Shown here: positions 1 through 64,000 of the stretch, piece after piece
Position numbering within the stretch: position 1 is the stretch's first letter
Layout: the number at the start of each line of letters is the position of its first letter
NCBI GenBank assembly: GCA_017475045.1
Contig: JAFVGH010000097.1
Span: 1-64,000, forward strand
DNA length: 64,000 nt
Reading direction: 5' to 3'
Origin: Fibrobacter sp.
GTDB taxonomy: Bacteria; Fibrobacterota; Fibrobacteria; Fibrobacterales; Fibrobacteraceae
Notes under the pieces: model-generated
Seen by the model: only the letters and a program-made list of their open reading frames with translations
What the model was told of the DNA's origin: nothing
Database searches by the model: none
Program-made: the position numbers and the translations under genes

Positions 1-140
1 AGGAGCTGGTGAAATACATCGACTATTACAACAATGAACGGATAAAAGCTCGATTAAACGGGATGAGTCCTGTTCAATATCGAATAAATAGGGCGAATAT
101 AACCTAATTTTTAAATGTCCAACTTTTTGGGGTCAGTTCA
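1..140 (+). mobile_element. 3' end of an IS3-family insertion sequence
   Basis: The frame from position 3 to the TAA at 105-107 encodes a transposase C-terminus with the YYNNERI and LNGMSPVQYR signatures of IS3/IS150-group DDE (rve) transposases. It is followed by a right terminal inverted repeat whose complement begins TGAACTGACCCC and continues AAAAAGTTGGACA. The element probably ends near 140. The rest lies outside the window. It abuts a headless esterase gene, so it appears to have inserted into that gene. Confidence 0.85.
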
Positions 141-843
141 CAATGGATCAGCAGATATGAGGTCCGGCGATGCCCTATACGAAAACGTGACTCGTAATGA
201 CGCTGTCATCATTATTTACCCCGAAGGTGAAGAAAGCCCCATGCAAAACTTTATGGGTGGTGGTTACGCGCGCGCCTGGAATGTGGGCCCCTGCTGTACC
301 GATGCCGACGACATCACCTTCAGCCGTAAATTTATCGAGGCCACCCGCAAAGAGGCCTATATCGACGGGACCCGTATTTACGCCACCGGATTCTCCATGG
401 GAGGAGGTATGTCCAACTATGTTGCCTGCTTCATGGCCGACATCTATGCTGCTGTCGCTCCGGCTTCATTCGACCTTTCAAAGGAAGTAGTAGATGGCGT
501 AGGCTGTAATCCTGTACGTCCTATTCCCATAATGAATTTCCGCGGAACCAGTGACGGCATCGTCAATTATCAATATCAAAATAGCGCTTCTCAGGTGGTT
601 CCCGGAAAGCCTATTACCTTCTTAGGAGCTAAAGAAAACTTCGCAAAATGGGCTAGCATTAACGGTTGTACAGGAAGCGCAACAAATGATGCCAATGGTT
701 GTGAGGTTTACAATACTTGCAAAGGCAACGTCAAGGTAGGCCTTTGCACGAACATGGGAACCGCATCCTGTAACGGAAGCGGTCACGATGACCCGTGCCC
801 GTCTATCGCCTGGAACTTCCTGAAGCAGTTCACCCTGCCGTAG
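141..843 (+). pseudogene. CE1/LpqC-type secreted esterase, N-terminus lost to IS insertion
   Basis: This is the remainder of an alpha/beta-hydrolase of the feruloyl esterase / PHB-depolymerase-like (CE1, LpqC) group. Visible are the YPEG strand, the nucleophile elbow GFSMGG, an acid candidate in GTSDGIV and a C-terminal GSGHDD histidine, with several cysteines as expected of an exported protein. The signal peptide, first strands and oxyanion-loop region are missing. The apparent ATG at 115 lies inside the IS inverted repeat, so it is not the native start. The native frame resumes right after the IS end, near where the HG-x-G loop would be. A short chimeric product from 115 is possible but would lack the export signal. 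The native role was probably removal of aromatic or acyl esters from plant polymers. Confidence 0.8.
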
Positions 844-880
844 TAGAATTTCAAAATTGATAGTTCAATAATCTCTCTTT

Positions 881-912
881 AACGCCCTCTGCAAAAGAGG
901 GCGTTAATTTTT
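881..912 (+). terminator. Rho-independent terminator after the esterase remnant
   Basis: A perfect 10-bp stem (AACGCCCTCT / AGAGGGCGTT) with a 5-nt loop is followed by AATTTTT. It separates the broken esterase gene from hppA. Confidence 0.85.
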
Positions 913-1010
913 GCCTTTTTTATCCCCATTTTTCAGTTTTTTGTCGCAAATAAACAGAACATTTGTGCTTTTTTCGCTTTTTGGAGATAGATTTCCAATA
1001 GGAGGTTCCC

Positions 1011-3377
1011 ATGACTACGATTCCCAGTTTTTGGTTCCTTGTTCCCGTTGCCGCCCTCTTTGCTCTCGCTATGGCCTACCTGTTCTACAGGGCCATGAAA
1101 AAGGCCCCCGACGGCAACCATAAAATGAAAGCCATCGCCCACTTTGTGCGGGTAGGGGCATTCGCCTACCTGAGGCGCCAATACAAGACCGTCTCCATCG
1201 TTTTCGCGGTGCTGTTCGCCGTGTTCGTGGTGCTCGCCTTCATGGGTATCCAGAATCCCTTTGTACCTGTAGCGTTCCTCACCGGCGGTTTCTTCAGCGG
1301 CCTGTGCGGTTTTTTGGGAATGAAGACGGCGACCTACGCCAGTTCCCGAACGGCACAGGGCGCCATGAGCAGTCTGAACCGAGGGCTTGTCATCGCGTTT
1401 CGTAGCGGGGCCGTCATGGGCCTTGTGGTAGTGGGCTTTGGCCTGCTGGATATTTCTGCCTGGTTTATTTTGCTGAACTACATCTACGACCACAATATCT
1501 TCGGATTTGGTGCCAGCATCGCAAACAAACTAGCGTTAGGCGGATGGAGCGATTCGCTATTGCAAAATGACGTATGGCTCCACGGCAAGACAGTAGAAAT
1601 CACCACGACCATGCTGACCTTTGGAATGGGCGCCTCCCTGCAGGCCCTGTTTGCCCGTGTGGGCGGCGGAATCTACACCAAGGCGGCCGACGTGGGTGCC
1701 GACCTTGTGGGCAAAGTAGAAGCGGGCATTCCTGAAGACGACCCCAGAAACCCGGCCACCATCGCCGACAACGTAGGCGATAACGTAGGCGACGTAGCGG
1801 GCATGGGTGCCGACCTTTACGAATCTTACTGTGGCTCTATCTTAGCGACAGCGGCTCTTGGCGCGGCACTCCCCGGAGGGCTTAACTACGTGCTTGCCCC
1901 CATGGTAGTAGCGGCCGTAGGCATCGTACTTTCAGTCATCGGCATCTTCATGGTCCGCACCAAGGAAGACGCCACCACCAAGAACCTTTTGCATTCCCTG
2001 CTTACGGGAACCCTGGGTTCTTCTATCATGATTCTCATTGCCTTGCTCATCATGGTAAAGCTCGGCTTTATCGAGCTGGGCATCTTTGGCGCCGTACTTT
2101 CTGGACTTGCGGCAGGCGTGCTTATCGGGCAGTTCACGGAATACTACACCTCCGACGCCTACAAGCCCACCAGGGGCATCGCGGGACAGGCAAAGCTTGG
2201 ACCCGCCACCACCATCATCGACGGCATCTCGGTGGGCATGTTCTCTACCGGACTCCCCGTAGTGACCATCGTGATTGGCATCATCGCCGCCTTCGGCTGC
2301 GCCGGCGGTTTCGAGAACATGGCCATGGGCCTTTACGGCGTGGGCTTTGCGGCTGTAGGTATGCTTAGCACTCTGGGCATCACCCTTGCAACGGATGCCT
2401 TCGGGCCTATCGCCGACAACGCAGGTGGTAACGCCGAGATGGCAGGCCTTGACGCCAGTGTGCGCGCCCGCACCGACGAGCTGGACATGTTAGGCAACAC
2501 CACCGCCGCCACAGGCAAGGGATTCGCCATCGGCTCGGCGGCCCTTACCGCCATGGCCCTGCTGGCGTCTTACGTCGAAGAAATCAAGATCTGGATTGGA
2601 CACCTAGCCTCGTCTGCCAAGGGCCTCTGGAACGTAGGTTCCGTCACCTTTGCAAACCACAGTCAAGACCTGGTGAACGCCGTCGCAGGTGTTGACGGAG
2701 CAAAAATTCTCGACGGCGGGAACCGGGCCGTCTCTGCCAGCGGCGAGCTTATCGGACTTGTGGCCAGCAAGGCGAACTACGTAGACTTCATGAACATCTA
2801 CAACCTGAACCTGATGAATCCGCTCTTGCTGGGCGGCATCTTCATCGGCGCCATGATGGCTTTTGTATTCTGCGCCCTCACCATCAAGGCAGTGGGCCGC
2901 GCCGCCAGCGCCATGGTCGAAGAGGTCCGTCGTCAGTTCCGGGAAATTGCGGGAATCATGGAAGGAACCGCCCAGCCGGACTATGCCCGCTGCGTAGAAA
3001 TTTCCACCGTAGGCGCCCAGCACGAGATGGTCATCCCGTCGCTGCTGGCGGTCATCGTTCCTGTACTGGTGGGGCTGTTCATGGGAGTGGCAGGCGTGTT
3101 CGGTCTTTTAGTGGGCGGCCTTGCGTGCGGGTTCGCCCTCGCCACCATGCTGAACAACGCAGGCGGCGCCTGGGACAACGCGAAGAAGTTCGTAGAGAAA
3201 GGGAACTACGGCGGCAAGGGCTCCGATACACACAAGGCCGCCGTCGTCGGCGATACCGTAGGCGACCCGTTCAAGGATACCGCAGGACCTTCCCTGAATA
3301 TCCTCATCAAGCTCATGACTATGGTGAGCGTGGTGTTTGCAGGAGTGATTGTCCGCTTCGGCGGATTCCTGTTCTAG
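1011..3377 (+). CDS. hppA: Membrane-bound, probably K+-dependent ion-pumping pyrophosphatase
   Basis: This 788-residue integral membrane protein hydrolyses pyrophosphate and couples it to H+ or Na+ export. The substrate-site signatures [11 protein letters not shown] (about 227-237) and [12 protein letters not shown] (about 253-264) are intact, with a third acidic motif (DNAGGNAEM) further on and [14 protein letters not shown] near the C-terminus. In the [10 protein letters not shown] stretch (about 495-504), Ala and Gly sit where K+-independent enzymes carry Lys and Thr, so the protein belongs to the K+-dependent class. Na+ versus H+ pumping cannot be settled by eye. A strong AGGAGG at 1000-1005 fixes the start. 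Its stop overlaps the stop of the convergent GGDEF gene in a shared CTAG. Length and hydrophobicity are normal for the family. Confidence 0.97.
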
Positions 3378-4699
3378 GATCTCTTGAAGGTGGCGCTAGT
3401 CACGCGGTTGCGGCCACCTTCCTTGGAAGCATACAAGGCCTTGTCCGCACGATCGAACAGGCGCTTGGGATCTTCGCCAGCAATCATCTCGGCGATACCG
3501 AAGGAGCAGGTAACCACCTGCTGCTTGATAAGCTGAGTAGTTTCAATGGCATGACGGAGTTTCTCGGCCAGGAACTGGGCGTTCTGGATAGGCGTGTCAC
3601 CACATAGGATCACAAACTCTTCGCCACCCCAACGGACCAGGGCATCGGTATTGCGGATCTTGCCCTGGATAAGCTTGGTAAGGTTCACCAACACCTCGTC
3701 ACCCACATTGTGGCCCCAGGTGTCGTTCACGTCCTTGAAATGGTCGATATCCAGAATCACGAAGGAAACGGGACTTCCGTTCTTCACCAGGTTTTCCTGT
3801 TCCCGCATAAGCACGCTGCTGAAACCGGCGCGGTTTAAGCAACCGGTAAGCGGATCTTCCTTGCTGGACTTTTCGTATTCGGTCTTCTCGATTTCCAAGG
3901 CCTTCAGGTTCTTTTCAAGCTCCTCACGCTTCTTCTTGTTGGCAGCGCGTTCACGGCTATAGTCAAAGAAGCGGATGATCAGGATAATCAAGAAGGTCAC
4001 AAACCAGATGGCGACGATGATCGTTACCAGGTCCGCCCAGGCAATTTTCTTGCCCTTGAAGCGAAGCCCGCGGATTTCCATGGTACCATAACCCAGGGGA
4101 GCGTTGGTTCCCGTCTGGATTTCAATCAGAGGCACATTGGACAGGTCAACACGGGCCTTGTGGACGTTAATTTCGTTCTGGGCTACCCACCAGCTGGCCA
4201 CGCGGAATTCCTGAGGAACGAACACAGCAGGATAGGTTTCTTCTAGCGGGAAGAATTCCAGTTCGTTGAACTTCAGGGAAGTCTCGTCATCCTCGCGGTA
4301 AATGGAAGGATCATAGCTGCGCATGTAAAGGCGGACCGTTCCCTCGCCACGGGGCTTTACCCAAACAAAAATGCTGTCGTAATGGGAAATGTCCAAACCC
4401 TTGGTTCTGCCATCTCCAAGCAAAATCTTGATACCGGCGAAGGGATAGGCATAACCTTCGCGCAGTTCGTAGTCCACCACCACGGAAGAATCCGTACGGA
4501 TCAACTTTACGGCAGAATTACCACCATCTGCAGAATCTGTCTGAGCAATGATGTAAGGGTAGTCGGACAGGTTCAAGAACATGATGTCGTTCAGGCCCTT
4601 CTGGTAGGCCGTGAGGGCGATAACGGTGGCAGCAAGAAGCACAAAAATCAGGATGTTCATCCTGAACAGGGCGTATACCTTTTCCATTAACCAAGACAT
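3374..4699 (-). CDS. Membrane diguanylate cyclase with periplasmic sensor domain
   Basis: This 441-residue protein synthesises c-di-GMP. It has an N-terminal membrane segment (about 14-31), a periplasmic region of about 180 residues rich in beta-strand that resembles a carbohydrate-binding or CIA30-like fold, a second membrane helix (about 222-243), a coiled-coil linker (about 250-280) and a C-terminal GGDEF domain. The active-site loop is GGEEF (358-362), so it should be catalytic. An RNTD sequence (349-352) five residues upstream matches the RxxD inhibitory I-site. The periplasmic ligand is unknown. It is convergent with hppA. Confidence 0.93.
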   Translation of the reverse strand: MSWLMEKVYALFRMNILIFVLLAATVIALTAYQKGLNDIMFLNLSDYPYIIAQTDSADGGNSAVKLIRTDSSVVVDYELREGYAYPFAGIKILLGDGRTKGLDISHYDSIFVWVKPRGEGTVRLYMRSYDPSIYREDDETSLKFNELEFFPLEETYPAVFVPQEFRVASWWVAQNEINVHKARVDLSNVPLIEIQTGTNAPLGYGTMEIRGLRFKGKKIAWADLVTIIVAIWFVTFLIILIIRFFDYSRERAANKKKREELEKNLKALEIEKTEYEKSSKEDPLTGCLNRAGFSSVLMREQENLVKNGSPVSFVILDIDHFKDVNDTWGHNVGDEVLVNLTKLIQGKIRNTDALVRWGGEEFVILCGDTPIQNAQFLAEKLRHAIETTQLIKQQVVTCSFGIAEMIAGEDPKRLFDRADKALYASKEGGRNRVTSATFKRS

Positions 4700-4759
4700 C
4701 TAAAAAATTCCATTAAACCTTCTCTTGAAATAATACAAAACTATTCCGAAAACAATTAT

Positions 4760-5842
4760 TTACCTGCTCAAAAAGCCTCCCAAACGGCCTATGGTGAACC
4801 GGAGTGTCTGAGCAAGTTCCTCCTGGGAATGGGCAGAGGGGTGACCATGGAGGGCGGTATTCTCTGTCATGACCAGCTTGTATTCCAAATCCTTGAATCC
4901 CTTGGCCTTCTGTTCCTCGAAAACCTGCTGTACAGCAGGGGTCATGGAGTCGTCAGGCCAGGTCTTGGTAGATACCAGCAAGAACTTCACACCCGGGTGT
5001 AACTTGCGGAGCTTGTCCAACAGGGCGACGTAGGCCGCCTTGAATGCGGCAGGGTCCGCATGGGGCGGATTTCCCTGAAAATCATTGATGCCCACAAAAA
5101 TCACGATAACCTGCGGGTGAAAGGACTGGAAATTCCAAAGTTCGGACTTCTCTCCCAGTTCCATGACTCCAAAGAGCGTATAATCGTAGAGATTGCTCAA
5201 GGTCCAGTCAGGGACAATCCAGTCGTAATTGCGGACAAGGCCACGGCCACTCACCGCATTAATCTGGAAATCAGCCTTGTAACCATCCGCCAGTAGGAAA
5301 GCATAGCCACGGGAAGCATCCGTCTTTTCAAAGACAGTCCCATCTTCAGGACCACCCGCCATGTTACCATAACCCACGCTGAAGGAATCGCCAATAAACT
5401 CGATACGGCGGTTGGACGCCTTGGGTTTAGGTCCGAACTTGCCGCCCTTTCCAAGATCAATACCATAGAGACTTATCTTGCCAGGATTGGACTCGCTAAT
5501 CTTTATCAGGCGGAACTGGTGGACTCCGTCGCCAGCCACCTTCACCTTGTGGGTCTCGCGGGCATCGATAGTAAAGTGCTCCGACTCCTTGCCGTCAATG
5601 TCCAGACGGTAACGGGCCTCCCCCTCCAGGTCAAAGGACAGTTCCGACGCAGAGGCACTAAACTGGACCATGACTCCGGGAGCGCTTGCGGTAAGGGCCT
5701 GGGGCGAAACTTGCCAGCGTCCCGTCAAGAGAACGTTTTCCAACAGGGGATGATTCATAGGACCTCCGAAAGAGAAGGTGAAAAAGCCGAACGCCAAAAG
5801 CAAGAGAGCGGCAAAGGAGATGTGCGTTTTTTCCGTGTTCAT
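4760..5842 (-). CDS. Secreted CE2-type acetyl esterase (SGNH hydrolase)
   Basis: This 360-residue exported protein has a hydrophobic signal segment (about 8-26), an N-terminal jelly-roll-like domain (about 35-130) and a C-terminal SGNH/GDSL hydrolase domain. That two-domain order is typical of carbohydrate esterase family 2, which deacetylates xylan and other hemicelluloses. The nucleophile is Ser153 in GDSFSVGYG, the oxyanion Asn is in GIND (251-254), and the catalytic His is probably His334 in GHPSAH. No acidic residue obviously precedes that His, so the charge relay may be a dyad. An AATATA at 5854-5859 reads as a TATATT box on the minus strand, 11 nt before the ATG, and no Shine-Dalgarno sequence is present. 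Confidence 0.85.
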   Translation of the reverse strand: MNTEKTHISFAALLLLAFGFFTFSFGGPMNHPLLENVLLTGRWQVSPQALTASAPGVMVQFSASASELSFDLEGEARYRLDIDGKESEHFTIDARETHKVKVAGDGVHQFRLIKISESNPGKISLYGIDLGKGGKFGPKPKASNRRIEFIGDSFSVGYGNMAGGPEDGTVFEKTDASRGYAFLLADGYKADFQINAVSGRGLVRNYDWIVPDWTLSNLYDYTLFGVMELGEKSELWNFQSFHPQVIVIFVGINDFQGNPPHADPAAFKAAYVALLDKLRKLHPGVKFLLVSTKTWPDDSMTPAVQQVFEEQKAKGFKDLEYKLVMTENTALHGHPSAHSQEELAQTLRFTIGRLGGFLSR

Positions 5843-5875
5843 TTGTGCTGAACAATATATAAAATGAGAGACAGG

Positions 5876-6066
5876 AGGGGGGGGAGTGAGTTATGAGTTG
5901 TGAGTGGCGAGTTGTGAGGTGTGAGGTTCGAGGCGTGAGGCGTGTGGTATGAGATATGAGGCACGAACCTCAAAGGGAGCCTTTGGCGACCGAGCTCACA
6001 CCTCAAAGCGAAGCGACCTCAAACCCCTAACCCCTAGATCCTAGCCCCTAACACCTAGCCCCTAAA
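5876..6066. repeat. Degenerate TGAG / CCCTA low-complexity intergenic array
   Basis: The 343-base gap between 5842 and 6186 holds no gene. From about 5884 to 5963 the top strand is a drifting series of GTGAG-like words. From about 6023 to 6066 it becomes a drifting CCCTAA/CCCTAG series. The two halves contain inverted matches: GAGGTGTGAG (5916-5925) against CTCACACCTC (5995-6004), and GAGGTTCG (5923-5930) against CGAACCTC (5964-5971). Function is unknown. It could be slippage-generated DNA or a structured spacer. Confidence 0.7.
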
Positions 6067-6107
6067 TTCTATAACTAAAATCTATCGTTTCAATGAAAAT
6101 TATGTAT

Positions 6108-6136
6108 TTGACTTTATGAATTTGCAAAGGTATATT
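6108..6136 (+). promoter_or_regulatory. Sigma-70 promoter for the small secreted protein gene
   Basis: TTGACT (6108-6113), a 17-nt spacer and TATATT (6131-6136) form a near-consensus promoter. The predicted transcript starts near 6143, giving a leader of about 43 nt before the ATG at 6186. Confidence 0.75.
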
Positions 6137-6185
6137 AGGGGCATAAGAAACAAGAAATTCAAAAAAGAACAAGGAGTTCAAAAAA

Positions 6186-6467
6186 ATGAAAAAGCTTTTG
6201 GTTATCTTCGCACTGGTCGCCGCAACATTCGCTTCTGCCGAAAATACGCGGGCAATCCCCAATCAATCGATCAATGTGACGAGAAACTGCAAGGCCCTCG
6301 TGGAACAGGCATGGGTATTTGGCGCCGCCGTTCCTGCACGCTGCCAGGCCTTCAATCTTGACCAATCTAACAAGGCCCTGCCCACCGTCAAGCAGACCTC
6401 CTCACGAAAAAGCGTCGCTATAAAAATTTCGAAGCACCGCTCCTCTATTGCCGCCAAGCAAGGCTAG
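6186..6467 (+). CDS. Small secreted protein of unknown function
   Basis: This 93-residue protein has a clear Sec signal peptide (MKKLLVIFALVAATFASA) and a short, basic mature part with two cysteines (in RNCKAL and ARCQAF) that could form a disulphide. I do not recognise a family. The start is supported by an AAGGAG ribosome-binding site and by the sigma-70 promoter at 6108-6136. The basic Ser/Lys-rich tail suggests an extended region. It lies 36 nt before the cytochrome gene, which has its own TATATT box. Confidence 0.7.
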   Translation: MKKLLVIFALVAATFASAENTRAIPNQSINVTRNCKALVEQAWVFGAAVPARCQAFNLDQSNKALPTVKQTSSRKSVAIKISKHRSSIAAKQG

Positions 6468-6491
6468 GCGTAAATCCTACCCCCTAATTAC

Positions 6492-6497
6492 TATATT
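6492..6497 (+). promoter_or_regulatory. TATATT box, probable leaderless start of the cytochrome gene
   Basis: TATATT ends 6 nt before the ATG at 6504 and no Shine-Dalgarno sequence lies between. Transcription would begin at or next to the start codon. No convincing -35 box is visible. Confidence 0.5.
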
Positions 6498-6503
6498 CTC
6501 CCC

Positions 6504-6950
6504 ATGCGCCGTTCGTTTAGAACCCTTGGGATCGCCCTCTGTCTTGCAGGCTACGGCCTGGTTCTTGGCGATCCGGCACCTGCAGGAAACGCGCCTGAGC
6601 CAGGCTCTCCCGGAGACACCCTCACCAGAGAAGACAAGCGCATGGCCTACCTGGTCTACAAACTCTTGGACAAAGACGGAAAGATAAAGGGCGCCGACCT
6701 GAAGCGAGGCGAAAAGCTCTTTTACCAGAACTGCAGGGGCTGCCACAATCTCGACGGCAGGCGGGTCAATTTCACGCCGTTAGAAGCAAAGCCCACCTAC
6801 CTGGGGCAAAGAGCCCGGGACGACATGCCCACATTCTGGTACCAGATGAATTTCGGTGACGAGACCCGGGAGGGCATGGAACCGTTTTACGACGAGCTCA
6901 CGCTGGACGAAATGGTGGACATCGCAGGCTACGCCCAAACACTGCCCTGA
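6504..6950 (+). CDS. Exported mono-haem c-type cytochrome
   Basis: This 148-residue protein has an N-terminal signal segment (about 1-21), a Pro/Gly-rich linker and one haem-c attachment motif CRGCH (Cys77, Cys80, His81). Methionines in MPTFWYQM and EGMEPF are candidates for the distal ligand. The LKRGEKLFYQNCRGCH context matches class I cytochrome c. The final TLDEMVDIAGYAQTLP helix also fits that fold. Its redox partner is not in the window. No cytochrome c maturation genes are nearby. Such a protein would be somewhat unexpected in a purely fermentative fibre degrader. Confidence 0.85.
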   Translation: MRRSFRTLGIALCLAGYGLVLGDPAPAGNAPEPGSPGDTLTREDKRMAYLVYKLLDKDGKIKGADLKRGEKLFYQNCRGCHNLDGRRVNFTPLEAKPTYLGQRARDDMPTFWYQMNFGDETREGMEPFYDELTLDEMVDIAGYAQTLP

Positions 6951-6968
6951 TAGGCGCAGGAGCCTACA

Positions 6969-8864
6969 CTACACAGACTTTTTCTGCATGACCTTGACTT
7001 CTTGAATAAAAGAAAGAAGCAAGGGATAATCTGTCTCGCTACCTACTTCCTGAATTTCAGCATTGAACGGCGGCTTAGACAAGTGCAGCGAATGGACAAA
7101 GAAAGTTATTTCCTTCATCTTGTCGGAACGCTTACCAGGGTCTTTAACCTGAGCTCCCAGCATGGTACCTGTCATCTTTGCATAGCGCAGAACCTTCACC
7201 AGGTCAAACGTATCCAACTTGCGGTAAAGGCTTCCATACTTGGTGGCATCCAACGAGGACTGCAGGGAAGATTCATCTTGACCGCCACGGAGTTCATAGT
7301 CCGGAGCTCCCATTTCGTAATGGGGAATAGCAAAGTCCTTGCGCCACTCTTCTATAGGCGCCTTTTCTGCATTTTCTGATGTACGGGTTGCATTGGGGCA
7401 GAAGCCAAAACTTTCCAAGATGCTGAACACGCTGGCCTCTTGTTCCTGCTTAATCAAAAAGCCGTAACCAGGAATGAACTCTTCCACATTTTCCATAAAC
7501 TGCGGGAAAGACGAAAGTTCGTTCAGCGTTTTCTTATCATCAATCTTCAACAAGCGCACCGTACGAATACGGGCCCCATAGAAGGAACCATTCCATTCGT
7601 CCAATGTAGAGGAGACATTGTCGGGAGTCTTGACACAATTACGGAAATGTTCCACTTCCGATTCAGGGAAACCGCTCCGGAGTCCAGAAAGGTAGGTATC
7701 CTTGTCTAGGTTGAAGCAGAGGAAGGTCTCGTCGTTCTTGGAGGTTGCAAGAGTCGAAAGAACAAACAAGATTCTCGGAGAAGTACCGACAGAGGCCACA
7801 ATGTCGAAGTTGGGGAGCACTGAAACAGAAGCCTCGGGCATAGGCATCACGGAAGATTCCAGCCATTCCAGACCGCTGGCATTCAGCGACACCTGCTCAA
7901 TCTTGTGCACGCCCTTCTGATCGGAAAGGGTAAAGTCCACAAGGCCCAAGAGCCAAGCCTCTTTCAGGGGTCTCGGCAAATTGTCCCAACCCAAGTGCTT
8001 GCTCTTGTCGAGAATGCGGAATGTGGGGTCAAGAACCCAGAAAATCTGTGCAGCGTCTTGAATAGAGGTAACTGTAGAAAGATGCTTGAAAATGCTCTTG
8101 CAGAGTTTGCGGTCTTTCTGGAAGCGGGTGCACAGCCACCAAGACAAAATATCCTGATGCAGGCGGAAACTGTTCTTCTTCAAGAACTCCAGCGCCTTAG
8201 CAGAAGGATACAGATTCGTGCCCACTAATTCCAGCCAGCGGTTCTGGGTCAAGAAACTGAAAATCAAAACCAGTTCTGTCTCGGCAGCGCTTAACCACAA
8301 CTTGGAAGCAGACGTAAAGGAATCCAGGCAGAGCTGCCTGCCACGACGATGGATACTGCCATTACCGTTTACCTTCAGTTCGCCACGCTGGGCAAGCCCA
8401 AGTACCTTGCAAACATGCCAGTCCAGCAGGGTGCTGTAACCAACATGCATTCCCTTAGAAGGCTCTACAGGTTCGGGAATAAACTTGATACATTCCTCAA
8501 AATTGCGAAAGCCATAATAGACCGCAACATTCGGATTAGAGGAGCGCCACACCAGATACTGCCGGCAGAGGGATACCAGGAATTTCTGTAATTCAGCACT
8601 CTTTGCCGCAGGGACAGAAAGCCTGAGTTCATTATAAGAAAGTCCACGGGATCCGCTCAAGTAAATCAAGTCCAGGCAATGGCGCTGCCAGGGTTCCAAT
8701 TTCTGGCGAATAGACTGCAAGCGTTCATGGCTGGAATAGAAAGACAGAACCTCGGACTGTATCAGGGCATTGTTCAGCAAACCTTTTTTGCCATAAGCCA
8801 AGGCGTGAACATCACGCAACATGGGCTTGGACATCCCTTCAAAAAATACAGTCAAATCCATCAT
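6969..8864 (-). CDS. Standalone XPB/Ssl2 N-terminal-like (Helicase_C_3) protein
   Basis: The protein is about 631 residues and cytoplasmic. No Walker motifs are visible, so it is not itself a helicase. The segment around SVSVLPNFDIVASVGTSPR, followed by ILFVLSTLATSKNDETFLCF, resembles the XPB/Ssl2-type helicase N-terminal domain (PF13625), where a conserved PNF strand is followed by a helical repeat. The N-terminal 150 residues look like winged-helix modules. An upstream in-frame ATG exists at 8891, but GAGGGG sits before the ATGATG at 8864/8861, so I place the start there. It follows the DinG-type gene by 55 nt and is likely cotranscribed, suggesting a shared DNA-repair or DNA-loading role. 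The family call is from motif memory only. Confidence 0.6.
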   Translation of the reverse strand: MMDLTVFFEGMSKPMLRDVHALAYGKKGLLNNALIQSEVLSFYSSHERLQSIRQKLEPWQRHCLDLIYLSGSRGLSYNELRLSVPAAKSAELQKFLVSLCRQYLVWRSSNPNVAVYYGFRNFEECIKFIPEPVEPSKGMHVGYSTLLDWHVCKVLGLAQRGELKVNGNGSIHRRGRQLCLDSFTSASKLWLSAAETELVLIFSFLTQNRWLELVGTNLYPSAKALEFLKKNSFRLHQDILSWWLCTRFQKDRKLCKSIFKHLSTVTSIQDAAQIFWVLDPTFRILDKSKHLGWDNLPRPLKEAWLLGLVDFTLSDQKGVHKIEQVSLNASGLEWLESSVMPMPEASVSVLPNFDIVASVGTSPRILFVLSTLATSKNDETFLCFNLDKDTYLSGLRSGFPESEVEHFRNCVKTPDNVSSTLDEWNGSFYGARIRTVRLLKIDDKKTLNELSSFPQFMENVEEFIPGYGFLIKQEQEASVFSILESFGFCPNATRTSENAEKAPIEEWRKDFAIPHYEMGAPDYELRGGQDESSLQSSLDATKYGSLYRKLDTFDLVKVLRYAKMTGTMLGAQVKDPGKRSDKMKEITFFVHSLHLSKPPFNAEIQEVGSETDYPLLLSFIQEVKVMQKKSV

Positions 8865-8919
8865 AAAGCATCCCCTCAAATAGGGACGCAAATTTAGTAA
8901 AAAATGGACCTTACGTCAA

Positions 8920-11640
8920 TTAAGAAACAAATGCGGCAACATCGTCAATAGACTGCGCCACCTGCTGCTTGTTGTTCCAGATACGCATGAAGGTCTTTCC
9001 GTAGGCCTCATTCACAACGCGGTTATCGAGAATCACAATCTTTCCAGAATCGGATTCTGTGCGGATCAGGCGACCAAGTCCTTGACGGAGTTCCATATAG
9101 GCTTCGGGAACGAAATAATTCTTGAAGGTATTCTCGCCCCGAGTTTTCATGTCGGCAGAAATTCCCGCCACCAACGGGTCAGAAGGATTGGGGAACGGAA
9201 GTTTGGTAATCACCAGAAGCTTCAGCGCATCACCCGGGAAATCCACACCTTCCCAAAGAGTCTGGCAGCCAAGCAGGCAGGCACCCCTGGACTTGCGGAA
9301 CATAGAGACAAGACCATCCAGAGAACCGTCCACATGCTGGCACAACAGAAGCTTGTTCTTTTCAGCAAAGGCAGGAGCAAGTACAGCCTGGGCCTTCATC
9401 ATGGTGGCCACACTAGTAAAGAGCACCAAGGTATTTTCTTCCACCGTCGGCAAAAGTTGCAGCAATGTATCATTCAAGGCATTGCCGTATTCTGGAGCAG
9501 ACGGCTTGGGCAAGAACTTCGCCACCATCACCGAACTGCGGGACTCCACCGCAGAAGTATCCGGGAACACCTTCAAGAAGGGCCGCTTCTGAGGAGAATC
9601 CATGTTCATGCCCATCTTCTGAACGAAGTAAGAAAGATCGCCCTGAACCGCCAAGGTGGCCGAGGTGAACAGCGCCGACTTGATCCAAGGGTAGAACTTC
9701 TCCTTCCAGGTATCGCCGGAATGAAGCGGATAGGCATGCATCTTAAGGGTATGCGGATTGAAAGGTTCTTCTAGGTAGAACACCCAGTCAGCACGACCCG
9801 CCTTCACCAAGAATTCAAAGTCCGCCATAAAGCGGGCCAAATCTTCCATGGCACCGCGGGCATCTTTCACCAGGCCCTTTGTCGCAGGGACCACAGCAAG
9901 GGAATCAAACAATTTGTCAGCCTGGGCTTTCGATACTAGGAACTGATCCACAAAAGGCTTGGGATCTGCATCGTATTCCGCCAGAATCCCGTTCCTGTAA
10001 ATAAGACCTGTCTTGTCCGTCTTGAGCTTGCCTATGCGCTTGCCTATCTTCATGAAGAGGCGGTGCAGGCATTTTTCCGTTTCGTTCAAGGCGTTAATCA
10101 GTTCTTCACAAGCGTTGATGAGCGCCGTCTCTTCGGCGGGAATCCGGCTTTCTATTTCGGCGATAAGGCCGTCCTTGCGCTGGCGCGAAGGCACCAATGT
10201 CTTTGCGATGTTCCTGTAACCGAAGAAGGATACCAGCCTGCCCTGGGCCTGGTTACTGACTTCCGGAAGCCTGTGGGCTTCGTCAAAGACGATATGTTCG
10301 TAGGTGGGCAGCAGGGCGAAATCCAACTTTAAGTCTGCCATGAACAGGGCATGATTCACCAGCAACATGTTAGAAGCGGCAGCGCGACGCTTTGCCACCA
10401 TGGCAGGGCAGTGTGCGTAATGGACACACTTTTCGCCTTCGCAAGTAGAAGCACTGCTAGAAAGCTTGGACCATAGTACGCGATTGCGGTTGTGGTTAAA
10501 GGAGGTGCATTCGTTGATGTCACCGGTAGTGGTCCGTTCGACCCAGGGGAGCAGCGCCATAAAGGAATCCCGCTCTTCGCTCTGCAAAAGACCGGCGGAA
10601 CATTCCAGAAGCTGTTCGAACTTGCGCAGGCACAAATAATTGTCGCGACCCTTCAGGATAGCCACTTTCAGCTTGCCGTCAAACAAAGGTTCTATCTGCG
10701 GGATGTCATGATTCCAGAGCTGTTCCTGGAGCGCCCGGGTAGCGGTACTGACAACCACACGCTCCCCTGCCACCGCCTTGTTGGCTGCAGCAATCAGATA
10801 GGCCATAGACTTTCCGGAACCCGTAGGAGCCTCTATAACGCAAAGGCCTCCCTTGTACATGTTACGTTCAGCAATGGAGGCGTATTCCGCCTGGTTCTTG
10901 CGGTAGGTAAATTCCGGAATCTGCTTGGAGAGGAGCCCGCCCTCATCGAAAAATTCGGAGACACGCTTACCCTTCGCTGGTAAAGGCACTCCCTGTTCAC
11001 CAGAAACCTCAGGAATCTTGTAAGACGGGCAAAATTCTGTGGCACCGGCAGCGGGTCCGAAAAGTTTTTCCCAATGGGTCTCGGCGCTGACCTTCGTGAG
11101 GGCATTCATGAGCCAGGAATCCATAGACGCAATCTTCTCGAAGGCCCTCACGAAAAGCTTGCCGCAAGCTTCGGCGTCGGGAAGCGCACGATGGGCGCGG
11201 CTATGCTCGATCCCGAGGGATGCCACCAGCGTATCCAGGCGATGGTTGGGAACATCCTGGAAGGCGATTCTCGAAAGGGTCAGGGAATCCCATACAGGAT
11301 GGTTTTCAAAATCGATTCCCACCTTTTCAAAAGCGCTCTTTATAAAACGGGCATCAAAATTTGCATTGTGGGCCACGATAGGGCTATCGCCGATAAAGCT
11401 GCGAATTTTTCCAGCCAAAGTTGCAAAATCTTCGGAAGCATCAAGTTCTTTCTGTGTTATTCCCGTAAGGCTCTCGATAAAGGGGCGAAGCTTCACAGAT
11501 GCCGGACGGACTAGGTAATCCATAGATTCCGCAGGGCTCCCGTCCTGGAAGCGCATCAAGGCAACCTCGATGATTTCATCCTTGTCAAATTCAAGGCCGG
11601 TGGTTTCCAGATCGATAGCAACAAAAGTAGGAATGTTCAT
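8920..11640 (-). CDS. dinG: DinG-family helicase with N-terminal DEDD exonuclease domain
   Basis: This 906-residue protein has two parts. Residues about 5-165 form a DnaQ-like 3'-5' exonuclease with the ExoI motif AIDLETTG (Asp10, Glu12), VAHNANFD and a final HRALPDA motif. Residues from about 230 form an XPD/DinG superfamily 2 helicase with Walker A APTGSGKS, DEAH in VFDEAHRL and motif VI QGLGRLIRTESD. Four cysteines between Walker A and DEAH, including CEGEKCVHYAHCPA, are placed like the iron-sulphur ligands of XPD/DinG proteins. The exonuclease-helicase fusion is the layout seen in Firmicutes DinG. Probable roles are R-loop, replication-fork or recombination processing. It starts the helicase pair with the downstream 6969-8864 gene. 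Confidence 0.93.
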   Translation of the reverse strand: MNIPTFVAIDLETTGLEFDKDEIIEVALMRFQDGSPAESMDYLVRPASVKLRPFIESLTGITQKELDASEDFATLAGKIRSFIGDSPIVAHNANFDARFIKSAFEKVGIDFENHPVWDSLTLSRIAFQDVPNHRLDTLVASLGIEHSRAHRALPDAEACGKLFVRAFEKIASMDSWLMNALTKVSAETHWEKLFGPAAGATEFCPSYKIPEVSGEQGVPLPAKGKRVSEFFDEGGLLSKQIPEFTYRKNQAEYASIAERNMYKGGLCVIEAPTGSGKSMAYLIAAANKAVAGERVVVSTATRALQEQLWNHDIPQIEPLFDGKLKVAILKGRDNYLCLRKFEQLLECSAGLLQSEERDSFMALLPWVERTTTGDINECTSFNHNRNRVLWSKLSSSASTCEGEKCVHYAHCPAMVAKRRAAASNMLLVNHALFMADLKLDFALLPTYEHIVFDEAHRLPEVSNQAQGRLVSFFGYRNIAKTLVPSRQRKDGLIAEIESRIPAEETALINACEELINALNETEKCLHRLFMKIGKRIGKLKTDKTGLIYRNGILAEYDADPKPFVDQFLVSKAQADKLFDSLAVVPATKGLVKDARGAMEDLARFMADFEFLVKAGRADWVFYLEEPFNPHTLKMHAYPLHSGDTWKEKFYPWIKSALFTSATLAVQGDLSYFVQKMGMNMDSPQKRPFLKVFPDTSAVESRSSVMVAKFLPKPSAPEYGNALNDTLLQLLPTVEENTLVLFTSVATMMKAQAVLAPAFAEKNKLLLCQHVDGSLDGLVSMFRKSRGACLLGCQTLWEGVDFPGDALKLLVITKLPFPNPSDPLVAGISADMKTRGENTFKNYFVPEAYMELRQGLGRLIRTESDSGKIVILDNRVVNEAYGKTFMRIWNNKQQVAQSIDDVAAFVS

Positions 11641-11647
11641 AAGAATC

Positions 11648-13444
11648 TCACTTCTTTGGCAATGTCGGCAAATTGGGAATCAACTTGTTCAGGTCGTTCT
11701 CGCCCTTGGAAATCTTAAGCGTATCGCTGGGGGCGCGCCAGGCCTGCCCAAACCTGAATGGCGCAAGCTTACCCGCATCAGGAGTGTTCCGGCTTTGTTC
11801 GGGATAGTAGTACTCGATAAAGAAGGTCCCCTCTTCCAAATCAGGGAATGCAAATTTTCCGGAACCATCGCATTTTGCCACCCGAGCCTCTTTCGTCTCA
11901 ATCGAAGTCAGGCGCACGGCAACCTGGGCATTACCACCCGGGACAGCACCCTTGAGGGAGGCCAACTTCAACTTGGACACCGATTCCACGCGGGTCAGCC
12001 GCTTATACTTGAGGGTGATAACCGTATCGCGAACACCATTGCTATCTGCCGCCGCAAGGGTCGTATCGTTGTAACCTTCCAAAACCTCAATGGCCACGTC
12101 CGTAGGCCACTCGTCATTCCGCTTAACCAACAGACGAACAGGATCAATGGGCTCCACCTGCATCAGCGTCGTATCCTTGTTGATAGCGATGTAGAACGCC
12201 TGCGTGAGACTATCACCAAAGGGCTTGTCATACGAAATAATCAGGGAATCGTGAGGGAAAACTGCCTTGGTTCTAGACGTGAACTTTGCAGAAGAAACGC
12301 TTGGTGCTAAAGTATCCTTTGCCACTTCCTGCCATTCCCATTCCACATAGTTTCGAAGCGTATCCAAGGGGCGGAACAGAGAATCCTTTGCTGCAAGACA
12401 GGTAAACTTGTAAACCACTTCCTTCTTAGGCTTTTCGCTAAAATAGAACTGCGGTTTCTTGGAAGAAGCCCCCAGGTAGACCTTGGAGGGGAACAGCTTT
12501 TTCCCGTCGGCATTGGAGGTAAGAGAGCAGTTGGACGTATCCCTGAAAAGGGAATCAAAGTAAACAGGCCTTGTAAAAGTCGCCTCTAGAATATTGGCAA
12601 AAGGCTGAGTAACCGATTCCAGCTCCAAGTAGCTGGTATCCTGATCGGCCAAGGGAATCCACAGGGTATCGGTCATTCCTTCCGTCAGCACAATATCCTT
12701 TTCCCAAAAACCAACCGGTTCCACAGAAGGCTCTATTTTCTGGTTTCCATTCACATCCAAAAAAGTCGCCACACGATAACGTCCAGGCTTGAGACCCGTC
12801 AACTCAAAAACTCCGGCACTATCCACAAGAGTGGTATACAGAGGCGGTTCTTTTGCAAGCATGGGAAGGGAATCCAGCAAGTTGGTGGTAGTGTCCCTAT
12901 ACTTCTGCAGGTAACGGATTCCTTCGCGTTCCGGGCCCATCAAGAACAGGCCTACACTCGGATACAATTTCTTCTTTGTCATCGAATCGAGCACCATGAC
13001 ACGACCCGAAAGCTTCAGAGAATCAATATGCGCTCCCGTTGAGAACACCACCTGGAAAGGTTTTGCAAGGGCGTTGCCATGCAGGTCCTTGATACCGCTA
13101 GCAAAGGTCACCGTATAGGTAGTGCCCGTATCCAGAAGCCCGCGAGACGTCAGCTCCAGGGTCTTGCCACTAACCTCGAAACGCATCTTCTTTTCGATAG
13201 GCGGCGAGATAGACACGGCGTTTCTCGGAATGCTGGGGTTAATCCACTCGTCGAATTCCAGCTTGATGTAAAGCTCGTTAGGGTGGTTCGTGGTACCCGG
13301 GGCCGGATAGACCGCCGCAATCCGGGGAGGCAGCTTGTCTTCGGGACCGCCACCAGGCGCTACCTGGGTTGCACAGGCGATAAGTCCTGCGCAAGCAAAC
13401 GCAAGAACGGTCCAAAAGCAATATGCAGCAGTCCTAAACTTCAT
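11648..13444 (-). CDS. Lipoprotein with bacterial Ig-like (Big_5) and prealbumin-like domains
   Basis: This 598-residue protein has a lipoprotein signal peptide (LIAC, Cys24). The early APGGGPEDKLPPRIAAVYPAPG segment (read in two parts) and the following strands match the SbsA-type Ig-like domain common in Bacteroidota and Fibrobacterota lipoproteins. A carboxypeptidase-regulatory-like segment (AGVFELTGLKPGRYRVATF) follows, and a second such segment lies near the C-terminus. No enzyme motif is visible, so a structural or envelope-anchoring role is likely. It sits 1 nt after lepB and 7 nt before dinG, within a tightly packed minus-strand block. Confidence 0.75.
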   Translation of the reverse strand: MKFRTAAYCFWTVLAFACAGLIACATQVAPGGGPEDKLPPRIAAVYPAPGTTNHPNELYIKLEFDEWINPSIPRNAVSISPPIEKKMRFEVSGKTLELTSRGLLDTGTTYTVTFASGIKDLHGNALAKPFQVVFSTGAHIDSLKLSGRVMVLDSMTKKKLYPSVGLFLMGPEREGIRYLQKYRDTTTNLLDSLPMLAKEPPLYTTLVDSAGVFELTGLKPGRYRVATFLDVNGNQKIEPSVEPVGFWEKDIVLTEGMTDTLWIPLADQDTSYLELESVTQPFANILEATFTRPVYFDSLFRDTSNCSLTSNADGKKLFPSKVYLGASSKKPQFYFSEKPKKEVVYKFTCLAAKDSLFRPLDTLRNYVEWEWQEVAKDTLAPSVSSAKFTSRTKAVFPHDSLIISYDKPFGDSLTQAFYIAINKDTTLMQVEPIDPVRLLVKRNDEWPTDVAIEVLEGYNDTTLAAADSNGVRDTVITLKYKRLTRVESVSKLKLASLKGAVPGGNAQVAVRLTSIETKEARVAKCDGSGKFAFPDLEEGTFFIEYYYPEQSRNTPDAGKLAPFRFGQAWRAPSDTLKISKGENDLNKLIPNLPTLPKK

Positions 13445-13445
13445 A

Positions 13446-14825
13446 TCAAATCAGGGGTATCACCTTGCCTATACGGCTCCAGCGAATGTTAAACGGTATA
13501 CGCCACCAGGTGAAGGGGTTACCCAGGGCAAATTTCTGGTCCTCGTTTTCAAAGGAGAAATAAATCACGAAGGCCTTCGCGCGAACATTGCGGAGGGAGA
13601 CAAAGCCCCAGTAGCGGCTGTCAGCGGAATTGTCACGGTTATCACCCATCATAAAGAACTGCGGACTCTTAATGGTGTAGCTTTCGATAGGCTTACCATC
13701 TACCAGCAGGCGGCGGCGAATCTCGAACTTTGAAGCAGTCTGTTGCGCAGGGGTAACCGACGTATCAACAGCAGCGGAATCCACAACGAGACTATCCGCG
13801 GCGGTTGTTGTGTCGACCGATGGATTATTCAACAGCGCCACGTTCCCTTCCAAATCCCGCAGCACCGAGGCGTCAAACCCAATGTAGCTCACCGGACGCA
13901 TCATGCCGCCCTTCTGGTGCGGGTCCAGCATTGGCAAGAACCCGATTCTCGAAAGCTCCTTGAAATAGGCAAAACTCATGGTACCATAAATCGTGTCGCC
14001 CTGGGTCAAGCGCTGTTGCAGAACCGTACGGTTGTAACGCAACATGTCGTTTATCAAGAGACTGCGGTCACTTTCTACCGGAATAAAGAAATTCTCAAAT
14101 TCGTAATTATTGTTCTCTACGCCATCTATCCACAGCGAAAGGTCCAGTTCCACATGACTGTCGGGGTTTTCCTGCAACACCAGGGAGCGGAGCCACCACA
14201 ACTTTTCAAGCGGCAAGGAATCTACGTAGAACACATCCCCTACCGACGGAACCACAAAGGTCTCCCGCTCATCCTTGGGGGACTTGGTCCGGAACGTAGA
14301 GGTATACTTGCCATGTCCAGGGAGGGTATCCTGACGAACGCCGTTCAGGTAAAGCACGCCCTTGTGAACCGCCAGAGTATCGCCACTCACGCCGACACAA
14401 CGCTTGATGTAATCCTTGGGACCATCCGCATAGTGGACCAAGTGGGGCTGCCCCTCTTCGGGTTCGTGATCCCAGTAGAAATTCCCAAACATCAGGGCGT
14501 TAAACAGATGGGTATAACGGCTAGGATTGTTGTCCGGATATTCAGGCTCACCTGGGTAACGGAAAATCACCACATCGCCCTTCTTAGGTAGCGTATAGCC
14601 CGGGAAATGCTGGTTACTGAAAGGAATGGGCGAACCATAGGTAAACTTGAGGCCCAGCAGAAAGTCCCCCGTATGCAGGGAATCTTCCATAGAGCCGCTG
14701 GGAATCTGGAACGCCTGAATTACATACTGGATAACAATCAGAGCCAATACCACCGGGACGATAATTTCCCGTGTCAAGCCCTTCAAAAAATTTTTCAGCG
14801 AAAACTGTTTCGGTGAATTTTCCAT
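13446..14825 (-). CDS. lepB: Signal peptidase I with large insertion
   Basis: This 459-residue inner-membrane protease removes signal peptides. A membrane helix (about 21-40) is followed by the catalytic serine box IPSGSMEDSL (Ser45), the catalytic lysine in YIKRCVGVSGD (Lys141), and the late box MMGDNRDNSADSR. The protein is longer than typical bacterial LepB because of an insertion between the Lys box and the GDNRDNS box, including a Thr/Ala-rich stretch. Comparable extended forms occur in Bacteroidota. It overlaps no gene but is only 11 nt from the LytTR gene upstream and 1 nt from the lipoprotein gene downstream, so it is probably in one transcript. Confidence 0.95.
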   Translation of the reverse strand: MENSPKQFSLKNFLKGLTREIIVPVVLALIVIQYVIQAFQIPSGSMEDSLHTGDFLLGLKFTYGSPIPFSNQHFPGYTLPKKGDVVIFRYPGEPEYPDNNPSRYTHLFNALMFGNFYWDHEPEEGQPHLVHYADGPKDYIKRCVGVSGDTLAVHKGVLYLNGVRQDTLPGHGKYTSTFRTKSPKDERETFVVPSVGDVFYVDSLPLEKLWWLRSLVLQENPDSHVELDLSLWIDGVENNNYEFENFFIPVESDRSLLINDMLRYNRTVLQQRLTQGDTIYGTMSFAYFKELSRIGFLPMLDPHQKGGMMRPVSYIGFDASVLRDLEGNVALLNNPSVDTTTAADSLVVDSAAVDTSVTPAQQTASKFEIRRRLLVDGKPIESYTIKSPQFFMMGDNRDNSADSRYWGFVSLRNVRAKAFVIYFSFENEDQKFALGNPFTWWRIPFNIRWSRIGKVIPLI

Positions 14826-14836
14826 ACAAAACTCAA

Positions 14837-15607
14837 TTAAAGGCTACGCACCTTCTTCACAAAATTTCTACTGACCAGCAGCTGGCTATGGTCCTTGTCC
14901 CGCAGTACCACGTTCAGCCGGCCCATATCAGTTTTTCTGATTTCGGCGATGTAGTCGATAGCCACCAGATGTGCGCGGTGAATTCGCACGAACTGCCGCG
15001 GGTCTAGCTTCTTTTCCAAATCTACAAGAGGAGTGTCAATCACATACGGGCCGCTCAAGGTATAGACCGTCGTATACTTTTCCTCGCTCTGGAAACGGAT
15101 GATTTCATCCACATTCACCAGCAAAATCCTATCGCCAATTTTCACCTGAATGCGTTGCAAGTAGTTATTGGCGGGCCACATCACCTGCTTAAAGGCGTCC
15201 CAGGAGAAATTTTCGGGCAGCTGGTTTTCTTCCGACACCTGGTCAAGCCGTTTTCGCAATTTCTCCACCGTCTTTTCCAGACGGGCAGGCTCCACTGGCT
15301 TCAGCAAATAATCGACCGTATTCTCTTCATAGGCCCGCAGCGCAAAATTGTCGTAGGCCGTGGTAAACACGATCAGCGGCATGTCCTCTTCCAGGGATTT
15401 CAACGCCTCGAAAGCATCCATGTCATTCAGCTGGATATCCAAAAACACCACATCGGGCAAAAGCTGACCGATTTTCTCAATGGCTTCTGCACCGGAAGCA
15501 GCCTCCCCCACAATTTCAATCTCGGAGGAATAGGGCGCAAGCAGGGAACGCATGCGCACACGGGCAAGGGGTTCATCATCTACAATCAGTGCCGTACACT
15601 GCATCAC
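14837..15607 (-). CDS. LytTR-family response regulator
   Basis: This 256-residue protein has a receiver domain with the acidic pair Asp10/Asp11, phosphoacceptor Asp57 (VVFLDIQL) and the conserved Lys in DYLLKPV. A LytTR DNA-binding domain follows (about 150-250, with RFQSEEKYTTVYT and VRIHRAHLV). Regulators of this type usually pair with a membrane histidine kinase of the LytS/5TM group, but none is adjacent. Instead its start overlaps the stop of an NlpE-like lipoprotein gene by 4 nt and it is followed by signal peptidase I. The context suggests a link to envelope or secretion stress, but this is inference. Confidence 0.92.
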   Translation of the reverse strand: MMQCTALIVDDEPLARVRMRSLLAPYSSEIEIVGEAASGAEAIEKIGQLLPDVVFLDIQLNDMDAFEALKSLEEDMPLIVFTTAYDNFALRAYEENTVDYLLKPVEPARLEKTVEKLRKRLDQVSEENQLPENFSWDAFKQVMWPANNYLQRIQVKIGDRILLVNVDEIIRFQSEEKYTTVYTLSGPYVIDTPLVDLEKKLDPRQFVRIHRAHLVAIDYIAEIRKTDMGRLNVVLRDKDHSQLLVSRNFVKKVRSL

Positions 15608-16119
15608 TTGTCCTCTACTGCCTTTGACGTATCTGCTTTCGCTGAATCAACTTTCGTGGTATCACTAGCAGTTCTCAAAGGATTGATATAGATTCTGATC
15701 AGTTCGGCCTTAAAGCCGTCCTGATCCTTGTAGACCGTGCCCGCTCCTGTAAGCAGGGCAAAAGAACCATAGGACCCCTGCTGGAAATGGTAACGGACCT
15801 TGCCTTCGGAAAGCTCCATGGTCATCTTGTCACCAGCCATGGTAAAGCGGCCCGTCAACGTATCCGTGTCGATGGAATCGGGAGTAGCACCCCTGACCAT
15901 ATTCTGTATAAACACCACAGAACTGTCTTCTTTCAGCTGGGCCTTCACAACCTTCGCCTTGCAATTGTCGCAAGGGAGCCGACCTGAATAAAAGCCCACT
16001 GCTCCCTCGGGAACCTCAATCTTCTTCAGGGGAGGCAGCGGTGCAGGGGCACTTTCCTCCTTGGAACAGCCAAGAAGCAAAAACAGCCCAAATAGGAGAA
16101 TCCATCTAGAAATCTTCAT
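15604..16119 (-). CDS. NlpE-like envelope-stress lipoprotein
   Basis: This 171-residue lipoprotein has a lipobox LLLGC (Cys18). After a Pro-rich linker, GFYSGRLPCDNCKAK matches the start of the NlpE N-terminal domain, in which the CxxC pair is conserved and implicated in copper and redox sensing. The C-terminal tail is Asp/Thr/Lys rich. In Enterobacteria NlpE signals surface contact to the Cpx system. Here it is translationally coupled (4-nt overlap) to a LytTR response regulator, so a comparable sensing role is possible but unproven. Confidence 0.7.
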   Translation of the reverse strand: MKISRWILLFGLFLLLGCSKEESAPAPLPPLKKIEVPEGAVGFYSGRLPCDNCKAKVVKAQLKEDSSVVFIQNMVRGATPDSIDTDTLTGRFTMAGDKMTMELSEGKVRYHFQQGSYGSFALLTGAGTVYKDQDGFKAELIRIYINPLRTASDTTKVDSAKADTSKAVEDK

Positions 16120-16147
16120 GGGCTAAAATCTAAAAAATTTACATGGA

Positions 16148-17038
16148 CTATTTTACAGAGCGGGCTATCCGAAAGCCCAAAGTATGGCTCTTATACAGGG
16201 GAGCCTTATTATCACGTTTGCTAGGAGCACAATCCTTGATTGCCTCCTGGAAACCACCCCCGCGTACAACACGAGTTGTTCCTGTCTCGGCACCGGTGGG
16301 ATCCGCTATATCCTTGTTCTCATACGAACCATACCAGTCATTCACCCATTCTGCCACATTCCCTGCCATGTCGTAGAGACCATATTCATTGGACAAATAT
16401 TGGGCCACCGCCACAGGACCTTTACTTTGTCCGTAATAAGCATAATTTTTTGCTTCTTCTGTACCCCAGTAATAGGTGCTGGCGGTGCCGCCACGAGCGG
16501 CAACTTCCCATTCGCTTTCCGTAGGCAAGCGAACAGCTCCCTTGGCGGAGTAGTCAATGGAAAGGTCTTTCAGGTAAGACTCGTCTCCAACAGAAGTATA
16601 GACATAGGCCGTATCTCGACCGAGCAGCTTGGAATAGGCGTTGCAGAAAAGAACGGCTTGGTACCAGTTCACGTACTCTACCGGAAAATCTGCACCTTCG
16701 TTCGCCTGCTGAGGAATATCGCCCATAACCTTGGTGTAAAGGCCCCTAGTCACTTCGGTGGTGGTAATCTCAAAGCTAGAAATAGAATAGGTCGCAGTGC
16801 CCCGAATAATGGCAGTCGCAGGAATTGTAACCCACGCCAAAGTAGAATCCTCAACCGCACCACTAGAAGATTCAGGATCGGCAGAACCCGAAGAGCCATT
16901 GCTGCCCGAAGATTTGGCAGTACCTTCGTTCTCGTCTGGGAACTTCGGCGCAAAAGTCTCCTCGCCACCACTTGCAGAACAGGCGGCAAAAAAAGCGGCG
17001 AAGAAAGACACCAACAAAAAACTTTCAAGTAATTTCAT
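16148..17038 (-). CDS. Lipoprotein with SUMF1/FGE-like domain
   Basis: This 296-residue protein has a lipobox FAAC (Cys20), a Gly/Ser/Asp-rich linker (about 25-65) and a formylglycine-generating-enzyme-like (SUMF1) fold. Visible signatures are TTTEVTRGLYTKVMGD, PVEYVNWYQAVLFCN, LPTESEWEVAARGG, YDMAGNVAEWVNDWYGS and the final RVVRGGGF...GFRIARS. Only one C-terminal cysteine is apparent near the catalytic region of true FGE, so sulphatase activation is doubtful. Many secreted members bind or modify other substrates. Its GAGG-preceded ATG is 1 nt after the stop of the 3.4-kb gene upstream, implying translational coupling with that secreted protein. Confidence 0.85.
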   Translation of the reverse strand: MKLLESFLLVSFFAAFFAACSASGGEETFAPKFPDENEGTAKSSGSNGSSGSADPESSSGAVEDSTLAWVTIPATAIIRGTATYSISSFEITTTEVTRGLYTKVMGDIPQQANEGADFPVEYVNWYQAVLFCNAYSKLLGRDTAYVYTSVGDESYLKDLSIDYSAKGAVRLPTESEWEVAARGGTASTYYWGTEEAKNYAYYGQSKGPVAVAQYLSNEYGLYDMAGNVAEWVNDWYGSYENKDIADPTGAETGTTRVVRGGGFQEAIKDCAPSKRDNKAPLYKSHTLGFRIARSVK

Positions 17039-17039
17039 A

Positions 17040-20000
17040 TTACCTCACCACGCCAATGCGGTACAGCTTCTGCTTGGTCTTGCCGGAGCTGAACTTCACC
17101 TGCAAGCGAACCGTATAGACATCGCTGCCCAGGGCTTTCAAGTCCAGGTTCTCGAACTGGTTCCGACCGGCCTCTACGCCGGACATTTTCTGCTGATAGA
17201 CGCAGTAGCCCGTAATGTCGTAAATCTCCAGAGTGACCGTCTTGGCATTGTTCCCGATTTCGAATCGGGCCTTGGCTTCTCCGCCACGCACAGGGTTTGG
17301 GTACACGAAGAATTCCCGAATCTCGTCCTTCAGCTTTGAAGCCTCGGGAGCGCCAAGCCTAGAAGCGTCGAAGAACCCCGTCCTTTCGTTTCCGCCGGCA
17401 GGGAGCGTCCAAGCCGCCAAGGATTCAGCCGCCCCTGTAGAGGCCTTCCGCAAACGGAACGCCGAGAGCTTGCCACGATGCAGGGCATAAATTTCGGGTC
17501 CAGCCGACTTTGTACCAGGAACGGCATCTGCAACGAAGATGCTCATGGGCTTCAGCTGCTTTGTAGACTCTACGTACTCAAAGCTTCCAGCTGCCAGCGG
17601 GAACCCGTCCTTTTCCGTTAAGGCCTTGCCCTTGCCGGTATAGGCATAAACCAGGCCGTCATTGCTGGGCACCAGAATTTCAGGGTCGGCATCACCGTTC
17701 ACATCCACAAGAATCGGGTCGCTGAAGAATCCATAAATCGGAGTCCCGCGGCTAATCTTCGCAGGGAATCCTGCTATAGGCAGGCCCGAACGGTCCAGGG
17801 CATAGACAAGATTGTCGCCAAGGAAGACAATTTCAGGATACTTGTCTCCGTTGATATCACCGATGGCAATACCCGATGTTTCATCTGGGAGGCCGCTAGA
17901 GCCTGTAGCTCCACGCTTGTAGCTTTTTGTCCAGCGGGTCACTAGACTCTTCTTGGATTCATCATAATTCACAGCCACAACTGTCCCGCGACTACCTACA
18001 GCAATGATATCCACCTTGTCGTCCCGATCCATATCGGTACAGGCGATGCGGAATGTCTCGCCAGATTTTCCGTTCAGCTTGATCCATCCCTGTGTCGTAA
18101 AGAGCTCTCCATCGTTGGACACCTGGGCAAAAACTTCCTCGACACCTTTGCCAGCATCCTGCCTACAATAGGCCATATCCGTATAAATTTTTGATGCGGA
18201 CGAATTGGACTCATGAACGTTTATTGTCGACTTCTTTTCAAACTTGACCGCATCGTACATTACCACGCCTTCGCGGCTGGCGATCCAGATTTTTCCATCG
18301 TGAATGACAGGCCCTGCCGTAGCGGAATCTACCGCAATTTCATCTTGTATTGGGATGCCGCCTACAAAGCGGGTCCTCACCAGCTTTTTCCTGTGCAGGC
18401 TGTAAACGTCCTTGCCGTCGCTGGCCATACCCACCAACGCTCCGTTGCTCGGACCCATGCGGTACAACGGCACTTCGACCTTCGCACTGTCGCGGGTCAG
18501 GGACTTCTTGGTTATCACCGTATCCGCCACGAACAGCGTGTCGCCCAGGGCATTGAAGGCCTGCAGAGTTCCGTCTTCGGCGCCCACCACGATAATCTTT
18601 TCACCCTCGTGTTCTGGGTCATCTATAAATACCGCGCCTCGCACCGCCGAATTCAAGCCAATCTCCCGAGGGAACTTGCTCCCTTCGATACTGCCGTCGT
18701 CAATGCTTATCATAACCTTGATAATGGGGGTTGCAAAGTTTACCACGCTGTCGCCCATGAAGGCATTGGAGGTCTTTTCCTTGCGATAGGAATAAGAAGG
18801 CGGCTCACCACCTGCCTTGCTCAACTTAGGCTTCATCACCGTAATCTCGATTCCCGTATAGCCCCCCTGAGTCGTCATGGTGTTGGCATATCCGGTAGCG
18901 CCAATGGACCAAACCGTATCGAACTTCTCCTTGGAATCCTTTGCAGGGATGCGCACATGGGGCAACAAATCCGTTCCGGAGCCATAATCGTAGGTATCTT
19001 CGCCCAAAGCATTCTTGAAGGATTTGCCGATGCTGAGAACCCCATCGGACTCTATGAGCGATATTCCGAACTGGTGGTCGCGCAGGGTATCACCACCCCA
19101 AAAATTCGCTACACCGTACTTCAAGGTTTCGCGCAAGTACCAGTCATTTACCTTCCAAACCGCAATGCCGCTAGCAGGCAGGCCCGCGTCAAAAGAGGAA
19201 GGTTTCAAGATAAATCCGCTCAACTGCTTTCCGTTAGGTTTGCACTTGCCCTTCACGCAAACGCTGTCCTCGAAAAGCTTGGAGATGCTATCCACCGGAA
19301 CCGTAATCTTTTGCGGTTCTGTCTGGGCGCCGGCATCCTTGACGTATCCCACCTCCACCGTGCCGTCTTTGTTCCAGCTACGCTGACGGTTCTCAATCAG
19401 CAGGTATTCACTACCATTCAAGGGAACCTTCACGATTTCAGTGCCGAGTCCGCTACCTGCCGCAGCAATTTCCACCGTTACCGGGTGACCTGCCGTGGGG
19501 CGAACTTCCTTCACCTTTCCCCAGCCCATATAGAGTCTGTCCCAGGCCCCAGGCAGCGCCGGCAAGAATCCGTTACCCGCATTGTAGCCTGCAAAATCCA
19601 TCAGGTCATAATAACCCAAGCGGCTGATTCCCTTCACCACATCGTAAGTGTTGGGCAGCCCAAGTTCGCGGCCCACCTGGTTCGCGATAATTCCATTGAC
19701 ACCCCAGTTCAGGCCATCCTGGGATGCCGTCTCCGACACCACCATGATAGATCGCAAGGTATCTACCGCGCCTTCCAGGGCAAGGGCGGTCGTCACCGTA
19801 TCACCGTTCTCGCCCACGCCCATCACAGGCCGCACGCTCTTCACTTTCGCGGAGTCTGGCATCAGGTACATCCATGCGTCCTTATTCACGTAAATGTCCA
19901 GAAAATCACCCGGCGTATCCGCATTACGGGTGCCCATGCTCCCGCCATCCAGCAGACGGCTGGCCCCCGCATGGGCAATCATGTAGGAGCGTTTCACATT

Positions 20001-20483
20001 CGGGTTCTTGGAAAGGGGAACCTTGAAGGGCGACTGGCTAGAGGAATGGGCCTTGGCCACCGCATCGTAAATGAAGTTCAGGTAAAGCCTGCTGCGGTCC
20101 TCGTCGTATTCCGCGGTCTTTTCACCCTTGCTCTTGCTGGTCCTATTATAACCCATGATGGGTTTATCCAGGGTGTACAGGGAGTTTTCCGGGAAAACCC
20201 GGGCCCGAACCGCAAGCTTGCCACCGCTGGCCGCCTGGTAAAAAGCGTTCACAAACTCGAAATGCCTAAGCCAATAATTGGGATTGGCACGAACCCCCGA
20301 AGGGTCCAGCTTATAGGTTACCTTAGTATCAGAATTGAACTTGCCATTGCCCGTAGTCAGCGAGTTGTCGGGCTGTTCCTCCTTGAAATCCACCAACAGC
20401 ACAAACACCTCCAAGGTGTCCGCCGCCTGGGCCAAGGACAAAACCCCTAAAACAAATGCAAAGAAAACCGCATTTAACTTCAT
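17040..20483 (-). CDS. Large secreted M6-metalloprotease-like protein with dead active site
   Basis: This 1147-residue protein has a signal peptide (about 1-20). Residues about 24-400 follow the M6 (immune inhibitor A-like) peptidase pattern, including LLVDF, the HAGA segment and the ENRQR strand. The zinc site, however, reads ANQVGRELGLPNTYD (267-281) where M6 enzymes have AHEFGH followed by LGLPDLYD: both His and the Glu are replaced (Asn268, Gln269, Arg272). Further on are FG-GAP/VCBS-like repeats (for example DMDRDDKVDII, DINGDKYPEIV, DVNGDADPEIL). The C-terminal 80 residues (VYPNPVRGG...LEIYDITG) resemble a type A T9SS sorting domain. Probably a surface binding protein rather than a protease. 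Confidence 0.8.
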   Translation of the reverse strand: MKLNAVFFAFVLGVLSLAQAADTLEVFVLLVDFKEEQPDNSLTTGNGKFNSDTKVTYKLDPSGVRANPNYWLRHFEFVNAFYQAASGGKLAVRARVFPENSLYTLDKPIMGYNRTSKSKGEKTAEYDEDRSRLYLNFIYDAVAKAHSSSQSPFKVPLSKNPNVKRSYMIAHAGASRLLDGGSMGTRNADTPGDFLDIYVNKDAWMYLMPDSAKVKSVRPVMGVGENGDTVTTALALEGAVDTLRSIMVVSETASQDGLNWGVNGIIANQVGRELGLPNTYDVVKGISRLGYYDLMDFAGYNAGNGFLPALPGAWDRLYMGWGKVKEVRPTAGHPVTVEIAAAGSGLGTEIVKVPLNGSEYLLIENRQRSWNKDGTVEVGYVKDAGAQTEPQKITVPVDSISKLFEDSVCVKGKCKPNGKQLSGFILKPSSFDAGLPASGIAVWKVNDWYLRETLKYGVANFWGGDTLRDHQFGISLIESDGVLSIGKSFKNALGEDTYDYGSGTDLLPHVRIPAKDSKEKFDTVWSIGATGYANTMTTQGGYTGIEITVMKPKLSKAGGEPPSYSYRKEKTSNAFMGDSVVNFATPIIKVMISIDDGSIEGSKFPREIGLNSAVRGAVFIDDPEHEGEKIIVVGAEDGTLQAFNALGDTLFVADTVITKKSLTRDSAKVEVPLYRMGPSNGALVGMASDGKDVYSLHRKKLVRTRFVGGIPIQDEIAVDSATAGPVIHDGKIWIASREGVVMYDAVKFEKKSTINVHESNSSASKIYTDMAYCRQDAGKGVEEVFAQVSNDGELFTTQGWIKLNGKSGETFRIACTDMDRDDKVDIIAVGSRGTVVAVNYDESKKSLVTRWTKSYKRGATGSSGLPDETSGIAIGDINGDKYPEIVFLGDNLVYALDRSGLPIAGFPAKISRGTPIYGFFSDPILVDVNGDADPEILVPSNDGLVYAYTGKGKALTEKDGFPLAAGSFEYVESTKQLKPMSIFVADAVPGTKSAGPEIYALHRGKLSAFRLRKASTGAAESLAAWTLPAGGNERTGFFDASRLGAPEASKLKDEIREFFVYPNPVRGGEAKARFEIGNNAKTVTLEIYDITGYCVYQQKMSGVEAGRNQFENLDLKALGSDVYTVRLQVKFSSGKTKQKLYRIGVVR

Positions 20484-20524
20484 AGGTCATAATTTACAAA
20501 TTATATTTTTGCAAGAGGTACTAC

Positions 20525-20770
20525 ATGGAAGAGACATTCAAGACAAAAGGCACCTGCGCCACCACCATCCAGTTCACCCGTGACGGCGACAAGATCCGCA
20601 ATATCCGCTTCACAGGTGGCTGCAACGGCAACCTGAAGGCCATCGCGAAGCTCTGCGAAGGCATGAGTGCCGAAGATATCGCAGCAAAGCTCCTGGGCAA
20701 CACCTGCGGAAGCAAGCCCACCTCCTGTGCCGACCAGTTGGCCCGTGCAGTACTCGGTCGCGAACCGTAA
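20525..20770 (+). CDS. TSCPD-domain protein
   Basis: This 81-residue protein matches the short TSCPD family (TIGR03905), related to the C-terminal region of some ribonucleotide reductases. It has CATTIQFT near the start, the GGCNGNLKAIAKL motif and the CGSKPTSCADQLARA motif with conserved cysteines that probably bind a metal. Its biochemical role is unknown. An AAGAGG ribosome-binding site and a TATATT box at 20502-20507 support the start. It is divergent from the 17040-20483 gene. Confidence 0.85.
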   Translation: MEETFKTKGTCATTIQFTRDGDKIRNIRFTGGCNGNLKAIAKLCEGMSAEDIAAKLLGNTCGSKPTSCADQLARAVLGREP

Positions 20771-20842
20771 AAAACGCCAAATCGGGACCGCCCGCCACGG
20801 CCTCTATAGAAAAAACTGATAACTCTGCATAAGAATTAAATA

Positions 20843-20872
20843 TTGGACAGAGCGAAAAACCGCTTCTATATT
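20843..20872 (+). promoter_or_regulatory. Sigma-70-type promoter upstream of the AhpD-like gene
   Basis: TTGGAC (20843-20848), 18 nt, TATATT (20867-20872). The predicted start near 20879 gives a leader of about 40 nt to the ATG at 20920. Confidence 0.6.
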
Positions 20873-20919
20873 TTGCGCAACAAAAAACGGTGCCATCACA
20901 CCAACGGAGAGTGCAAAAT

Positions 20920-21477
20920 ATGGCAAGAGTAAAATTTATCGAATCTGTTGACGAAGCTCAGGGCAAGGCCAAGGAAGCCTATGAAAAGCTGATCTCTACC
21001 GGCAAGATTACCAACATGAAGCGTGCGCTGCTGCAGGACTACGCAACGTTTGATGCCTTCATGGGATGGTACACCAGCTGGGGGCGTCTCGTAGAAATCA
21101 TCGGCCAGCGTGCCGCCACTGTGTACGCCCACGCCGTTTCTACTACCAACAGCTGCCAGCTCTGCTCGCTGTTCTTCATCAGCGACCTGAAGGCCCTCGG
21201 AATCGATCCGAATGGATTCGAATACGAGAAGAACGAGGAGATTCTCGTGAAACTTGCAAGGCAAATCGTAAAGGACCCCACCGCCGTGCCGGATTCCTAC
21301 TTCGATGAACTGCGCAAGTTCTACAATGATTCCGAGATTGTGGCCATCGTAGGCTTTGCGGCCCAGATGATCGCTACCAACAACTTCAACTCGGTACTGA
21401 AAATCGACGTGGACCAGCGTCTTCTCCCCATTGTTGGCGAGTTCAAGCCCGCCACCTGGAGAAAAGACATCAAATAA
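20920..21477 (+). CDS. Carboxymuconolactone decarboxylase / AhpD-like protein
   Basis: This 185-residue, all-helical protein belongs to the AhpD/CMD superfamily. The diagnostic segment is HAVSTTNSCQLC (Cys79 and Cys82), the CxxC redox pair preceded by a His, as in alkylhydroperoxidase AhpD. A peroxide-defence or thiol-disulphide role is likely. The partner is unknown since no AhpC is adjacent. An in-frame ATG exists 30 nt upstream, but GGAGA at 20906-20910 points to 20920. The gene ends in a strong terminator, so it is probably monocistronic. Confidence 0.8.
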   Translation: MARVKFIESVDEAQGKAKEAYEKLISTGKITNMKRALLQDYATFDAFMGWYTSWGRLVEIIGQRAATVYAHAVSTTNSCQLCSLFFISDLKALGIDPNGFEYEKNEEILVKLARQIVKDPTAVPDSYFDELRKFYNDSEIVAIVGFAAQMIATNNFNSVLKIDVDQRLLPIVGEFKPATWRKDIK

Positions 21478-21499
21478 GTTTGTACTCTCCGTACAAGCT

Positions 21500-21546
21500 G
21501 GCGCTCCCGGGAGATTCGAAGTCCTTTTTCGGGAGCGCCTTTTTTT
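21500..21546 (+). terminator. Rho-independent terminator after the AhpD-like gene
   Basis: GGCGCTCCCG pairs with CGGGAGCGCC (10 bp, loop about 21 nt, partly self-pairing), followed by seven T. Confidence 0.85.
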
Positions 21547-21575
21547 ATTTTTCACTTGTGAAAAAGGGGTCCAAC

Positions 21576-22115
21576 ATGAACTATTTGATAGTCCCTGGAT
21601 TGAATAATTCCGGTCCGAGCCACTGGCAGACCTTCTGGGCAAAAAGCCTGCCCAACGCATCCCGTGTTTACCAGCGCTGCTGGGACAAGCCGCAAAAAGA
21701 AGAATGGGTAGAAACTCTCGACGAAACCGTCAAGCAGCTGAAAGGCGACACCATTCTGGTCACCCATAGCCTGGGAAGCGTGACCACCGTATTCTGGCTC
21801 TTGCAGGCACAAGAAAGACACGAACTTCCGGCAAATATCAAGGGAGCCTTCCTGGTAGCCCCCGCCGATACCGACGTGGTGGAATCCATCAGCAACTTTG
21901 CCCCCATGCCCTTAGGCAAGCTTCCGGTACCCACATGCATCGTGGGTAGTGAAAACGATCCGTACATGACCTACGCCCGTGTAGAATTCTTTGCCAAGTC
22001 GTGGGGAGCCAAGCTGTTCAACGCAGGAGCCCTTGGCCACATCAATTCGGATTGCAACCTGGGCGAATGGGAACAGGGCCGCAAGTTCCTGGCGGAATTC
22101 GAACGCACGCTATAG
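21576..22115 (+). CDS. RBBP9/YdeN-family serine hydrolase
   Basis: This 179-residue, single-domain alpha/beta hydrolase shows the RBBP9/YdeN signature: PGLNNSGPSHWQTFWA at the N-terminus, nucleophile Ser65 in VTHSLGS, Asp128 in GSENDPYM and His155 in LGHINS. Substrates of this family are mostly unknown. A longer frame opens at 21480, but that start lies within the preceding terminator. ATG 21576 preceded by AAAAAGGGG is the sensible start. It is cytoplasmic because no signal peptide is present. Confidence 0.87.
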   Translation: MNYLIVPGLNNSGPSHWQTFWAKSLPNASRVYQRCWDKPQKEEWVETLDETVKQLKGDTILVTHSLGSVTTVFWLLQAQERHELPANIKGAFLVAPADTDVVESISNFAPMPLGKLPVPTCIVGSENDPYMTYARVEFFAKSWGAKLFNAGALGHINSDCNLGEWEQGRKFLAEFERTL

Positions 22116-22187
22116 AAAATGTGCGCCATAGTTTAAATCTATAGCCAGTTACAAGAAAATAGTATAACCAAATAACGGCAAAACTGG

Positions 22188-22243
22188 ATGACAAAGGAAA
22201 AAGAATTATCTATCTTATTTCCTATCGAAATAATAGGAAATAA
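22188..22243 (+). promoter_or_regulatory. Promoter-operator module of mccBA (same as metY)
   Basis: ATGACA (22188-22193), 17 nt and TATCTT (22211-22216) form a promoter. Its -10 runs into a perfect 11-bp inverted repeat, TTATTTCCTAT-N7-ATAGGAAATAA (22215-22243). The same arrangement with the same spacing stands before metY at 37084-37139. The position over -10/+1 suits a repressor. TCCTA/TAGGA palindromes are reminiscent of Rrf2-type cysteine regulators, but the regulator is not in the window. Confidence 0.75.
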
Positions 22244-22349
22244 CAAAAACAAATACAATTATGACTACAAACTTTGCAAACATATGCTGTTGGTGTCATT
22301 GTCGATGTCGGGCGGGCGACTAGTTTCTAGACTTTTATCTAAAACAGAT

Positions 22350-22384
22350 TCCCGCTCGGTTGTGTCTCCGGAGCGGGATTTTTT
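22350..22384 (+). terminator. Terminator or attenuator in the mccB leader
   Basis: TCCCGCTC (22350-22357) pairs with GAGCGGGA (22371-22378), followed by six T. It lies downstream of the operator and 44 nt before the mccB start, so it would stop mccBA transcription unless read through. The rest of the 313-base gap (22116-22428) holds no gene I can support. Confidence 0.7.
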
Positions 22385-22428
22385 ATTCAAACTTTTAAGA
22401 CGGCGCGACGCGCCAAAGGATTTTCAAA

Positions 22429-23610
22429 ATGTCAACTTCAAAGTATATCGAAACAAAACTCATTCACGGCGGCATCGATGGCGACAAGGTCACGGGAGCT
22501 GTCAACGTACCCATCTACCAGACTTCCACCTACAAGCAGGCGGGCCTTGGTGAAAATACGGGCTGGGAATATTCCCGCACGGGCAACCCCACGCGCGCAG
22601 CCCTGGAAGCCCTGATTGCAGAACTGGAAGGCGGTGTGGCAGGCTTCGCCTTTGCAAGCGGCATGGCGGCCACCTCAACGGTACTTACCCTATTTAACAA
22701 GGGCGACAAGATTATTATTTCCAGCAATGTGTACGGCGGAACCTTCCGCGTTCTGGACAAGGTTTTCAAGAACCTGGGCATTACCTACTCCATCGAAGAT
22801 ACTACCGACTTGGCGACGTTGGATACCAAGGTGACTCCCGACGTGAAGGCTTTCTTTGTGGAAAGCCCCGCAAATCCGCTCCTGACTGTGACGGACTTGG
22901 CAGGCGTTGCCGCCATTGCCAAGAAACATGGCATCTTGACCATTGTGGACAACACCTTCATGACTCCCTATCTGCAGCGTCCGCTAGAACTGGGTGCCGA
23001 CATTGTGGTGCATAGCGCGACCAAGTATCTGGGCGGCCATAGCGACTTGGTGGCAGGCCTTGCGGTGACCAACAACAAGGAAATTGCGGAACGCCTTGCC
23101 TTCACGCAGAACGCCGTGGGCGCTGTGCTCGGCCCCTTCGATTCTTTCCTTTTGATTCGCGGCATCAAGACTCTTGGCGTGCGCCTCGATCGCCATACCG
23201 AAAACGCAAAACGCATCGCCCGCTACCTGGAGAACCACGAAGCCGTAAAGCACGTCTATTATCCGGGTCTCCCTACCGCTCAGGGTTACGAAATCAACAA
23301 GAAACAGGCCAAGAACGGCGGTGCCATGATTTCGTTCGAACTGCGCGAAGATTATGACATCAAGAAATTCTTCAAGGGTCTCAAGCTGATTTCACTTGCC
23401 GAAAGCTTAGGCGGCGTCGAAAGTCTCGTATGCCATCCGGCCACCATGACCCACGCCTCCATTCCGAAGGAAATCCGCGAGAAGGTGGGCATTACCGACG
23501 GACTGATCCGCCTGTCCGTGGGTATCGAAAAAGTTGACGACATCATTTTAGATTTGAATGCCGGCATCAATGCGGCAGCCGCACCGTCCAATTCGGCGAA
23601 AGGAGTGTAA
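22429..23610 (+). CDS. mccB: Cystathionine gamma-lyase / gamma-synthase family enzyme
   Basis: This 393-residue, PLP-dependent enzyme belongs to the Cys/Met metabolism family. The PLP lysine is Lys199 in HSATKYLGGHSD. Other signatures are YSRTGNPTR, the FASGMAA loop and PATMTHASIP near the C-terminus. The fold cannot by itself separate cystathionine gamma-lyase, beta-lyase and gamma-synthase. Two bases after its stop follows a gene closely resembling mccA, and mccA-mccB pairs run reverse transsulfuration (homocysteine to cystathionine to cysteine). I therefore favour cystathionine gamma-lyase. A leader with operator and attenuator precedes it. AAAGGA supports the start. Confidence 0.88.
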   Translation: MSTSKYIETKLIHGGIDGDKVTGAVNVPIYQTSTYKQAGLGENTGWEYSRTGNPTRAALEALIAELEGGVAGFAFASGMAATSTVLTLFNKGDKIIISSNVYGGTFRVLDKVFKNLGITYSIEDTTDLATLDTKVTPDVKAFFVESPANPLLTVTDLAGVAAIAKKHGILTIVDNTFMTPYLQRPLELGADIVVHSATKYLGGHSDLVAGLAVTNNKEIAERLAFTQNAVGAVLGPFDSFLLIRGIKTLGVRLDRHTENAKRIARYLENHEAVKHVYYPGLPTAQGYEINKKQAKNGGAMISFELREDYDIKKFFKGLKLISLAESLGGVESLVCHPATMTHASIPKEIREKVGITDGLIRLSVGIEKVDDIILDLNAGINAAAAPSNSAKGV

Positions 23611-23612
23611 CC

Positions 23613-24524
23613 ATGCATTATTACGAATCAATGCAATCTTTAATCGGCAAGACTCCGCTGGTAAAACTCACCCATGTAGGCCTCCCCGAAGGCGTGAACC
23701 TCTTTGCCAAACTGGAACTCTGGAACCCCTCGGGCAGTGTGAAGGACCGCACCGGCCTTTACATGGTAAACGACGCCCTCGCAAAGGGAACGCTCAAACC
23801 GGGCGGAACCATCGTCGAGGCGACCGCGGGCAACACTGGCCTCGGCATCGCCTTCGCGGCCCTCAACCGCGGCATCCGCGTGGTATTCGTGGTGCCCACC
23901 AAGTTCTCCCAAGAAAAACAGACGCTCCTGCGCGCCCTCGGTGCTGAACTCATCAACACTCCCCGTGAAGAAGGCATGCTAGGAGCCGAAAAGAAGGCCG
24001 AAGAACTTTTGAAACAGATTCCCGATTCTGTTTCGCTTCGGCAGTTCCACAATATGGCCAACCCCCTCGCCCATTACGAAACCACCGGCCCCGAAATCTA
24101 CGAAGACCTGGACGGTCACATAGACTACGTAGTGGCAGGCGCAGGCAGCGGCGGCACTTACAGCGGCATTCTCAAGGCCCTCAAGGAACGCAACCCAAGC
24201 ATCAAGGGCGTGCTGGCAGACCCCATAGGCTCTACCATGGGCGGCGGCGAACATGGCGACTACAACATCGAAGGAATCGGCAACGATTTTATCGCCGATA
24301 CCATGGACATGTCGCTGGTGGATCAGGTCATCAAAATCAACGATGACGACGCCTTTACCGGCTCTCGCGAACTCGCCCAGAAAGAAGGAATCTTTGCGGG
24401 CTCCTCTTCGGGCGCGGCATTCACCGCAGCCAAGAAGCTCATCGTCTCGGGTGCCCGCGGAAACATCGTGTTCGTAGCTCCCGACCGCGGCGACCGCTAC
24501 TTCAGCAAGGGATTGTACGAATAA
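23613..24524 (+). CDS. mccA: MccA-like cystathionine beta-synthase / O-acetylserine thiol-lyase
   Basis: This 303-residue, PLP-dependent enzyme of the cysteine synthase fold has PLP Lys44 in GSVKDRTG and phosphate-binding GSSSGAAF. The EATAGNTGLGIAFAAL loop and the KFSQEKQTLLRALGAE to GMLGAEKKAEEL stretch resemble B. subtilis MccA more than CysK, which has SGNTG and a different helix there. It is probably translated together with mccB (2-nt gap). Expected role: condense serine or O-acetylserine with homocysteine. Direct sulphide incorporation is the alternative. Confidence 0.87.
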   Translation: MHYYESMQSLIGKTPLVKLTHVGLPEGVNLFAKLELWNPSGSVKDRTGLYMVNDALAKGTLKPGGTIVEATAGNTGLGIAFAALNRGIRVVFVVPTKFSQEKQTLLRALGAELINTPREEGMLGAEKKAEELLKQIPDSVSLRQFHNMANPLAHYETTGPEIYEDLDGHIDYVVAGAGSGGTYSGILKALKERNPSIKGVLADPIGSTMGGGEHGDYNIEGIGNDFIADTMDMSLVDQVIKINDDDAFTGSRELAQKEGIFAGSSSGAAFTAAKKLIVSGARGNIVFVAPDRGDRYFSKGLYE

Positions 24525-24531
24525 TGCTCAA

Positions 24532-26541
24532 TTACCTGACCGTAATTCGCATTATCCGTCCACCCCTTAGGGGCTTAACCAGATAGGTTCCCGAGCGCTT
24601 CACGGAAGCTCTCGTCTTCGCTCGCAATTCTTCAGCACCTGCCGCCTTAATCTTCGAGATAAGCCGACCCTGCATATCGAACACAAGATAGTTGCTAGAG
24701 GTTGTGGCAAAGCGTAGCGCATGCAAAGCCGCAGGCTCTTTTTCCGGAGTGCCCGTGGAATCCTTCTTGGCGCTGACAACTTTCTCAGAAGTCGAGTCAG
24801 TAGCTGCGCCAGCCACATGGCTAGTGTCTTCAAAGTTCAGCCAATCTATATTGACATAGTTCCCCAAGATTTCCATTTTGAGTATATGCTCGCCTTTAGG
24901 GAGTTTCACAAGGCCCGCATCATGGACAGCATAAGTATCCCAGTCATTACCTTGCGGAACGATGATATCTTCTGTAACCGCCACATCGTCAACGTATAGC
25001 TTGACTCCCGCATTTTCTGACTTTGTCGCATAGCGAACCGTCAGCACGTAATCCTGTTCCTTGGCCACATTCACCGTATATTCAAGCCATTCGCCTTCCT
25101 GCGTGTAACCAATGGCATAGCCGTCACCGGCCTTCACAACATCTACGGCATCTTCGCGGTATTCCTTGCCCTTGTTTTCGTCATCCTTGTCAAAATAGGC
25201 CTTGCCCGCCCCACCAACATCGTAATTTTCAGCTTCCACTTTTCCGGGAATGCTTATCGCAACATCTTTGTAAGGGCCTTGCGGAATAATCGGAGTCACA
25301 TACACGCGGTAACCGTACTTCACATTCTTGATATTTACAGGAACCGTGATTTTGCCACCGTCTACATCGTATTCCTTGCTAGATTCCAACGTTGTCGAAG
25401 AGACTGGCTTATCCTTATCTTCCCACACCACATATTCCACGCTCACATTCACCTTTTTTCCGAATGCTTCCGGAATACCTGCAATGTTCACATTCACTTC
25501 GCCCAAGGTGTTACCGCCGAGTACGATGCTTGCAAAACCCTTTTTCTTGTCAAGTGCCGCAAAGCCATCTACCCCATCGCTCTTGTCGTTCGGGGGCGTC
25601 ACCTTGGCCATATAGCCGCTCATGTCGCCATACCACTTGTAAAGCCACCATCCGCCACCGCGTTCATTATCTGCAGTGAGCAGGCTCCCGAGCCTTCCTG
25701 GAAGCGGTACAAACCACCACGATATCATGGCACTTTCAACACCATGGCGTTCAAACTTCGCGATGAAGGGTACAGAAACACCCGGGCAACCTTCTTCGGT
25801 ATGTTCTGTCGAAGAATACTCGTTAATACTAATCGCACGGGGCGTTACATTGTACTTCTTTTCCAGATTGCGATAGTTTTCGATAGCACCTACAAGACCT
25901 CCACTTCCCCACTGATGCCAACTGATAACATCGGGCATACAGTTGTTCTGCGAACAGTACTTGACAAACTCTTCCATCTTTGAAGAATTGTACCACGAAT
26001 ACGAAGGGCCGACAATCTTTGCGCTCGGATCCAATTGACGAATAAGCTGGTAGGTTTCTTTCCACAACCCCGAATTAAAATCAATGCTTGTAGATTTCCA
26101 GGTGTCGTTAGGTTCATTCCAGATTTCGTAACCATCGAAATTCTTGTTGCTAGACGCAAGCTTGTCCTTGATGACAGAGGTGACCTCGGATTTCCAGTGC
26201 TCCATACTCTGGAACTTGTATGGCCAACCGGGCAAGACATCGGCAAGACGAATCTGTACCTTGGCACCAATCGCTTCCACTCGAGGGGCTACGAGAAACG
26301 CGCCACCAATCCCCTGCTGACGACCATTACCACTACGTGCAGGGGCCAAAAATACGTTGGGCTTAAGCGGAGCCAAATCCTTATCGATGTCGCTGGGGAG
26401 CGTCTCGGTAATACCGTAAAGCGAACCCGTCGCCACGTGGGTCACCGGCCTAATGCTATCGCCAAGGCTAACGCCCAAATTCACGGCCGCATCCGAAATG
26501 GCGGCCATAGCCAAAATAACAGTGAAAAACTTACACTTCAT
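24532..26541 (-). CDS. Secreted clan GH-A glycoside hydrolase with CBM6
   Basis: This 669-residue exported enzyme has a signal peptide (about 1-18). A TIM-barrel-like catalytic part (about 20-300) follows, with acid/base Glu143 in YEIWNEPND and a nucleophile candidate Glu241 in SINEYSS, as in GH39-like clan GH-A families. After a small beta domain (about 320-415) comes a CBM6 module (about 431-565: KVEAENYD...GEWLEYTVNV...IDWLNFE). The C-terminus (about 600-669) carries a VFDMQGRLISK...GTYLVKPLRGG tail like the sorting-type ends of Fibrobacter secreted enzymes. A xylan or arabinan substrate is plausible, but the exact GH family is uncertain. A strong AAGGAAAAAGGG precedes the ATG. Confidence 0.82.
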   Translation of the reverse strand: MKCKFFTVILAMAAISDAAVNLGVSLGDSIRPVTHVATGSLYGITETLPSDIDKDLAPLKPNVFLAPARSGNGRQQGIGGAFLVAPRVEAIGAKVQIRLADVLPGWPYKFQSMEHWKSEVTSVIKDKLASSNKNFDGYEIWNEPNDTWKSTSIDFNSGLWKETYQLIRQLDPSAKIVGPSYSWYNSSKMEEFVKYCSQNNCMPDVISWHQWGSGGLVGAIENYRNLEKKYNVTPRAISINEYSSTEHTEEGCPGVSVPFIAKFERHGVESAMISWWFVPLPGRLGSLLTADNERGGGWWLYKWYGDMSGYMAKVTPPNDKSDGVDGFAALDKKKGFASIVLGGNTLGEVNVNIAGIPEAFGKKVNVSVEYVVWEDKDKPVSSTTLESSKEYDVDGGKITVPVNIKNVKYGYRVYVTPIIPQGPYKDVAISIPGKVEAENYDVGGAGKAYFDKDDENKGKEYREDAVDVVKAGDGYAIGYTQEGEWLEYTVNVAKEQDYVLTVRYATKSENAGVKLYVDDVAVTEDIIVPQGNDWDTYAVHDAGLVKLPKGEHILKMEILGNYVNIDWLNFEDTSHVAGAATDSTSEKVVSAKKDSTGTPEKEPAALHALRFATTSSNYLVFDMQGRLISKIKAAGAEELRAKTRASVKRSGTYLVKPLRGGRIMRITVR

Positions 26542-26649
26542 CCCTTTTTCCTTTTCCCTGCCTCAAAAATACCCTAATTCATGTGAAAAACGCATAGCGG
26601 TCAAGAACTTTCCGTTGACAGTTTGTCAATGAAAAGGCCTCGAAATATG

Positions 26650-26740
26650 GCGAATTGGACGTAAAAACGCGGGGATTGGAGGCAAAAATACGGGGATTCA
26701 CCCCAAAAACACGGGGATTGGCGTTGAAAACACGGGGATT
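26650..26740 (+). repeat. Five direct repeats at exact 21-bp spacing before fic
   Basis: GGGGATT cores begin at 26671, 26692, 26713 and 26734, each exactly 21 bp apart, within units of the form ACGGGGATTGG-N6-AAAA. A degenerate fifth unit (GCGAATTGGACG) lies one period earlier at 26650, and a decayed ACGGATT touches the fic ATG. Two helical turns per unit place all copies on one face of the DNA, as in iterons or operator arrays. The rest of the 26542-26760 gap has no other feature. Confidence 0.85.
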
Positions 26741-26760
26741 GGAGGCTATATTTACGGATT

Positions 26761-27891
26761 ATGGTGAAGAAAAAGTTCGAAATAGATTTTGAAAACTATG
26801 TCCGCAATGTACCACCCACCAAAAGGGATAAGTCTTCAGCATGGTCCGCCGCAATTGGCCTGCAACAAGTCGACGGACTGACTCCGTCCAAGTATCTATT
26901 CGAAACCGCCCGACGCAACATCGAAGGCGACATCTCTATTGATGACGCGCAAAAACTCATCAACAGCTACTACGAATCAAAGGTGTCGCGAGCCAATGAC
27001 CCCGACGACGCAGAAGAAGCAGACAAGGTCGCTAGCCGCATTGCAAAAATTCTGAGCGAAAGGGCTTTCAGCTTTTCGCCATCGTACCTAATCGCCATAC
27101 ACGGAAAACTGTTCCAGGGAATCTACAAGTTTGCGGGACGCCTGCGCGACTATGATATCACCAAAAAGGAATGGGTTCTAAATGGCGATACCGTGATGTA
27201 CGGGGCCGCATTCGAGCTCCGAATGGCATTGGATTATGATTTTGAACAGGAGCGAGAATTCAACTACAAGGGGCTCAACATGGACCAGACTGTTGAGCAC
27301 CTGGCAGACTTCGTGTCACGACTGTGGCAGATTCACGCCTTTGGCGAAGGGAACACTAGAACCACCGCCGTTTTCATGATAAAGTACCTTCGCTCATTGG
27401 GCTTCAAGGTGGACAACAAGATCTTTGCAGAAAACTCCTGGTATTTCAGAAACGCCCTCGTTCGCGCAAATTACAGGAATCTACCCAAGGGAATTTCTAG
27501 AGAACCCATTTTCTTGGAAAACTTTTTCCGCAACATGCTCATGGGCGAACACCACGAAATGAAAAACCGCTACTTGCATGTGAATTACAGTAAAAAGGCG
27601 GGGATGCATTCCAAGAAGGTGGAAATCTCATCGGAAAATACAGTGCCTCATTCAACTAATGTAGGGATGGAACAGCGACTGGGAAACGCGAAACTTAATG
27701 CCCCTACAAAGGAAAAACTTTTGACCATTGTCTACGGGGTCGGTGGCGAAATCTTTGGCGCCTCAAAGGTGATGGAGTTGGTTGGTTGTAAAGCGACCGC
27801 TGCTACCACGCTTATCAAGAAACTATTGTCACTAGATATCATCGAACCCGTTGCAGGGCACGGCAAGGGTAAGTATCGGGTGAAGGGATAG
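26761..27891 (+). CDS. Fic-domain protein with C-terminal winged helix
   Basis: This 376-residue protein contains the Fic motif HAFGEGNTR (192-200), a near match to HPFxxGNGR: the catalytic His and phosphate-loop residues are kept, but the second Gly is Thr. Fic enzymes transfer AMP or other phosphate groups to Ser/Thr/Tyr of targets. The N-terminal segment SAWSAAIGLQQVDGLTPSKY lies where class II Fic proteins hold their own inhibitory helix, though a clear S/TxxxEG/N motif is not seen. The last 60 residues look like a winged helix (LTIVYGVGGEIFGASKVMEL), which could bind the upstream repeats. There is no Shine-Dalgarno; TATATT at 26747-26752 ends 8 nt before the ATG. Confidence 0.9.
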   Translation: MVKKKFEIDFENYVRNVPPTKRDKSSAWSAAIGLQQVDGLTPSKYLFETARRNIEGDISIDDAQKLINSYYESKVSRANDPDDAEEADKVASRIAKILSERAFSFSPSYLIAIHGKLFQGIYKFAGRLRDYDITKKEWVLNGDTVMYGAAFELRMALDYDFEQEREFNYKGLNMDQTVEHLADFVSRLWQIHAFGEGNTRTTAVFMIKYLRSLGFKVDNKIFAENSWYFRNALVRANYRNLPKGISREPIFLENFFRNMLMGEHHEMKNRYLHVNYSKKAGMHSKKVEISSENTVPHSTNVGMEQRLGNAKLNAPTKEKLLTIVYGVGGEIFGASKVMELVGCKATAATTLIKKLLSLDIIEPVAGHGKGKYRVKG

Positions 27892-28060
27892 GATGTTTCT
27901 GATGTCTACCTGAAATGTCAATTGTAGCTACTTTGATCTATAGGCACCCAGGTTTCATTATATTGTTAAGATTGTATATTTCTGGATTACAGTGATTTTT
28001 GCTGCGTGATTTTATATACTTTTCTAACGGGCAGTACAAAAGGATGATTGTACGGATGCT

Positions 28061-29590
28061 ATGATAGATGTTAATCAAGAATATATACGCGAAGTGGAAT
28101 GTGAATATAAAGGCGAACGATACAAAGTTCGCGACAATGGTGCGGTCCTACGCATGGCGCGCGAGGGAAAACCTAAACGTCCTAAAGATGATGCTTGGAC
28201 ATTTGGTGATAGGATAGATCGTGGATATGCCTGGTTTTGCGGTGAGGCGGTGCACAGAATTGTTGCGGTTGCTTTTTTAGGGGAACCTCCTACAAAACAA
28301 CATGTGGTGGATCATATTGATACGAATCGACAGAACAATCGTCCAGAGAATTTAAGGTGGTTGACTAAACTTGAAAACATCCTATTAAACCCAATCACTA
28401 AAGCTAAAATTGAATATTGGTGTGGTAGTGTGGAAAGTTTTTTGGCCGACCCATCTCAATTGAGAGGACATGAAAAAGAAGATGCCAATTTTGCTTGGAT
28501 GAGGGCTGTCAGCCCTAGAGAGGCTCAAAACACATTGGCTAATTGGGTGAAAATACTAAGTAAGCCTAGGCTAGAAAATAAAAGTAGAAAAAATGCCATT
28601 GAAGAGTGGATTTTCCAACAAAATTTTACTTATAAAAACGATGTTGGGTTCTTTGAAGATCTTGAATCTATAAAAACAGAAGAAGCTCCCTCTCCCGTAG
28701 CAGAAAATCAACCCGTTTTTTCACCAAAATCTGTCGACGATGTAACGGAGAATTTGATAGAGCAACCCGTTACCAAGAAAGAATTTATGACAGCCCTCTT
28801 AGAAATATGCGAAAGCGAGGGATGGAATTGCACGAAATACTACAAAACGGATTCCTGGAAAACGGATATGCTCATCACGATTGGAAGTCGCCGCATGGCG
28901 TTTTCTGCTTTTAATTCAGTAAAGAATGCTGCTAAGTTATTGCCAATAATAGAACGGGATGGCGTAAAGAGTTATGGGTTGATTCTCTCACCGAAAAAAG
29001 ATGAAATCTTGAATTTTTGCTGTTTCAGTTTACACCGAAATGAAAATGTCTTGGAGGCAAGCTTAGCTAAAACAAAATTGCCTTTCGACACATTTGTAAA
29101 GAAGGCTGTTGAAGATAAAATTGTGCATTTAACGAAGACAAAGATTACAGATGTAGATGTAATATTTGAACAAATAGAATGTTGGCGTTGTCACAAACCT
29201 CATTTTGTTTTCTATACACGCTATTTGGTGGATGAAAACGGAATAAGGCATGACGAGAATGATTCCGATTGGGAATATAGTGATGACAGAAATTTTAATA
29301 TACCAGATTTATGCTTTGGAGATGAAATGTTGGAACTTGTTAAACGATATATTGCTGAACACCCTGAAAAAAATATCATAATGGGAGAAGTAAAAGAGCG
29401 CTATAGTGATACTCGGAAAGAATCGTATATGTCGTTTGGTTGTCCTAATTGCGATGCTATTTTGGGAGATTGGTTTTTGAACGATTTGGAAATAAATTTG
29501 ATGTATGAAACCGACGAAAGTCGAATGAATCGAATTAAACTAAAAACTCCATTTGAAATGCCTGTGAATGACTGGATTGTAGTGGATTAA
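28061..29590 (+). CDS. HNH endonuclease fused to a zinc-binding C-terminal region
   Basis: This 509-residue protein comes from AT-rich DNA unlike its flanks, which suggests transfer. Residues about 60-105 are an HNH_3-type nuclease (His65 in EAVHRIVAVAFLG, Asp84-His85 in VVDHIDTNRQNNRPENLRWL). Residues about 240-330 (TDMLITIGSRRMAFSAFNSV) loosely resemble the start of CoiA-like PD-(D/E)xK nucleases but lack the expected Glu-x-Gln. The C-terminus has two CxxC pairs (CWRC, CPNC) that probably bind zinc. The fusion is not one I recognise. It converges on the UvrD-nuclease gene with an 11-nt gap. The ATG has only a weak upstream AGGA. A defence or mobile-element role is inference. Confidence 0.75.
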   Translation: MIDVNQEYIREVECEYKGERYKVRDNGAVLRMAREGKPKRPKDDAWTFGDRIDRGYAWFCGEAVHRIVAVAFLGEPPTKQHVVDHIDTNRQNNRPENLRWLTKLENILLNPITKAKIEYWCGSVESFLADPSQLRGHEKEDANFAWMRAVSPREAQNTLANWVKILSKPRLENKSRKNAIEEWIFQQNFTYKNDVGFFEDLESIKTEEAPSPVAENQPVFSPKSVDDVTENLIEQPVTKKEFMTALLEICESEGWNCTKYYKTDSWKTDMLITIGSRRMAFSAFNSVKNAAKLLPIIERDGVKSYGLILSPKKDEILNFCCFSLHRNENVLEASLAKTKLPFDTFVKKAVEDKIVHLTKTKITDVDVIFEQIECWRCHKPHFVFYTRYLVDENGIRHDENDSDWEYSDDRNFNIPDLCFGDEMLELVKRYIAEHPEKNIIMGEVKERYSDTRKESYMSFGCPNCDAILGDWFLNDLEINLMYETDESRMNRIKLKTPFEMPVNDWIVVD

Positions 29591-29601
29591 AATCAGTAAC
29601 A

Positions 29602-32481
29602 CTATTTCTTTGTAGTCGAATATCCTTTGGGCAATTCTTTTTTTACGGCGGGTTCTGGAGAAAGGCCGTTCATTCTGTAGTAATCTTCACTCCAAATTAT
29701 ATTTCCGCAACCTTTCCCATTAGAATTGTAATTTGTGCAACCTAAGAAATATCTGCCATCTTTTTGTAGACGGGCAATCATGTATCCATCGCATTTATCA
29801 CACTTTTGAATGGCTAATTTCCCCGCTTCAATTTTGTTTGTCATAAAATCGCAAATTTCAGGGTCATTCATACAAATCCACAGATTTAAGCCATAAGCGG
29901 CTTTGACCTTATGTTGAAGGGGATACCCACACATTGGACAGAATTTTTTAAATGCTAGGCCCTGTTTAAGTTCCTCGTTCCATTCTCCTTTTAAAACAAC
30001 ATTTTTATAGTCGTGTTTTATTTCCAAAAGAAATTCAGATGGATTCTCTTCTGGAGCAATGAAAAAAACTCGGTTTTTTGTTCGAGTCATCGCTACGTAA
30101 AAAAGGCGACGTTCTTCTGCGGCTTCAATCGAATCATCTCTTTTTACTACGTAACTTAGAACAGGGTCGTTCTCAATTTTTGAAGGAAAACCATAAGTTT
30201 CATTTTTTCCGTTAATGACTATCACGTTGTCGTATCCCAATCCCTTTGACGCATGCGCAGTCATAAAGGTTATTTTTAGTTCAGGGTGTTTGAGGCATTT
30301 TATTTTGTTTCCATAGTCCTTATATTCAAAAAGACTTGAACGCTCTAGGTTCTTTCCGTCAAAGCCGAATCGACCTAGCAGAAGGATTTCTTGCTTTTTA
30401 CTGTCTTTTCCTTCTAACTTGTTGTAGTCTATAATTTTCTCCAAAGCGGTTTCAACAGACTTTGCTAGGTTGTAATTTGAATTCCCGCCAAAACGTTTTT
30501 GTTTAGAGTCATAGGTGTAAATGATTACGGGGTCTTTTATTGTTTTAGGAGATTTTAGCGTTTTCTTAATCTGAGCGGTATTTTTTTGAATGAAATTACC
30601 GGCAATGTCAATCACTTCTTGTGAGTTTCGGTATGTTTTTGTTATCTTCAGAAGCTCCGCATAACCCATAATATCAGAAAATTTCGTAAACAGTGTTATG
30701 TCCGAACCACTAAACGCGTAGATTGATTGCCAGTCATCACCAACAGCGATTATTTTCGCGTTCGTAACGTCATGTAAAGCCCCCACTAAATCAAAACGCT
30801 GACGAGATATATCTTGATATTCGTCTACAATTATATATTTAAAATCAATTTGGTTGCTTACGGTTTTTGATTCTTTTAGAAGTTTCGCCGATTTGTTAAT
30901 CATGTCAGAAAAATCAATGGCATTATTCTTGTGAAGAAACCGCTCGTATTCAAGATAGCATTCTTTGCAAATTCCTAAGAAAAGTTTTGTGCGAACGTTT
31001 CTTGTCTGCGTTGCCCATTCGTCAAATTGTTCTACAGGATATCCATTCGTTTTAAAGTTTGATATAAATCGATCAACAAGATTAATGAGCTTTCTGATAT
31101 ATCTACTGGAATCTTGATTTGAGATTTTTCTCATCACATCTCTATTGTCACGAGGTATTAGAACAAAACCTTGTGATTCCAATTTTTCTTTTAAGTGCAC
31201 GAGCAAAGTTCTTCCGTCATTGTATTGAGAACACGTGCAAATAAGATTTGTTCCGTGCAGGCGGTGGAGTGCGACTTTGTCATGTATCGCTTTTTTATAT
31301 TTCTTTAATTCTTCATCCGTATATCGATTGCTATATCCATCCTCAGTTACCCCAAAATGCTCAATATACGCTTCTTTGCCATTCTGGCGGATGATAAAAT
31401 CAGGTGTATAAGGCTTTTTGGCTCCTTCTATGTTATATTTGTAACAAGGTTCATATTCGTAATCAACGTTGTTCAAATAAAGAAAATTTGCGATTTGAAC
31501 TTCTTCTTGAGAGCGTAAGATCTCATTTTGAATTGTCTCGTACTTCTTTGATCTTGAATTTTTAATTTCTATTCGGGACTCAACTTCTCCAAGTTCTCCT
31601 TTCATGGTTGTAAAATTAGAATTTGATAATTTTGCGTAAAAGTCATTTTTGTTTTTTACTTCAATTGGAGCGTCGAAATAACTTGCAAAAAAATTGATTA
31701 AATCGTCAACAAGTTTTGGGTTTTGTAAGACTGAATCACGAAAGTAATCCTCAAGGACGAAATACAATTTCTCATTTTGTACGATGTTCAATTTGTCAAC
31801 ATCGTCTTTGTGAAGAATTGCATTTCCTGTCGAGTGAAATGTTGTTATTGGACAATCAATATTGAGTTGCTGGTTAATTTTTTCTCGTAATTCGCCAACT
31901 GCTTTGTTTGTGAAGGATACGACAAGAATTTTGCGTGGATCAATATTCTTCTTTTCTACAAGGTATTTTACTTTTGCGGCAACAGTCGTAGTTTTTCCTG
32001 CTCCCGCCCCTGCAATAACAAGACAATAATCCTCATCTGTGAGAACTACCCGTCGCTGATCGTCATCAAGCATGATGTTTGGATCAATGTTATGCAAAAT
32101 AGAATCAAGATAGCCTTTTTCGGTTTCTAGCTTTTGCGCGATATAGGATTCGTTGTGATTAGAAACAAGATCCCTGATACTAGAATACTTTTGAATGACA
32201 GAAAGTAGGTCTGTATCAGAAATAGAATTTTTTTTGCAAAAATCAATAAGCAAATTATCGTTTTTCAACTGCTGAAAGTAATGAACGACATTTTTTGTTG
32301 AATCTATCCTTTTTAGATAGTCAGATTTTGCGATGTATGAATCAGAAGAGAGTAATTTATTTATAAAATCATTTAGTTCAAAAATTTCGCTAATTTTGGG
32401 ATTCTGCGCATGCGAAGATGCTTCTGCTTTCTTTTGTGGAATCGTACGCTTAATTCCGAAGATGCGACTTAAGAAAGACAT
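29602..32481 (-). CDS. UvrD-like helicase with inserted PD-(D/E)xK nuclease and zinc ribbons
   Basis: This 959-residue superfamily 1 helicase shows Walker A AGAGAGKTTT (about 157-166), SFTNKAV, Walker B IIVDEYQDIS (about 551-560), GDDWQSIYAFSGS, TAHASKGLGYD and a final VAMTRTKNRV. Between the 1A region and Walker B lies an insert (about 325-440) with YEPCYKY, PYTPDFII (Asp361) and YIEHFG (Glu374), the spacing of a PD-(D/E)xK nuclease. The C-terminus has topoisomerase-type C4 zinc ribbons (CPMC, then CDKC with CGN). Residues 1-130 are helical and unassigned. Codon and base use are AT-rich. It may act in DNA end processing or anti-phage defence, possibly with the convergent HNH gene. Confidence 0.88.
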   Translation of the reverse strand: MSFLSRIFGIKRTIPQKKAEASSHAQNPKISEIFELNDFINKLLSSDSYIAKSDYLKRIDSTKNVVHYFQQLKNDNLLIDFCKKNSISDTDLLSVIQKYSSIRDLVSNHNESYIAQKLETEKGYLDSILHNIDPNIMLDDDQRRVVLTDEDYCLVIAGAGAGKTTTVAAKVKYLVEKKNIDPRKILVVSFTNKAVGELREKINQQLNIDCPITTFHSTGNAILHKDDVDKLNIVQNEKLYFVLEDYFRDSVLQNPKLVDDLINFFASYFDAPIEVKNKNDFYAKLSNSNFTTMKGELGEVESRIEIKNSRSKKYETIQNEILRSQEEVQIANFLYLNNVDYEYEPCYKYNIEGAKKPYTPDFIIRQNGKEAYIEHFGVTEDGYSNRYTDEELKKYKKAIHDKVALHRLHGTNLICTCSQYNDGRTLLVHLKEKLESQGFVLIPRDNRDVMRKISNQDSSRYIRKLINLVDRFISNFKTNGYPVEQFDEWATQTRNVRTKLFLGICKECYLEYERFLHKNNAIDFSDMINKSAKLLKESKTVSNQIDFKYIIVDEYQDISRQRFDLVGALHDVTNAKIIAVGDDWQSIYAFSGSDITLFTKFSDIMGYAELLKITKTYRNSQEVIDIAGNFIQKNTAQIKKTLKSPKTIKDPVIIYTYDSKQKRFGGNSNYNLAKSVETALEKIIDYNKLEGKDSKKQEILLLGRFGFDGKNLERSSLFEYKDYGNKIKCLKHPELKITFMTAHASKGLGYDNVIVINGKNETYGFPSKIENDPVLSYVVKRDDSIEAAEERRLFYVAMTRTKNRVFFIAPEENPSEFLLEIKHDYKNVVLKGEWNEELKQGLAFKKFCPMCGYPLQHKVKAAYGLNLWICMNDPEICDFMTNKIEAGKLAIQKCDKCDGYMIARLQKDGRYFLGCTNYNSNGKGCGNIIWSEDYYRMNGLSPEPAVKKELPKGYSTTKK

Positions 32482-32799
32482 AAAGCGGCTCTAATAAAAT
32501 ATGACTGCTGAAAATTGTGTTACCAAAATACTTCTTTAATATATATAAAAAGGTGGTTAAATTCAGAACCAGTCAATATTTTAACTTGGAATAAAAATGC
32601 TAGGCAAGGGGGGGGGATGTATTGAATGTGCGGTTTGGTGATTGAAAATCATTAAAATGAATCGGGTAAAGCCCGGCTCGCGTAGTGGCGCGGGAAACGC
32701 CTAAGTCACGTAAAAAAGATGACTTTTGGGAAATTATATGCGTTTGTTCTTGCTTTTTGTAATGGATTGTATTATATTTGTAATTGAACGGAGGTCTTT
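32482..32799 (+). other. Intergenic region with G9 tract and hairpin repeat
   Basis: This 318-base gap holds no supported gene. It has a run of nine G (32608-32616), a 40-bp hairpin repeat (32666-32705) shared with 33650-33689, and a possible promoter TTGCTT-N17-TTATAT (32750-32778) for the toxin-antitoxin pair. Confidence 0.55.
32666..32705 (+). repeat. 40-bp hairpin repeat, copy 1
   Basis: The unit begins GTAAAGCCCGG, has a GC-rich stem and ends CGCGGGAAACGCC. It matches 33650-33689 with most differences inside the stem, where G-U pairs keep it closed. Confidence 0.7.
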
Positions 32800-33093
32800 A
32801 TGGCTACGACTGTACTGCAGGTCCGAATGGACGAAAAATTGAAAGATGAGGCTGCGGAGCTCTTTGAAAACCTGGGAATCGATATTCCTACGGCTATCCG
32901 CATCTTTTTCAAGCGGGCTGTTGCTGAAAAGGGAATCCCCTTTGAACTGCGTGAGCCATCTGCCGTTTACGATGCAAATCCTGGATGGAAAGCCTTCATG
33001 GATTTGCGCAGACAGGCGCAGCGTGGTGCGGCTGCAGGCATGAGCGATGCTGAGGTTGAAGCTGAAATTGCTGCATATCGTTCTGGCAAGTAA
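32800..33093 (+). CDS. RelB/DinJ-family antitoxin
   Basis: This 97-residue protein has an N-terminal ribbon-helix-helix DNA-binding segment (TVLQVRMDEKLKDEAAELFE and LGIDIPTAIRIFFKRAV) typical of the RelB/DinJ antitoxins. The rest (FELREPSAVYDANPGWKAF) is the toxin-wrapping tail. ACGGAGG precedes the ATG. A PIN-domain toxin gene follows after 17 nt, so the two form a toxin-antitoxin operon, probably autoregulated by the antitoxin. Pairing of a DinJ-type antitoxin with a PIN toxin rather than a RelE/YafQ toxin is a mixed combination. Confidence 0.88.
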   Translation: MATTVLQVRMDEKLKDEAAELFENLGIDIPTAIRIFFKRAVAEKGIPFELREPSAVYDANPGWKAFMDLRRQAQRGAAAGMSDAEVEAEIAAYRSGK

Positions 33094-33110
33094 TTTGGTT
33101 GAGGTGATGC

Positions 33111-33566
33111 GTGGTTTATGCAGTCATTGATACCAATGTCATTGTGTCGGCATTGATTACCAAGTCTCCGGATTCTCCGGTGTTGCGGGTGGTTCAAAGA
33201 ATATTTTCAGGACGTGTCTGTACATTGGTAAACGAAGAAATTCTCGCTGAATATAGGGAAGTTCTTGCTCGACCGAAATTTGGTTTGGAAAAAGAGACTA
33301 TTGAAGCTGTTATTGCTGAGTTGCTAAATCACAGCTTGAATGTTGATGCTCCGCCGAGTGGAGTTGTGCTGCCTGATCCTAAGGATGTTGTTTTTTACAA
33401 TGTTGTTCTTGCAAAACGGGATGATGGTGCGTATCTGGTAACGGGCAACCTCAAACACTTTCCGGCATGTAGTTTTGTTGTTACCCCGCGCGAGTTTCTT
33501 GATATTGTTGACGCTCCGCTGCGTACGACGTTCGTGAACGATTACTCGCGTCGTTATAGACCGTAA
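33111..33566 (+). CDS. PIN-domain toxin (COG1569 type)
   Basis: This 151-residue ribonuclease-like protein starts at GTG with GAGGTGA just upstream. The PIN acidic residues are visible: Asp7 in AVIDTNVIVSAL, Glu in VNEEILAEY, and Asp residues in LPDPKDVVF and KRDDGAYLVTGN. The order matches the putative toxin-antitoxin PIN family, which cleaves RNA. It is the second gene of the operon with the DinJ-like antitoxin. The absence of a terminator between them supports cotranscription. Confidence 0.88.
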   Translation: MVYAVIDTNVIVSALITKSPDSPVLRVVQRIFSGRVCTLVNEEILAEYREVLARPKFGLEKETIEAVIAELLNHSLNVDAPPSGVVLPDPKDVVFYNVVLAKRDDGAYLVTGNLKHFPACSFVVTPREFLDIVDAPLRTTFVNDYSRRYRP

Positions 33567-33649
33567 TCGCGCATCGTTTTCATTGGGATTTTTGCGTTAG
33601 GGATTGTTACCCGCGAGGGCGGAGACTACAGGCTCTGGGAGCGTAGCGA

Positions 33650-33689
33650 GTAAAGCCCGGCCCGCGCGGTAGCGCGGGAAACGCCTTGT
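33650..33689 (+). repeat. 40-bp hairpin repeat, copy 2
   Basis: It carries a perfect CCCGCGC-GGTA-GCGCGGG stem. It runs directly into the 135-bp repeat at 33686. Confidence 0.75.
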
Positions 33690-33820
33690 AAAATTTTCTT
33701 CCCCCTCTGGCGCAAGCGCCAAATGCTAGGCTCGGTCATATCCATGCAAGCATGGCTGCAACACTCGCCTTACGCATTGGTGCCAGGTTTCTGAATATTA
33801 GGTACATTACCGTCCGACGC
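33686..33820 (+). repeat. 135-bp leader element, copy 1
   Basis: This segment is identical to 35399-35533 except for two substitutions in 135 bases. It contains small stems GGCGC-AA-GCGCC and CCATGC-AA-GCATGG. Its last bases (GACGC) form the 5' end of a terminator stem. Both copies stand directly before an AlbA_2/ATPase gene. Confidence 0.95.
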
Positions 33821-33851
33821 ATCTCGCTGTACAAAGGCGAGGTGCGTTTTT
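33817..33851 (+). terminator. Terminator-like hairpin at the end of leader copy 1
   Basis: ACGCATCTCGC (33817-33827) pairs with GCGAGGTGCGT (33837-33847), 11 bp including one G-U, 9-nt loop, then a T run. It lies about 70 nt before the GGAGG of the AlbA_2 gene. Confidence 0.8.
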
Positions 33852-33898
33852 GCGTTAATTAAGTTTTCAATTTTGCAAGAACGCCTCTAACATTAACC

Positions 33899-33915
33899 AG
33901 CCACAATTTGTGGCT
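33899..33915 (+). promoter_or_regulatory. 17-bp palindrome next to the ribosome-binding site
   Basis: AGCCACAATTTGTGGCT is a perfect 7-bp inverted repeat around ATT. It ends 4 nt before the GGAGG site (33920-33924). It could be an operator for the encoded DNA-binding protein or an RNA hairpin near the start. The second paralogue has no such site. Confidence 0.5.
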
Positions 33916-33929
33916 AAATGGAGGCTTTT

Positions 33930-35357
33930 ATGACAAAAGACGAAATTTTAGCAGGCGAATCAGAGCTGCTAGAGTTCAAGCGAGACATTCCCGAACAGAG
34001 CTTCAAGTATATCAAGACCGTTGTAGCCTTTGCTAACGGCAAGGGCGGCAGAATCGTCTTTGGCGTGGACGACAAAACACATAAAATTGCGGGCATAAAA
34101 AAGAGCGAGGTCTTTCAGAAAGCCGACACTATCGCCGATACGATTTTCAACAGCTGCGAACCCAAAATCAGACCGAGCATCAATCTTCAGGAAATTGACA
34201 ATCGCTACATTATCGTGGTGACGGTGCCTTCTGGAATGCAGCAACCCTATTACATAAAGAGCATGGGGATTACCGAAGGCACTTTTGTTCGCGTGGCAGC
34301 AACAACCCGCGAAGCCGAACGATACATGCTTAAGGAATTGGTTCTTGAAGGTGAAAACGAATCGTACGATCAGCAATCAGCTGGCGAAACCGCTTCAAAG
34401 GAAGAAGTCGAAAATCTTTGCGACAAGATTTATGATTTTACAGCAGGGACTTTAAGCAAAAAGGAACGTACAGCTTTGCGAAGACCGACTGTTAACCAGT
34501 TACTTTCATGGAAACTGCTGAAAAAGGAAGGCCGCTCTTTAGTAGCTTCAAATGGATTTAGACTTTTGCAGGGTTCAATCAATGATTTCCCTGACGCGAA
34601 GATTCAATGTGCCGTATTCAAAGGAAATGTCCGGGGCGATTTCCTGAAGCGTCAAAATATGGAAGGCCCTCTTTTCGAGCAAATTGAATCGGCCTATCAA
34701 TTCGTGATGCAAAATTTGCCCGTTCTGTCCAAGGTGAAGGGGCTCTTCAGGCACGATAATTCCCTTTTGCCTGAATCAGCCGTTCGCGAAGCCATTGCAA
34801 ATGCGGTATGTCACCGCAGTTACCTAATCCCTCGCAAGGTGCAGGTAGCGTTGTATGATGACCGTTTGGAAGTGACGTCCCCAGGGACGCTTTGCAGGGA
34901 TGTCACCTTGGAAAAGATGCGCGAAGGCATGTCTAGCGTGCGCAACAAAGGAATTGCGGAAACATTTATCTATATGCGTATTGTTGAAACTTGGGGCAGT
35001 GGCATTCCTAACATCTATAAAGCGATGAAAGAAAGTGGCTTGCCAGAACCTGTAATGCAGGATTTTCATGGGGATTTCAGGATAACCTTATATTGGAAAT
35101 GGAAACTACCCAAAACTACCCTAAACTACCCTAAAAACTACCCAATAACTACCCAAAAGATATCCGAAATGGAGCTGAAAATTCTTGAAGTGATCAAGGG
35201 AAATAACAACTTCTCTCGTAATGAAATTGCCAAAACTCTTGGAAGCATCACTCCTGATGGCGTAAAATATCACCTTTCTAATTTGCAAAAGAAGGGGTTG
35301 TTAAAACGAGTTGGCGGGAGAAAAGAAGGTCATTGGGAAGTCCTAATTGATATTTGA
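33930..35357 (+). CDS. AlbA_2 (Schlafen-like) / HATPase regulator, paralogue 1
   Basis: This protein of about 475 residues has an N-terminal AlbA_2 domain (ESELLEFKRDIPE, FANGKGGRIVFGVDD), a middle ATPase-like C-terminal RecG/HATPase_c_4 domain (PESAVREAIANAVCHRSYL, VTSPGTLCRDVTL, GSGIPNIYKAM) and a final winged helix (GVKYHLSNLQKKGLLKRVGG). Such proteins are usually annotated as transcriptional regulators or RecG-like. The linker before the winged helix is encoded by tandem AACTACCC repeats. An ATG at 33918 is in frame, but GGAGG at 33920-33924 identifies 33930 as the start. A paralogue follows at 35609. Confidence 0.87.
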   Translation: MTKDEILAGESELLEFKRDIPEQSFKYIKTVVAFANGKGGRIVFGVDDKTHKIAGIKKSEVFQKADTIADTIFNSCEPKIRPSINLQEIDNRYIIVVTVPSGMQQPYYIKSMGITEGTFVRVAATTREAERYMLKELVLEGENESYDQQSAGETASKEEVENLCDKIYDFTAGTLSKKERTALRRPTVNQLLSWKLLKKEGRSLVASNGFRLLQGSINDFPDAKIQCAVFKGNVRGDFLKRQNMEGPLFEQIESAYQFVMQNLPVLSKVKGLFRHDNSLLPESAVREAIANAVCHRSYLIPRKVQVALYDDRLEVTSPGTLCRDVTLEKMREGMSSVRNKGIAETFIYMRIVETWGSGIPNIYKAMKESGLPEPVMQDFHGDFRITLYWKWKLPKTTLNYPKNYPITTQKISEMELKILEVIKGNNNFSRNEIAKTLGSITPDGVKYHLSNLQKKGLLKRVGGRKEGHWEVLIDI

Positions 35358-35398
35358 AAAATCTTGACTACCATTCGGCATTGAGCAAATTGTCGACT

Positions 35399-35533
35399 TT
35401 GTAAAATTTTCTTCCCCCTCTGGCGCAAGCGCAAAATGCTAGGCTCGGTCATATCCATGCAAGCATGGCTGCGACACTCGCCTTACGCATTGGTGCCAGG
35501 TTTCTGAATATTAGGTACATTACCGTCCGACGC
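35399..35533 (+). repeat. 135-bp leader element, copy 2
   Basis: It differs from 33686-33820 at two positions only, a C to A that weakens the first small stem and an A to G in GGCTGCGACACTC. Flanking sequences are unrelated, so the conserved unit is well bounded. Confidence 0.95.
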
Positions 35534-35568
35534 GTTTCTCTGTCAAATGGAGAAATGCGTCTTTTTTT
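35529..35568 (+). terminator. Terminator-like hairpin at the end of leader copy 2
   Basis: GACGCGTTTCTC (35529-35540) pairs with GAGAAATGCGTC (35550-35561), 12 bp with one G-U, 9-nt loop, then seven T. Relative to copy 1, two pairs have changed on both sides (C-G to U-A and G-C to U-A), so the stem is maintained. It sits about 30 nt before the next ribosome-binding site. Confidence 0.85.
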
Positions 35569-35608
35569 ATTCCGGGAGTGACGCGCCCACAAATAGGGAG
35601 GTCACGAA

Positions 35609-37024
35609 ATGGATCTTGCAAAATTCGAGAATGCCCTGAAGATAGGGGAAACTACGGCCATAGAGTTCAAGCGGGCTGGCGGTACAATCGAAACGGACAC
35701 CTTCGAGACGGTCTGCTCGTTTTCGAACCGATTCGGCGGCGATATTTACTTGGGGGTGCTTGACAACGGGACTGTTGTCGGCATTCCTGAAAATGCCGCA
35801 CCGTCCATGGTGAAAAATTTTATCAGTGCCATCGGCAATCCGGACTTGTTCAGCCCCACGCTTTATCTTGAACCGGAAATTTTCAAGTACCGCAAGAAGA
35901 CCTTGATTCATATCCACGTTCCTTCGAGCGGCGAGGTACACTCGTTCAAGAAACGGATTTACGATCGCGTGGACGAGGCGGACGTAAAGGTGAGCGCGAC
36001 GGCAAAGATTGCGCAGATGTATATCCGCAAACAAGAAATCTACACGGAACGCAAGGTGTATCCGTACGTGAAGCTGAAGGATTTACGCTTGGACTTGCTG
36101 CCGATGGTGCGGATTTTGGCGAAGAACAATGCCGGCGGCAGCCACCTATGGGAAAAGCTTTCAAATATGGATTTGCTGAAGAGCGCGGGGCTTTACGCCG
36201 AGGACCATGCGACCGGCAAGGACGGATTCAACCTTGCCGCGGTGATGCTCCTGGGTCGTGACGAGGTCATTCGCGATGTCTGCCCGGCCTACCAGACAGA
36301 TGCGCTTGTCCGCAAGGTGAATGTTGACAGGTATGACGACCGTTTGACCGTGGTGACGAATCTTGTTGAAAGTTTCGAACAGCTTTTCAAATTCGCGACG
36401 CTGCACTTGCCCGACAAGTTCTATGTGGAGGGCGCCGAACGCAAGTCGCTCCGGAATATTGTGGCTCGCGAAATGCTAGTAAATACGCTAATGCACCGCG
36501 AGTATTCGAGTTCGTACCAGGCGAAGTTTGTGATAGAACAAGATAGAATGTATGTGGAAAATGCGAATAGGGCACGTTTCAACGGTCCGATAACGCTTCG
36601 GAACCTTGAACCGTTCCCGAAGAATCCGCTAATTGCGAGCTTTTTCCGCAATATTGGATATTCGGAAAAGCTCGGGTCTGGTGCGCGCAAGATGTTCAAG
36701 TACGGGCGTCTATACTCCGGCGTTGATCCCGAGTTTATCGAGGATGACGTATTCCGCATCATTCAACCGTTAAATGAAAACTATTCGTTTGATGCGGAAA
36801 ATGAGGCAGGTGGTCAGAAGACTACACAGAAGACTACACAGAAAATTCTTGCCGCGATGAAGGATAATCCCAATGTGACCATATCAGAATTGTCGGAAAT
36901 TTGCGGAATAACTATTGATGGCGTAAAATGGCAACTAAGAAATCTCGCAAAAGCAGGCCGTATCATGCGTATTGGCGGAGACCGTGGTGGTCACTGGGAA
37001 GTACGCGACAATACACCCCGCTAA
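35609..37024 (+). CDS. AlbA_2 (Schlafen-like) / HATPase regulator, paralogue 2
   Basis: This 471-residue protein has the same layout as the 33930 gene: AlbA_2 (ETTAIEFKRAGGTIETDTFE, FSNRFGGDIYLGVLDNG), an ATPase-like middle domain (VAREMLVNTLMHREYSS, RNIGYSEKLGSGARKMFK) and a C-terminal winged helix (ISELSEICGITIDGVKWQLR). The linker before the winged helix is QKTTQKTTQK, coded by a tandem CAGAAGACTACA repeat. GGGAGG before the ATG fixes the start. It diverges from paralogue 1 over most of its length, while the leaders are nearly identical, so the leader was copied or corrected more recently than the genes. Confidence 0.85.
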   Translation: MDLAKFENALKIGETTAIEFKRAGGTIETDTFETVCSFSNRFGGDIYLGVLDNGTVVGIPENAAPSMVKNFISAIGNPDLFSPTLYLEPEIFKYRKKTLIHIHVPSSGEVHSFKKRIYDRVDEADVKVSATAKIAQMYIRKQEIYTERKVYPYVKLKDLRLDLLPMVRILAKNNAGGSHLWEKLSNMDLLKSAGLYAEDHATGKDGFNLAAVMLLGRDEVIRDVCPAYQTDALVRKVNVDRYDDRLTVVTNLVESFEQLFKFATLHLPDKFYVEGAERKSLRNIVAREMLVNTLMHREYSSSYQAKFVIEQDRMYVENANRARFNGPITLRNLEPFPKNPLIASFFRNIGYSEKLGSGARKMFKYGRLYSGVDPEFIEDDVFRIIQPLNENYSFDAENEAGGQKTTQKTTQKILAAMKDNPNVTISELSEICGITIDGVKWQLRNLAKAGRIMRIGGDRGGHWEVRDNTPR

Positions 37025-37083
37025 AACTAGCGTTATAGCCTAAACCTATAGCAACCAATAGTTAAATAGTATGCATTTATGCC

Positions 37084-37139
37084 TTGACGAAGGGAATTTC
37101 TTATTCTATTTTATTTCCTACAAGATTGATAGGAATAAC
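37084..37139 (+). promoter_or_regulatory. Promoter-operator module of metY (same as mccBA)
   Basis: TTGACG (37084-37089), 17 nt and TATTTT (37107-37112) run into TTATTTCCTAC-N7-ATAGGAATAAC (37111-37139). Spacing from -35 to operator (27 nt) is the same as at 22188-22243. Confidence 0.75.
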
Positions 37140-37358
37140 AAAATGGTTTGTGATTCCCAATGCATTCGAAGGAGCGCCTATGATAAGTGACTGTCGAATG
37201 CCGAGAGGCATTCTGAAAACGAACTAGCCGGAAGCCTTTGTCCTTAAGGCTTTGCAGGTTAGAAAAAACAAGCCTAAGGATATCTCTAAAAACAAATTTT
37301 GCGAGCACGGGTCTCTAAAGACCCGGTTGCCCGCTACAACCTAAAAGGAATTTTTACC
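37140..37358 (+). promoter_or_regulatory. Long, hairpin-rich 5' leader of metY
   Basis: About 220 nt separate the promoter from the metY start. The region has no gene but several stems: GAATGCC-GAGA-GGCATTC, AAGCCTT-N6-AAGGCTT, and CGGGTCT-CTAA-AGACCCG close to the start. No known riboswitch consensus is recognised. It could be a cis-acting RNA. Together with the bases before 37084 it fills the 37025-37358 gap. Confidence 0.5.
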
Positions 37359-38645
37359 ATGACAACACAGAATAAGCTCCACTTTGAAACTCTTCAGCTC
37401 CATGTTGGCCAGGAAACCGCAGACCCCGCAACCGATTCTCGCGCCGTTCCTATTTACCAGACCACCTCCTACGTGTTCCATAGCGCACAGCATGCTTCCG
37501 ACCGTTTCCACCTGAAGGATGCCGGCAACATTTACGGCCGCCTCACCAACACCACACAGGATGTCTTTGAAAAGCGTATCGCCGCTCTCGAAGGCGGTAT
37601 CGCAGGCCTCGCCGTTGCATCTGGCGCAGCAGCCCTTACCTACGCCATCACGGCTCTCGCCCGCAAGGGTGATCATGTGGTAGCTCAGCGTACGATTTAC
37701 GGCGGTACCTACAACCTCCTGGAACATACGCTCCGCCCGTTCGGCGTAGACACCACATTCGTGAATACCCGCGACCTCAAGGAAGTCGAAGCCGCCATCA
37801 AGGAAAATACGAAGCTCGTGCTCATCGAGACGCTCGGCAACCCGCATTCCGACATCCCGGACATCGAGGCCATCTCCGAGATTGCCCACAAGCACAAGAT
37901 TCCGGTCGTGATCGACAATACCTTCGGTACGCCGTATCTGATCCGCCCCATTGAACACGGTGCCGACATCGTCGTTCACTCCGCAACGAAGTTCATCGGC
38001 GGTCATGGCACTACCCTCGGTGGCGTGATTGTTGACGGAGGCAAGTTCGACTGGGCCGCCAGCGGCAAGTTCCCGCAATTCACCGAAACCAACCCGAGCT
38101 ACGGCGTGCCCTTCACTGCCGCTGCTGGCGCCGCTGCCTATATCGTCTATATCCGCGCAATCCTCCTGCGTGACGAAGGTGCTGCAATTTCCCCGTTCAA
38201 CGCTTTCCTCCTGCTCCAGGGCACCGAAACTCTTTCGCTCCGCCTTGACCGTCATGTGGAAAACACCAAGAAGGTTCTGGAATTCCTCTCTAAGCACCCG
38301 AAGGTTGCAAAGGTCAACCACCCGAGCTTCAAGGATCATCCGGACCACAAGCTTTACGAACGCTACTTCCCCAACGGCGGTGGTTCCATCTTCACCTTCG
38401 ATGTGAAGGGTGGCCAGGCCGAAGCCTTCAAGTTCATCGACAGTCTCAAAATCTTCAGCCTGCTCGCTAATGTTGCCGACGTGAAGAGCCTGGTGGTGCA
38501 CCCCTACACAACGACCCACTCGGAACTTACTCCGGAAGAACTGGCCGCAGCGGGCATCTCTCCGGCGACGATCCGTCTCTCCATCGGTACCGAACACTAC
38601 GAAGACATCATCAACGACCTGGATCAGGCGCTGAACGCAATCTAA
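37359..38645 (+). CDS. metY: O-acetylhomoserine sulfhydrylase
   Basis: This 428-residue PLP enzyme makes homocysteine from O-acetylhomoserine and sulphide. The PLP lysine is in HSATKFIGGHGTTLGG, whose GTT insertion is typical of MetY and distinguishes it from MetB/MccB. Other signatures are LHVGQETADPATDSRAVPIY near the start and the C-terminal LVVHPYTTTHSELTPEE. A longer frame opens at 37299, but AAAGGAA at 37344-37350 supports 37359. It shares its promoter-operator with mccBA, so homocysteine and cysteine synthesis are probably coregulated. Confidence 0.95.
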   Translation: MTTQNKLHFETLQLHVGQETADPATDSRAVPIYQTTSYVFHSAQHASDRFHLKDAGNIYGRLTNTTQDVFEKRIAALEGGIAGLAVASGAAALTYAITALARKGDHVVAQRTIYGGTYNLLEHTLRPFGVDTTFVNTRDLKEVEAAIKENTKLVLIETLGNPHSDIPDIEAISEIAHKHKIPVVIDNTFGTPYLIRPIEHGADIVVHSATKFIGGHGTTLGGVIVDGGKFDWAASGKFPQFTETNPSYGVPFTAAAGAAAYIVYIRAILLRDEGAAISPFNAFLLLQGTETLSLRLDRHVENTKKVLEFLSKHPKVAKVNHPSFKDHPDHKLYERYFPNGGGSIFTFDVKGGQAEAFKFIDSLKIFSLLANVADVKSLVVHPYTTTHSELTPEELAAAGISPATIRLSIGTEHYEDIINDLDQALNAI

Positions 38646-38667
38646 AGAAACTTCTATTACGTTAAGT

Positions 38668-38728
38668 ATCCAGTTCCGAGCGCGTTTTCACCATTAGGAA
38701 ACGTTCGTCGGACTGGATTCTTTTTTTG
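38668..38728 (+). terminator. Terminator after metY
   Basis: ATCCAGT (38668-38674) pairs with ACTGGAT near 38711-38718, with an extended imperfect stem (CCGA-GCG against CGTTCG-TCGG), followed by a run of seven T. Confidence 0.7.
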
Positions 38729-38741
38729 TACGGAGAATACA

Positions 38742-39902
38742 ATGATAGATTTTGAATACTACAACCCTGCAAAAATCATTTTCGGCGAACACAGTGAACA
38801 GAAACTGAAATCGCTTTTGGCCGCACACGGCGTGAAGTCGCTCCAACTCGTTTACAGCGGCGACTTTATCAAGACCCTGGGCATTTACGACGTGATCAAG
38901 GATGCCGTTGCAGAACTTGGAATTCGGTTTTCCGAAAACGGGAATGTGGTTCCGAACCCGTCCATCGACCTTGTTCGCGAGCTGGTAAAGCAAGGCAAAC
39001 AAAACCAGGTGGACTTCGTTCTGGCCGTAGGCGGCGGAAGTTCCATAGATACCGCAAAGGCGGTGGCGCTCGGAATACCTTACGAAGGAGACGTGTGGGA
39101 TTTCTTTGAGAGGGGAATTTCACCCGAAAGGGTATTACCGATAGGCGTCATCGCCACTACGGCATCCAGCGGTTCCGAAACATCCAACGCGGCCATCCTT
39201 TCTAGCGGGCAGTGGAAGCTTGGCTTCGAAGACGACCGCATCATTCCGAAGTTCGCCATCATGAATCCGAAATACACGGTGGGCCTGCCGGCATACCAGA
39301 CTTTCGTGGGCATCGCGGACGTGCTTTCGCACCTGCTGGAGCGTTATTTCTCTGACGAGAAATATTCCGACACGACAGATTACCTGATTGAGGGAGCAAT
39401 CAGGGCTCTGTTCGTGAACGCGGACAAGCTAATCACCAACCAGAAAGACGTGAACGCCCGTGGAGAAATCCAGTGGCTTGCAAGTGTGGCACACGGCGGA
39501 TTCTTGGATGCAGGGCGTCGCGCGGACTGGGGCTCTCACCGAATTGAACATGAACTTTCAGCCCAGTACAACATCACCCATGGCGAAGGCATGGCCGTGG
39601 TGACTGTGGCCTGGACAAAATACATGGCGGAGCAGAAGCCTTGGCGACTTGCGCTCCTTGCGAGCAGGGTTTTCGGCGTAGATTCGTTCAACTACAGCGA
39701 AACCGAACGTGCGTACATCCTCTCCGAAAAACTCACCGCTTTCTTCAAGAAACTTGGCCTTGCGACAACGCTTGCGGAGCTGAAGATCGACGACAAGGAC
39801 TTTGACGCCATGGCTGCCCGTGCAACGCGCAACGGTAAAGTCGGGCATTACGTGCCTCTGGATGCCATAGCCATCAAGGAAATCCTGAAAATCGCATTGT
39901 AA
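38742..39902 (+). CDS. Iron-containing alcohol dehydrogenase (YqhD/BDH-like)
   Basis: This 386-residue cytoplasmic group III alcohol dehydrogenase has the NAD(P)-binding GGGSSIDTAKA motif. The metal site is formed by Asp and His in GIADVLSHLLERY and by His residues in HRIEHELSAQYNITHGEGMA. The family reduces aldehydes to alcohols, usually with NADPH in YqhD/BDH members. CGGAGA supports the start. It is single, between a terminator and a convergent lipoprotein gene. The substrate is unknown. Confidence 0.93.
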   Translation: MIDFEYYNPAKIIFGEHSEQKLKSLLAAHGVKSLQLVYSGDFIKTLGIYDVIKDAVAELGIRFSENGNVVPNPSIDLVRELVKQGKQNQVDFVLAVGGGSSIDTAKAVALGIPYEGDVWDFFERGISPERVLPIGVIATTASSGSETSNAAILSSGQWKLGFEDDRIIPKFAIMNPKYTVGLPAYQTFVGIADVLSHLLERYFSDEKYSDTTDYLIEGAIRALFVNADKLITNQKDVNARGEIQWLASVAHGGFLDAGRRADWGSHRIEHELSAQYNITHGEGMAVVTVAWTKYMAEQKPWRLALLASRVFGVDSFNYSETERAYILSEKLTAFFKKLGLATTLAELKIDDKDFDAMAARATRNGKVGHYVPLDAIAIKEILKIAL

Positions 39903-39909
39903 GGCCTAG

Positions 39910-40725
39910 CTATTCCCCGACAGCCTTATAGCTCTTGGGGATGTTCAGGCGCCAGGTACCCAGGCTAAAAGACTTTCCGCGGGTTACCTTCTTGATGCGG
40001 ATCTCCAGGAAAGGCTTTCCGTCTCGCTCGAAGCGGATGTTCTTGGGCATCTCGCGACCCTCGAGAGTCCCGACGTCCGAGAAGACGATCTTCTCGGGCT
40101 TTCCGTCGCGGCCCTGGCGCAAGAGCCACTGGACGCGTCCGTCTTTTTCGCCATAGGTAAAGAGCCGTCCGGTGGATTCCTTCGCCTTCACCACGGTCAC
40201 ACCCGCCGAGTCCGCCGAGCCTTCTTTCTCGAAGCGCTCCGGCAAAAGTTTTCCTTCGAACAGGGCCGCGACCTGATGGATATGCACCAGCGGGAGCGTA
40301 TTGTCGTTCAGCAGCCCCACCATGTAGCCGTTGCCCTTCACGTACAGCTTTTCCGTAGGGAACACCATCTGCCAACCGGATTCCGTCCAAAGCATAGAGG
40401 CAACGCCGATTCCCAAGGGACCCGTCAATTCCAGGCGGTAACGCTTTCCCGGCACAGAGAACAACACGGCATCAAACTCCTGGACCTCGCCGTCTTCTTG
40501 GGTGATGTTCAGCTGGAATTTCGCACGCAAGCTATCCAGGGGAGCCTCTTGTACACAGCCCGCAGAGGCATCGCAGGCGCCAGAACCGCCCGAAACGCCA
40601 CGGCTCCCGGCGCAGCCCGCCAAAAGAAGCAAAGCAAAGGCAACGAGCATGAATCCCGTCCCCCTTATCAAGGCTCCAGGATAGCGTTGGAAAATAAAGG
40701 CGATGCTCATTTGATACGAGACCAA
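39910..40725 (-). CDS. LolB-like outer-membrane lipoprotein
   Basis: This protein of up to 271 residues has a lipobox LLAGC, followed by a beta-rich domain (FQLNITQEDGEVQEFDAVLF, GKRYRLELTGPLGIGVA, FLEIRIKKV) of the LolB/DUF4292-like fold that receives lipoproteins at the outer membrane. The longest frame begins at TTG 40725, with an ATG at 40710. The ATG at 40650 has AAGGGGG upstream but would leave a signal peptide without basic residues, so the start is uncertain. It follows the TPR lipoprotein gene by 7 nt. Confidence 0.7.
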   Translation of the reverse strand: MVSYQMSIAFIFQRYPGALIRGTGFMLVAFALLLLAGCAGSRGVSGGSGACDASAGCVQEAPLDSLRAKFQLNITQEDGEVQEFDAVLFSVPGKRYRLELTGPLGIGVASMLWTESGWQMVFPTEKLYVKGNGYMVGLLNDNTLPLVHIHQVAALFEGKLLPERFEKEGSADSAGVTVVKAKESTGRLFTYGEKDGRVQWLLRQGRDGKPEKIVFSDVGTLEGREMPKNIRFERDGKPFLEIRIKKVTRGKSFSLGTWRLNIPKSYKAVGE

Positions 40726-40732
40726 GATGACG

Positions 40733-42655
40733 TTAGTGGTGCTTCTTCAGGAATTCTTTAGCGGTAGCGTTATTTGGCCTCAACTTGAGCAGCTGCTTGT
40801 AAGATTTTACCGCATCGCTAGTCTTGCCCACTGCCGCCTGGATGGCGGCCATATGCTCCCAATAGACATGATCGTCATTGAAATTCTCGCTCTTGATTTG
40901 CTGCATCACAGCATAGGCTTCATCGAATTTTCCCTTGCGATAAAGGCCCCAGGCCTTGGAATCCAAGAAAGCTTCCGAGGGGGCCTTGCCCTTTTCTAAA
41001 GAAAGGGCCTTATCCACCAACATAATACCCTTGTCCAGTTCTTCGGCATTGCGGTTCAATTCAATAAGTGAATAGCCATAGTAGTTATACAACTCGGGCC
41101 TATCCAGCTCACCCCTATCAGAGGCCGTCAGCAGGTACTCAAACAATTTAAAGGATTCGTCGTATTCTCCCATCCGTTCCAAATTCATGGCCATGTTGAA
41201 TCGGATAAGCAAACTCGTAGAGTCCCCCATCAGCATACTTTCCCAGAACAGATTCGCCTTGGAGCGTGCCTCTTTTGCCTGGAACAATTTCAAGGAATCC
41301 GCCTTGCCGTCACTCTCAATTTCCTGTGCCTGTACTACCAGTATCTTAGCGTAAGTGTGCTGAAGGTGCCTATAGTTTCTTTGTGCTTCCTGGTTAATCT
41401 GGGTCACAGAAGCAGAATCGGCAATACCCACCATAGGCGTCCAATTGGTCCAGACGCCCAGCAAGGAATCCAGCAGATAATAGGCCTGCTGGTACTTGCC
41501 TGCAAAGCCATAGGTCATGGCCAAGAAATCCTTGTCACCGCCTTCCAAAGTGGAGTCGGCACGCTGGGCATAAACAATCGCCTCGTCCTTTTTCTTTTCT
41601 GTCAAGGCAATCCCAGCCAGGGCCCTGCAGGCCTGGGCTGCAAAAGGCTTACTGGTAAGGCCTTCCAACGCCCTCTTGTAATGGACCTTGGCGCTGTCTA
41701 CTTCACTCTGGGCATACTCATAATTGGCCAAGAAATAGAACAGCACGGGAGATTCCAGATGGTCGGTGTAGATTTTCTTCCGCAAAAACGCCAAGGCATC
41801 GGCACGGCTGTCTTTTGCAATCACCAGGAGCACAAGGTTTATCATGTTCTCTTCGTATTCCGATACCGTACTGAGCGTATCCACAATGGCGCGGGCCTCT
41901 ACATTGCGCTTCTGTATAATAAGCCCCTGCACCTGCTGGAGCAGCATCTTCTTGTCGCCGGTAGCCTCGTAGCCCTTCGCAAAGAGCTCCACCACGGCAG
42001 AATCCTTCTGAGCTTCAATAAGCAAATTCAGTTGACGCTGGAAAAGCGAAGAGATGTAATTGACCTGTGGCAAAAGCAAATCATAGACACGAATCAGTTC
42101 TTTTTTATCCTGCACGGCCTCCAGAAACAGGCTGTAATCGTACAGGAGCGTCATATCCTGGTAGCGCGAAGAATCCAGCGCCAAATTGAAATAGCGGCGG
42201 GCGGAATCTGCAATTCCAGCCTTCACATACAACTTTGCAAGCAGTTCATACTGGCCAGGGTTCGTTTTACCTTTCAGATGGTTTGCCCGCTGGGCAAGCA
42301 CCAACGCCGCAGAATCTTCACCATGGGCAGCCACACGCTCGGCTACAGCGAAGGACAGGTAACGGCTTTCAGGGTCCGCCTCGTAAGCCCGCTGCCAAAA
42401 GATTTCGGCCAAGGCCTTTTCACCACGGAGTTCCATCTCCATGGCACGGATAAAGGATTCATGAGCCACGTCCAGGTTCTGGACGGAAGCAGCCTGCGGC
42501 TTTTCTTTATTTTGAACAGCTCCCTTGATGGCGGCGGAATCTGCAGCAGTCAGCTGGGTCCCACTCCCAGCATCCTTGCGGGGCGCAGAGCTACATGCCG
42601 CAAAGAATACGGCAAGCGCCAAACTCAAGATAAACCAAAGACCGCCACGGAACAT
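40733..42655 (-). CDS. TPR-repeat lipoprotein
   Basis: This 640-residue lipoprotein (FFAAC, Cys21) consists almost entirely of TPR-like helical pairs from about residue 60 to the end, for example AMEMELRGEKALAEIFWQRA and the final AIQAAVGKTSDAVKSYKQLL. It is likely an outer-membrane scaffold. It sits 2 nt after the PASTA gene and 7 nt before the LolB-like gene, so the three are probably one operon for envelope assembly. Confidence 0.85.
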   Translation of the reverse strand: MFRGGLWFILSLALAVFFAACSSAPRKDAGSGTQLTAADSAAIKGAVQNKEKPQAASVQNLDVAHESFIRAMEMELRGEKALAEIFWQRAYEADPESRYLSFAVAERVAAHGEDSAALVLAQRANHLKGKTNPGQYELLAKLYVKAGIADSARRYFNLALDSSRYQDMTLLYDYSLFLEAVQDKKELIRVYDLLLPQVNYISSLFQRQLNLLIEAQKDSAVVELFAKGYEATGDKKMLLQQVQGLIIQKRNVEARAIVDTLSTVSEYEENMINLVLLVIAKDSRADALAFLRKKIYTDHLESPVLFYFLANYEYAQSEVDSAKVHYKRALEGLTSKPFAAQACRALAGIALTEKKKDEAIVYAQRADSTLEGGDKDFLAMTYGFAGKYQQAYYLLDSLLGVWTNWTPMVGIADSASVTQINQEAQRNYRHLQHTYAKILVVQAQEIESDGKADSLKLFQAKEARSKANLFWESMLMGDSTSLLIRFNMAMNLERMGEYDESFKLFEYLLTASDRGELDRPELYNYYGYSLIELNRNAEELDKGIMLVDKALSLEKGKAPSEAFLDSKAWGLYRKGKFDEAYAVMQQIKSENFNDDHVYWEHMAAIQAAVGKTSDAVKSYKQLLKLRPNNATAKEFLKKHH

Positions 42656-42657
42656 AA

Positions 42658-43419
42658 CTAGTCTGCAATGACAAAGTCAATCTTGGTATCGGGCAACAGG
42701 TAGTCGCCTTCCTTGGGAGATGTTTCTAGAACAGTATTCGGGGCCTCACCATTTTCGGCCTTCACGCGCTTCACGTTGCCCACCTTGAATCCCAGCTGCT
42801 CAACCTTGACAAACACATCGTCGATGACTTCGCCAGCAAAAGAAGGCAGCAGTACACGACCAAGAGTCTCGCCAGCCGAGATAACCACGTTGACGGTATC
42901 GCCCACGCGCACGGTATCGCCAGCCATCGGGTCAGTACGGATAACAACCCCGCGGGGAATGCTCTTGTGGGCGCCCTTGATAATCTGGCCCTGTACAAGC
43001 CCAGCGCGGGTCAAGGTGATGGTAGCCTGCTTCTGGCTCTTTCCACGAAGGTCAGGAATTTCCACCTGACGGAGCCCGAGGCTCCTGGTAATCTGGACGG
43101 TCCGGCCAATCTTGGCCATGCGACCTGCGGCAGGCATCTGCACCAGCACACGGCCCGCAGGTACCTGGGCATTGTAGCGGCCCTCTTCGAGCCACTTAGC
43201 CTTGAAACCCGCCTTCGCAAGAGCCGCGTCGGCCTCAGCCTCAGTCATGCCTTCCAGTTTGGGAACTTCGGCGGTGCTTGTAAACTGTCCAGAGAAAATA
43301 GGCAGCGCAATCTTGTCTACAGCCAGCGCAAGAATCACGAGGATCACCACAAAGGCAACGACCGCCTTGATAAACGGCGATGTCCTAAGCCACGTAAAAA
43401 ACTTCTTTATCTTGTTCAT
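42658..43419 (-). CDS. Membrane-anchored protein with three PASTA domains
   Basis: This 253-residue protein has a basic N-terminus, one membrane helix (about 17-37) and three PASTA domains outside the cytoplasm (VPKLEGMTEAEADAALAKAG, IPDLRGKSQKQATITLTRAG, LPSFAGEVIDDVFVKVEQLG). PASTA domains bind peptidoglycan precursors in kinases and penicillin-binding proteins. Here no kinase or transpeptidase domain is attached. It lies 11 nt downstream of the Crp-type gene and upstream of envelope lipoproteins. Confidence 0.9.
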   Translation of the reverse strand: MNKIKKFFTWLRTSPFIKAVVAFVVILVILALAVDKIALPIFSGQFTSTAEVPKLEGMTEAEADAALAKAGFKAKWLEEGRYNAQVPAGRVLVQMPAAGRMAKIGRTVQITRSLGLRQVEIPDLRGKSQKQATITLTRAGLVQGQIIKGAHKSIPRGVVIRTDPMAGDTVRVGDTVNVVISAGETLGRVLLPSFAGEVIDDVFVKVEQLGFKVGNVKRVKAENGEAPNTVLETSPKEGDYLLPDTKIDFVIAD

Positions 43420-43430
43420 TCTCTAAAAAA

Positions 43431-44141
43431 TTACCCCTTTGCAGCTTTCTCCTGCAAAGATTCCTCATCAAAAATCACGATGTCCTTGCCCGTGATGGCG
43501 ATGGCGCCGGCCTTCACCAGAATGGAACTGATACGGCTCACCGTCTCACGAGTAGTACCCGACATGTCCGCCAGCTGCTGCTGGGTGGGACGGTTGTGGA
43601 TGACGGTGACCATCTTACCATTTTCAGTATGGATGCGCACGCCGCGTTCTTCCATGAGGTTCAGGAGAGTACCCGCCACGCGACCGCTCACCGACATAGT
43701 AGAAAGGGAACCGATCTGCTTGTTGGCCTTACGCAGACGCTTGCTCATTTCGGAAAGGAGCGACATGGCCAGTTCAGGGTACTGCCTAAGAAGGGAGAGG
43801 AAAGCTTCACGATAGATAATCATCAGCTGGGAGTCCGTGACAGTGCGAACCGAAGCAGATCTGGGTTCACCGTCGATAAGGGACATCTCACCAAAGAAGT
43901 CCCCCCGCTCCAAGAAGCTGAGGATAGTCTCACGACCATCGGCACCGGTCATGTACACCTGGACGGATCCCGAGGCAATAAGGTACAGCGCCTGGACAGA
44001 ATCGTCGCCTTCCAGCACTACGGTTTCGTCACGGTTGAAGTCCTGCACTTCGACCAAGTCGCCCAGGAGCTTCAGCTGCTCGTCGGTCAGTTCCGAGAAC
44101 AGCTCCACGCCCTTCAGCAGTTCCAATACGCTAGCGTCCAT
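43431..44141 (-). CDS. Crp/Fnr-family transcriptional regulator
   Basis: This 236-residue protein has a cyclic-nucleotide-binding domain and a winged-helix HTH (TQQQLADMSGTTRETVSRIS). The pocket FGEMSLIDGEPRSASV keeps the Glu, Arg and Ser that contact cAMP in CRP, so nucleotide binding is plausible. No cysteine cluster for an Fnr-type iron-sulphur centre is present. The frame extends to 44168, but GAGAGG before the ATG at 44141 marks the start. It lies between purA and the PASTA gene on the minus strand. Confidence 0.92.
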   Translation of the reverse strand: MDASVLELLKGVELFSELTDEQLKLLGDLVEVQDFNRDETVVLEGDDSVQALYLIASGSVQVYMTGADGRETILSFLERGDFFGEMSLIDGEPRSASVRTVTDSQLMIIYREAFLSLLRQYPELAMSLLSEMSKRLRKANKQIGSLSTMSVSGRVAGTLLNLMEERGVRIHTENGKMVTVIHNRPTQQQLADMSGTTRETVSRISSILVKAGAIAITGKDIVIFDEESLQEKAAKG

Positions 44142-44179
44142 ATTTTCCTCTCTTCTTGTCTGCCCCACTCCCCAGCAGG

Positions 44180-45463
44180 TTAGTCCAGATCTACGACAAT
44201 GCTCTGGTCGCGCTTAGCACCGATAGAGATCATGCCGATCTTCACGCCCACCAGTTCCGCCATGCGGTTCAGGTACTTGCGGGCATTTTCCGGCAGGTCT
44301 TCCAGCTTGCGGCACTTGGTGGTATCGCACTTCCAGCCCGGCATTTCTTCGTAAACCGGCACGCAGCGGCCGACCTTGGAAAGCTGGTTCGGGAAGTTTT
44401 CGATCTTTTCGCCGTCGCATTCGTAGTGAGTGCAAATCTTGATGGTGTCGAAGGTATCGAGCACATCAAGCTTGGTAATGGCCAGGTGAGTGAGACCGTT
44501 CACCACGGCAGCCTTACGGACCACCGGAGCATCGAACCAACCGCAGCGGCGGTTACGGCCCGTGGTAGCACCGTATTCGTTACCAATCTTACGGAGCGTG
44601 TCGCCGGTTTCATCCAAAAGTTCAGTCGGGAACGGACCGTTACCCACGCGGGTCGTGTAAGCCTTCACGACACCCACAACCTGGTCGATAGCCGTGGGGC
44701 CAATGCCGGCGCCGCAGCTTGCATAGCCAGCCACCGTGTTGCTGGAGGTCACGAAGGGGTAAGTACCCTGGTCCACGTCCAGGATGGTGCCCTGGGCGCC
44801 TTCGAACACCAGACGCTTGCCTGCCTTCACGGCGGCATAGAGCATGGCGCTCACGTCGCGAACAAACGGCTTGATCTTCTGGCCCAGTTCCAGGTAGTCC
44901 TTAATGACCTGTTCGGGGTCGATTTCGGGCACGTCGTACATCACCTTGAATTCTTCGTTGTGGACCTTGGCCATGGCTTCGACGCGGGGGCGCAGTTCGC
45001 GTTCGTCCATCAGGTCGCCCACGCGGACACCGATGCGGTTCACCTTGTCGCTGTAGCAGGGGCCGATGCCGCGGCCCGTGGTGCCGATGGCAGCCTTGCC
45101 GGCCTTCTTTTCCTTGGCCTTGTCGAGGGCGGAGTGGTACGGCAGCACCACATGGGCGTTATCGGCAATGAACAGGCGGCCTTCGGGGTTGATACCCTTG
45201 GTGTGCAGGTCGGCGATTTCGGCCAGGGTCTGCACCGGGTCCAGCACCACGCCGTTGCCGATGACGCAAATCTTGTCGTCGTGCATAATGCCGGAGGGAA
45301 TCAGGTGGAACACGAACTTCTTGTCGCCCACTTCGACGGTGTGGCCAGCGTTTGCGCCGCCCTGGAAACGCACGATATAGTCTGCGTCCAGCGTCAGAAA
45401 ATCAACAACCTTGGCCTTGCCTTCGTCACCCCACTGGGAACCGATTACAACACGATTTGCCAT
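44180..45463 (-). CDS. purA: Adenylosuccinate synthetase
   Basis: This 427-residue enzyme makes adenylosuccinate from IMP, aspartate and GTP. The catalytic Asp13 and His41 are in place (GDEGKAK at 12-18; NAGHTV). The first loop reads GDEGKAK where nearly all family members have GDEGKGK, so the second loop Gly is Ala17. The IMP and GTP regions (TTGRGIGPCYSDK, VFEGAQGT, GATTGRNRRCGWFD) are normal. GAAGGA precedes the ATG. Confidence 0.97.
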   Translation of the reverse strand: MANRVVIGSQWGDEGKAKVVDFLTLDADYIVRFQGGANAGHTVEVGDKKFVFHLIPSGIMHDDKICVIGNGVVLDPVQTLAEIADLHTKGINPEGRLFIADNAHVVLPYHSALDKAKEKKAGKAAIGTTGRGIGPCYSDKVNRIGVRVGDLMDERELRPRVEAMAKVHNEEFKVMYDVPEIDPEQVIKDYLELGQKIKPFVRDVSAMLYAAVKAGKRLVFEGAQGTILDVDQGTYPFVTSSNTVAGYASCGAGIGPTAIDQVVGVVKAYTTRVGNGPFPTELLDETGDTLRKIGNEYGATTGRNRRCGWFDAPVVRKAAVVNGLTHLAITKLDVLDTFDTIKICTHYECDGEKIENFPNQLSKVGRCVPVYEEMPGWKCDTTKCRKLEDLPENARKYLNRMAELVGVKIGMISIGAKRDQSIVVDLD

Positions 45464-45633
45464 ATATCCTTCGTTTTTTTGTCTTTCTAGTTAAACACGA
45501 AAATTTAAGCGCAGAGGCCTTCCCTGCGCCCTTTTTCGCCTAAAAGATAAAAAAGTGGGCGGGGCGCGGGACTGAAAAGGGCTAGCAATGCGGCAAAAAC
45601 GGCTAGAAAACGCTCCGGCGAAAACACCGCAAG

Positions 45634-46827
45634 CTAATCGTCGGCGCGTTCCGCCCCACGCAGGCTTTCGTCTATAAAGCGGAATGTCTTAGCATAGGCT
45701 TCGTCACGTACGTCCTTGCGGGAAAGGAACAGGTCATGCAAGCCGCCCGCCACTGTTTCCGTCGTTACCTTCGTCCCGACTTTCGGCGCCCACATCTCTA
45801 TATGCTCCACATCCAGCACGCCATCGCAATGCATTTGGTTCTCTGACCATTCATCGTCATCATCGCTACAGTCCCCATGCATCACAAGCACCGGTGAATT
45901 TATATGAAATCCCCTGTGCAATTCCAGCTGGGCCCTATGAACCCCGCGTATCCACCCCAAGAACTGCTCCGGCCGTTCTTCGCTTTTCCACTCCGTATTG
46001 TACTGCCACTCGCCATAACGCTCCCTGTTGATTGCGTAAGCGTAATTCGGATTCCCGCTGGACCCAATCGAAAAGTCGGGCAGGTACATGGCCAGCTCCG
46101 AAACGACCGGAATCGCGACATTGCGCACAAGCCAGTTAAAATTGAAATCAAAGAAAGGACTGTTCAAGACAAGAGCCGCAAACTTTTCGGCTGGACGGGA
46201 CTCCGCATAAAACGACACCAGCAAACCGCCCTGGGAATGCCCCATCAAGACCAGCGGCAGCGAATGCGCATGCCCTGCCCGCTCCTTCGTAATCACCCGC
46301 GCAAGTTCCACCGCAAAATCCAGCTCCGAAAAAAACTCCCCCATGTTCCGCAGGTCACCCCGACGGTCCCCAGGCGCAAAGGAGCGCCCGCAATAATGCA
46401 GGTCTATCGCGAAAAAGGCGTAGCCCGCCGAATCCGCCTTTTGAGCCATTTCCTTCTGGAAATAATAATCGTTGTAACCGTGCACATACAAGATTATCCC
46501 CCGCACGGGCTTGGCACCGGCTGCGGAATCAGCCTCAACGGAATCAACCGCCGCCGAGCTCCCGAAAGGAAATTCCACCAGAGTCGAACGGAATTCTTTT
46601 CCGCCCACATTCGTGTGCATCGCATACTGACGGAAAGGCGCTCCCAGCGCCACATCGTCGATACCACCCGCATAAGCCTGCCACACGTCATGGGCGCTCA
46701 CCGGAACCTTGACGCCGGAATCAAGTGTGCGCTCCTCTTTCAAAACCCCATTGGCAAACCCGATGTGGAACAAAACAGCCACCACAAAAATCAGGCCGAG
46801 AGCGACAAGTCTAAATTTTTTCACAAG
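45634..46827 (-). CDS. Membrane-anchored or secreted alpha/beta hydrolase (lysophospholipase-like)
   Basis: This protein of about 397 residues begins with a signal or anchor segment (KKFRLVALGLIFVVAVLFHI). Its alpha/beta-hydrolase fold has YVHGYNDYYFQ (oxyanion loop), nucleophile Ser in LMGHSQGGLL, a probable Asp in VMHGDCSDDDDEW and a final His in AGGLHDLFLS. It resembles the Hydrolase_4 / monoacylglycerol lipase group. Two GTG codons are candidate starts; 46827 is preceded by AGGGTG, so I prefer it to 46851. The following 170-base gap (45464-45633) has only a weak hairpin. Confidence 0.8.
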   Translation of the reverse strand, partial: LVKKFRLVALGLIFVVAVLFHIGFANGVLKEERTLDSGVKVPVSAHDVWQAYAGGIDDVALGAPFRQYAMHTNVGGKEFRSTLVEFPFGSSAAVDSVEADSAAGAKPVRGIILYVHGYNDYYFQKEMAQKADSAGYAFFAIDLHYCGRSFAPGDRRGDLRNMGEFFSELDFAVELARVITKERAGHAHSLPLVLMGHSQGGLLVSFYAESRPAEKFAALVLNSPFFDFNFNWLVRNVAIPVVSELAMYLPDFSIGSSGNPNYAYAINRERYGEWQYNTEWKSEERPEQFLGWIRGVHRAQLELHRGFHINSPVLVMHGDCSDDDDEWSENQMHCDGVLDVEHIEMWAPKVGTKVTTETVAGGLHDLFLSRKDVRDEAYAKTFRFIDESLRGAERADD

Positions 46828-46951
46828 AACACCCTGCAAGTGCAAAAACACTCCATAAACACTTCATCCATGCCGTAAATGATAGCAAGTTTTTCCCAAA
46901 AACTGCACACGATAAAAATATAGCCTACGGATAGAAATCCGCAAATTAATC

Positions 46952-46957
46952 TATATT
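46952..46957 (+). promoter_or_regulatory. TATATT box, probable leaderless start
   Basis: TATATT ends 6 nt before the ATG at 46964. No Shine-Dalgarno sequence lies between. Confidence 0.5.
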
Positions 46958-46963
46958 CCTTCT

Positions 46964-47602
46964 ATGCCAGCAAAGACTCCCGACCCAAGCGTCATCCAGC
47001 CTATCGCCAACGTGGAGGCATTGACCTTCGTCAAGCCCGCCGTCAAAAACCCAAACATCATTGTGGGCGATTTCACCTACTTTGCCGACAAGGACTTTGA
47101 GCGGCACGTCACCCACCACTATGACTTTATTGGGGACAAATTAATTATCGGCAAGTTCTGCCAGATTGCCGCCGGCGTGGAATTCGTGATGAACGGGGCA
47201 AACCACCAGATGAATGCGGCCACCACCTATCCCTTCTACATCTTTGGTACCTGGGGGCAAAACGCCCCAGCCCAAAGCGACTTGCCTCTCAAAGGCGATA
47301 CGGTCGTCGGAAATGACGTATGGATCGGACAGAACGCCACAATCCTCCCTGGAGTTCACATTGGTGACGGCGCGATTATCGGGGCAAATGCCGTCGTGGG
47401 CAGCGATGTCGCCCCCTATACTATTATGGTCGGTAACCCAGCCAAGCCGCTCCGCAAGCGTTTCGACGACGAACTCACCGCCTTATTACTCAAATTCAAA
47501 TGGTGGGACAGGCCCATTGACGAAATCAACAGCCTTTTGCCTATCCTTACCTGCAACGATCTAGAAAAAATCAAAGCCGAGCTTAAAGCCCGGCTTGTAT
47601 AA
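46964..47602 (+). CDS. Vat-type hexapeptide xenobiotic acetyltransferase
   Basis: This 212-residue left-handed beta-helix acetyltransferase resembles the streptogramin A (Vat) and CatB xenobiotic acetyltransferases. Visible are IIGKFCQIAAGVEFVMNGAN, catalytic His81 in NGANHQM, the GTW loop, and the hexapeptide repeat VVGNDVWIGQNATILPGVHI. Vat-like proteins are often chromosomal and do not always confer resistance, so the substrate is uncertain. The gene has no ribosome-binding site and a TATATT box 6 nt upstream. Its 3' end is convergent with moxR and contains that gene's terminator. Confidence 0.87.
   Translation: MPAKTPDPSVIQPIANVEALTFVKPAVKNPNIIVGDFTYFADKDFERHVTHHYDFIGDKLIIGKFCQIAAGVEFVMNGANHQMNAATTYPFYIFGTWGQNAPAQSDLPLKGDTVVGNDVWIGQNATILPGVHIGDGAIIGANAVVGSDVAPYTIMVGNPAKPLRKRFDDELTALLLKFKWWDRPIDEINSLLPILTCNDLEKIKAELKARLV
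47565..47596 (-). terminator. moxR terminator inside the 3' end of the acetyltransferase gene
   Basis: On the minus strand AAGCCGGGCTT pairs with AAGCTCGGCTT (11 bp, one G-U) around a single-base T loop (47585), followed by TGATTTTTT. Confidence 0.65.
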
Positions 47603-47609
47603 AAGGTAA

Positions 47610-48593
47610 TTACGGCACTTCGACGCTGTCGAGAATCTTCTGCACCACGGTTTCGGCGGAGACTTCTTCCGCTTCGGCCTCGTAGCTTAAGATAATGCGG
47701 TGGCGGAGCACTTCCATGGCAACGGCCTTCACGTCTTCCGGAGTCACGTAGGCGCGGCCCTGAATAAACGCATGGGCCTTCGAAGCCTGGGCAAGACCGA
47801 TAGAAGCACGCGGAGAGGCGCCCACTTCCACAAAGCCCACCAAGTCGCTGCGCTTGATGCTGCCCGGATCGCGGGTTGCAAGCACCAGGTTCACGATGTA
47901 TTCGCGCACGCGTTCGTCCACGTACACCTGCTTCACCAACTGACGGGCGGCCAAGATATCTTCCTTCGTGGCAACGGCCTGCGGCTGACGGAGTCCAGCA
48001 CCGGCAACAGCGTCCAAAATCTTCATTTCGTCGGACTTGTTCGGGTAAGAGACCTTCACCTTCAAGAGGAAACGGTCCACCTGAGCTTCGGGCAGCGGAT
48101 ACGTACCTTCCTGCTCAATGGGGTTCTGCGTGGCAAGCACCAGGAACGGTTCGTCAAGCTTGAATGTTTCATCGCCGATGGTGATGTGGCGTTCCTGCAT
48201 GGCTTCGAGCAAGGCGCTCTGCACCTTCGACGGAGCACGGTTAATTTCGTCGGCGAGCACCAGGTTCGTAAACAGCGGGCCCTTGCGGGTCTCGAACTTC
48301 GCTTCCTTCGAGTTGTAAATCGTGGTACCCAGCAAGTCGGCCGGCAACAGGTCGGGAGTGAACTGAATGCGCTTGAAATCGAGCGAAACGGCATCGGCAA
48401 AAGCCTTCACCGCAGTCGTCTTGGCAAGACCCGGCAGGCCTTCCAGCAACACGTGGCCGTCCGCCAGAATACCCGTCAGAATGCTTTCGACCAACGCCTT
48501 CTGGCCAATCACCGTACCTTCCACTTCACGCAGCAAGTTCATGCAAAAAGCGCTCTGCTGGCGCACCTTTTCCGAAAGTTCCTGAATATCCAT
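47610..48593 (-). CDS. MoxR-family AAA+ ATPase
   Basis: This 327-residue cytoplasmic AAA+ chaperone has Walker A GLPGLAKTTA, Walker B LVLADEINRAPSKVQSALLE, sensor 1 ATQNPIEQEG and the GASPRASIGL sensor 2 region. MoxR ATPases usually sit next to DUF58, VWA (BatA/B) and BatD genes and help mature them. None of those is adjacent here. A BatD-like protein lies 10 kb away at 58348. AGAGG supports the start. Confidence 0.93.
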   Translation of the reverse strand: MDIQELSEKVRQQSAFCMNLLREVEGTVIGQKALVESILTGILADGHVLLEGLPGLAKTTAVKAFADAVSLDFKRIQFTPDLLPADLLGTTIYNSKEAKFETRKGPLFTNLVLADEINRAPSKVQSALLEAMQERHITIGDETFKLDEPFLVLATQNPIEQEGTYPLPEAQVDRFLLKVKVSYPNKSDEMKILDAVAGAGLRQPQAVATKEDILAARQLVKQVYVDERVREYIVNLVLATRDPGSIKRSDLVGFVEVGASPRASIGLAQASKAHAFIQGRAYVTPEDVKAVAMEVLRHRIILSYEAEAEEVSAETVVQKILDSVEVP

Positions 48594-48723
48594 TTAGTTA
48601 ACCTCTTCTGTTTTCGCGAATTAAGATACAAAATTCCACGGAAAAAGGCAAATGAGCGTCTAAAAAAGGAGATGCCGCATCAAGTGCGGCATGACATTTT
48701 GGGCGGACATGACAAAATGTCAG

Positions 48724-49065
48724 TTATTTCTTCTTGGCTTTCGCGGGAGCAGGCAGTTCCGGCAACATGGCATCGAGCAGGCGAACCAGCAAAGCGCTAT
48801 CTTCGATTTGTTCTGCGGTGATACGCAGCATAGGCTTTGCGCCGTCGTAGGGCAACTGCTTTTTGGCGCCGGGGAGCATTGCCAAGGCCGCAGCCACAGG
48901 CTTTACCAAAAGACGGTCATCGTAAATCCCGCCGAAAATTTTCCCATCGGCATACAGAATGTACTCGCCCATCATCTTGCGGGTGGTCACGCGGAAACCA
49001 CCTTCAAGCAGCTTCCCATTGAACTGCTCCAAAACGCGGTCACGAAACTTCTCAGAACTCGGCAT
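48724..49065 (-). CDS. TfoX N-terminal-domain protein
   Basis: This 113-residue protein matches the TfoX_N domain (FRDRVLEQF, VTTRKMMGEYILYADGKIFG, DDRLLVKP). In Proteobacteria TfoX regulates competence, but standalone N-terminal-domain proteins of this size are common and uncharacterised. The Ala/Lys tail is low-complexity. The frame opens at 49107, but GGGGAGA precedes ATG 49065. It follows the GNAT gene by 14 nt. Confidence 0.8.
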   Translation of the reverse strand: MPSSEKFRDRVLEQFNGKLLEGGFRVTTRKMMGEYILYADGKIFGGIYDDRLLVKPVAAALAMLPGAKKQLPYDGAKPMLRITAEQIEDSALLVRLLDAMLPELPAPAKAKKK

Positions 49066-49079
49066 ATTTTCTCCCCTAC

Positions 49080-49511
49080 CTACAATTCCTTTTCCATATA
49101 TACGCACTGGAACGTATCGTGATGGGGCTTGCCGTTTTCGTTAAAACGGTAGCCTATTTTTTCATAGAAGCCGGCGGCATCCACGCGACTCGAAATCTCG
49201 ACCTTCTTAATTCCAGCTTCGCGCATCCATTTTTCAGCCTCGGCAACAACAGCCTGGCCTAAATGTTTGCCACGATATTCCGGCAGCACCACGACACGCC
49301 CGATTTCGGCAAATGTTTCATCGACAGCGAACCAGCGACACGTAGCCACCGGATAAATACCGTCTAGCGCCAGAATGTAATGGCAGTTCTCGCCGTCATG
49401 CGAGTCAATTTCGGCATCCAGCGGAATCTGGTACTTGTGCATCATCGCAGCCATGCGCACATAATAGGCGCCCGCCCGCTCGCATTCCTTGGCTACCCGA
49501 ATAATTTTCAT
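49080..49511 (-). CDS. GNAT-family N-acetyltransferase
   Basis: This 143-residue acetyl-CoA-dependent transferase has the acetyl-CoA-binding core VVVLPEYRGKHLGQAVVAEA followed by ISSRVDAAGFYEKIGYRF, as in ElaA/GNAT proteins. The substrate is unknown. It is likely cotranscribed with the downstream TfoX_N gene. Confidence 0.87.
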   Translation of the reverse strand: MKIIRVAKECERAGAYYVRMAAMMHKYQIPLDAEIDSHDGENCHYILALDGIYPVATCRWFAVDETFAEIGRVVVLPEYRGKHLGQAVVAEAEKWMREAGIKKVEISSRVDAAGFYEKIGYRFNENGKPHHDTFQCVYMEKEL

Positions 49512-49518
49512 AATTCCC

Positions 49519-50298
49519 TTAGTAAACCGTGTCCATGCACTTGGTCACAAGTCCCATGAGAATCAGCTGGAACGATTCGCTGTTCTTGACGGAGGCCGCT
49601 ATAAATGCCCTGAGAGTATATTCCTTTTTCAGCACGTTCAACAGGCACTGGCTTGTAGACAGGGGAACGCCCTGTTGATTCAGGTACTTTATCAGGTGCT
49701 GCTCCACTTCTGGAGTAAACTTCTCGGGTACACAGTCAATCACATAATCTGCGCCCCACTTATCAGAGGTGCCCGGCATTCCCTCTTCTTTAACCATCTT
49801 TACAAAACTGTCATAGTCCGCTACCATCCGGTCGTAAGCGCAACCGCAAACCTCACGGGCCATCTTGTCGCCAATCACGTCCTTCGCCTCGGGGGCGCAT
49901 CCCTGCACAAAATCCTTCTTGGGCATCTGCTGCTTTATGGTATCAAAAAGCAGCTTTATATCTTCTTCAGAAAGTTCCGTGGAAGCGGCGTTAAAAGCTT
50001 CGCCCGCATCGCTGCTCATAAGAACGCAACCCGTAGCGGCACTCACCATGAAAGAGATAAAATCCGCATCCCCCGTGCCTTTTTTCATGCCCGCATAGTA
50101 GTTCAGGTAGGCCTTTTCGCTATACTGGTTCTGCATCTTGTCCAGCACGCAAAGGCATTCCTTCTCGTTCGCCTCACGGGTACAATCCTGCATAAAGGCC
50201 TTACGGGTCGGCTCGGAATAGCCCCCTGCGTAAGCCACGGCAGAAGCCAAAAGAATTCCCAGGAACAGCCACAAAGAAGACTTAGTAGTAATTATCAT
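49519..50298 (-). CDS. Secreted Cys-rich protein with internal duplication
   Basis: This protein of about 259 residues has a signal peptide ending near AVAYA. The mature part appears to contain two related halves: FMQDC...CLCVLDKMQNQYSE and FVQGC...CGCAYDRMVADYDS, each with a Cys, about 10-15 residues and a CxC followed by a tyrosine-rich helix. A third, weaker Cys region lies at the end. I do not recognise a named family. The start is ATG 50298 or 50310; both overlap the stop of the lipoprotein gene, suggesting coupling. Confidence 0.65.
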   Translation of the reverse strand: MIITTKSSLWLFLGILLASAVAYAGGYSEPTRKAFMQDCTREANEKECLCVLDKMQNQYSEKAYLNYYAGMKKGTGDADFISFMVSAATGCVLMSSDAGEAFNAASTELSEEDIKLLFDTIKQQMPKKDFVQGCAPEAKDVIGDKMAREVCGCAYDRMVADYDSFVKMVKEEGMPGTSDKWGADYVIDCVPEKFTPEVEQHLIKYLNQQGVPLSTSQCLLNVLKKEYTLRAFIAASVKNSESFQLILMGLVTKCMDTVY

Positions 50299-51640
50299 TT
50301 TCCGAAACATAACCCCCGACCTTGATCATATCTATGTAATAAAAATCAGAAGGCACGGCACCATCGGTATACGGAATAGACTCAAAAATCTTGGCAAGGG
50401 CCAGAGTATCGTAAGGCACACTATTGTCGAATATAAAATTACTGTAATCCAATTGCTCTCGGATTTGCCTTTCCTCGTCTAGAGCATAAGTCTCTTCCCA
50501 GAAAGTTGCCAGAACCTGAACAGAATCCTTGTCCGTAGACGTAGTAGGATCGTCATAAATGTCAGCGACGGGAATCAAAATGAAGTTAAGCCCAGCATCA
50601 TTTTCTTCATAGCGACGCACATGGCGATATTCGACCTTACCATTTTTTACAACCCTAACCCAGATGTTCCTAGATATATTTTTTTCTCCTTCGACATTCA
50701 AAATAAGCCTTCCTCCATGCCAATAAGCTTTGGTGATACGGTATTTATGAGGTTTCTTGAAGGTCACCGTTTCGGAGTAATATTTAAGCGAATCCATTTT
50801 GGCAGGAACCATCCAGGTCTGGTAAACCAGCGCACAGCTCAATGTCGCCGCCGTATCCTTCTGAAGGAAGTTTTCAAGTTTTAAGCTATCATGCACCGCC
50901 ACAAATGCACTAGGATAGTCGTAATCATCCTTGGCCTTTTTCTCGAATGTCATATCCAAATCCATGGTGTTGGTAGCGGTCTTCAAAAAACACTTGGAAT
51001 TCAGGGTATCTGCCCACACCTTGTAATCGGGATAATAGAAGGCCGCATAGACCTTGGCAAAAAAATGTCCTCTGGGGTAAGACCGTTCCCTTCCGTCGGG
51101 ATCGAACCCTACTTCGGTACGGGGAACCGCGCCTGGCTTTGTGGAGGGTACCAGAACATGGGTTTCCCGCATATTTCCGCACAACAGCGAATCGAACAGG
51201 ATAGTAATGGTATGGGTCTGGTCATAGGCCTGCATAAAGTCCCGGGCCACAAACCCTGTACCATACGGTGTCGTTTCGACCCCGCCTTCCAAGGGCTTTC
51301 CGTCAAACAAGATTTTCGTATTGGAGTAATTGCATACGGTAGTATCCTTAAAAGGAATTTCAAATAAAGCCTGGGCCACATAAGAAGTGATCTCGGTGGT
51401 ATCGGTCATATCCGTAGACATACGAGCACTTTGAATATATATCCTGTGCCCGTCATTAGGCGTAAAGTCCAAGCGAATGGCTGTCGACCGGCCATCAACA
51501 ATACTGTCCATGACCTGGCGTTCCACCATCTTTTTATCAGCCTCTATGGAATGCACGTCAACCGATGAGTCCGAACCATCGTTGAAACAGGCGGCAAAAA
51601 ACAGCGAAACAGGCAAAAAAAGCAGGAAAAGTCTTTTCAT
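50282..51640 (-). CDS. Lipoprotein of unknown function
   Basis: This protein of about 452 residues has a lipobox FFAAC (Cys18) and a beta-rich exterior part with repeated Asp/Thr/Tyr strands; no enzymatic motif is visible. The frame runs back to 51745, but those 35 residues are lysine/tyrosine-rich and unlike a signal peptide, so I place the start at ATG 51640. There is no Shine-Dalgarno, and an AT-rich box lies about 8 nt upstream. It overlaps the following secreted-protein gene by a few bases. Confidence 0.65.
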   Translation of the reverse strand: MKRLFLLFLPVSLFFAACFNDGSDSSVDVHSIEADKKMVERQVMDSIVDGRSTAIRLDFTPNDGHRIYIQSARMSTDMTDTTEITSYVAQALFEIPFKDTTVCNYSNTKILFDGKPLEGGVETTPYGTGFVARDFMQAYDQTHTITILFDSLLCGNMRETHVLVPSTKPGAVPRTEVGFDPDGRERSYPRGHFFAKVYAAFYYPDYKVWADTLNSKCFLKTATNTMDLDMTFEKKAKDDYDYPSAFVAVHDSLKLENFLQKDTAATLSCALVYQTWMVPAKMDSLKYYSETVTFKKPHKYRITKAYWHGGRLILNVEGEKNISRNIWVRVVKNGKVEYRHVRRYEENDAGLNFILIPVADIYDDPTTSTDKDSVQVLATFWEETYALDEERQIREQLDYSNFIFDNSVPYDTLALAKIFESIPYTDGAVPSDFYYIDMIKVGGYVSENDNYY

Positions 51641-51690
51641 ATCGGAATATTTTATTTTTAGAGGTTTTGAATAATATAGTAAAAACAGGT

Positions 51691-51696
51691 TATATT
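51691..51696 (+). promoter_or_regulatory. TATATT box of the DUF4434 pseudogene
   Basis: TTGAAT (51667-51672), 18 nt, TATATT (51691-51696), then 6 nt to the ATG at 51703. This is one of the leaderless-type starts. Confidence 0.5.
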
Positions 51697-51702
51697 TCTG
51701 AT

Positions 51703-52843
51703 ATGCCCTGTTCTCGTCACATTTTTCGGCTTGCCCTGTTGACACTCCTGTGGAACGGATTTTCGTCTGCAGCCACCGTGGGCATAGACGGCGTTTTCGA
51801 TGCGGGCTGGTCTACCGCCTACTATTCCCAAGATTCTAATCACCTACATGCACCAGAGGCTACACGCCATGGGCATGGATTACGTTGTACTACAATACGC
51901 CGCCGTAGAGGCGACCCACCTTTACTACCCTTCGCAACTGGACTTTCTCCAAGAGACCCAGTACAAGAACAACCAGCTTTTTCCAAAGAGCATCGAGGCG
52001 GCGAAGGCGACGGGCACCCGGATCTTTCTTGGCCTTTATTATAACGCAACCGATTGGTACCAGCCTCCCACAACAATTCAGCTAGACACGCTTGCTGCAA
52101 GAAACCAAAAAGTACTAGACGAGCTCTACAGCCTCTATGGTAGTGAATCTGTGGTAGAGGGCGTGTACATCCCTCAAGAGGTGGCGCGCTACTACTGGGA
52201 CGGCTTTCGTAACGACGCCACCGCTAAATCCCTGGCGGAACACTTTCTAGAACCTGTCACCCAGGCGGCAAAGGCCAAGGGCTGGAAGGTTATGGCCGCC
52301 CCCTTCTACAACAAGAACCTGGAAACTCCCGAAAAGCTACAGGCCTTTTTCGAGAGCCTCTTTGCCGCAGGATTTCTGCCCGACATATTGGCCCCACAAG
52401 ATGGCATAGGCGCAAGCGACGCAGGCAAGCCCCACGCCGAAATCTCGACCGTCGCCAACTACGAGCGGGCCCTTGCGCAGGCATGCACCAAATACGGAAT
52501 CGAATTCTGGATCGACATGGAACTGTTCCGCACCGACGATTCCCACGCTCTGGCCGACAGCGCGAGGCTTTCGGCCCAGCTGGACTCGGCCCGCGCAGCA
52601 GGAGCCTCGAAGGTCATCGTCTACGACCTAGCCGTTCTCGGAAACGCGGGCCTCGACTCCCTGGAAAAGTGGAACTTGAAAACGGAAGTGGCCGACAGCA
52701 CAAAGCCCACGACCACCGCCATACACAAAATCACGACGGACAGGCAACAGGTCTACGGCAAAGGCGCCTCGCAAAACAAGGAGCCCCGCTACTACAGGCT
52801 GAACGGGGCCAGGGTCAAACAGGCCAAGCCTCTTTTTAAATAA
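51703..52843 (+). pseudogene. Frameshifted DUF4434-like secreted glycosidase-type protein
   Basis: A signal peptide and mature start (MPCSRHIFRLALLTLLWNGF, then TVGIDGVFDAGWSTAYYSQD) are read in one frame. The body (TYMHQRLHAMGMDYVVLQYA and on to the stop at 52843) is read in the +1 frame. The two halves together fit the DUF4434 TIM-barrel-like family (VVLQYA, FLGLYYNATDWYQ, GVYIPQEV, DILAPQDGIGA). The change of frame lies between about 51830 and 51860, where one base is in excess or two are missing. It is either a recent inactivation or a sequencing error. The rest of the frame is intact, which argues for a recent event. Confidence 0.8.
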
Positions 52844-52861
52844 TCGGGACAATTCATCCCA

Positions 52862-52886
52862 ACGGGGCAGCAAGCCCCGTTTTTCT
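52862..52886 (+). terminator. Terminator after the DUF4434 gene
   Basis: ACGGGGC pairs with GCCCCGT (7 bp, 5-nt loop), followed by TTTTCTTTCT. Confidence 0.85.
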
Positions 52887-52967
52887 TTCTACACATACAA
52901 CAAGTTTATACGAAAAAATGACCTTTTTTCGCATAAAAGAAGGTAATTTTCATACCATAAGAAATTT

Positions 52968-52984
52968 CGGCATGCTTTTTGCAT
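52968..52984 (+). promoter_or_regulatory. Sigma-54-type promoter
   Basis: CGGCATGCTTTTTGCAT has GG (52969-52970) and GC (52981-52982) separated by exactly 10 nt, matching TGGCACG-N4-TTGCA. The predicted start is about 25-30 nt before the ATG at 53022. A sigma-54 activator is encoded at 55000-56448. Confidence 0.55.
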
Positions 52985-53021
52985 TAGCCTGGGCAAATCA
53001 CTTTAAACCAAGAGGTACACT

Positions 53022-53474
53022 ATGAAAACCAAACTGATTCCCGTAATGGCACTGTCCCTGATGGGTATCTTCGCCACAGCATCTTTCGCCCAGGAAGAAT
53101 CCGCCCCTGCCGCAGAAGAAGCAGTCACCCAGGAAGTTGTCGCCGACAACGCTTCCGAAAAAGTCGCCAAGGCCGACAAGGAAGACCCCAGAGCTGACCG
53201 CGCCAAGGAGCGTTTCGAACGTAAGGACGCCAAGAAGGCCGCAATTGCGGAACACAAAGCCGAGAAGGACGCTTTGAAGGCAGAAAGGAAGGCCATGAAG
53301 GAAGAACGTAAGGAAGCCAAGGACGCCGACAAGGAAGCCCGCAAGGCTGAAAAGGACGCTCGCAAGGCCGATATGAAGGCCCAAAAAGACGAACGTAAGG
53401 CTGAAAAGAAGGCTCAAAAGGATGAGCGCAAGGCCGAAAAGAAAGCCGCCAAAAAAGAACGCAAGTCCTTATAG
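53022..53474 (+). CDS. Secreted Lys/Glu/Ala-rich helical protein
   Basis: This 150-residue protein has a signal peptide (about 1-23, cleaved after SFA) and a mature part that is almost pure Lys, Glu, Ala, Asp and Arg. From about residue 60 the sequence is an imperfect heptad-like series (AEKDALKAERKAMKEE, KAQKDERKAEKKA twice), predicting one long charged single helix or coiled coil. No family is recognised. AAGAGG gives the start, and a sigma-54-type promoter lies upstream. Its stop overlaps that of the convergent barrel gene. Confidence 0.7.
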   Translation: MKTKLIPVMALSLMGIFATASFAQEESAPAAEEAVTQEVVADNASEKVAKADKEDPRADRAKERFERKDAKKAAIAEHKAEKDALKAERKAMKEERKEAKDADKEARKAEKDARKADMKAQKDERKAEKKAQKDERKAEKKAAKKERKSL

Positions 53475-54533
53475 ATTCCACTTAAAGCCTGCCTTCAATT
53501 CTGAAAGCAGGCTATTTTTTACATACCCTATCGTATAGCCCGACGGTACAACGTAGTACCTGTAGAATTGCTCCACTCCTACAAACAGGCCAAAAACTCC
53601 CGGATTCCAAGAAGCCGTAAGACCCCATGAACCACTTATTTTCTGGACCTTTTCATACTCCCCATCGGGGCCATCTACTACAAATCCATAGAACCAGTTC
53701 GTCTTTGCATCTATGGAAACGCCCGTCTTGAAGTTGTACGAAAACGAAGGTTTCAACGAGGGACCGGCCCATTTCAGCCAATAAGGCGTACTTATGGAAT
53801 CGGCCTCAAATCGCCCACCTAAATAAACAGAACTCCTCCACCCGTATTTGACATACCGGTGCCAAGAGGCGTAGAGCGCAAGGGATGTGGGGCCATCATC
53901 ACTTCTGTACGCCCAGAAGGCGGCTCCCAACTTATGCTTGTCTGCGCGGGCAATGTACTTCTCTGTCCATACATAAAAATCAGGAGTCCATTTCCACCCT
54001 TCAGCGACGTTCATATTCGCCCCCACATCAAAAGTGAGGGTGTTCCCGATTAGACCATAGGATAAGCCTACCGAAGCCTCCCATGCGCTGGTATCCAGGG
54101 AGGGCATGTCGCCATTGTCAATAAACCAGTCTCCCGTCATGTTAACTTCAAGAGAATGGATCCAGTTTTTGGAATTATAATCCACAGAGGCGCTTATGGA
54201 AGACGAAAGTTCCCTACCCTTTTCTGCCGTAGATTCGCCTTTTCGCTTGTAGTGCATTCCGGAAAAAACGGCATTGCCATAAGAGTGAAATTCCCAGGCC
54301 CCCGCAGACTCATCAACGTCACCATCTAGGGCGGCCCGGTAATCATCAACAATTTCTCGTATTTCCGCAGTATAGGGGCCCGGTTCTTCCATGGCCTTTT
54401 CAAACAGTTCTATGGCCAGGGAAATATTCCCCGCCTCCTCCGCCTTCATTGCACGATAGTAAAGTTCCTCCTGGGATTCTGCCGCCACAAGAGAAAAGAG
54501 AAACAATACCACTATCGTGCAGTAGCGTATCAT
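53469..54533 (-). CDS. Probable outer-membrane beta-barrel protein
   Basis: This 354-residue protein has a signal peptide (about 1-18), a short TPR-like helical pair (SQEELYYRAMKAEEAGNISL, about 20-70) and about 270 residues of alternating amphipathic strands rich in Trp, Tyr and Gly. It ends in AGFKWNL, an aromatic-containing C-terminus like those of many barrels. No family name can be assigned. Its start overlaps the stop of the 54530 gene by 4 nt, making it the last gene of the kinase/activator operon. Confidence 0.65.
   Translation of the reverse strand: MIRYCTIVVLFLFSLVAAESQEELYYRAMKAEEAGNISLAIELFEKAMEEPGPYTAEIREIVDDYRAALDGDVDESAGAWEFHSYGNAVFSGMHYKRKGESTAEKGRELSSSISASVDYNSKNWIHSLEVNMTGDWFIDNGDMPSLDTSAWEASVGLSYGLIGNTLTFDVGANMNVAEGWKWTPDFYVWTEKYIARADKHKLGAAFWAYRSDDGPTSLALYASWHRYVKYGWRSSVYLGGRFEADSISTPYWLKWAGPSLKPSFSYNFKTGVSIDAKTNWFYGFVVDGPDGEYEKVQKISGSWGLTASWNPGVFGLFVGVEQFYRYYVVPSGYTIGYVKNSLLSELKAGFKWNL
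53486..53520 (+). terminator. Terminator of the Lys/Glu-rich gene
   Basis: AGCCTGC (53486-53492) pairs with GCAGGCT (53507-53513), followed by ATTTTTT. It lies within the 3' coding end of the opposite-strand barrel gene. Confidence 0.7.
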
Positions 54534-54976
54534 CGACGGAAATTGTCTTCGTTCGGCCCTGGGCCACGCCTATCAGGCATTGAATTGGGATTGTGCGATT
54601 TTGGGCGTTCCATAGAAGGATCATTTTTACGGCCCCGATCCCTTGGCGGTTCATCCCCGAAATTTTTCGGGGAAGTCTCCTCAAACCGAGGTTTATTACC
54701 CCGATTTTTTCCCATCTCTTCGCGCATCGCCCTTTTCTCATCGGCCGACTTGTTCCGCATTTCCATTAGGATCCGCTCCCTGGCCTGCTTGCGTTCGGCA
54801 CGCATTTTCTGCCAGTCTTCCCTCTCCTTTGTGGCCAATTCCCGCATATTATCGGAATTTCTCACCTCTTCGGCGGGAGTAGGGATAGCGGATTCCGGGC
54901 GATCCGACAAATCTGCCGCAAACGCCATTACCGCAAAAACAAATAAAAATGTCATTAATCGTATCATCATACTCAT
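54530..54976 (-). CDS. Small secreted Arg/Glu/Pro-rich protein
   Basis: This protein of about 148 residues has a signal peptide (MIRLMTFLFVFAVMAFAA) and a highly charged mature part: a helical stretch (EDWQKMRAERKQARERILME), then a disordered Pro/Arg/Asn tail. The helical part faintly recalls Spy/periheplasmic-adaptor-like charged helices but cannot be assigned. Starts at 54982 (TTG), 54976, 54970 or 54967 are all possible. It is translationally coupled to the downstream barrel gene and 24 nt after the sigma-54 activator gene. Confidence 0.6.
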   Translation of the reverse strand: MSMMIRLMTFLFVFAVMAFAADLSDRPESAIPTPAEEVRNSDNMRELATKEREDWQKMRAERKQARERILMEMRNKSADEKRAMREEMGKNRGNKPRFEETSPKNFGDEPPRDRGRKNDPSMERPKSHNPNSMPDRRGPGPNEDNFRR

Positions 54977-54999
54977 ACCCAAGCAATATTCATGCCACT

Positions 55000-56448
55000 T
55001 TACTTATAATCTTCCTTCCTTATCCCAAGACGTTCCATAATTTCACGCAGAACCTTACGGTCAACCCCCAAAATCTTGGCGGCTAAAGTCAGGTTCGCTC
55101 CACAGTCCTTCAAGGCCCGGCTTATTACATCCCGTTCCACGGCTTCCCGCGCTTCCTTCAATGTCCTCGGAGATTCTTTCAGCAGGGACTGCGTATCATC
55201 CAGTCCCAAATCCTTGGGCTGAATCACACCATGAACCGCCTGAACAAGCGCCTTCTGGATTTTGTTTTCCAGTTCACGGACGTTACCCGGCCAGTGATAG
55301 CTGAGCATTGATTTTTCTGCATTCCGGCTCAGATGGAATTTTCCACGGCCATACTCCGCACCATACCTTGTCAAGAATTCTTCTGCAAGCAAAAGGACAT
55401 CCTGGCCCCTTTCCCGAAGAGGGGGTAGCTTTAGCGGCATAACCTGTATTCGGAAATACAAGTCTTCCCTAAATTTGTTTTCCTTGACGGCCTGCTCCAA
55501 ATCTACATGGGTCGCACTAATCACACGCACGTTGACAGGAATATCGTAACTCTCGCCTATTCGTGTGATATGCTTCTCCTGCAATACACGCAATAGCTTC
55601 ACCTGCATATTGAGCGGAAGTTCACCGATCTCATCCAGAAAGATGGTGCCCCCTTCCGCCTCTTCGAAAAAGCCCTTACGGCTGTCGATAGCGCCTGTGA
55701 AAGATCCCTTCGCATGGCCAAAAAACAGGGACTCCATCAGATTTGCAGGTATGGCGCCACAATTAACCGCAACAAAGGGCTTGTCTGCCCGGGGGCTATG
55801 ATCGTGAATATACCTGGCCATCACCTCTTTGCCAGTTCCCGTCTCACCACGAATGATAACCGGCATAGGAAGGGGCGCCAGCTTATCGGCCAAAGCGATT
55901 ACCTCGTCCATAACCTGGCTAGAGTAAACAATGCTACCCTTCTTCTTTACGTTCTTCAAGGTGTCAAGGGACTCCTTGTCGCGCAAGCGATCGTATGCGG
56001 CAAAGGCAAACTTTTCACAGATAGCAACAAAGGAATCAAACAGTTTGCTGTCGTCACCGGTAAAGGGTTCTTCACGGGCGGCACGCTGCAAGTACAAATA
56101 GCCGGATTCGCTGTCAGGTGTCCTAAACGGCGAAACCATAATGCTTGTCAACTGGTTCTGCACAATGGATTTCGACAAATCCGCAGAATCATCGTCTAGC
56201 TGGTTCCAGACTATCGCCTTGTTTTCGGACTTGGCCAACCGAACTGCCGATATGGATATGGAAACATTTTCTGGGCAGGTCAGGTGCAACGGATTCTCAC
56301 CTGCAATGTCAAGCACGGCGGCATCGGCGCGCAATACATCCTGTACCACCTCCAGAATTTTAGGAAGCAGGGATTCCGGACGCTGCTCATCCAGCAGGGT
56401 GCTTATCACATCCAGCATTTTTTCTGTCGCAAGCATGGAATTTGACAT
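55000..56448 (-). CDS. GAF-domain sigma-54-dependent transcriptional activator
   Basis: This 482-residue activator has an N-terminal GAF-like domain (about 10-155), a sigma-54 AAA+ domain and a Fis-type HTH. Walker A is GETGTGKE (201-208), the sigma-54-contact loop reads GSFTGA (248-253) instead of the usual GAFTGA, and Walker B is FLDEIGE (270-276). The HTH is in LTLAAKILGVDRKVLREIME. The conservative Ala to Ser change should be tolerated. AGGGAG precedes the ATG. The upstream kinase gene suggests regulation by phosphorylation, as in FHA/GAF activators of other phyla, but this is inference. Confidence 0.93.
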   Translation of the reverse strand: MSNSMLATEKMLDVISTLLDEQRPESLLPKILEVVQDVLRADAAVLDIAGENPLHLTCPENVSISISAVRLAKSENKAIVWNQLDDDSADLSKSIVQNQLTSIMVSPFRTPDSESGYLYLQRAAREEPFTGDDSKLFDSFVAICEKFAFAAYDRLRDKESLDTLKNVKKKGSIVYSSQVMDEVIALADKLAPLPMPVIIRGETGTGKEVMARYIHDHSPRADKPFVAVNCGAIPANLMESLFFGHAKGSFTGAIDSRKGFFEEAEGGTIFLDEIGELPLNMQVKLLRVLQEKHITRIGESYDIPVNVRVISATHVDLEQAVKENKFREDLYFRIQVMPLKLPPLRERGQDVLLLAEEFLTRYGAEYGRGKFHLSRNAEKSMLSYHWPGNVRELENKIQKALVQAVHGVIQPKDLGLDDTQSLLKESPRTLKEAREAVERDVISRALKDCGANLTLAAKILGVDRKVLREIMERLGIRKEDYK

Positions 56449-56472
56449 CTTACGGCTCCCTGAAACTAGTTC

Positions 56473-57621
56473 CTACTCCTGACTTTGGGGTGTTGGCAAA
56501 TCCCTCAGCAAGTTCGTATCTACTGTTCCGTTGATAGAATCAGCCTGAAGGCTGTCCGAAAAAAGGTTTGTCGATTCAAGGCTTCTTGACTTTTGCAAGA
56601 CCGAGGCCCCGGCATCATCTACGCCCCTTTTTCCAGGATTCATCAGAACAATCCCCAACACAATTAATATAAGAACAAAACCGCCCAAAACCGATACTTT
56701 TAAATAAGAAATTTTTTTCTGTCTAGGCCCAATCTTGTAAGGCAAGGCATTTTCGGGCGTCACTGGAACTTTTTGTCGCGTTTTTTCCTTTATTTGGGCT
56801 TCTGCAAATTCACAGGCCGCTTTCTGGACCGTCATCTCGCCTGCCACAAGCTCGTTCAGGGCTATTTCCAATAATTCGTCCAGTTCGTCCAGGTCCTCGG
56901 CGCGGTCTGCCGCTCCCGACCTTATCATGGCTTTCCAGAGAGGGGCAAGGGCCGAAATCTCCTGCACAGTAAACCGGCCCGATGCATAAAGCTCCCCTGA
57001 GATGTCTCGTTGATCAACATCCAGGCTTGCAGACGCATAGCCGTCATATCCATTTGCAACCACAAGTTCCGACCCAAAGACCATGTAGAACAGGAGCATC
57101 CCAAGGCTGTACATATCCGATTTTTCATCGGCAGGCTTACCCTGGAACCGCTCCGGGGCGGCATAGGCCAAGGCGCCCGGCCCCACAATGCCAAAGTCTA
57201 TCAGAACCGGCTGCAACGCACCCTCGGTAAATGTCAGCACGACATTTCCGGGATTCAAATCCCCGTGAAACAACCCCTGCACCTTAAGGGCCTTAAGAGC
57301 CCTCACCAGTTTACGCATTACATACAGGGCGACAACAACGGGCAAGTTCAACCCAGACAGCGGCGTTCCCGAAAGGTAGTCATAGACAACATAGGAATGC
57401 CCACCCCTTTCTCCAAATTCGCGGACCTTGTATACGCCAGCGTCGTCAAGGGAGGCAATCTTTTTTATCGCATCAGTATCAAAATTCTTTTTTGCCTTGT
57501 ACCATTTCAGCACGAAAAGACGGTTCCTGGCCGACACATTGTAAATGTCGGCTTCGCCACCCTGGTGCAACAATCCGCTTGCCACAACAAGGTCCAATAG
57601 GCTTTGGTCTTTGCCACTCAT
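56473..57621 (-). CDS. Ser/Thr protein kinase-like membrane protein
   Basis: This 382-residue protein has a bacterial Hanks-type kinase fold with VLKWYK (Lys39), catalytic HGDLNPGNV (Asp121, HGD instead of HRD) and a DFG motif (IDFGIVG, Asp142). An activation segment AYAAPERF follows. The Gly-rich loop is reduced (HQGGEADIYNV). After the kinase domain come helices and one membrane segment (about 306-328), leaving a short exterior tail. Key residues are present, so activity is plausible. It overlaps the upstream TPR lipoprotein gene by 4 nt and precedes the sigma-54 activator by 24 nt. Confidence 0.88.
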   Translation of the reverse strand: MSGKDQSLLDLVVASGLLHQGGEADIYNVSARNRLFVLKWYKAKKNFDTDAIKKIASLDDAGVYKVREFGERGGHSYVVYDYLSGTPLSGLNLPVVVALYVMRKLVRALKALKVQGLFHGDLNPGNVVLTFTEGALQPVLIDFGIVGPGALAYAAPERFQGKPADEKSDMYSLGMLLFYMVFGSELVVANGYDGYASASLDVDQRDISGELYASGRFTVQEISALAPLWKAMIRSGAADRAEDLDELDELLEIALNELVAGEMTVQKAACEFAEAQIKEKTRQKVPVTPENALPYKIGPRQKKISYLKVSVLGGFVLILIVLGIVLMNPGKRGVDDAGASVLQKSRSLESTNLFSDSLQADSINGTVDTNLLRDLPTPQSQE

Positions 57622-58322
57622 AGTTCGTCCGAAAGGATCCTGGATTTCAAGGAGTCCTCGGCTATTTTTGTCCAGCGGATCAGAGCAGGATTATTAGGCG
57701 ACCGGATAAGCCCCATGGACCAAGTATCCCAGGCCGATTCAATATCGCCTTCATCCCAATAGAGGTTTCCCAGGTTCACGTATGCCGACACAAAAAGCGG
57801 TTCGTTTGTAAGGATGTGGATGAATATTTGTTTAGCCGCTTCCACGCCTTCTGGAGTCCCGCCCTTTGCAAGAATCAGGGCCTTCAGGTTCATGCTGAAA
57901 TAGTTTGCGCTATCCAGCATAATGGACTTGTCAAGCAAGGGCAAGACATTCGCATTTTCGCCATTCGCCATGGTGGCACGGGCCAGGTAAAACAGACATG
58001 TAGAATAATTGGCGTCCACCTGATGACCGCTGTCTATCTTGGAAAGAATCCTGAATTCGTCAGCGGCACGCTTCCACAGGTCAAAGGTGGGCACATGAAG
58101 TTTTTCGCTCTCTTCGGCCACCGAGAAATAAGAAAGGGCTAGCCCGTAGCGCGCATCCCGATGGGCCGGTTCCTGGTCCAGGGCCTTTGAAAAGTTGGCA
58201 ATAGCCCTGTCGTAATCGCCTATGAAAAAAGCATCGTTCCCGCGCTTGACGTCATCTTCGACGCAAGCGGAAAGCCCCAACAGGAGCAATACAAGAAACA
58301 TCTGCCATATTCGATTCGACAT
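57618..58322 (-). CDS. TPR-repeat lipoprotein, first gene of the kinase operon
   Basis: This 234-residue lipoprotein (LSAC, Cys20) has about four TPR units (DAFFIGDYDRAIANFSKALD, DANYSTCLFYLARATMANGE, VSAYVNLGNLYWDEGDIESA). It begins the minus-strand operon that continues with the kinase, sigma-54 activator, small secreted protein and barrel. TATATT on the minus strand (58335-58330) ends 7 nt before the ATG, without a ribosome-binding site. Confidence 0.85.
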   Translation of the reverse strand: MSNRIWQMFLVLLLLGLSACVEDDVKRGNDAFFIGDYDRAIANFSKALDQEPAHRDARYGLALSYFSVAEESEKLHVPTFDLWKRAADEFRILSKIDSGHQVDANYSTCLFYLARATMANGENANVLPLLDKSIMLDSANYFSMNLKALILAKGGTPEGVEAAKQIFIHILTNEPLFVSAYVNLGNLYWDEGDIESAWDTWSMGLIRSPNNPALIRWTKIAEDSLKSRILSDEL

Positions 58323-58329
58323 ACAAAAA

Positions 58330-58335
58330 AATATA
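58330..58335 (-). promoter_or_regulatory. TATATT box of the kinase/activator operon
   Basis: Read on the minus strand, TATATT lies 7 nt from the ATG at 58322, fitting a leaderless mRNA. Confidence 0.5.
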
Positions 58336-58347
58336 ATATTTGAAAAT

Positions 58348-59238
58348 TTATTCCTCTTCCACGCCCATCAGACGCATGGCCGCTTTCCAGGTTTCCTTGT
58401 TCTCGAAACCGTCCCGCTTGCCGCCGCCGTAGCGGGCGTGGGCAAATTCCTGCACCAGGGGCTCCCAGCCTTCCAGCTGGCCGTCCTTCACCAGGGCGTC
58501 AAGGTTCACAGCGGAGGCAGCAGAAGCGTCTAGCGCGCCATCGGCGATCCCGAGGCGCCCAGCCACATAGCCCTTGCATACGCTCTCCAGCTCCAGCAGC
58601 CATTCCCGACTGTCCGCCGTATTCACCCGTTGCTTCAGGACCATCATCTGCTCCCGCAGGGCATCCTGCGCGGCATTCCTTGCAGCGCTCACCGCACGGG
58701 CCTTCGCCCTGCGCCTTGCACGCCAGAGTCCTGCACACAAAACGCACAGGGCCACCACGACCCCTACCACAACAGGCAACGGATTGAAAGGCTCGTTCAC
58801 CCGCACGGGCACGCTTTCGCTGCGCAGGTCCAGCGGTCGACCCACCTGTGTCGGAATCTCGAACCTGAGTGCCGGCACATTCAGGCTACCCGTATCTTCA
58901 GCCACAATCTTATAAGTAAAGGTGATAGAGGCGATTTCGGCACCGTCCTTCACAGAGCGGGCGGACTCCTGGGACACACCTATCTGGGTAAGGCCTTTCG
59001 CATTGGCAGACCCCGTGGGCACCACCAGCAAGGCACTCCCCTGAACACTCCAGCTCACCGTCACCGGAAATTCAAAGGTGTCGCCCACGGTAACCGCAGG
59101 CAAGCCTCCCTCGGGCCCCGACGTTATAGATATACCCAGCTGCTCGGGAGTGGGCATGGCCACTTCGGCAACGGAATCCACACCCACAGCGGCGCTATCC
59201 ACGGCACCGGCGTCCATACTTAAAGAATCACTTTCCAT
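58348..59238 (-). CDS. BatD-like membrane protein
   Basis: This 296-residue protein has an Asp/Ser/Ala-rich N-terminus, a beta-rich domain (about 25-145: VGDTFEFPVTVSWSVQGSAL, ITFTYKIVAEDTGSLNVPAL) of the type found in BatD/oxygen-tolerance proteins, one membrane helix (about 153-175) and a cytoplasmic helical tail. No signal peptide is visible, so topology is unclear. The frame runs to 59319, but ATG 59238 is preceded by a TATATT box 8 nt upstream, which I take as the start. BatD normally works with MoxR; the only moxR in view is at 47610. Confidence 0.65.
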   Translation of the reverse strand: MESDSLSMDAGAVDSAAVGVDSVAEVAMPTPEQLGISITSGPEGGLPAVTVGDTFEFPVTVSWSVQGSALLVVPTGSANAKGLTQIGVSQESARSVKDGAEIASITFTYKIVAEDTGSLNVPALRFEIPTQVGRPLDLRSESVPVRVNEPFNPLPVVVGVVVALCVLCAGLWRARRRAKARAVSAARNAAQDALREQMMVLKQRVNTADSREWLLELESVCKGYVAGRLGIADGALDASAASAVNLDALVKDGQLEGWEPLVQEFAHARYGGGKRDGFENKETWKAAMRLMGVEEE

Positions 59239-59246
59239 ATTTCTAG

Positions 59247-59252
59247 AATATA
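59247..59252 (-). promoter_or_regulatory. TATATT box of the BatD-like gene
   Basis: Read on the minus strand, TATATT lies 8 nt from the ATG at 59238, with no Shine-Dalgarno. Confidence 0.45.
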
Positions 59253-59269
59253 CAAAAAGGTGAGCCGTA

Positions 59270-59354
59270 GGCGACTCGTACTGACGAGTCGCTGCAGGCG
59301 AGCTTTGGACACTTAGCACTTTAGTGCTTAGTGTACATGGCCACCTTTAGGTGG
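59270..59354. other. Three consecutive perfect or near-perfect hairpins
   Basis: GCGACTCGT-ACTG-ACGAGTCGC (9 bp), ACACTTAGCACT-TT-AGTGCTTAGTGT (11 of 12 bp) and CCACCT-TT-AGGTGG (6 bp) follow each other within 85 bases between the BatD-like and sigma-factor genes. No coding frame is supported. It may be a non-coding RNA or a repeat-derived insertion. Confidence 0.6.
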
Positions 59355-59404
59355 GAGCGAGGGCCAGCCCTGTACCTGTTTTCCCTATTCTAGCCCGAGC
59401 GGTC

Positions 59405-59434
59405 AAAAAAAGACCCGCCCAAGCGGACGGGTCT
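59405..59434 (-). terminator. Terminator of the sigma-factor gene
   Basis: On the minus strand AGACCCGTCCGCTT pairs imperfectly with GGGCGGGTCT, followed by seven T. Confidence 0.85.
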
Positions 59435-59456
59435 CCAAGGAGGTAATGAATAATCG

Positions 59457-60269
59457 TTACTTATTTATGGCAGCAAGGAAGGCGTCCTTCTTTTCTTGCA
59501 GGAATTCCTTGCTGTTGTACTTGCGGATACGGCGGAGCGCCTGGTCACGCAACTGACGGACACGCTCGTGAGAAATGTTCATGGATTCGCCCACTTCGCG
59601 AAGCGTCTGGGGAGCTTCCTGGTTGATACCGAAAATACCGGTAATCACCTTGGCTTCGCGTTCCGGGAGCTGTTCCATCAAGTCGCGGGCAAGGCTTTCC
59701 ACGCTCTGGATTTCGGAATCGGCCTCGGGGTTAGAAGCGCCATTGTCAGGGAGCACTTCGGCGTATGTAGCCTTGGAATCCGCCTTCAGGGGGCTATCGA
59801 AAGAAACACCGCGCTGACCGATCTGGATAAGCTCGCGGATCTCTTCGTTAATCTCTTTACCGCGGGACTGTTCGTGCAGGGCCTTACGCACACGCAGGTG
59901 CTGGTTGGCCGGCAAGCGGATCAGGTTACCCTGCTCGTTGATAGCGCGGGTAATGTAGGCCTTGATCCACCACACGCCATAACTGATGAACTTGAGGCCG
60001 CGGGTATGTTCAAAGGACTCGATGGCACGCACCAGGCCCATAGCACCCTCGCTCACCAGGTCCGGCAGCGGGATGGGGCAGCCACGGTACTGGATGGCCA
60101 CTTTCAAAACGAAACGCATATTGGCAGAAATCAGTCTCTTTCTAGCAATCTTGTCGCCTTCTTTCGCCTTCTGGAAAAGGATCTGCTCTTCTTCGCGAGA
60201 GAGGGGGGCTGTGCGTCGGATGTCTTCGAGGTATCTTTTTAGGGTAGTATCTGTTGAATCAATATGCAT
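59457..60269 (-). CDS. Sigma-70-family RNA polymerase sigma factor (short RpoD/RpoS type)
   Basis: This 270-residue sigma factor begins almost directly with region 1.2 (TTLKRYLEDIRRTAPLSREE). Region 2 (RFVLKVAIQYRGCPIPLPDL, FISYGVWWIKAYITRAINEQ), region 3 and region 4 (TLREVGESMNISHERVRQLR) follow. Region 1.1 and the long non-conserved region of large RpoD proteins are absent, as in the short primary sigma factors of Bacteroidota or in group 2 factors. I cannot tell whether it is the housekeeping factor. A sigma-54-type promoter stands upstream. It ends in a strong terminator. Confidence 0.92.
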   Translation of the reverse strand: MHIDSTDTTLKRYLEDIRRTAPLSREEEQILFQKAKEGDKIARKRLISANMRFVLKVAIQYRGCPIPLPDLVSEGAMGLVRAIESFEHTRGLKFISYGVWWIKAYITRAINEQGNLIRLPANQHLRVRKALHEQSRGKEINEEIRELIQIGQRGVSFDSPLKADSKATYAEVLPDNGASNPEADSEIQSVESLARDLMEQLPEREAKVITGIFGINQEAPQTLREVGESMNISHERVRQLRDQALRRIRKYNSKEFLQEKKDAFLAAINK

Positions 60270-60307
60270 TTCTATAACCTTGTCTCTCTAAATATCGCTT
60301 ATTTTTG

Positions 60308-60323
60308 AGCAACTTGTATGCCA
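60308..60323 (-). promoter_or_regulatory. Sigma-54-type promoter upstream of the sigma-factor gene
   Basis: On the minus strand TGGCATACAAGTTGCT has GG and GC exactly 10 nt apart, close to TGGCACG-N4-TTGCT. It gives a leader of roughly 28 nt to the ATG at 60269. An inverted repeat TATGCCAA/TTGGCATA (60317-60324 and 60344-60351) overlaps it. Confidence 0.5.
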
Positions 60324-60521
60324 AAAGAACAAAATTTTACAACTTGGCATAAAAACGCCCTTTATCGCCCTTAAATCGGGCCTAAAGATACAAAAATTTG
60401 TCACGTATTTCAAACTTTGTCATCTTTTTATTACAAAATCAAATAAAAATGACGGTCAGCGCCCCTTTTATCGTAATTCATTGATACTCCGCAAGATACA
60501 TTTTCGTATATTTTGCCGGTT

Positions 60522-61301
60522 ATGACAATCAAAGAACCCGACCAGTCCGTATGGAATCGTTTTTGGAAACGCAAAAACGACATGAACAAGGTTTATCCTT
60601 CGTCACCCTCGGTGCTGGAAGCTATTAAAAAGAATTTCAATCCCGCAGGCATGAAGATCCTGGAAGTAGGAGCAGGCACCGGTCGCGATAGCGCCGAGCT
60701 CGCCCGCATGGGCGCCCAGGTCTACGTGCTAGACTTTGCAGAGAACAGCCTGAAGATCGTAGACGGCCTCCGCGCAAAGGACAACCTCTACGAAAGCCTG
60801 AAGCTTGTCCGGGGCGACGCCTTCAAGGCACCCTTCCCCGACAACACCTTCGACCTGGTCTTTCACCAGGGTCTTGCCGAACACTTCAAGGATTCGCTCC
60901 CGCTGATCAAGGAAAACTTCCGTATCCTGAAACACGGCGGGCACTGCCTCTGCGACGTTCCACAGACAGTACACCCCTACACCGTCATCAAGCATATCCT
61001 GATTGCCATGGACAAGTGGTTCGCCGGTTGGGAAAAGCAGTTCACCATGCCCCAGCTGAAAAAGCTCATGGCCGACGCCGGATTCGAATGCGTCTACCAG
61101 TATGGCGACTGGATGCGTCCGAACCTGTTCTACCGCATGGCCCGTGAATTCTGCTTCAAGTTCGGCGTGGAACTCCCCAAGTACCCGCTGCAGGGGACCG
61201 CCTACCAGAAGGCGAAGGACCGTATCTTGAACTCCCTGGAATCCAACCCGCTGATGCACTACACGCAGCTGAGCATAGGAGTCCTGGGCCGTAAGCCCTA
61301 G
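60522..61301 (+). CDS. Class I SAM-dependent methyltransferase
   Basis: This 259-residue protein has the Rossmann motif I ILEVGAGTGRDSAELARMGA, an acidic motif II (VYVLDFAENS) and FDLVFHQGLAEHF, as in Methyltransf_11/25 proteins. The substrate is unknown. A TATATT box (60507-60512) ends 9 nt before the ATG and no ribosome-binding site is seen. It is followed after 3 nt by a YbhN-type membrane protein, so an envelope lipid or glycolipid substrate is a reasonable guess. Confidence 0.85.
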   Translation: MTIKEPDQSVWNRFWKRKNDMNKVYPSSPSVLEAIKKNFNPAGMKILEVGAGTGRDSAELARMGAQVYVLDFAENSLKIVDGLRAKDNLYESLKLVRGDAFKAPFPDNTFDLVFHQGLAEHFKDSLPLIKENFRILKHGGHCLCDVPQTVHPYTVIKHILIAMDKWFAGWEKQFTMPQLKKLMADAGFECVYQYGDWMRPNLFYRMAREFCFKFGVELPKYPLQGTAYQKAKDRILNSLESNPLMHYTQLSIGVLGRKP

Positions 61302-61304
61302 TCC

Positions 61305-62309
61305 ATGAAGTTACCCCCGAAGCTCAAATCCGCATTGGTGTTTCTACTGAAGCTCACGGTGACTATTGTCCCCGCGTATCTCGTGTACCGAAACATCGTG
61401 AGCGATCCGGACTGGGACATCGGGGACCTGTACCGGCTGTTCTCTACGCAGAGCCTGCTGCCGCTCTCGCTTGCAATACTCTGCCTCGCCCTTTCCAACT
61501 TCACGGCCTGCCTGCAGTGGAAACTTTTGCTCGAGCGGCAGGGCGTGAACCTGAAATACGGCCACCTGCTGAAGCTTTACTACGTGGGGCTGTTCTTCAA
61601 CAACTTCATGCCAGGAAACGTGGGCGGCGACGTAAAGAAGGTCTACGATATCCGCATGCAGGGCGGCCAGGACAGCGTCGGCGCAGGGCTTACCGCCACC
61701 TTCTTCGACAGGCTCTTCGGGCTTTTCTTCGTGACGCTCTTTACGCTTGGCATGGGGCTTCTGTTCTTTATGCACGACGATGCCCAGCGGGCATTCATGT
61801 GGCCTTCGGTCTGGATCTTTCTAGGGTTCTGTGCCCTGCTGGGCGGGCTTTGCAGCCGGCGGCTAGGGCGGTTGGGCCACAAGGTTTTTTCCAGAATCTT
61901 GCCGAAGGGCATCAGTTCGCGCATGGAGCACATGTTCGAACGTTTTCAGAATTTCCAGTCCAAAAAACTGATGGCACAGATTACCGGCATTTCGGCGGTG
62001 ACGCAGTCCCTCAGAATCTTCGTGCACTTTTTCTGCGGCATCGCCATCGGCGTAGACCTTTCTATCTCCTGGTATTTCTACTACATTCCGCTGGTGGCCA
62101 TCGTAAGCGCCCTGCCCATTTCTATTGGCGGGTTTGGCCCCAGGGAATTTTTGGCCCAGTCCCTGTTTGCCCGTGCCGGAGTGCCTGGCCTTGAATCGGT
62201 AGTGATCCAGCTGCTCGCCTATTTTGTAAGTTTGTTGTTGAGCCTGTTCGGTGGTTTTGCCTTCTTGCTTGGCGGCCGCCCGAATGTTTCGGACAAGGAA
62301 ACCACCTAG
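61305..62309 (+). CDS. YbhN / lysylphosphatidylglycerol synthase TM-region protein
   Basis: This 334-residue membrane protein has about eight hydrophobic helices and the LPG_synthase_TM (UPF0104) signatures: YYVGLFFNNFMPGNVGGDVK and LPISIGGFGPREFLAQSLFA. The family is thought to move or flip lipids or lipid-linked sugars. It lies 3 nt after the methyltransferase gene and 59 nt before a gene with a PlsC-like part, suggesting a lipid-related cluster. Confidence 0.88.
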   Translation: MKLPPKLKSALVFLLKLTVTIVPAYLVYRNIVSDPDWDIGDLYRLFSTQSLLPLSLAILCLALSNFTACLQWKLLLERQGVNLKYGHLLKLYYVGLFFNNFMPGNVGGDVKKVYDIRMQGGQDSVGAGLTATFFDRLFGLFFVTLFTLGMGLLFFMHDDAQRAFMWPSVWIFLGFCALLGGLCSRRLGRLGHKVFSRILPKGISSRMEHMFERFQNFQSKKLMAQITGISAVTQSLRIFVHFFCGIAIGVDLSISWYFYYIPLVAIVSALPISIGGFGPREFLAQSLFARAGVPGLESVVIQLLAYFVSLLLSLFGGFAFLLGGRPNVSDKETT

Positions 62310-62368
62310 TCCCTTTCCCATATCCCGCAGGCGCGATATTCGGGGCGCCGCATTCCACATGGTAACTT

Positions 62369-64000
62369 ATGGATGCCGAGAGCATCTTGAACGGTCTGAA
62401 CGGAGACCAGCGTAATGCCGTATTGCATGACCACAAACAAAACGGGGCGCTCCTGATTCTTGCAGGAGCGGGTTCGGGCAAAACTTCTGTACTGACCAAG
62501 CGGATCCAGTACCGTATTATGAAAGGGGTCCCGCCCGAAAAAATCCTTTCTCTCACTTTCACCGCCAAGGCCGCCGCCGAAATGCGCGAGCGCGTAGAAG
62601 CCCTATTCCCCAAGGCAGGGGTTCGGCTCTGCACCTTCCATTCCCTCGCCCTATTCATGCTCAAGCAAAAGATAGGGGAGCGCTTCGCCTACGAAATTCT
62701 CGGGTTCAACAAGATCCCCACTCCCAGGGAAACGGATAGCCGGGAATTCATGCGTGAACTTGTACGGTTGAAAATTCCAACCGCCAAACTAAACCGGGAA
62801 GAACTCTTTTCAGGCGACGTCCCCCAAGCCATAAAGAAAAAAATACAACCCATACGGCAAAACATTATTTTGTCTGGAAACGTGGTATTCGAGGACCTGA
62901 TTTACCTAGCCATCCACCTGCTGGAAACCTGCGAAGAGGCAAGAGACTATTTCCAGTCCCTTTGGGACGAAATTCTGGTGGATGAATACCAGGACATCAA
63001 TCCCTCGCAATACCGGCTGGTAAAAAACATTCTCGGAAACCGAAACGACCTGTTCGTAGTAGGCGACGACGACCAGGCCATCTACGGATTCCGCGGCGCC
63101 GACATCGGGAACATCCGCCGTTTCCAGGCCGACTTCAAGGACAGCACCCTTATCCGCCTGGAATGGAACTACCGCTCCGTACCAAACGTATTGCACCTGG
63201 CAAACGACATCTTCGTGAACAAGCCCGTAGCGCTACGCAAGGTGCTCCGGGCAGGCAACCCGAAAGGCTCCGGCGGCAACAGGATTTTCACCGAGAACCG
63301 CAGGCCCGAAGTCTGGGTGTCGGACAACCCCATCGAGGAGGTGGAAAAAATAAAGAACGCCATCTTCTCCCTACGCAACGAATACGGACTACTCTGGAAA
63401 AACTTCGCCATACTGGTGCGGTACAACCGGCAACGGCAATACTTCGAAGAGGCCCTGCGGGAAGGAGAAATCCCCATCGCCGGGGACCACCTTGCAGGAG
63501 ACCTGGTGCTAGAAGACGGTATCCACATCGAGACTGTTCACGCCTCCAAGGGGCTCCAGTACGCCGTTGTCTTTTATGCAGGCCTGGCCGAAGGATTCAC
63601 GCCGGGCAAGTGCGAAGGTAGCCACAAACAGCGAAAAGCGCAAATGGAAGAAGAAAGGCGCCTGTATTACGTCGGGGTGACCCGTGCCGAATCGTTCCTT
63701 GTTTTGCTATATTGCAAACAGAGGTATTGGAAAGGGAAACTGCTGAAACTGAAGCCCTCCCGTTTCTTGCCCCGCAAACAACCGCAACCCAGATGGACCA
63801 TGCCTGTTATTTTGTTTAGAATATACGTGGTAATTGTAGTGCTCTCCTACATGTTCGCCCATATCCTGGCACTGCCCTTTATCTTGATTGCTTGCGGAAA
63901 AAATTTCAACACCTGGTTCGAAGGAAAAATCCAACGGTTCTCCCGTTTCTGCATGAAGGTGCTGCGGGTAGATTTGGAAATCAAGGACCAGGCGACGCTC
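62369..64000 (+). CDS. Compact UvrD-like helicase fused to a PlsC-like acyltransferase (partial)
   Basis: One open frame of 544 codons continues past the window end. Residues 1-450 are a short superfamily 1 helicase: LAGAGSGKTS (31-40), LTFTAKAAAEMRER, LVDEYQDINPSQ (203-214), VVGDDDQAIYGFRGAD, TVHASKGLQY and LYYVGVTRAE. It lacks most of the 1B/2B subdomains of PcrA/UvrD (about 720 residues). After a basic linker (about 451-476) come a membrane helix (about 478-508) and WFEGKIQRFSRFCMKVLRVD, typical of the region before the HX4D box of 1-acylglycerol-3-phosphate acyltransferases. The HX4D box itself is beyond the window. A TAA stands directly before the ATG, so 62369 is the first possible start. 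No frameshift or stop separates the halves. Confidence 0.75.
   Translation, partial: MDAESILNGLNGDQRNAVLHDHKQNGALLILAGAGSGKTSVLTKRIQYRIMKGVPPEKILSLTFTAKAAAEMRERVEALFPKAGVRLCTFHSLALFMLKQKIGERFAYEILGFNKIPTPRETDSREFMRELVRLKIPTAKLNREELFSGDVPQAIKKKIQPIRQNIILSGNVVFEDLIYLAIHLLETCEEARDYFQSLWDEILVDEYQDINPSQYRLVKNILGNRNDLFVVGDDDQAIYGFRGADIGNIRRFQADFKDSTLIRLEWNYRSVPNVLHLANDIFVNKPVALRKVLRAGNPKGSGGNRIFTENRRPEVWVSDNPIEEVEKIKNAIFSLRNEYGLLWKNFAILVRYNRQRQYFEEALREGEIPIAGDHLAGDLVLEDGIHIETVHASKGLQYAVVFYAGLAEGFTPGKCEGSHKQRKAQMEEERRLYYVGVTRAESFLVLLYCKQRYWKGKLLKLKPSRFLPRKQPQPRWTMPVILFRIYVVIVVLSYMFAHILALPFILIACGKNFNTWFEGKIQRFSRFCMKVLRVDLEIKDQATL

Follow-up and report, generated by a model that had tools for sequence, protein, structure and literature searches.

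The locus and its two leader copies

Within the 64,000-nt stretch of DNA from the gut bacterium Fibrobacter analysed here (the window), two genes encoding proteins with AlbA_2, HATPase_c_4 and winged HTH domains follow each other in the same orientation, each behind a predicted promoter and a structured leader (Table 1). Directly upstream of the first leader, at 32800-33566, a gene for a RelB-type antitoxin is paired with one for a PIN-domain protein (Pfam RelB and PIN_3). The original prediction singled out near-identical 135-nt blocks ahead of the two AlbA_2/ATPase genes, and the measurement bears this out: 33686-33820 and 35399-35533 agree at 133 of 135 positions, with mismatches at 33720 (C/A) and 33760 (A/G), and the ungapped repeat around both blocks extends over 166 nt at 93% identity. 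The terminator hairpin with a 9-nt loop said to close each block was picked up in both by a terminator scan, as an 11-bp stem at 33817-33827/33837-33847 with loop TGTACAAAG and another at 35530-35540/35550-35560 with loop TGTCAAATG, each followed by a U-tract. Stem pairing is indeed kept between the copies, through two changes on both sides (C-G/U-A and G-C/U-A, copy 1 vs copy 2) and two G-U exchanges (A-U/G-U and U-G/U-A).

Table 1. Features of the two leader-gene units in the window (all on the + strand)
Feature	Position	Basis or remark
UP-like box TGTAAAATTTT, copy 1	33687..33697	Sharp left border of element; information content
72-nt interspersed palindromic repeat, copy 1	33709..33780	Copies elsewhere in genome without leader
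Predicted promoter, copy 1: -35 GTGCCA, 17-nt spacer, -10 TACATT	33780..33808	Family conservation, fixed spacing
H1, terminator-like hairpin at predicted RNA 5′ end	33817..33847	Covariation, terminator scan
U-tract, copy 1	33847..33851	All 70 leaders have 5 or more U among the 8 positions following H1
H2: GCGUUUUUGC (33844-33853) with GCAAGAACGC (33875-33884)	33844..33884	Covariation
H3: GCCUC (33883-33887) with GAGGC of the Shine-Dalgarno (SD) (33921-33925)	33883..33925	Covariation
H3b, enclosed by H3	33899-33904/33910-33915	Covariation
AlbA_2 + HATPase_c_4 + winged HTH protein, 475 aa from ATG 33930	33930..35357	Pfam
UP-like box, copy 2	35400..35410	Repeat comparison
72-nt interspersed palindromic repeat, copy 2	35422..35493	Same repeat as copy 1
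Predicted promoter, copy 2: GTGCCA-17-TACATT	35493..35521	
H1, copy 2 (35530-35560), and U-tract (35562-35568)	35530..35568	Covariance model, terminator scan
SD region, copy 2, without H2: SD GGGAGG masked by GUGAC/GUCAC and CCC/GGG	35578..35605	Fold
Second AlbA_2 + HATPase_c_4 + winged HTH protein, 471 aa	35609..37024	Pfam

Scored with a covariance model, copy 1 is a canonical leader (127 bits), and copy 2 (48 bits, E 2e-10) is a short variant in which H2 is lacking and the SD stem is rebuilt. Within the genus, a plain sequence search found the leader element in 55 of 80 genomes, and the covariance search of the phylum, which had been proposed as a check, found it in 73 of 168; this recurrence excludes a chance resemblance of the two window copies. 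Their near-identity is a separate matter. A further full copy in the same genome (L003) is only 88% identical, and we therefore consider that recombination or exchange of leader-gene units, together with a shared repeat insertion, explains the near-identity better than purifying selection on the RNA. A functional structured RNA with a terminator-like hairpin is strongly supported by covariation across 70 leaders, the kept U-tract and the conserved promoter at a constant distance.

Predicted promoter and left border

Leaders of other genomes follow a common plan: TGTAAAATTTT, about 12 nt, CCCCTTGCCA, 17 nt, TACATTA and, directly after it, the hairpin. Among 103 distinct insert-free copies, the information content per position jumps at the left border, from ~0.4 bits outside to 1.6-2.0 bits inside; the -35 and -10 boxes hardly vary and the spacer measures 17 nt. 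From the -10 box to the first hairpin base the distance is 8 nt in 97 of 119 copies. In the window, the 72-nt repeat splits the promoter between the UP box and the -35 box and has altered the latter, which reads GTGCCA in both copies and TTGCCA in the family consensus; a consensus promoter scanner did not call the promoter at 33780..33808. An insert between UP box and -35 is absent in 103 sampled leaders, while 19 carry one or are cut.

The transcript is accordingly predicted to begin at the hairpin, and the larger part of the 135 shared nt would be promoter DNA. Judging from the sequence, the part of the block upstream of ~33813 and outside the repeat is probably promoter and, as such, not transcribed. 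The block described as a 135-nt leader is thus for the most part no leader RNA but a conserved predicted promoter split by the 72-nt interspersed repeat. Elsewhere in the window's genome that repeat stands alone, with no other part of the leader, at L004 (in the valS region), L006 and L007. Copies lying away from such genes, named beforehand as the mark of a generic repeat, therefore exist for the 72-nt half only, and the remaining promoter-leader part is not affected.

Fold of the leader RNA

The leader is ~110-120 nt long and contains three consecutive hairpins. We aligned 70 leaders from the -10 box to the start codon without reference to structure. In H1, 99.4-99.5% of cells are paired, with compensatory change in 6-7 pairs (6 of 10 in one count); in H2 the figure is about 98% (97.9-98.3%), with 5 compensatory pairs of 8-10. 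H3 is paired in 93.9% of cells with 1 of 6 pairs compensated, and H3b in 89.5% with 3 of 5. Over all helices, 96.1% of cells are paired vs 45-56% in slid controls, 16 pairs show compensatory change, and the covariation score was matched by none of 500 shuffles. RNAalifold independently predicted H1, H2 and half of H3. Among cells that are not Watson-Crick, G-U outnumbers A-C by 378 to 31 in the 70 leaders, an indication that it is the transcribed sense that folds. H2 pairs with the U-tract, and there the U side is kept while its partner alternates between A and G, which suggests selection on U itself.

At sequence level, a predicted intrinsic terminator lies between promoter and gene, as is characteristic of a transcription attenuator. 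When the nascent RNA is 38-44 nt long, it is predicted to consist of one hairpin (about -20 to -22 kcal/mol) with U behind it, as in an intrinsic terminator. In many copies the U-tract has just 5 U or is interrupted, and transcription may therefore terminate incompletely. The SD, for its part, lies inside a conserved, covarying helix, as in SD-sequestering leaders; the original prediction had overlooked this second putative lock. Its predicted unpaired probability is 0.0 in window copy 1 and 0.22 in copy 2; in the 70 leaders the median is 0.017, and 65 of 70 fall below 0.3.

H1 and H2 share only GCGU, and H2 and H3 share GC. According to fold prediction the three helices are largely compatible with one another, and the leader need not be a two-state switch. 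When the 5′ half of H1 was taken away, predicted SD exposure rose only to 0.445; with the whole of H1 gone it was 0.014. We considered whether GAGG:CCUC pairing between regions 2 and 3 might act as a strong switch and rejected this: a control with the upper region 2 shuffled gave similar SD exposure (0.481 vs 0.445), which assigns the effect to the shared GCG and not to a longer alternative helix. Coupling of H1 to the SD is accordingly a weak prediction of the fold model, in which it would be partial and would run through the shared GCG alone. The idea of a leader peptide that begins at the (A/G)UG in H1 was likewise discarded, as neither reading frame nor stops are conserved.

No Rfam 15 family reaches its gathering threshold anywhere in the window, and literature searches returned no description of the leader. 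We conclude that the structured leader is real and apparently undescribed, and that its predicted mechanism, a terminator combined with an SD mask, belongs to a known kind, here in the form of a portable module for exchangeable genes.

Genes behind the leader and distribution

The original prediction confined the leader to two paralogous regulators, which proved too narrow: across Fibrobacter, the first genes that follow it sort into 12 unrelated clusters, including YhcG/DUF1016 nucleases, AlbA_2, Bro-N/DinD, ORF6N and toxin-antitoxin genes. Pfam matches in 102 proteins behind leaders include DUF1016_N (28), YhcG_C (26), AlbA_2 (21), Bro-N (19) and ORF6N (6); NCBIfam adds DinD (22) and antitoxin families, and the YhcG group matches the PADLOC candidate defence models PDC-S02. 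From these sequence matches, we regard the cargo as candidate anti-phage, nuclease and toxin-antitoxin accessory genes. In six genomes the leader is carried by 8 of 14 AlbA_2 and 7 of 16 YhcG genes, as compared with only a few leaders in an entire genome of ~3 Mb.

Matches of the covariance model are confined to 3 of 41 genera, which belong to the window's own family, and the outlying genera retain promoter, fold and cargo types; named records with the leader are nearly all Fibrobacter. Two apparent cases of spread outside the family were set aside. The Saprospiraceae match (L200) is a chance one, without a covariance model match, and the 5-kb contig of a Gastranaerophilales MAG (L175) holds a true Fibrobacter-type leader (122.7 bits) but is probably mis-binned. 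Phage carriage was also rejected, the sole viral-contig pattern match (L268) not being a leader, and an H1-like match conserved in several genomes (L009) appears to sit in coding sequence. Elsewhere in the window's genome, positions 78938-79066 of contig C28 (G000) give weak model matches on both strands (41 and 32 bits).

Exchange of leader-gene units

Thirty-three leader pairs that are at least 93% identical precede different gene clusters, and one pair, in front of an AlbA_2 gene (L049) and a DUF1016 gene (L050), is identical over 114 nt. The window's own locus lies before a gene at 37359 that reads as metY-like from its sequence. Between the same flanks, this locus holds no unit in L207 and L222, one unit in G049, two in the window, and different cargo (RelE-like and ORF6N) in G056. 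The gain of one unit in the window equals the repeat spacing, 1713 nt. A second locus, after a nitroreductase-like gene, behaves similarly. Homologous recombination within the leader suffices for the left side of such an exchange; at the right border of exchanged units, inspection by eye revealed no conserved element. In one contig (L277, from G045), three leader-gene units are packed into ~2.7 kb, with leaders at 294-414, 1172-1272 and 2824-2934.

Proposed double lock and alternative readings

We hypothesize that one conserved promoter followed by a three-hairpin leader serves as a portable control module of Fibrobacter and close relatives. H1, at the extreme 5′ end, would be an intrinsic terminator at which most transcripts would stop at ~40 nt. 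In transcripts that read through, H2 would take in the U-tract and H3 the SD; H3, whose structure is supported by covariation, would thereby mask translation. The three hairpins would compete for common GCG/GC bases, and since H3 is predicted to become partly looser once the 5′ half of H1 is opened, a factor acting on H1 could relieve both locks. Leader-gene units are swapped between species at fixed loci. This default-off attenuator with a translational mask, a portable 5′ module common to exchangeable accessory genes, is the reading that we consider likely. An extended form, in which a genus-wide pool of exchangeable defence-type genes stands behind one RNA double lock that also serves as recombination anchor, all opened by one common signal such as infection-linked antitermination, is tentative and, taken as a whole, rather doubtful.

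The helices might alternatively be constitutive, with H1 merely protecting the 5′ end, H3 setting a low translation rate and no regulation taking place. Their ability to coexist fits such a leader, as does the finding of neither an aptamer-like domain nor a conserved upstream ORF; mere stability, however, needs neither a conserved U-tract nor shared competing bases, and we hold this to be unlikely. It is also conceivable that the element is mainly a DNA site for recombination or insertion, its hairpins and border serving unit exchange as attC does in integrons, with any effect on expression secondary. The sharp border at TGTAAAATTTT, the gain and loss of units and exchange of cargo at one site, the tandem arrays of up to three units (L277) and the unrelated genes behind shared leaders all agree with this. 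Against it, the G-U to A-C imbalance indicates that the would-be RNA strand is constrained (although single-stranded DNA of the same strand could behave likewise), the SD lies within the covarying fold, the promoter keeps a constant distance, no conserved 3′ element was seen and integron integrase stays below the cut-off in all 80 genomes. We judge a primarily DNA-level role quite unlikely.

Several similar copies per genome, and an H1 plus U-tract at the predicted start that would yield an RNA of ~40 nt, could be taken to mean that H1 of every copy releases a short trans-acting RNA pairing with GCG/ACGC of other leader-bearing mRNAs. Yet both strands would be locked in H1 (-21.7 kcal/mol), with no free conserved seed beyond the 9-nt loop, which makes such an RNA improbable. 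That the element is a generic interspersed repeat without function is scarcely credible: such a repeat does make up 72 of the 135 shared nt, but the remaining part is tied to gene starts, covaries, includes the SD and stands before 8 of 14 AlbA_2 and 7 of 16 YhcG genes.

Relation to known systems

Compared with intrinsic-terminator attenuators of the trp or riboswitch type, the proposed double lock shares the 5′ leader with a terminator hairpin and overlapping alternative pairings; it differs in that the terminator stands at the extreme 5′ end, where neither a sensor domain nor a leader peptide precedes it, and that a single leader serves many unrelated genes. SD-sequestering leaders, including type I toxin-antitoxin mRNAs, likewise hold the SD in a stable hairpin of the full-length mRNA, but the Fibrobacter leader adds an upstream terminator, no antisense RNA gene was seen, and the cargo does not consist of small hydrophobic toxins. 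Integron gene cassettes are similar in combining shared sites and exchangeable genes, a folded conserved element (attC), toxin-antitoxin-like cargo and arrays, whereas the element here precedes each gene on its 5′ side and brings a promoter and SD of its own. An integron as such was rejected, as 0 of 80 genomes score above the TIGR02249 cut-off; attC core boxes (RYYYAAC / GTTRRRY) were not seen by eye in the leaders. The Bacteroides sRNA BTnc201 matches weakly at the copy-2 terminator; membership of this Rfam family was rejected (24.5 bits, the best sub-threshold score in the window, where the gathering threshold is 105).

Genes of the accessory defence and toxin-antitoxin kind are frequently transferred and have to be silenced in a new host. 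The leader would be a ready-made promoter and RNA lock that does not depend on the gene and serves one unrelated family after another. Confirmation would establish a regulon defined by a portable RNA leader, and any gene behind the leader would then point to more candidate defence genes in Fibrobacter. The way in which newly captured genes are brought under control also becomes directly testable.

Repeats in and near the leader

In L013 (~1441-1512), the 72-nt repeat within the leader has its central hairpin changed on both arms (CCATGCAAGCATGG vs AAATAAGCAAGCTTATTT), and so the interspersed repeat itself seems to keep a fold. A second palindromic repeat, of ~80 nt, sits in the U-tract between H1 and H2 in eight loci (L012, L021, L026, L042, L046, L080, L111 and L139), apparently retaining GTGCGTTT at both flanks. 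A REP-like repeat (GCCCGGCCCGCGCGGTAGCGCGGGAAACGCC) is found in the window at 32663-32702 and 33647-33686, and in about a dozen loci the left border of the leader directly adjoins such a repeat, as if this were a preferred insertion point.

Follow-up and report, generated by a model that had tools for sequence, protein, structure and literature searches.

A 2B-less helicase fused to a PlsC-family acyltransferase in the family of Fibrobacter, with a start codon kept at the boundary between the two enzymes

The stretch of DNA analyzed here, 64,000 nucleotides from a Fibrobacter sp. assembly and hereafter called the window, closes within an open reading frame in which a UvrD-like helicase runs directly into a PlsC-like acyltransferase. 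Such a frame raises the question of whether two enzymes of this kind are truly held in one chain, how they came to be joined, and whether the gene yields one product or two. The reading that we favor, with reasonable rather than full confidence, is that of a bifunctional, membrane-held chain that was fused once, with a free PlsC made in addition in ten other genera by means of an internal start that would have decayed in Fibrobacter.

Domain anatomy of the fused chain

The frame begins with the ATG at position 62369 and stays open to the end of the window, with 544 codons inside it. The window represents positions 1–64000 of a contig of 157,490 bases and truncates the frame; the remainder lies on the same contig, where a stop at position 64525 gives 718 codons and thus a protein of 718 amino acids in total. 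The fused chain comprises a UvrD/PcrA/Rep-type helicase that lacks the 2B subdomain, in its N-terminal two thirds, and a complete PlsC-family acyltransferase in its C-terminal third (Table 1). The original prediction had read a helicase, a membrane helix, and the start of a PlsC-like domain in this single frame, and Pfam recovers all of the domains in one protein, namely UvrD-helicase (E-value of 6e-60) and UvrD_C (7e-27), which together cover residues 10–451, and Acyltransferase PF01553 (2e-21) at residues 550–662.

Table 1. Coordinates of the fused frame, its parts, and its upstream neighbors in the window
Feature	Position	Strand	Remarks
Class I SAM methyltransferase, upstream neighbor	60513..61301	+	
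LPG_synthase_TM / YbhN-type membrane protein, upstream neighbor	61305..62309	+	
Fused ORF, in-window part	62369..64000	+	Residues 1–544 of 718; runs on to contig position 64525
UvrD/PcrA-type SF1A helicase core without 2B subdomain	62369..63769	+	Residues 1–467
Variable linker, 10 residues	63770..63799	+	Residues 468–477; dN/dS ~0.7 in the window clade
In-frame ATG (Met478) at the ancestral PlsC start	63800..63802	+	
PlsC N-terminal membrane-associated helix	63800..63961	+	Residues 478–531
PlsC catalytic domain, beginning	63962..64000	+	Residues 532–544; HX4D and FPEGTR beyond the window end

The helicase half contains SF1A motifs I–VI with the catalytic K, DE, Q, R, and R all present; the segments GAGSGKT, DEYQD, GDDDQAIYGFRG, NYRS, VHASKGL, and VGVTRA are those which we take to be motifs I, II, III, IV, V, and VI, respectively. 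These motifs, their order, and the core fold are shared with the SF1A helicases UvrD, PcrA, and Rep, the nearest of which by both sequence and fold is PcrA (1PJR). However, residues 378–557 of PcrA are bridged by residues 370–383 of the query, and residues 374–550 of UvrD likewise; thus, where PcrA has about 178 residues of 2B, the fused helicase has about 12, and it carries the PlsC in addition at its C-terminus. The NCBIfam equivalog cut-offs are missed for PcrA (302 versus 911 bits), UvrD (253 versus 1144 bits), and Rep (279 versus 951 bits). Further, longer UvrD-like frames occur in the same genomes, and compact helicases of a similar kind are encoded by unfused genes in other families of the phylum. 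Outside the phylum, a compact helicase of similar length was observed in Candidatus Omnitrophota (L097), in a match of 1428 bases for residues 10–467. The window itself holds a second UvrD/RecB-like helicase frame on the minus strand (30064–32070; 962 amino acids from stop to stop), with a weak match to P0001. As regards a defence helicase of the GajB or DRT type, the PADLOC matches of the fused frame to RTasHel and to many GajB models are generic helicase-core matches, and no Gabija-type nuclease partner was recognized among the neighbors read or scanned, which encode a methyltransferase, a YbhN-type protein, a racemase, and a Fic protein.

A natural SF1A helicase without 2B is known from Mycoplasma pneumoniae, in which PcrA-s (MPN340), of about 530 codons, is described as highly active; it shares the absence of 2B with the fused helicase, and the accessible part of that source reports no acyltransferase fusion for it (PMC3720892). 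In Rep, the 2B subdomain is autoinhibitory according to the accessible part of PMC13238157. Given this inhibitory role of 2B in Rep, the 2B-less motor would probably be constitutively active, and we regard the helicase half, by this analogy, as probably an active, unregulated motor. A regulatory ATPase, which would sense nucleic acid or ATP and control PlsC with no unwinding, might be suggested by the physical linkage to a biosynthetic enzyme and by the loss of 2B; however, all of the sampled helicase motif residues are invariant, and PcrA-s proteins, which lack 2B naturally, have helicase activity, as far as the accessible text of PMC3720892 goes, so such a role for the helicase half appears improbable.

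In the acyltransferase half, the HX4D box, for which the original prediction had looked to an extension of the contig, is present past the window end as HNSYAD at residues 559–564, and FPEGTR follows at residues 628–633. The PF01553 score is 76.6 bits against a gathering cut-off of 23, and TIGR00530 scores 83.9 bits, under its cut-off of 103. In the structure model (mean pLDDT of 79; pTM of 0.68), a long helix at residues 480–531 precedes the catalytic fold, which identifies the membrane helix of the original prediction as the N-terminal helix of PlsC. Foldseek aligned this predicted model with the PlsC of Thermotoga maritima (5kym) at a TM-score of 0.81 by target length and an rmsd of 2.9, and phmmer matched the same protein with an E-value of 2e-14. 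Both proteins share the complete domain, including the N-terminal helices and the HX4D and FPEGTR boxes; unlike the T. maritima enzyme, the PlsC of the Fibrobacter family rides on the C-terminus of a helicase. The genome of the window contains seven PF01553 matches and the 14 genomes searched contain two to seven each, which rules out the fused PlsC as the sole PlsC of the cell; because each searched genome has other PF01553 proteins, the fused one need not be the main one.

Conservation and origin of the fusion

The fused frame is unbroken, with no stop, in 80 of 80 genomes of the window's genus. The class-wide search covered 126 genomes, 111 of which belong to the window's family (f1), and in 108 of these, from 11 genera (g1–g10 and g34), the junction is crossed in one open frame. 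The three exceptions are two genomes in which the gene is cut by contig ends, as was checked (G141 and G144), and one without the gene (G143). The latter genome, judged 98% complete, is the only one of the family in which both the fused gene and any piece of it are missing, through loss or an assembly gap, so the gene may be dispensable. A split of the fused gene was found in none of the 111 family genomes. In alignment A1, which comprises 30 loci out of an initial set of 54, all 30 members match both the UvrD and the PF01553 families; the base-by-base reading covered 66 of the 108 fused loci. About 20 to 60 extra residues near helicase residue 105 split the match in 15 of the 80 genus genomes and leave the frame intact. 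Among the best 80 of 593 stretches, the full-length matches (query residues 1–718; 67–78% identity) come from Fibrobacter succinogenes and Fibrobacter sp. MAGs; in the search of other phyla, three of those best 80 span the fusion, all of them Fibrobacter. Among the hits listed from the open-licence literature, no title or abstract describes a helicase–PlsC fusion protein.

The original prediction had turned to relatives to decide between a shared fusion and two separate genes disturbed by a frame error; the relatives in the genus and the family share the fusion and keep the junction open. The assembly of the window is fragmented (167 contigs; 7.1% contamination), which could lend weight to a stop or frameshift missed in assembly or sequencing, but all 80 independent genomes of the genus show the frame intact; such an artefact, like a recent loss of a stop, is thereby ruled out and retains a negligible probability.

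Strong purifying selection acts on both halves throughout the family. Among the 12 loci of the window clade, the NG86 estimate of dN/dS, taken as a ratio of means, comes to 0.066 in the helicase, 0.10 in the N-terminal helix of PlsC, 0.05 in its catalytic part, and 0.70 in the linker of ten residues. Across the 66 loci, K38, T39, D205, E206, Q236, R269, H391, and R439 of the helicase and H559, D564, E630, G631, and R633 of PlsC are identical in every covering locus, and H559 and D564 are present in all 66.

A possible precursor is found in the sister genus g12 (family f2 of the same class), in which related helicase and PlsC genes are adjacent and the PlsC starts at the same boundary as in the fusion; however, the genes occupy separate frames that overlap by four bases (ATGA/GTGA) and encode two proteins, in contrast to the one chain of the Fibrobacter family. 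The overlapping pair was present in all five g12 loci read (L057 and L173–L176), and in a sixth genome (G148) the helicase and PlsC are also neighbors. In family f11, which shares the order of the window's family, the helicase has no PlsC beside it, and the PlsC that was found falls into a different paralogue group; in family f12, the helicase and PlsC lie on different contigs. A second fusion appeared at first to exist in G125 as a frame of 902 amino acids, and was rejected since its N-terminal portion amounts to antisense noise across a different gene and the helicase stands alone. Trees were built with 20 of the 66 fused loci, with L194 excluded from the helicase tree. In the PlsC tree, the 20 fused copies all group together (81/81), with one unfused f12 PlsC next to them and then those of f2, and the other Fibrobacter PlsC rows fall outside the fused group; in the helicase tree, the 20 fused copies again group together (100/99). 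Because the trees group the fused copies and g12 keeps an unfused pair, the data are most simply read as a single fusion in the common ancestor of the family. Most likely, then, as judged from sequence comparison, the fusion arose once from an overlapping gene pair, which would have entered one frame before the family diversified. Of the fusion by stop loss that had been proposed, the recent accident or read error fails against the open junction of 108 of 111 genomes and the purifying selection, and an ancient fusion of neighboring genes is supported by the ATGA/GTGA pair.

The surroundings of the gene are less constant than the gene itself. The order in the window and along the contig is sigma factor, methyltransferase, YbhN-type gene, fusion, and murI, the last being our reading of an Asp/Glu racemase family gene (PF01177) that overlaps the stop codon of the fusion. 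Downstream of murI, a Fic-domain protein with DUF4172 is encoded on the minus strand (contig 66228–67259; L002 6228–7259), and a BatD-like domain protein, also on the minus strand, lies at window positions 58348–59319 beside an ORF read as a TPR lipoprotein. Of the 20 family loci for which flanks were available, ten have YbhN immediately upstream, eight have murI immediately downstream, and eight have none of the tested neighbors. Since the neighbors vary over these 20 loci and the fusion persists, the fusion is more stable than its neighborhood. The lipid context that the original prediction saw in the methyltransferase and YbhN-type genes is weak, as is an explanation as a lipid operon: these genes and murI, which serves the cell wall rather than lipids, are found again at only about half of the 20 loci.

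A neutral origin is a serious rival to a selected one. The two genes could have been joined by chance in the ancestor of the family and kept because both enzymes are useful, with the tether idle and the helicase a mere passenger. The short, variable, nearly unconstrained linker, the same pair kept unfused in the sister genus, and the changing gene context around a persistent fusion all accord with such a course. It is weakened, however, by the lack of splits in the 111 family genomes, although, with a start codon already present, a single stop or frameshift in the unconstrained linker would restore two genes, and we consider it doubtful.

The start codon at the PlsC boundary

All of the 66 fused loci read have a start codon at the PlsC boundary (62 ATG, 2 GTG, and 2 TTG); 60 of the ATGs stand in the aligned column and two lie one codon off, as does one of the two GTGs. 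Codon conservation alone is no proof of an internal start, because Pro479 and nearby helix residues are conserved too and the Met columns 72, 495, and 594 are equally conserved. The window's own Met478 has no Shine–Dalgarno (SD)-like sequence before it.

The SD signal was therefore judged over the wider set of loci in several ways. A first test, which scored the longest exact match at any place within a 17-base stretch that ends 3 bases ahead of the start, found at least 4 bases at 19 of 54 internal starts versus 30% of 656 other in-frame Mets, which is no clear excess. A tighter motif test gave 22 of 36 clusters versus 66 of 461 with a spacing of 4–10, a range chosen after the sequences had been inspected. 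The duplex-energy and synonymous-shuffle tests are independent of that choice. Over the 36 clusters (85% identity) of the 66 loci, the mean anti-SD pairing energy is −4.75 versus −2.62 at other in-frame Mets; synonymous shuffles average −3.02, and none of 200 sets reaches the observed mean. The start sites of two other genes, compared in 27 of the 36 clusters, average −5.16 for the helicase's own start and −7.36 for murI, whose start was found in 21. When the whole family is pooled, column 478 comes no higher than rank 83 among 689 columns, because other conserved motifs resemble SD sequences too.

When the data were split by genus, a division made after the values had been seen, the 17 non-Fibrobacter clusters (ten genera) showed a mean of −6.31, with all 17 at or below −4 kcal/mol; none of 1000 synonymous shuffles was as strong, and only columns 478–480 of 680 have every row at that strength. 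The 19 Fibrobacter clusters have a mean of −3.36, with 74 of 1000 shuffles as strong and a rank of 344 of 699 columns, which is not significant. Within the window clade, the signal is absent in 11 of 12 loci, at about +0.3 to +0.4. Outside Fibrobacter, an SD-like sequence is thus kept beyond amino-acid needs in all 17 clusters; this signal and the start codon kept at the boundary of all 66 fused loci read are what is new here. For an internal promoter, two promoter-like sites were found against 1.9 expected, which is no signal.

On these sequence grounds, the gene in the ten other genera probably yields both a tethered helicase–PlsC chain and a free PlsC, the latter by initiation at the conserved start codon within the fused frame; in Fibrobacter, the internal signal has probably decayed, and the fused chain would be the dominant product. 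Pairs of N-terminal proteoforms from in-frame internal starts are described for bacteria in the accessible part of PMC11005335. They resemble the fused gene in having two start sites in one frame; in contrast to the pairs covered there, the shorter product predicted for the fused gene is an entire second enzyme.

A stronger version would hold that the locus is in essence a nested gene for two functional proteins, in which most PlsC is translated from the internal start codon and the long chain arises as a by-product. The persistence of a start codon in all 66 loci, including the four in which TTG or GTG takes the place of ATG, and the strong SD that all 17 non-Fibrobacter clusters have, unmatched in 1000 synonymous shuffles, argue in its favor. 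However, the signal is weak in Fibrobacter and gone from nearly all of the window clade, and stops in the linker would be expected if free PlsC were the sole need, yet none appeared; we thus rate this version as rather unlikely.

Possible roles of a membrane-held helicase

Returning to the bifunctional chain that we favor, the fused product is most likely, as far as its sequence indicates, a membrane-anchored helicase with a putative working acyltransferase as its anchor. The N-terminal helices of PlsC would hold the chain at the cytoplasmic face of the inner membrane, where the helicase would work and the PlsC part would acylate lysophosphatidate; a membrane tethering of the helicase is plausible from this anatomy. 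A further step, which we advance only tentatively, is that a coupling of unwinding to phospholipid synthesis has been selected throughout the lineage, in which a constitutively active 2B-less helicase would ride on a PlsC anchor at the inner membrane and, in most genera, the internal start would set the ratio of tethered helicase to free PlsC, with Fibrobacter shifted toward the fused form.

The relatives appear to preserve a series that leads from separate genes to an overlapping pair, to a fused gene with an internal start, and to a fused gene in which that start has decayed, so that the way in which a fusion protein originates is open to direct tests. The locus also illustrates that ORF calling can hide a second product within a fused frame. 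Since helicases and acyltransferases serve separate functions in the cell, a fusion kept across a whole family suggests a selected reason for their joining; candidate reasons are that a DNA motor is placed at the membrane or that its level is tied to lipid synthesis.
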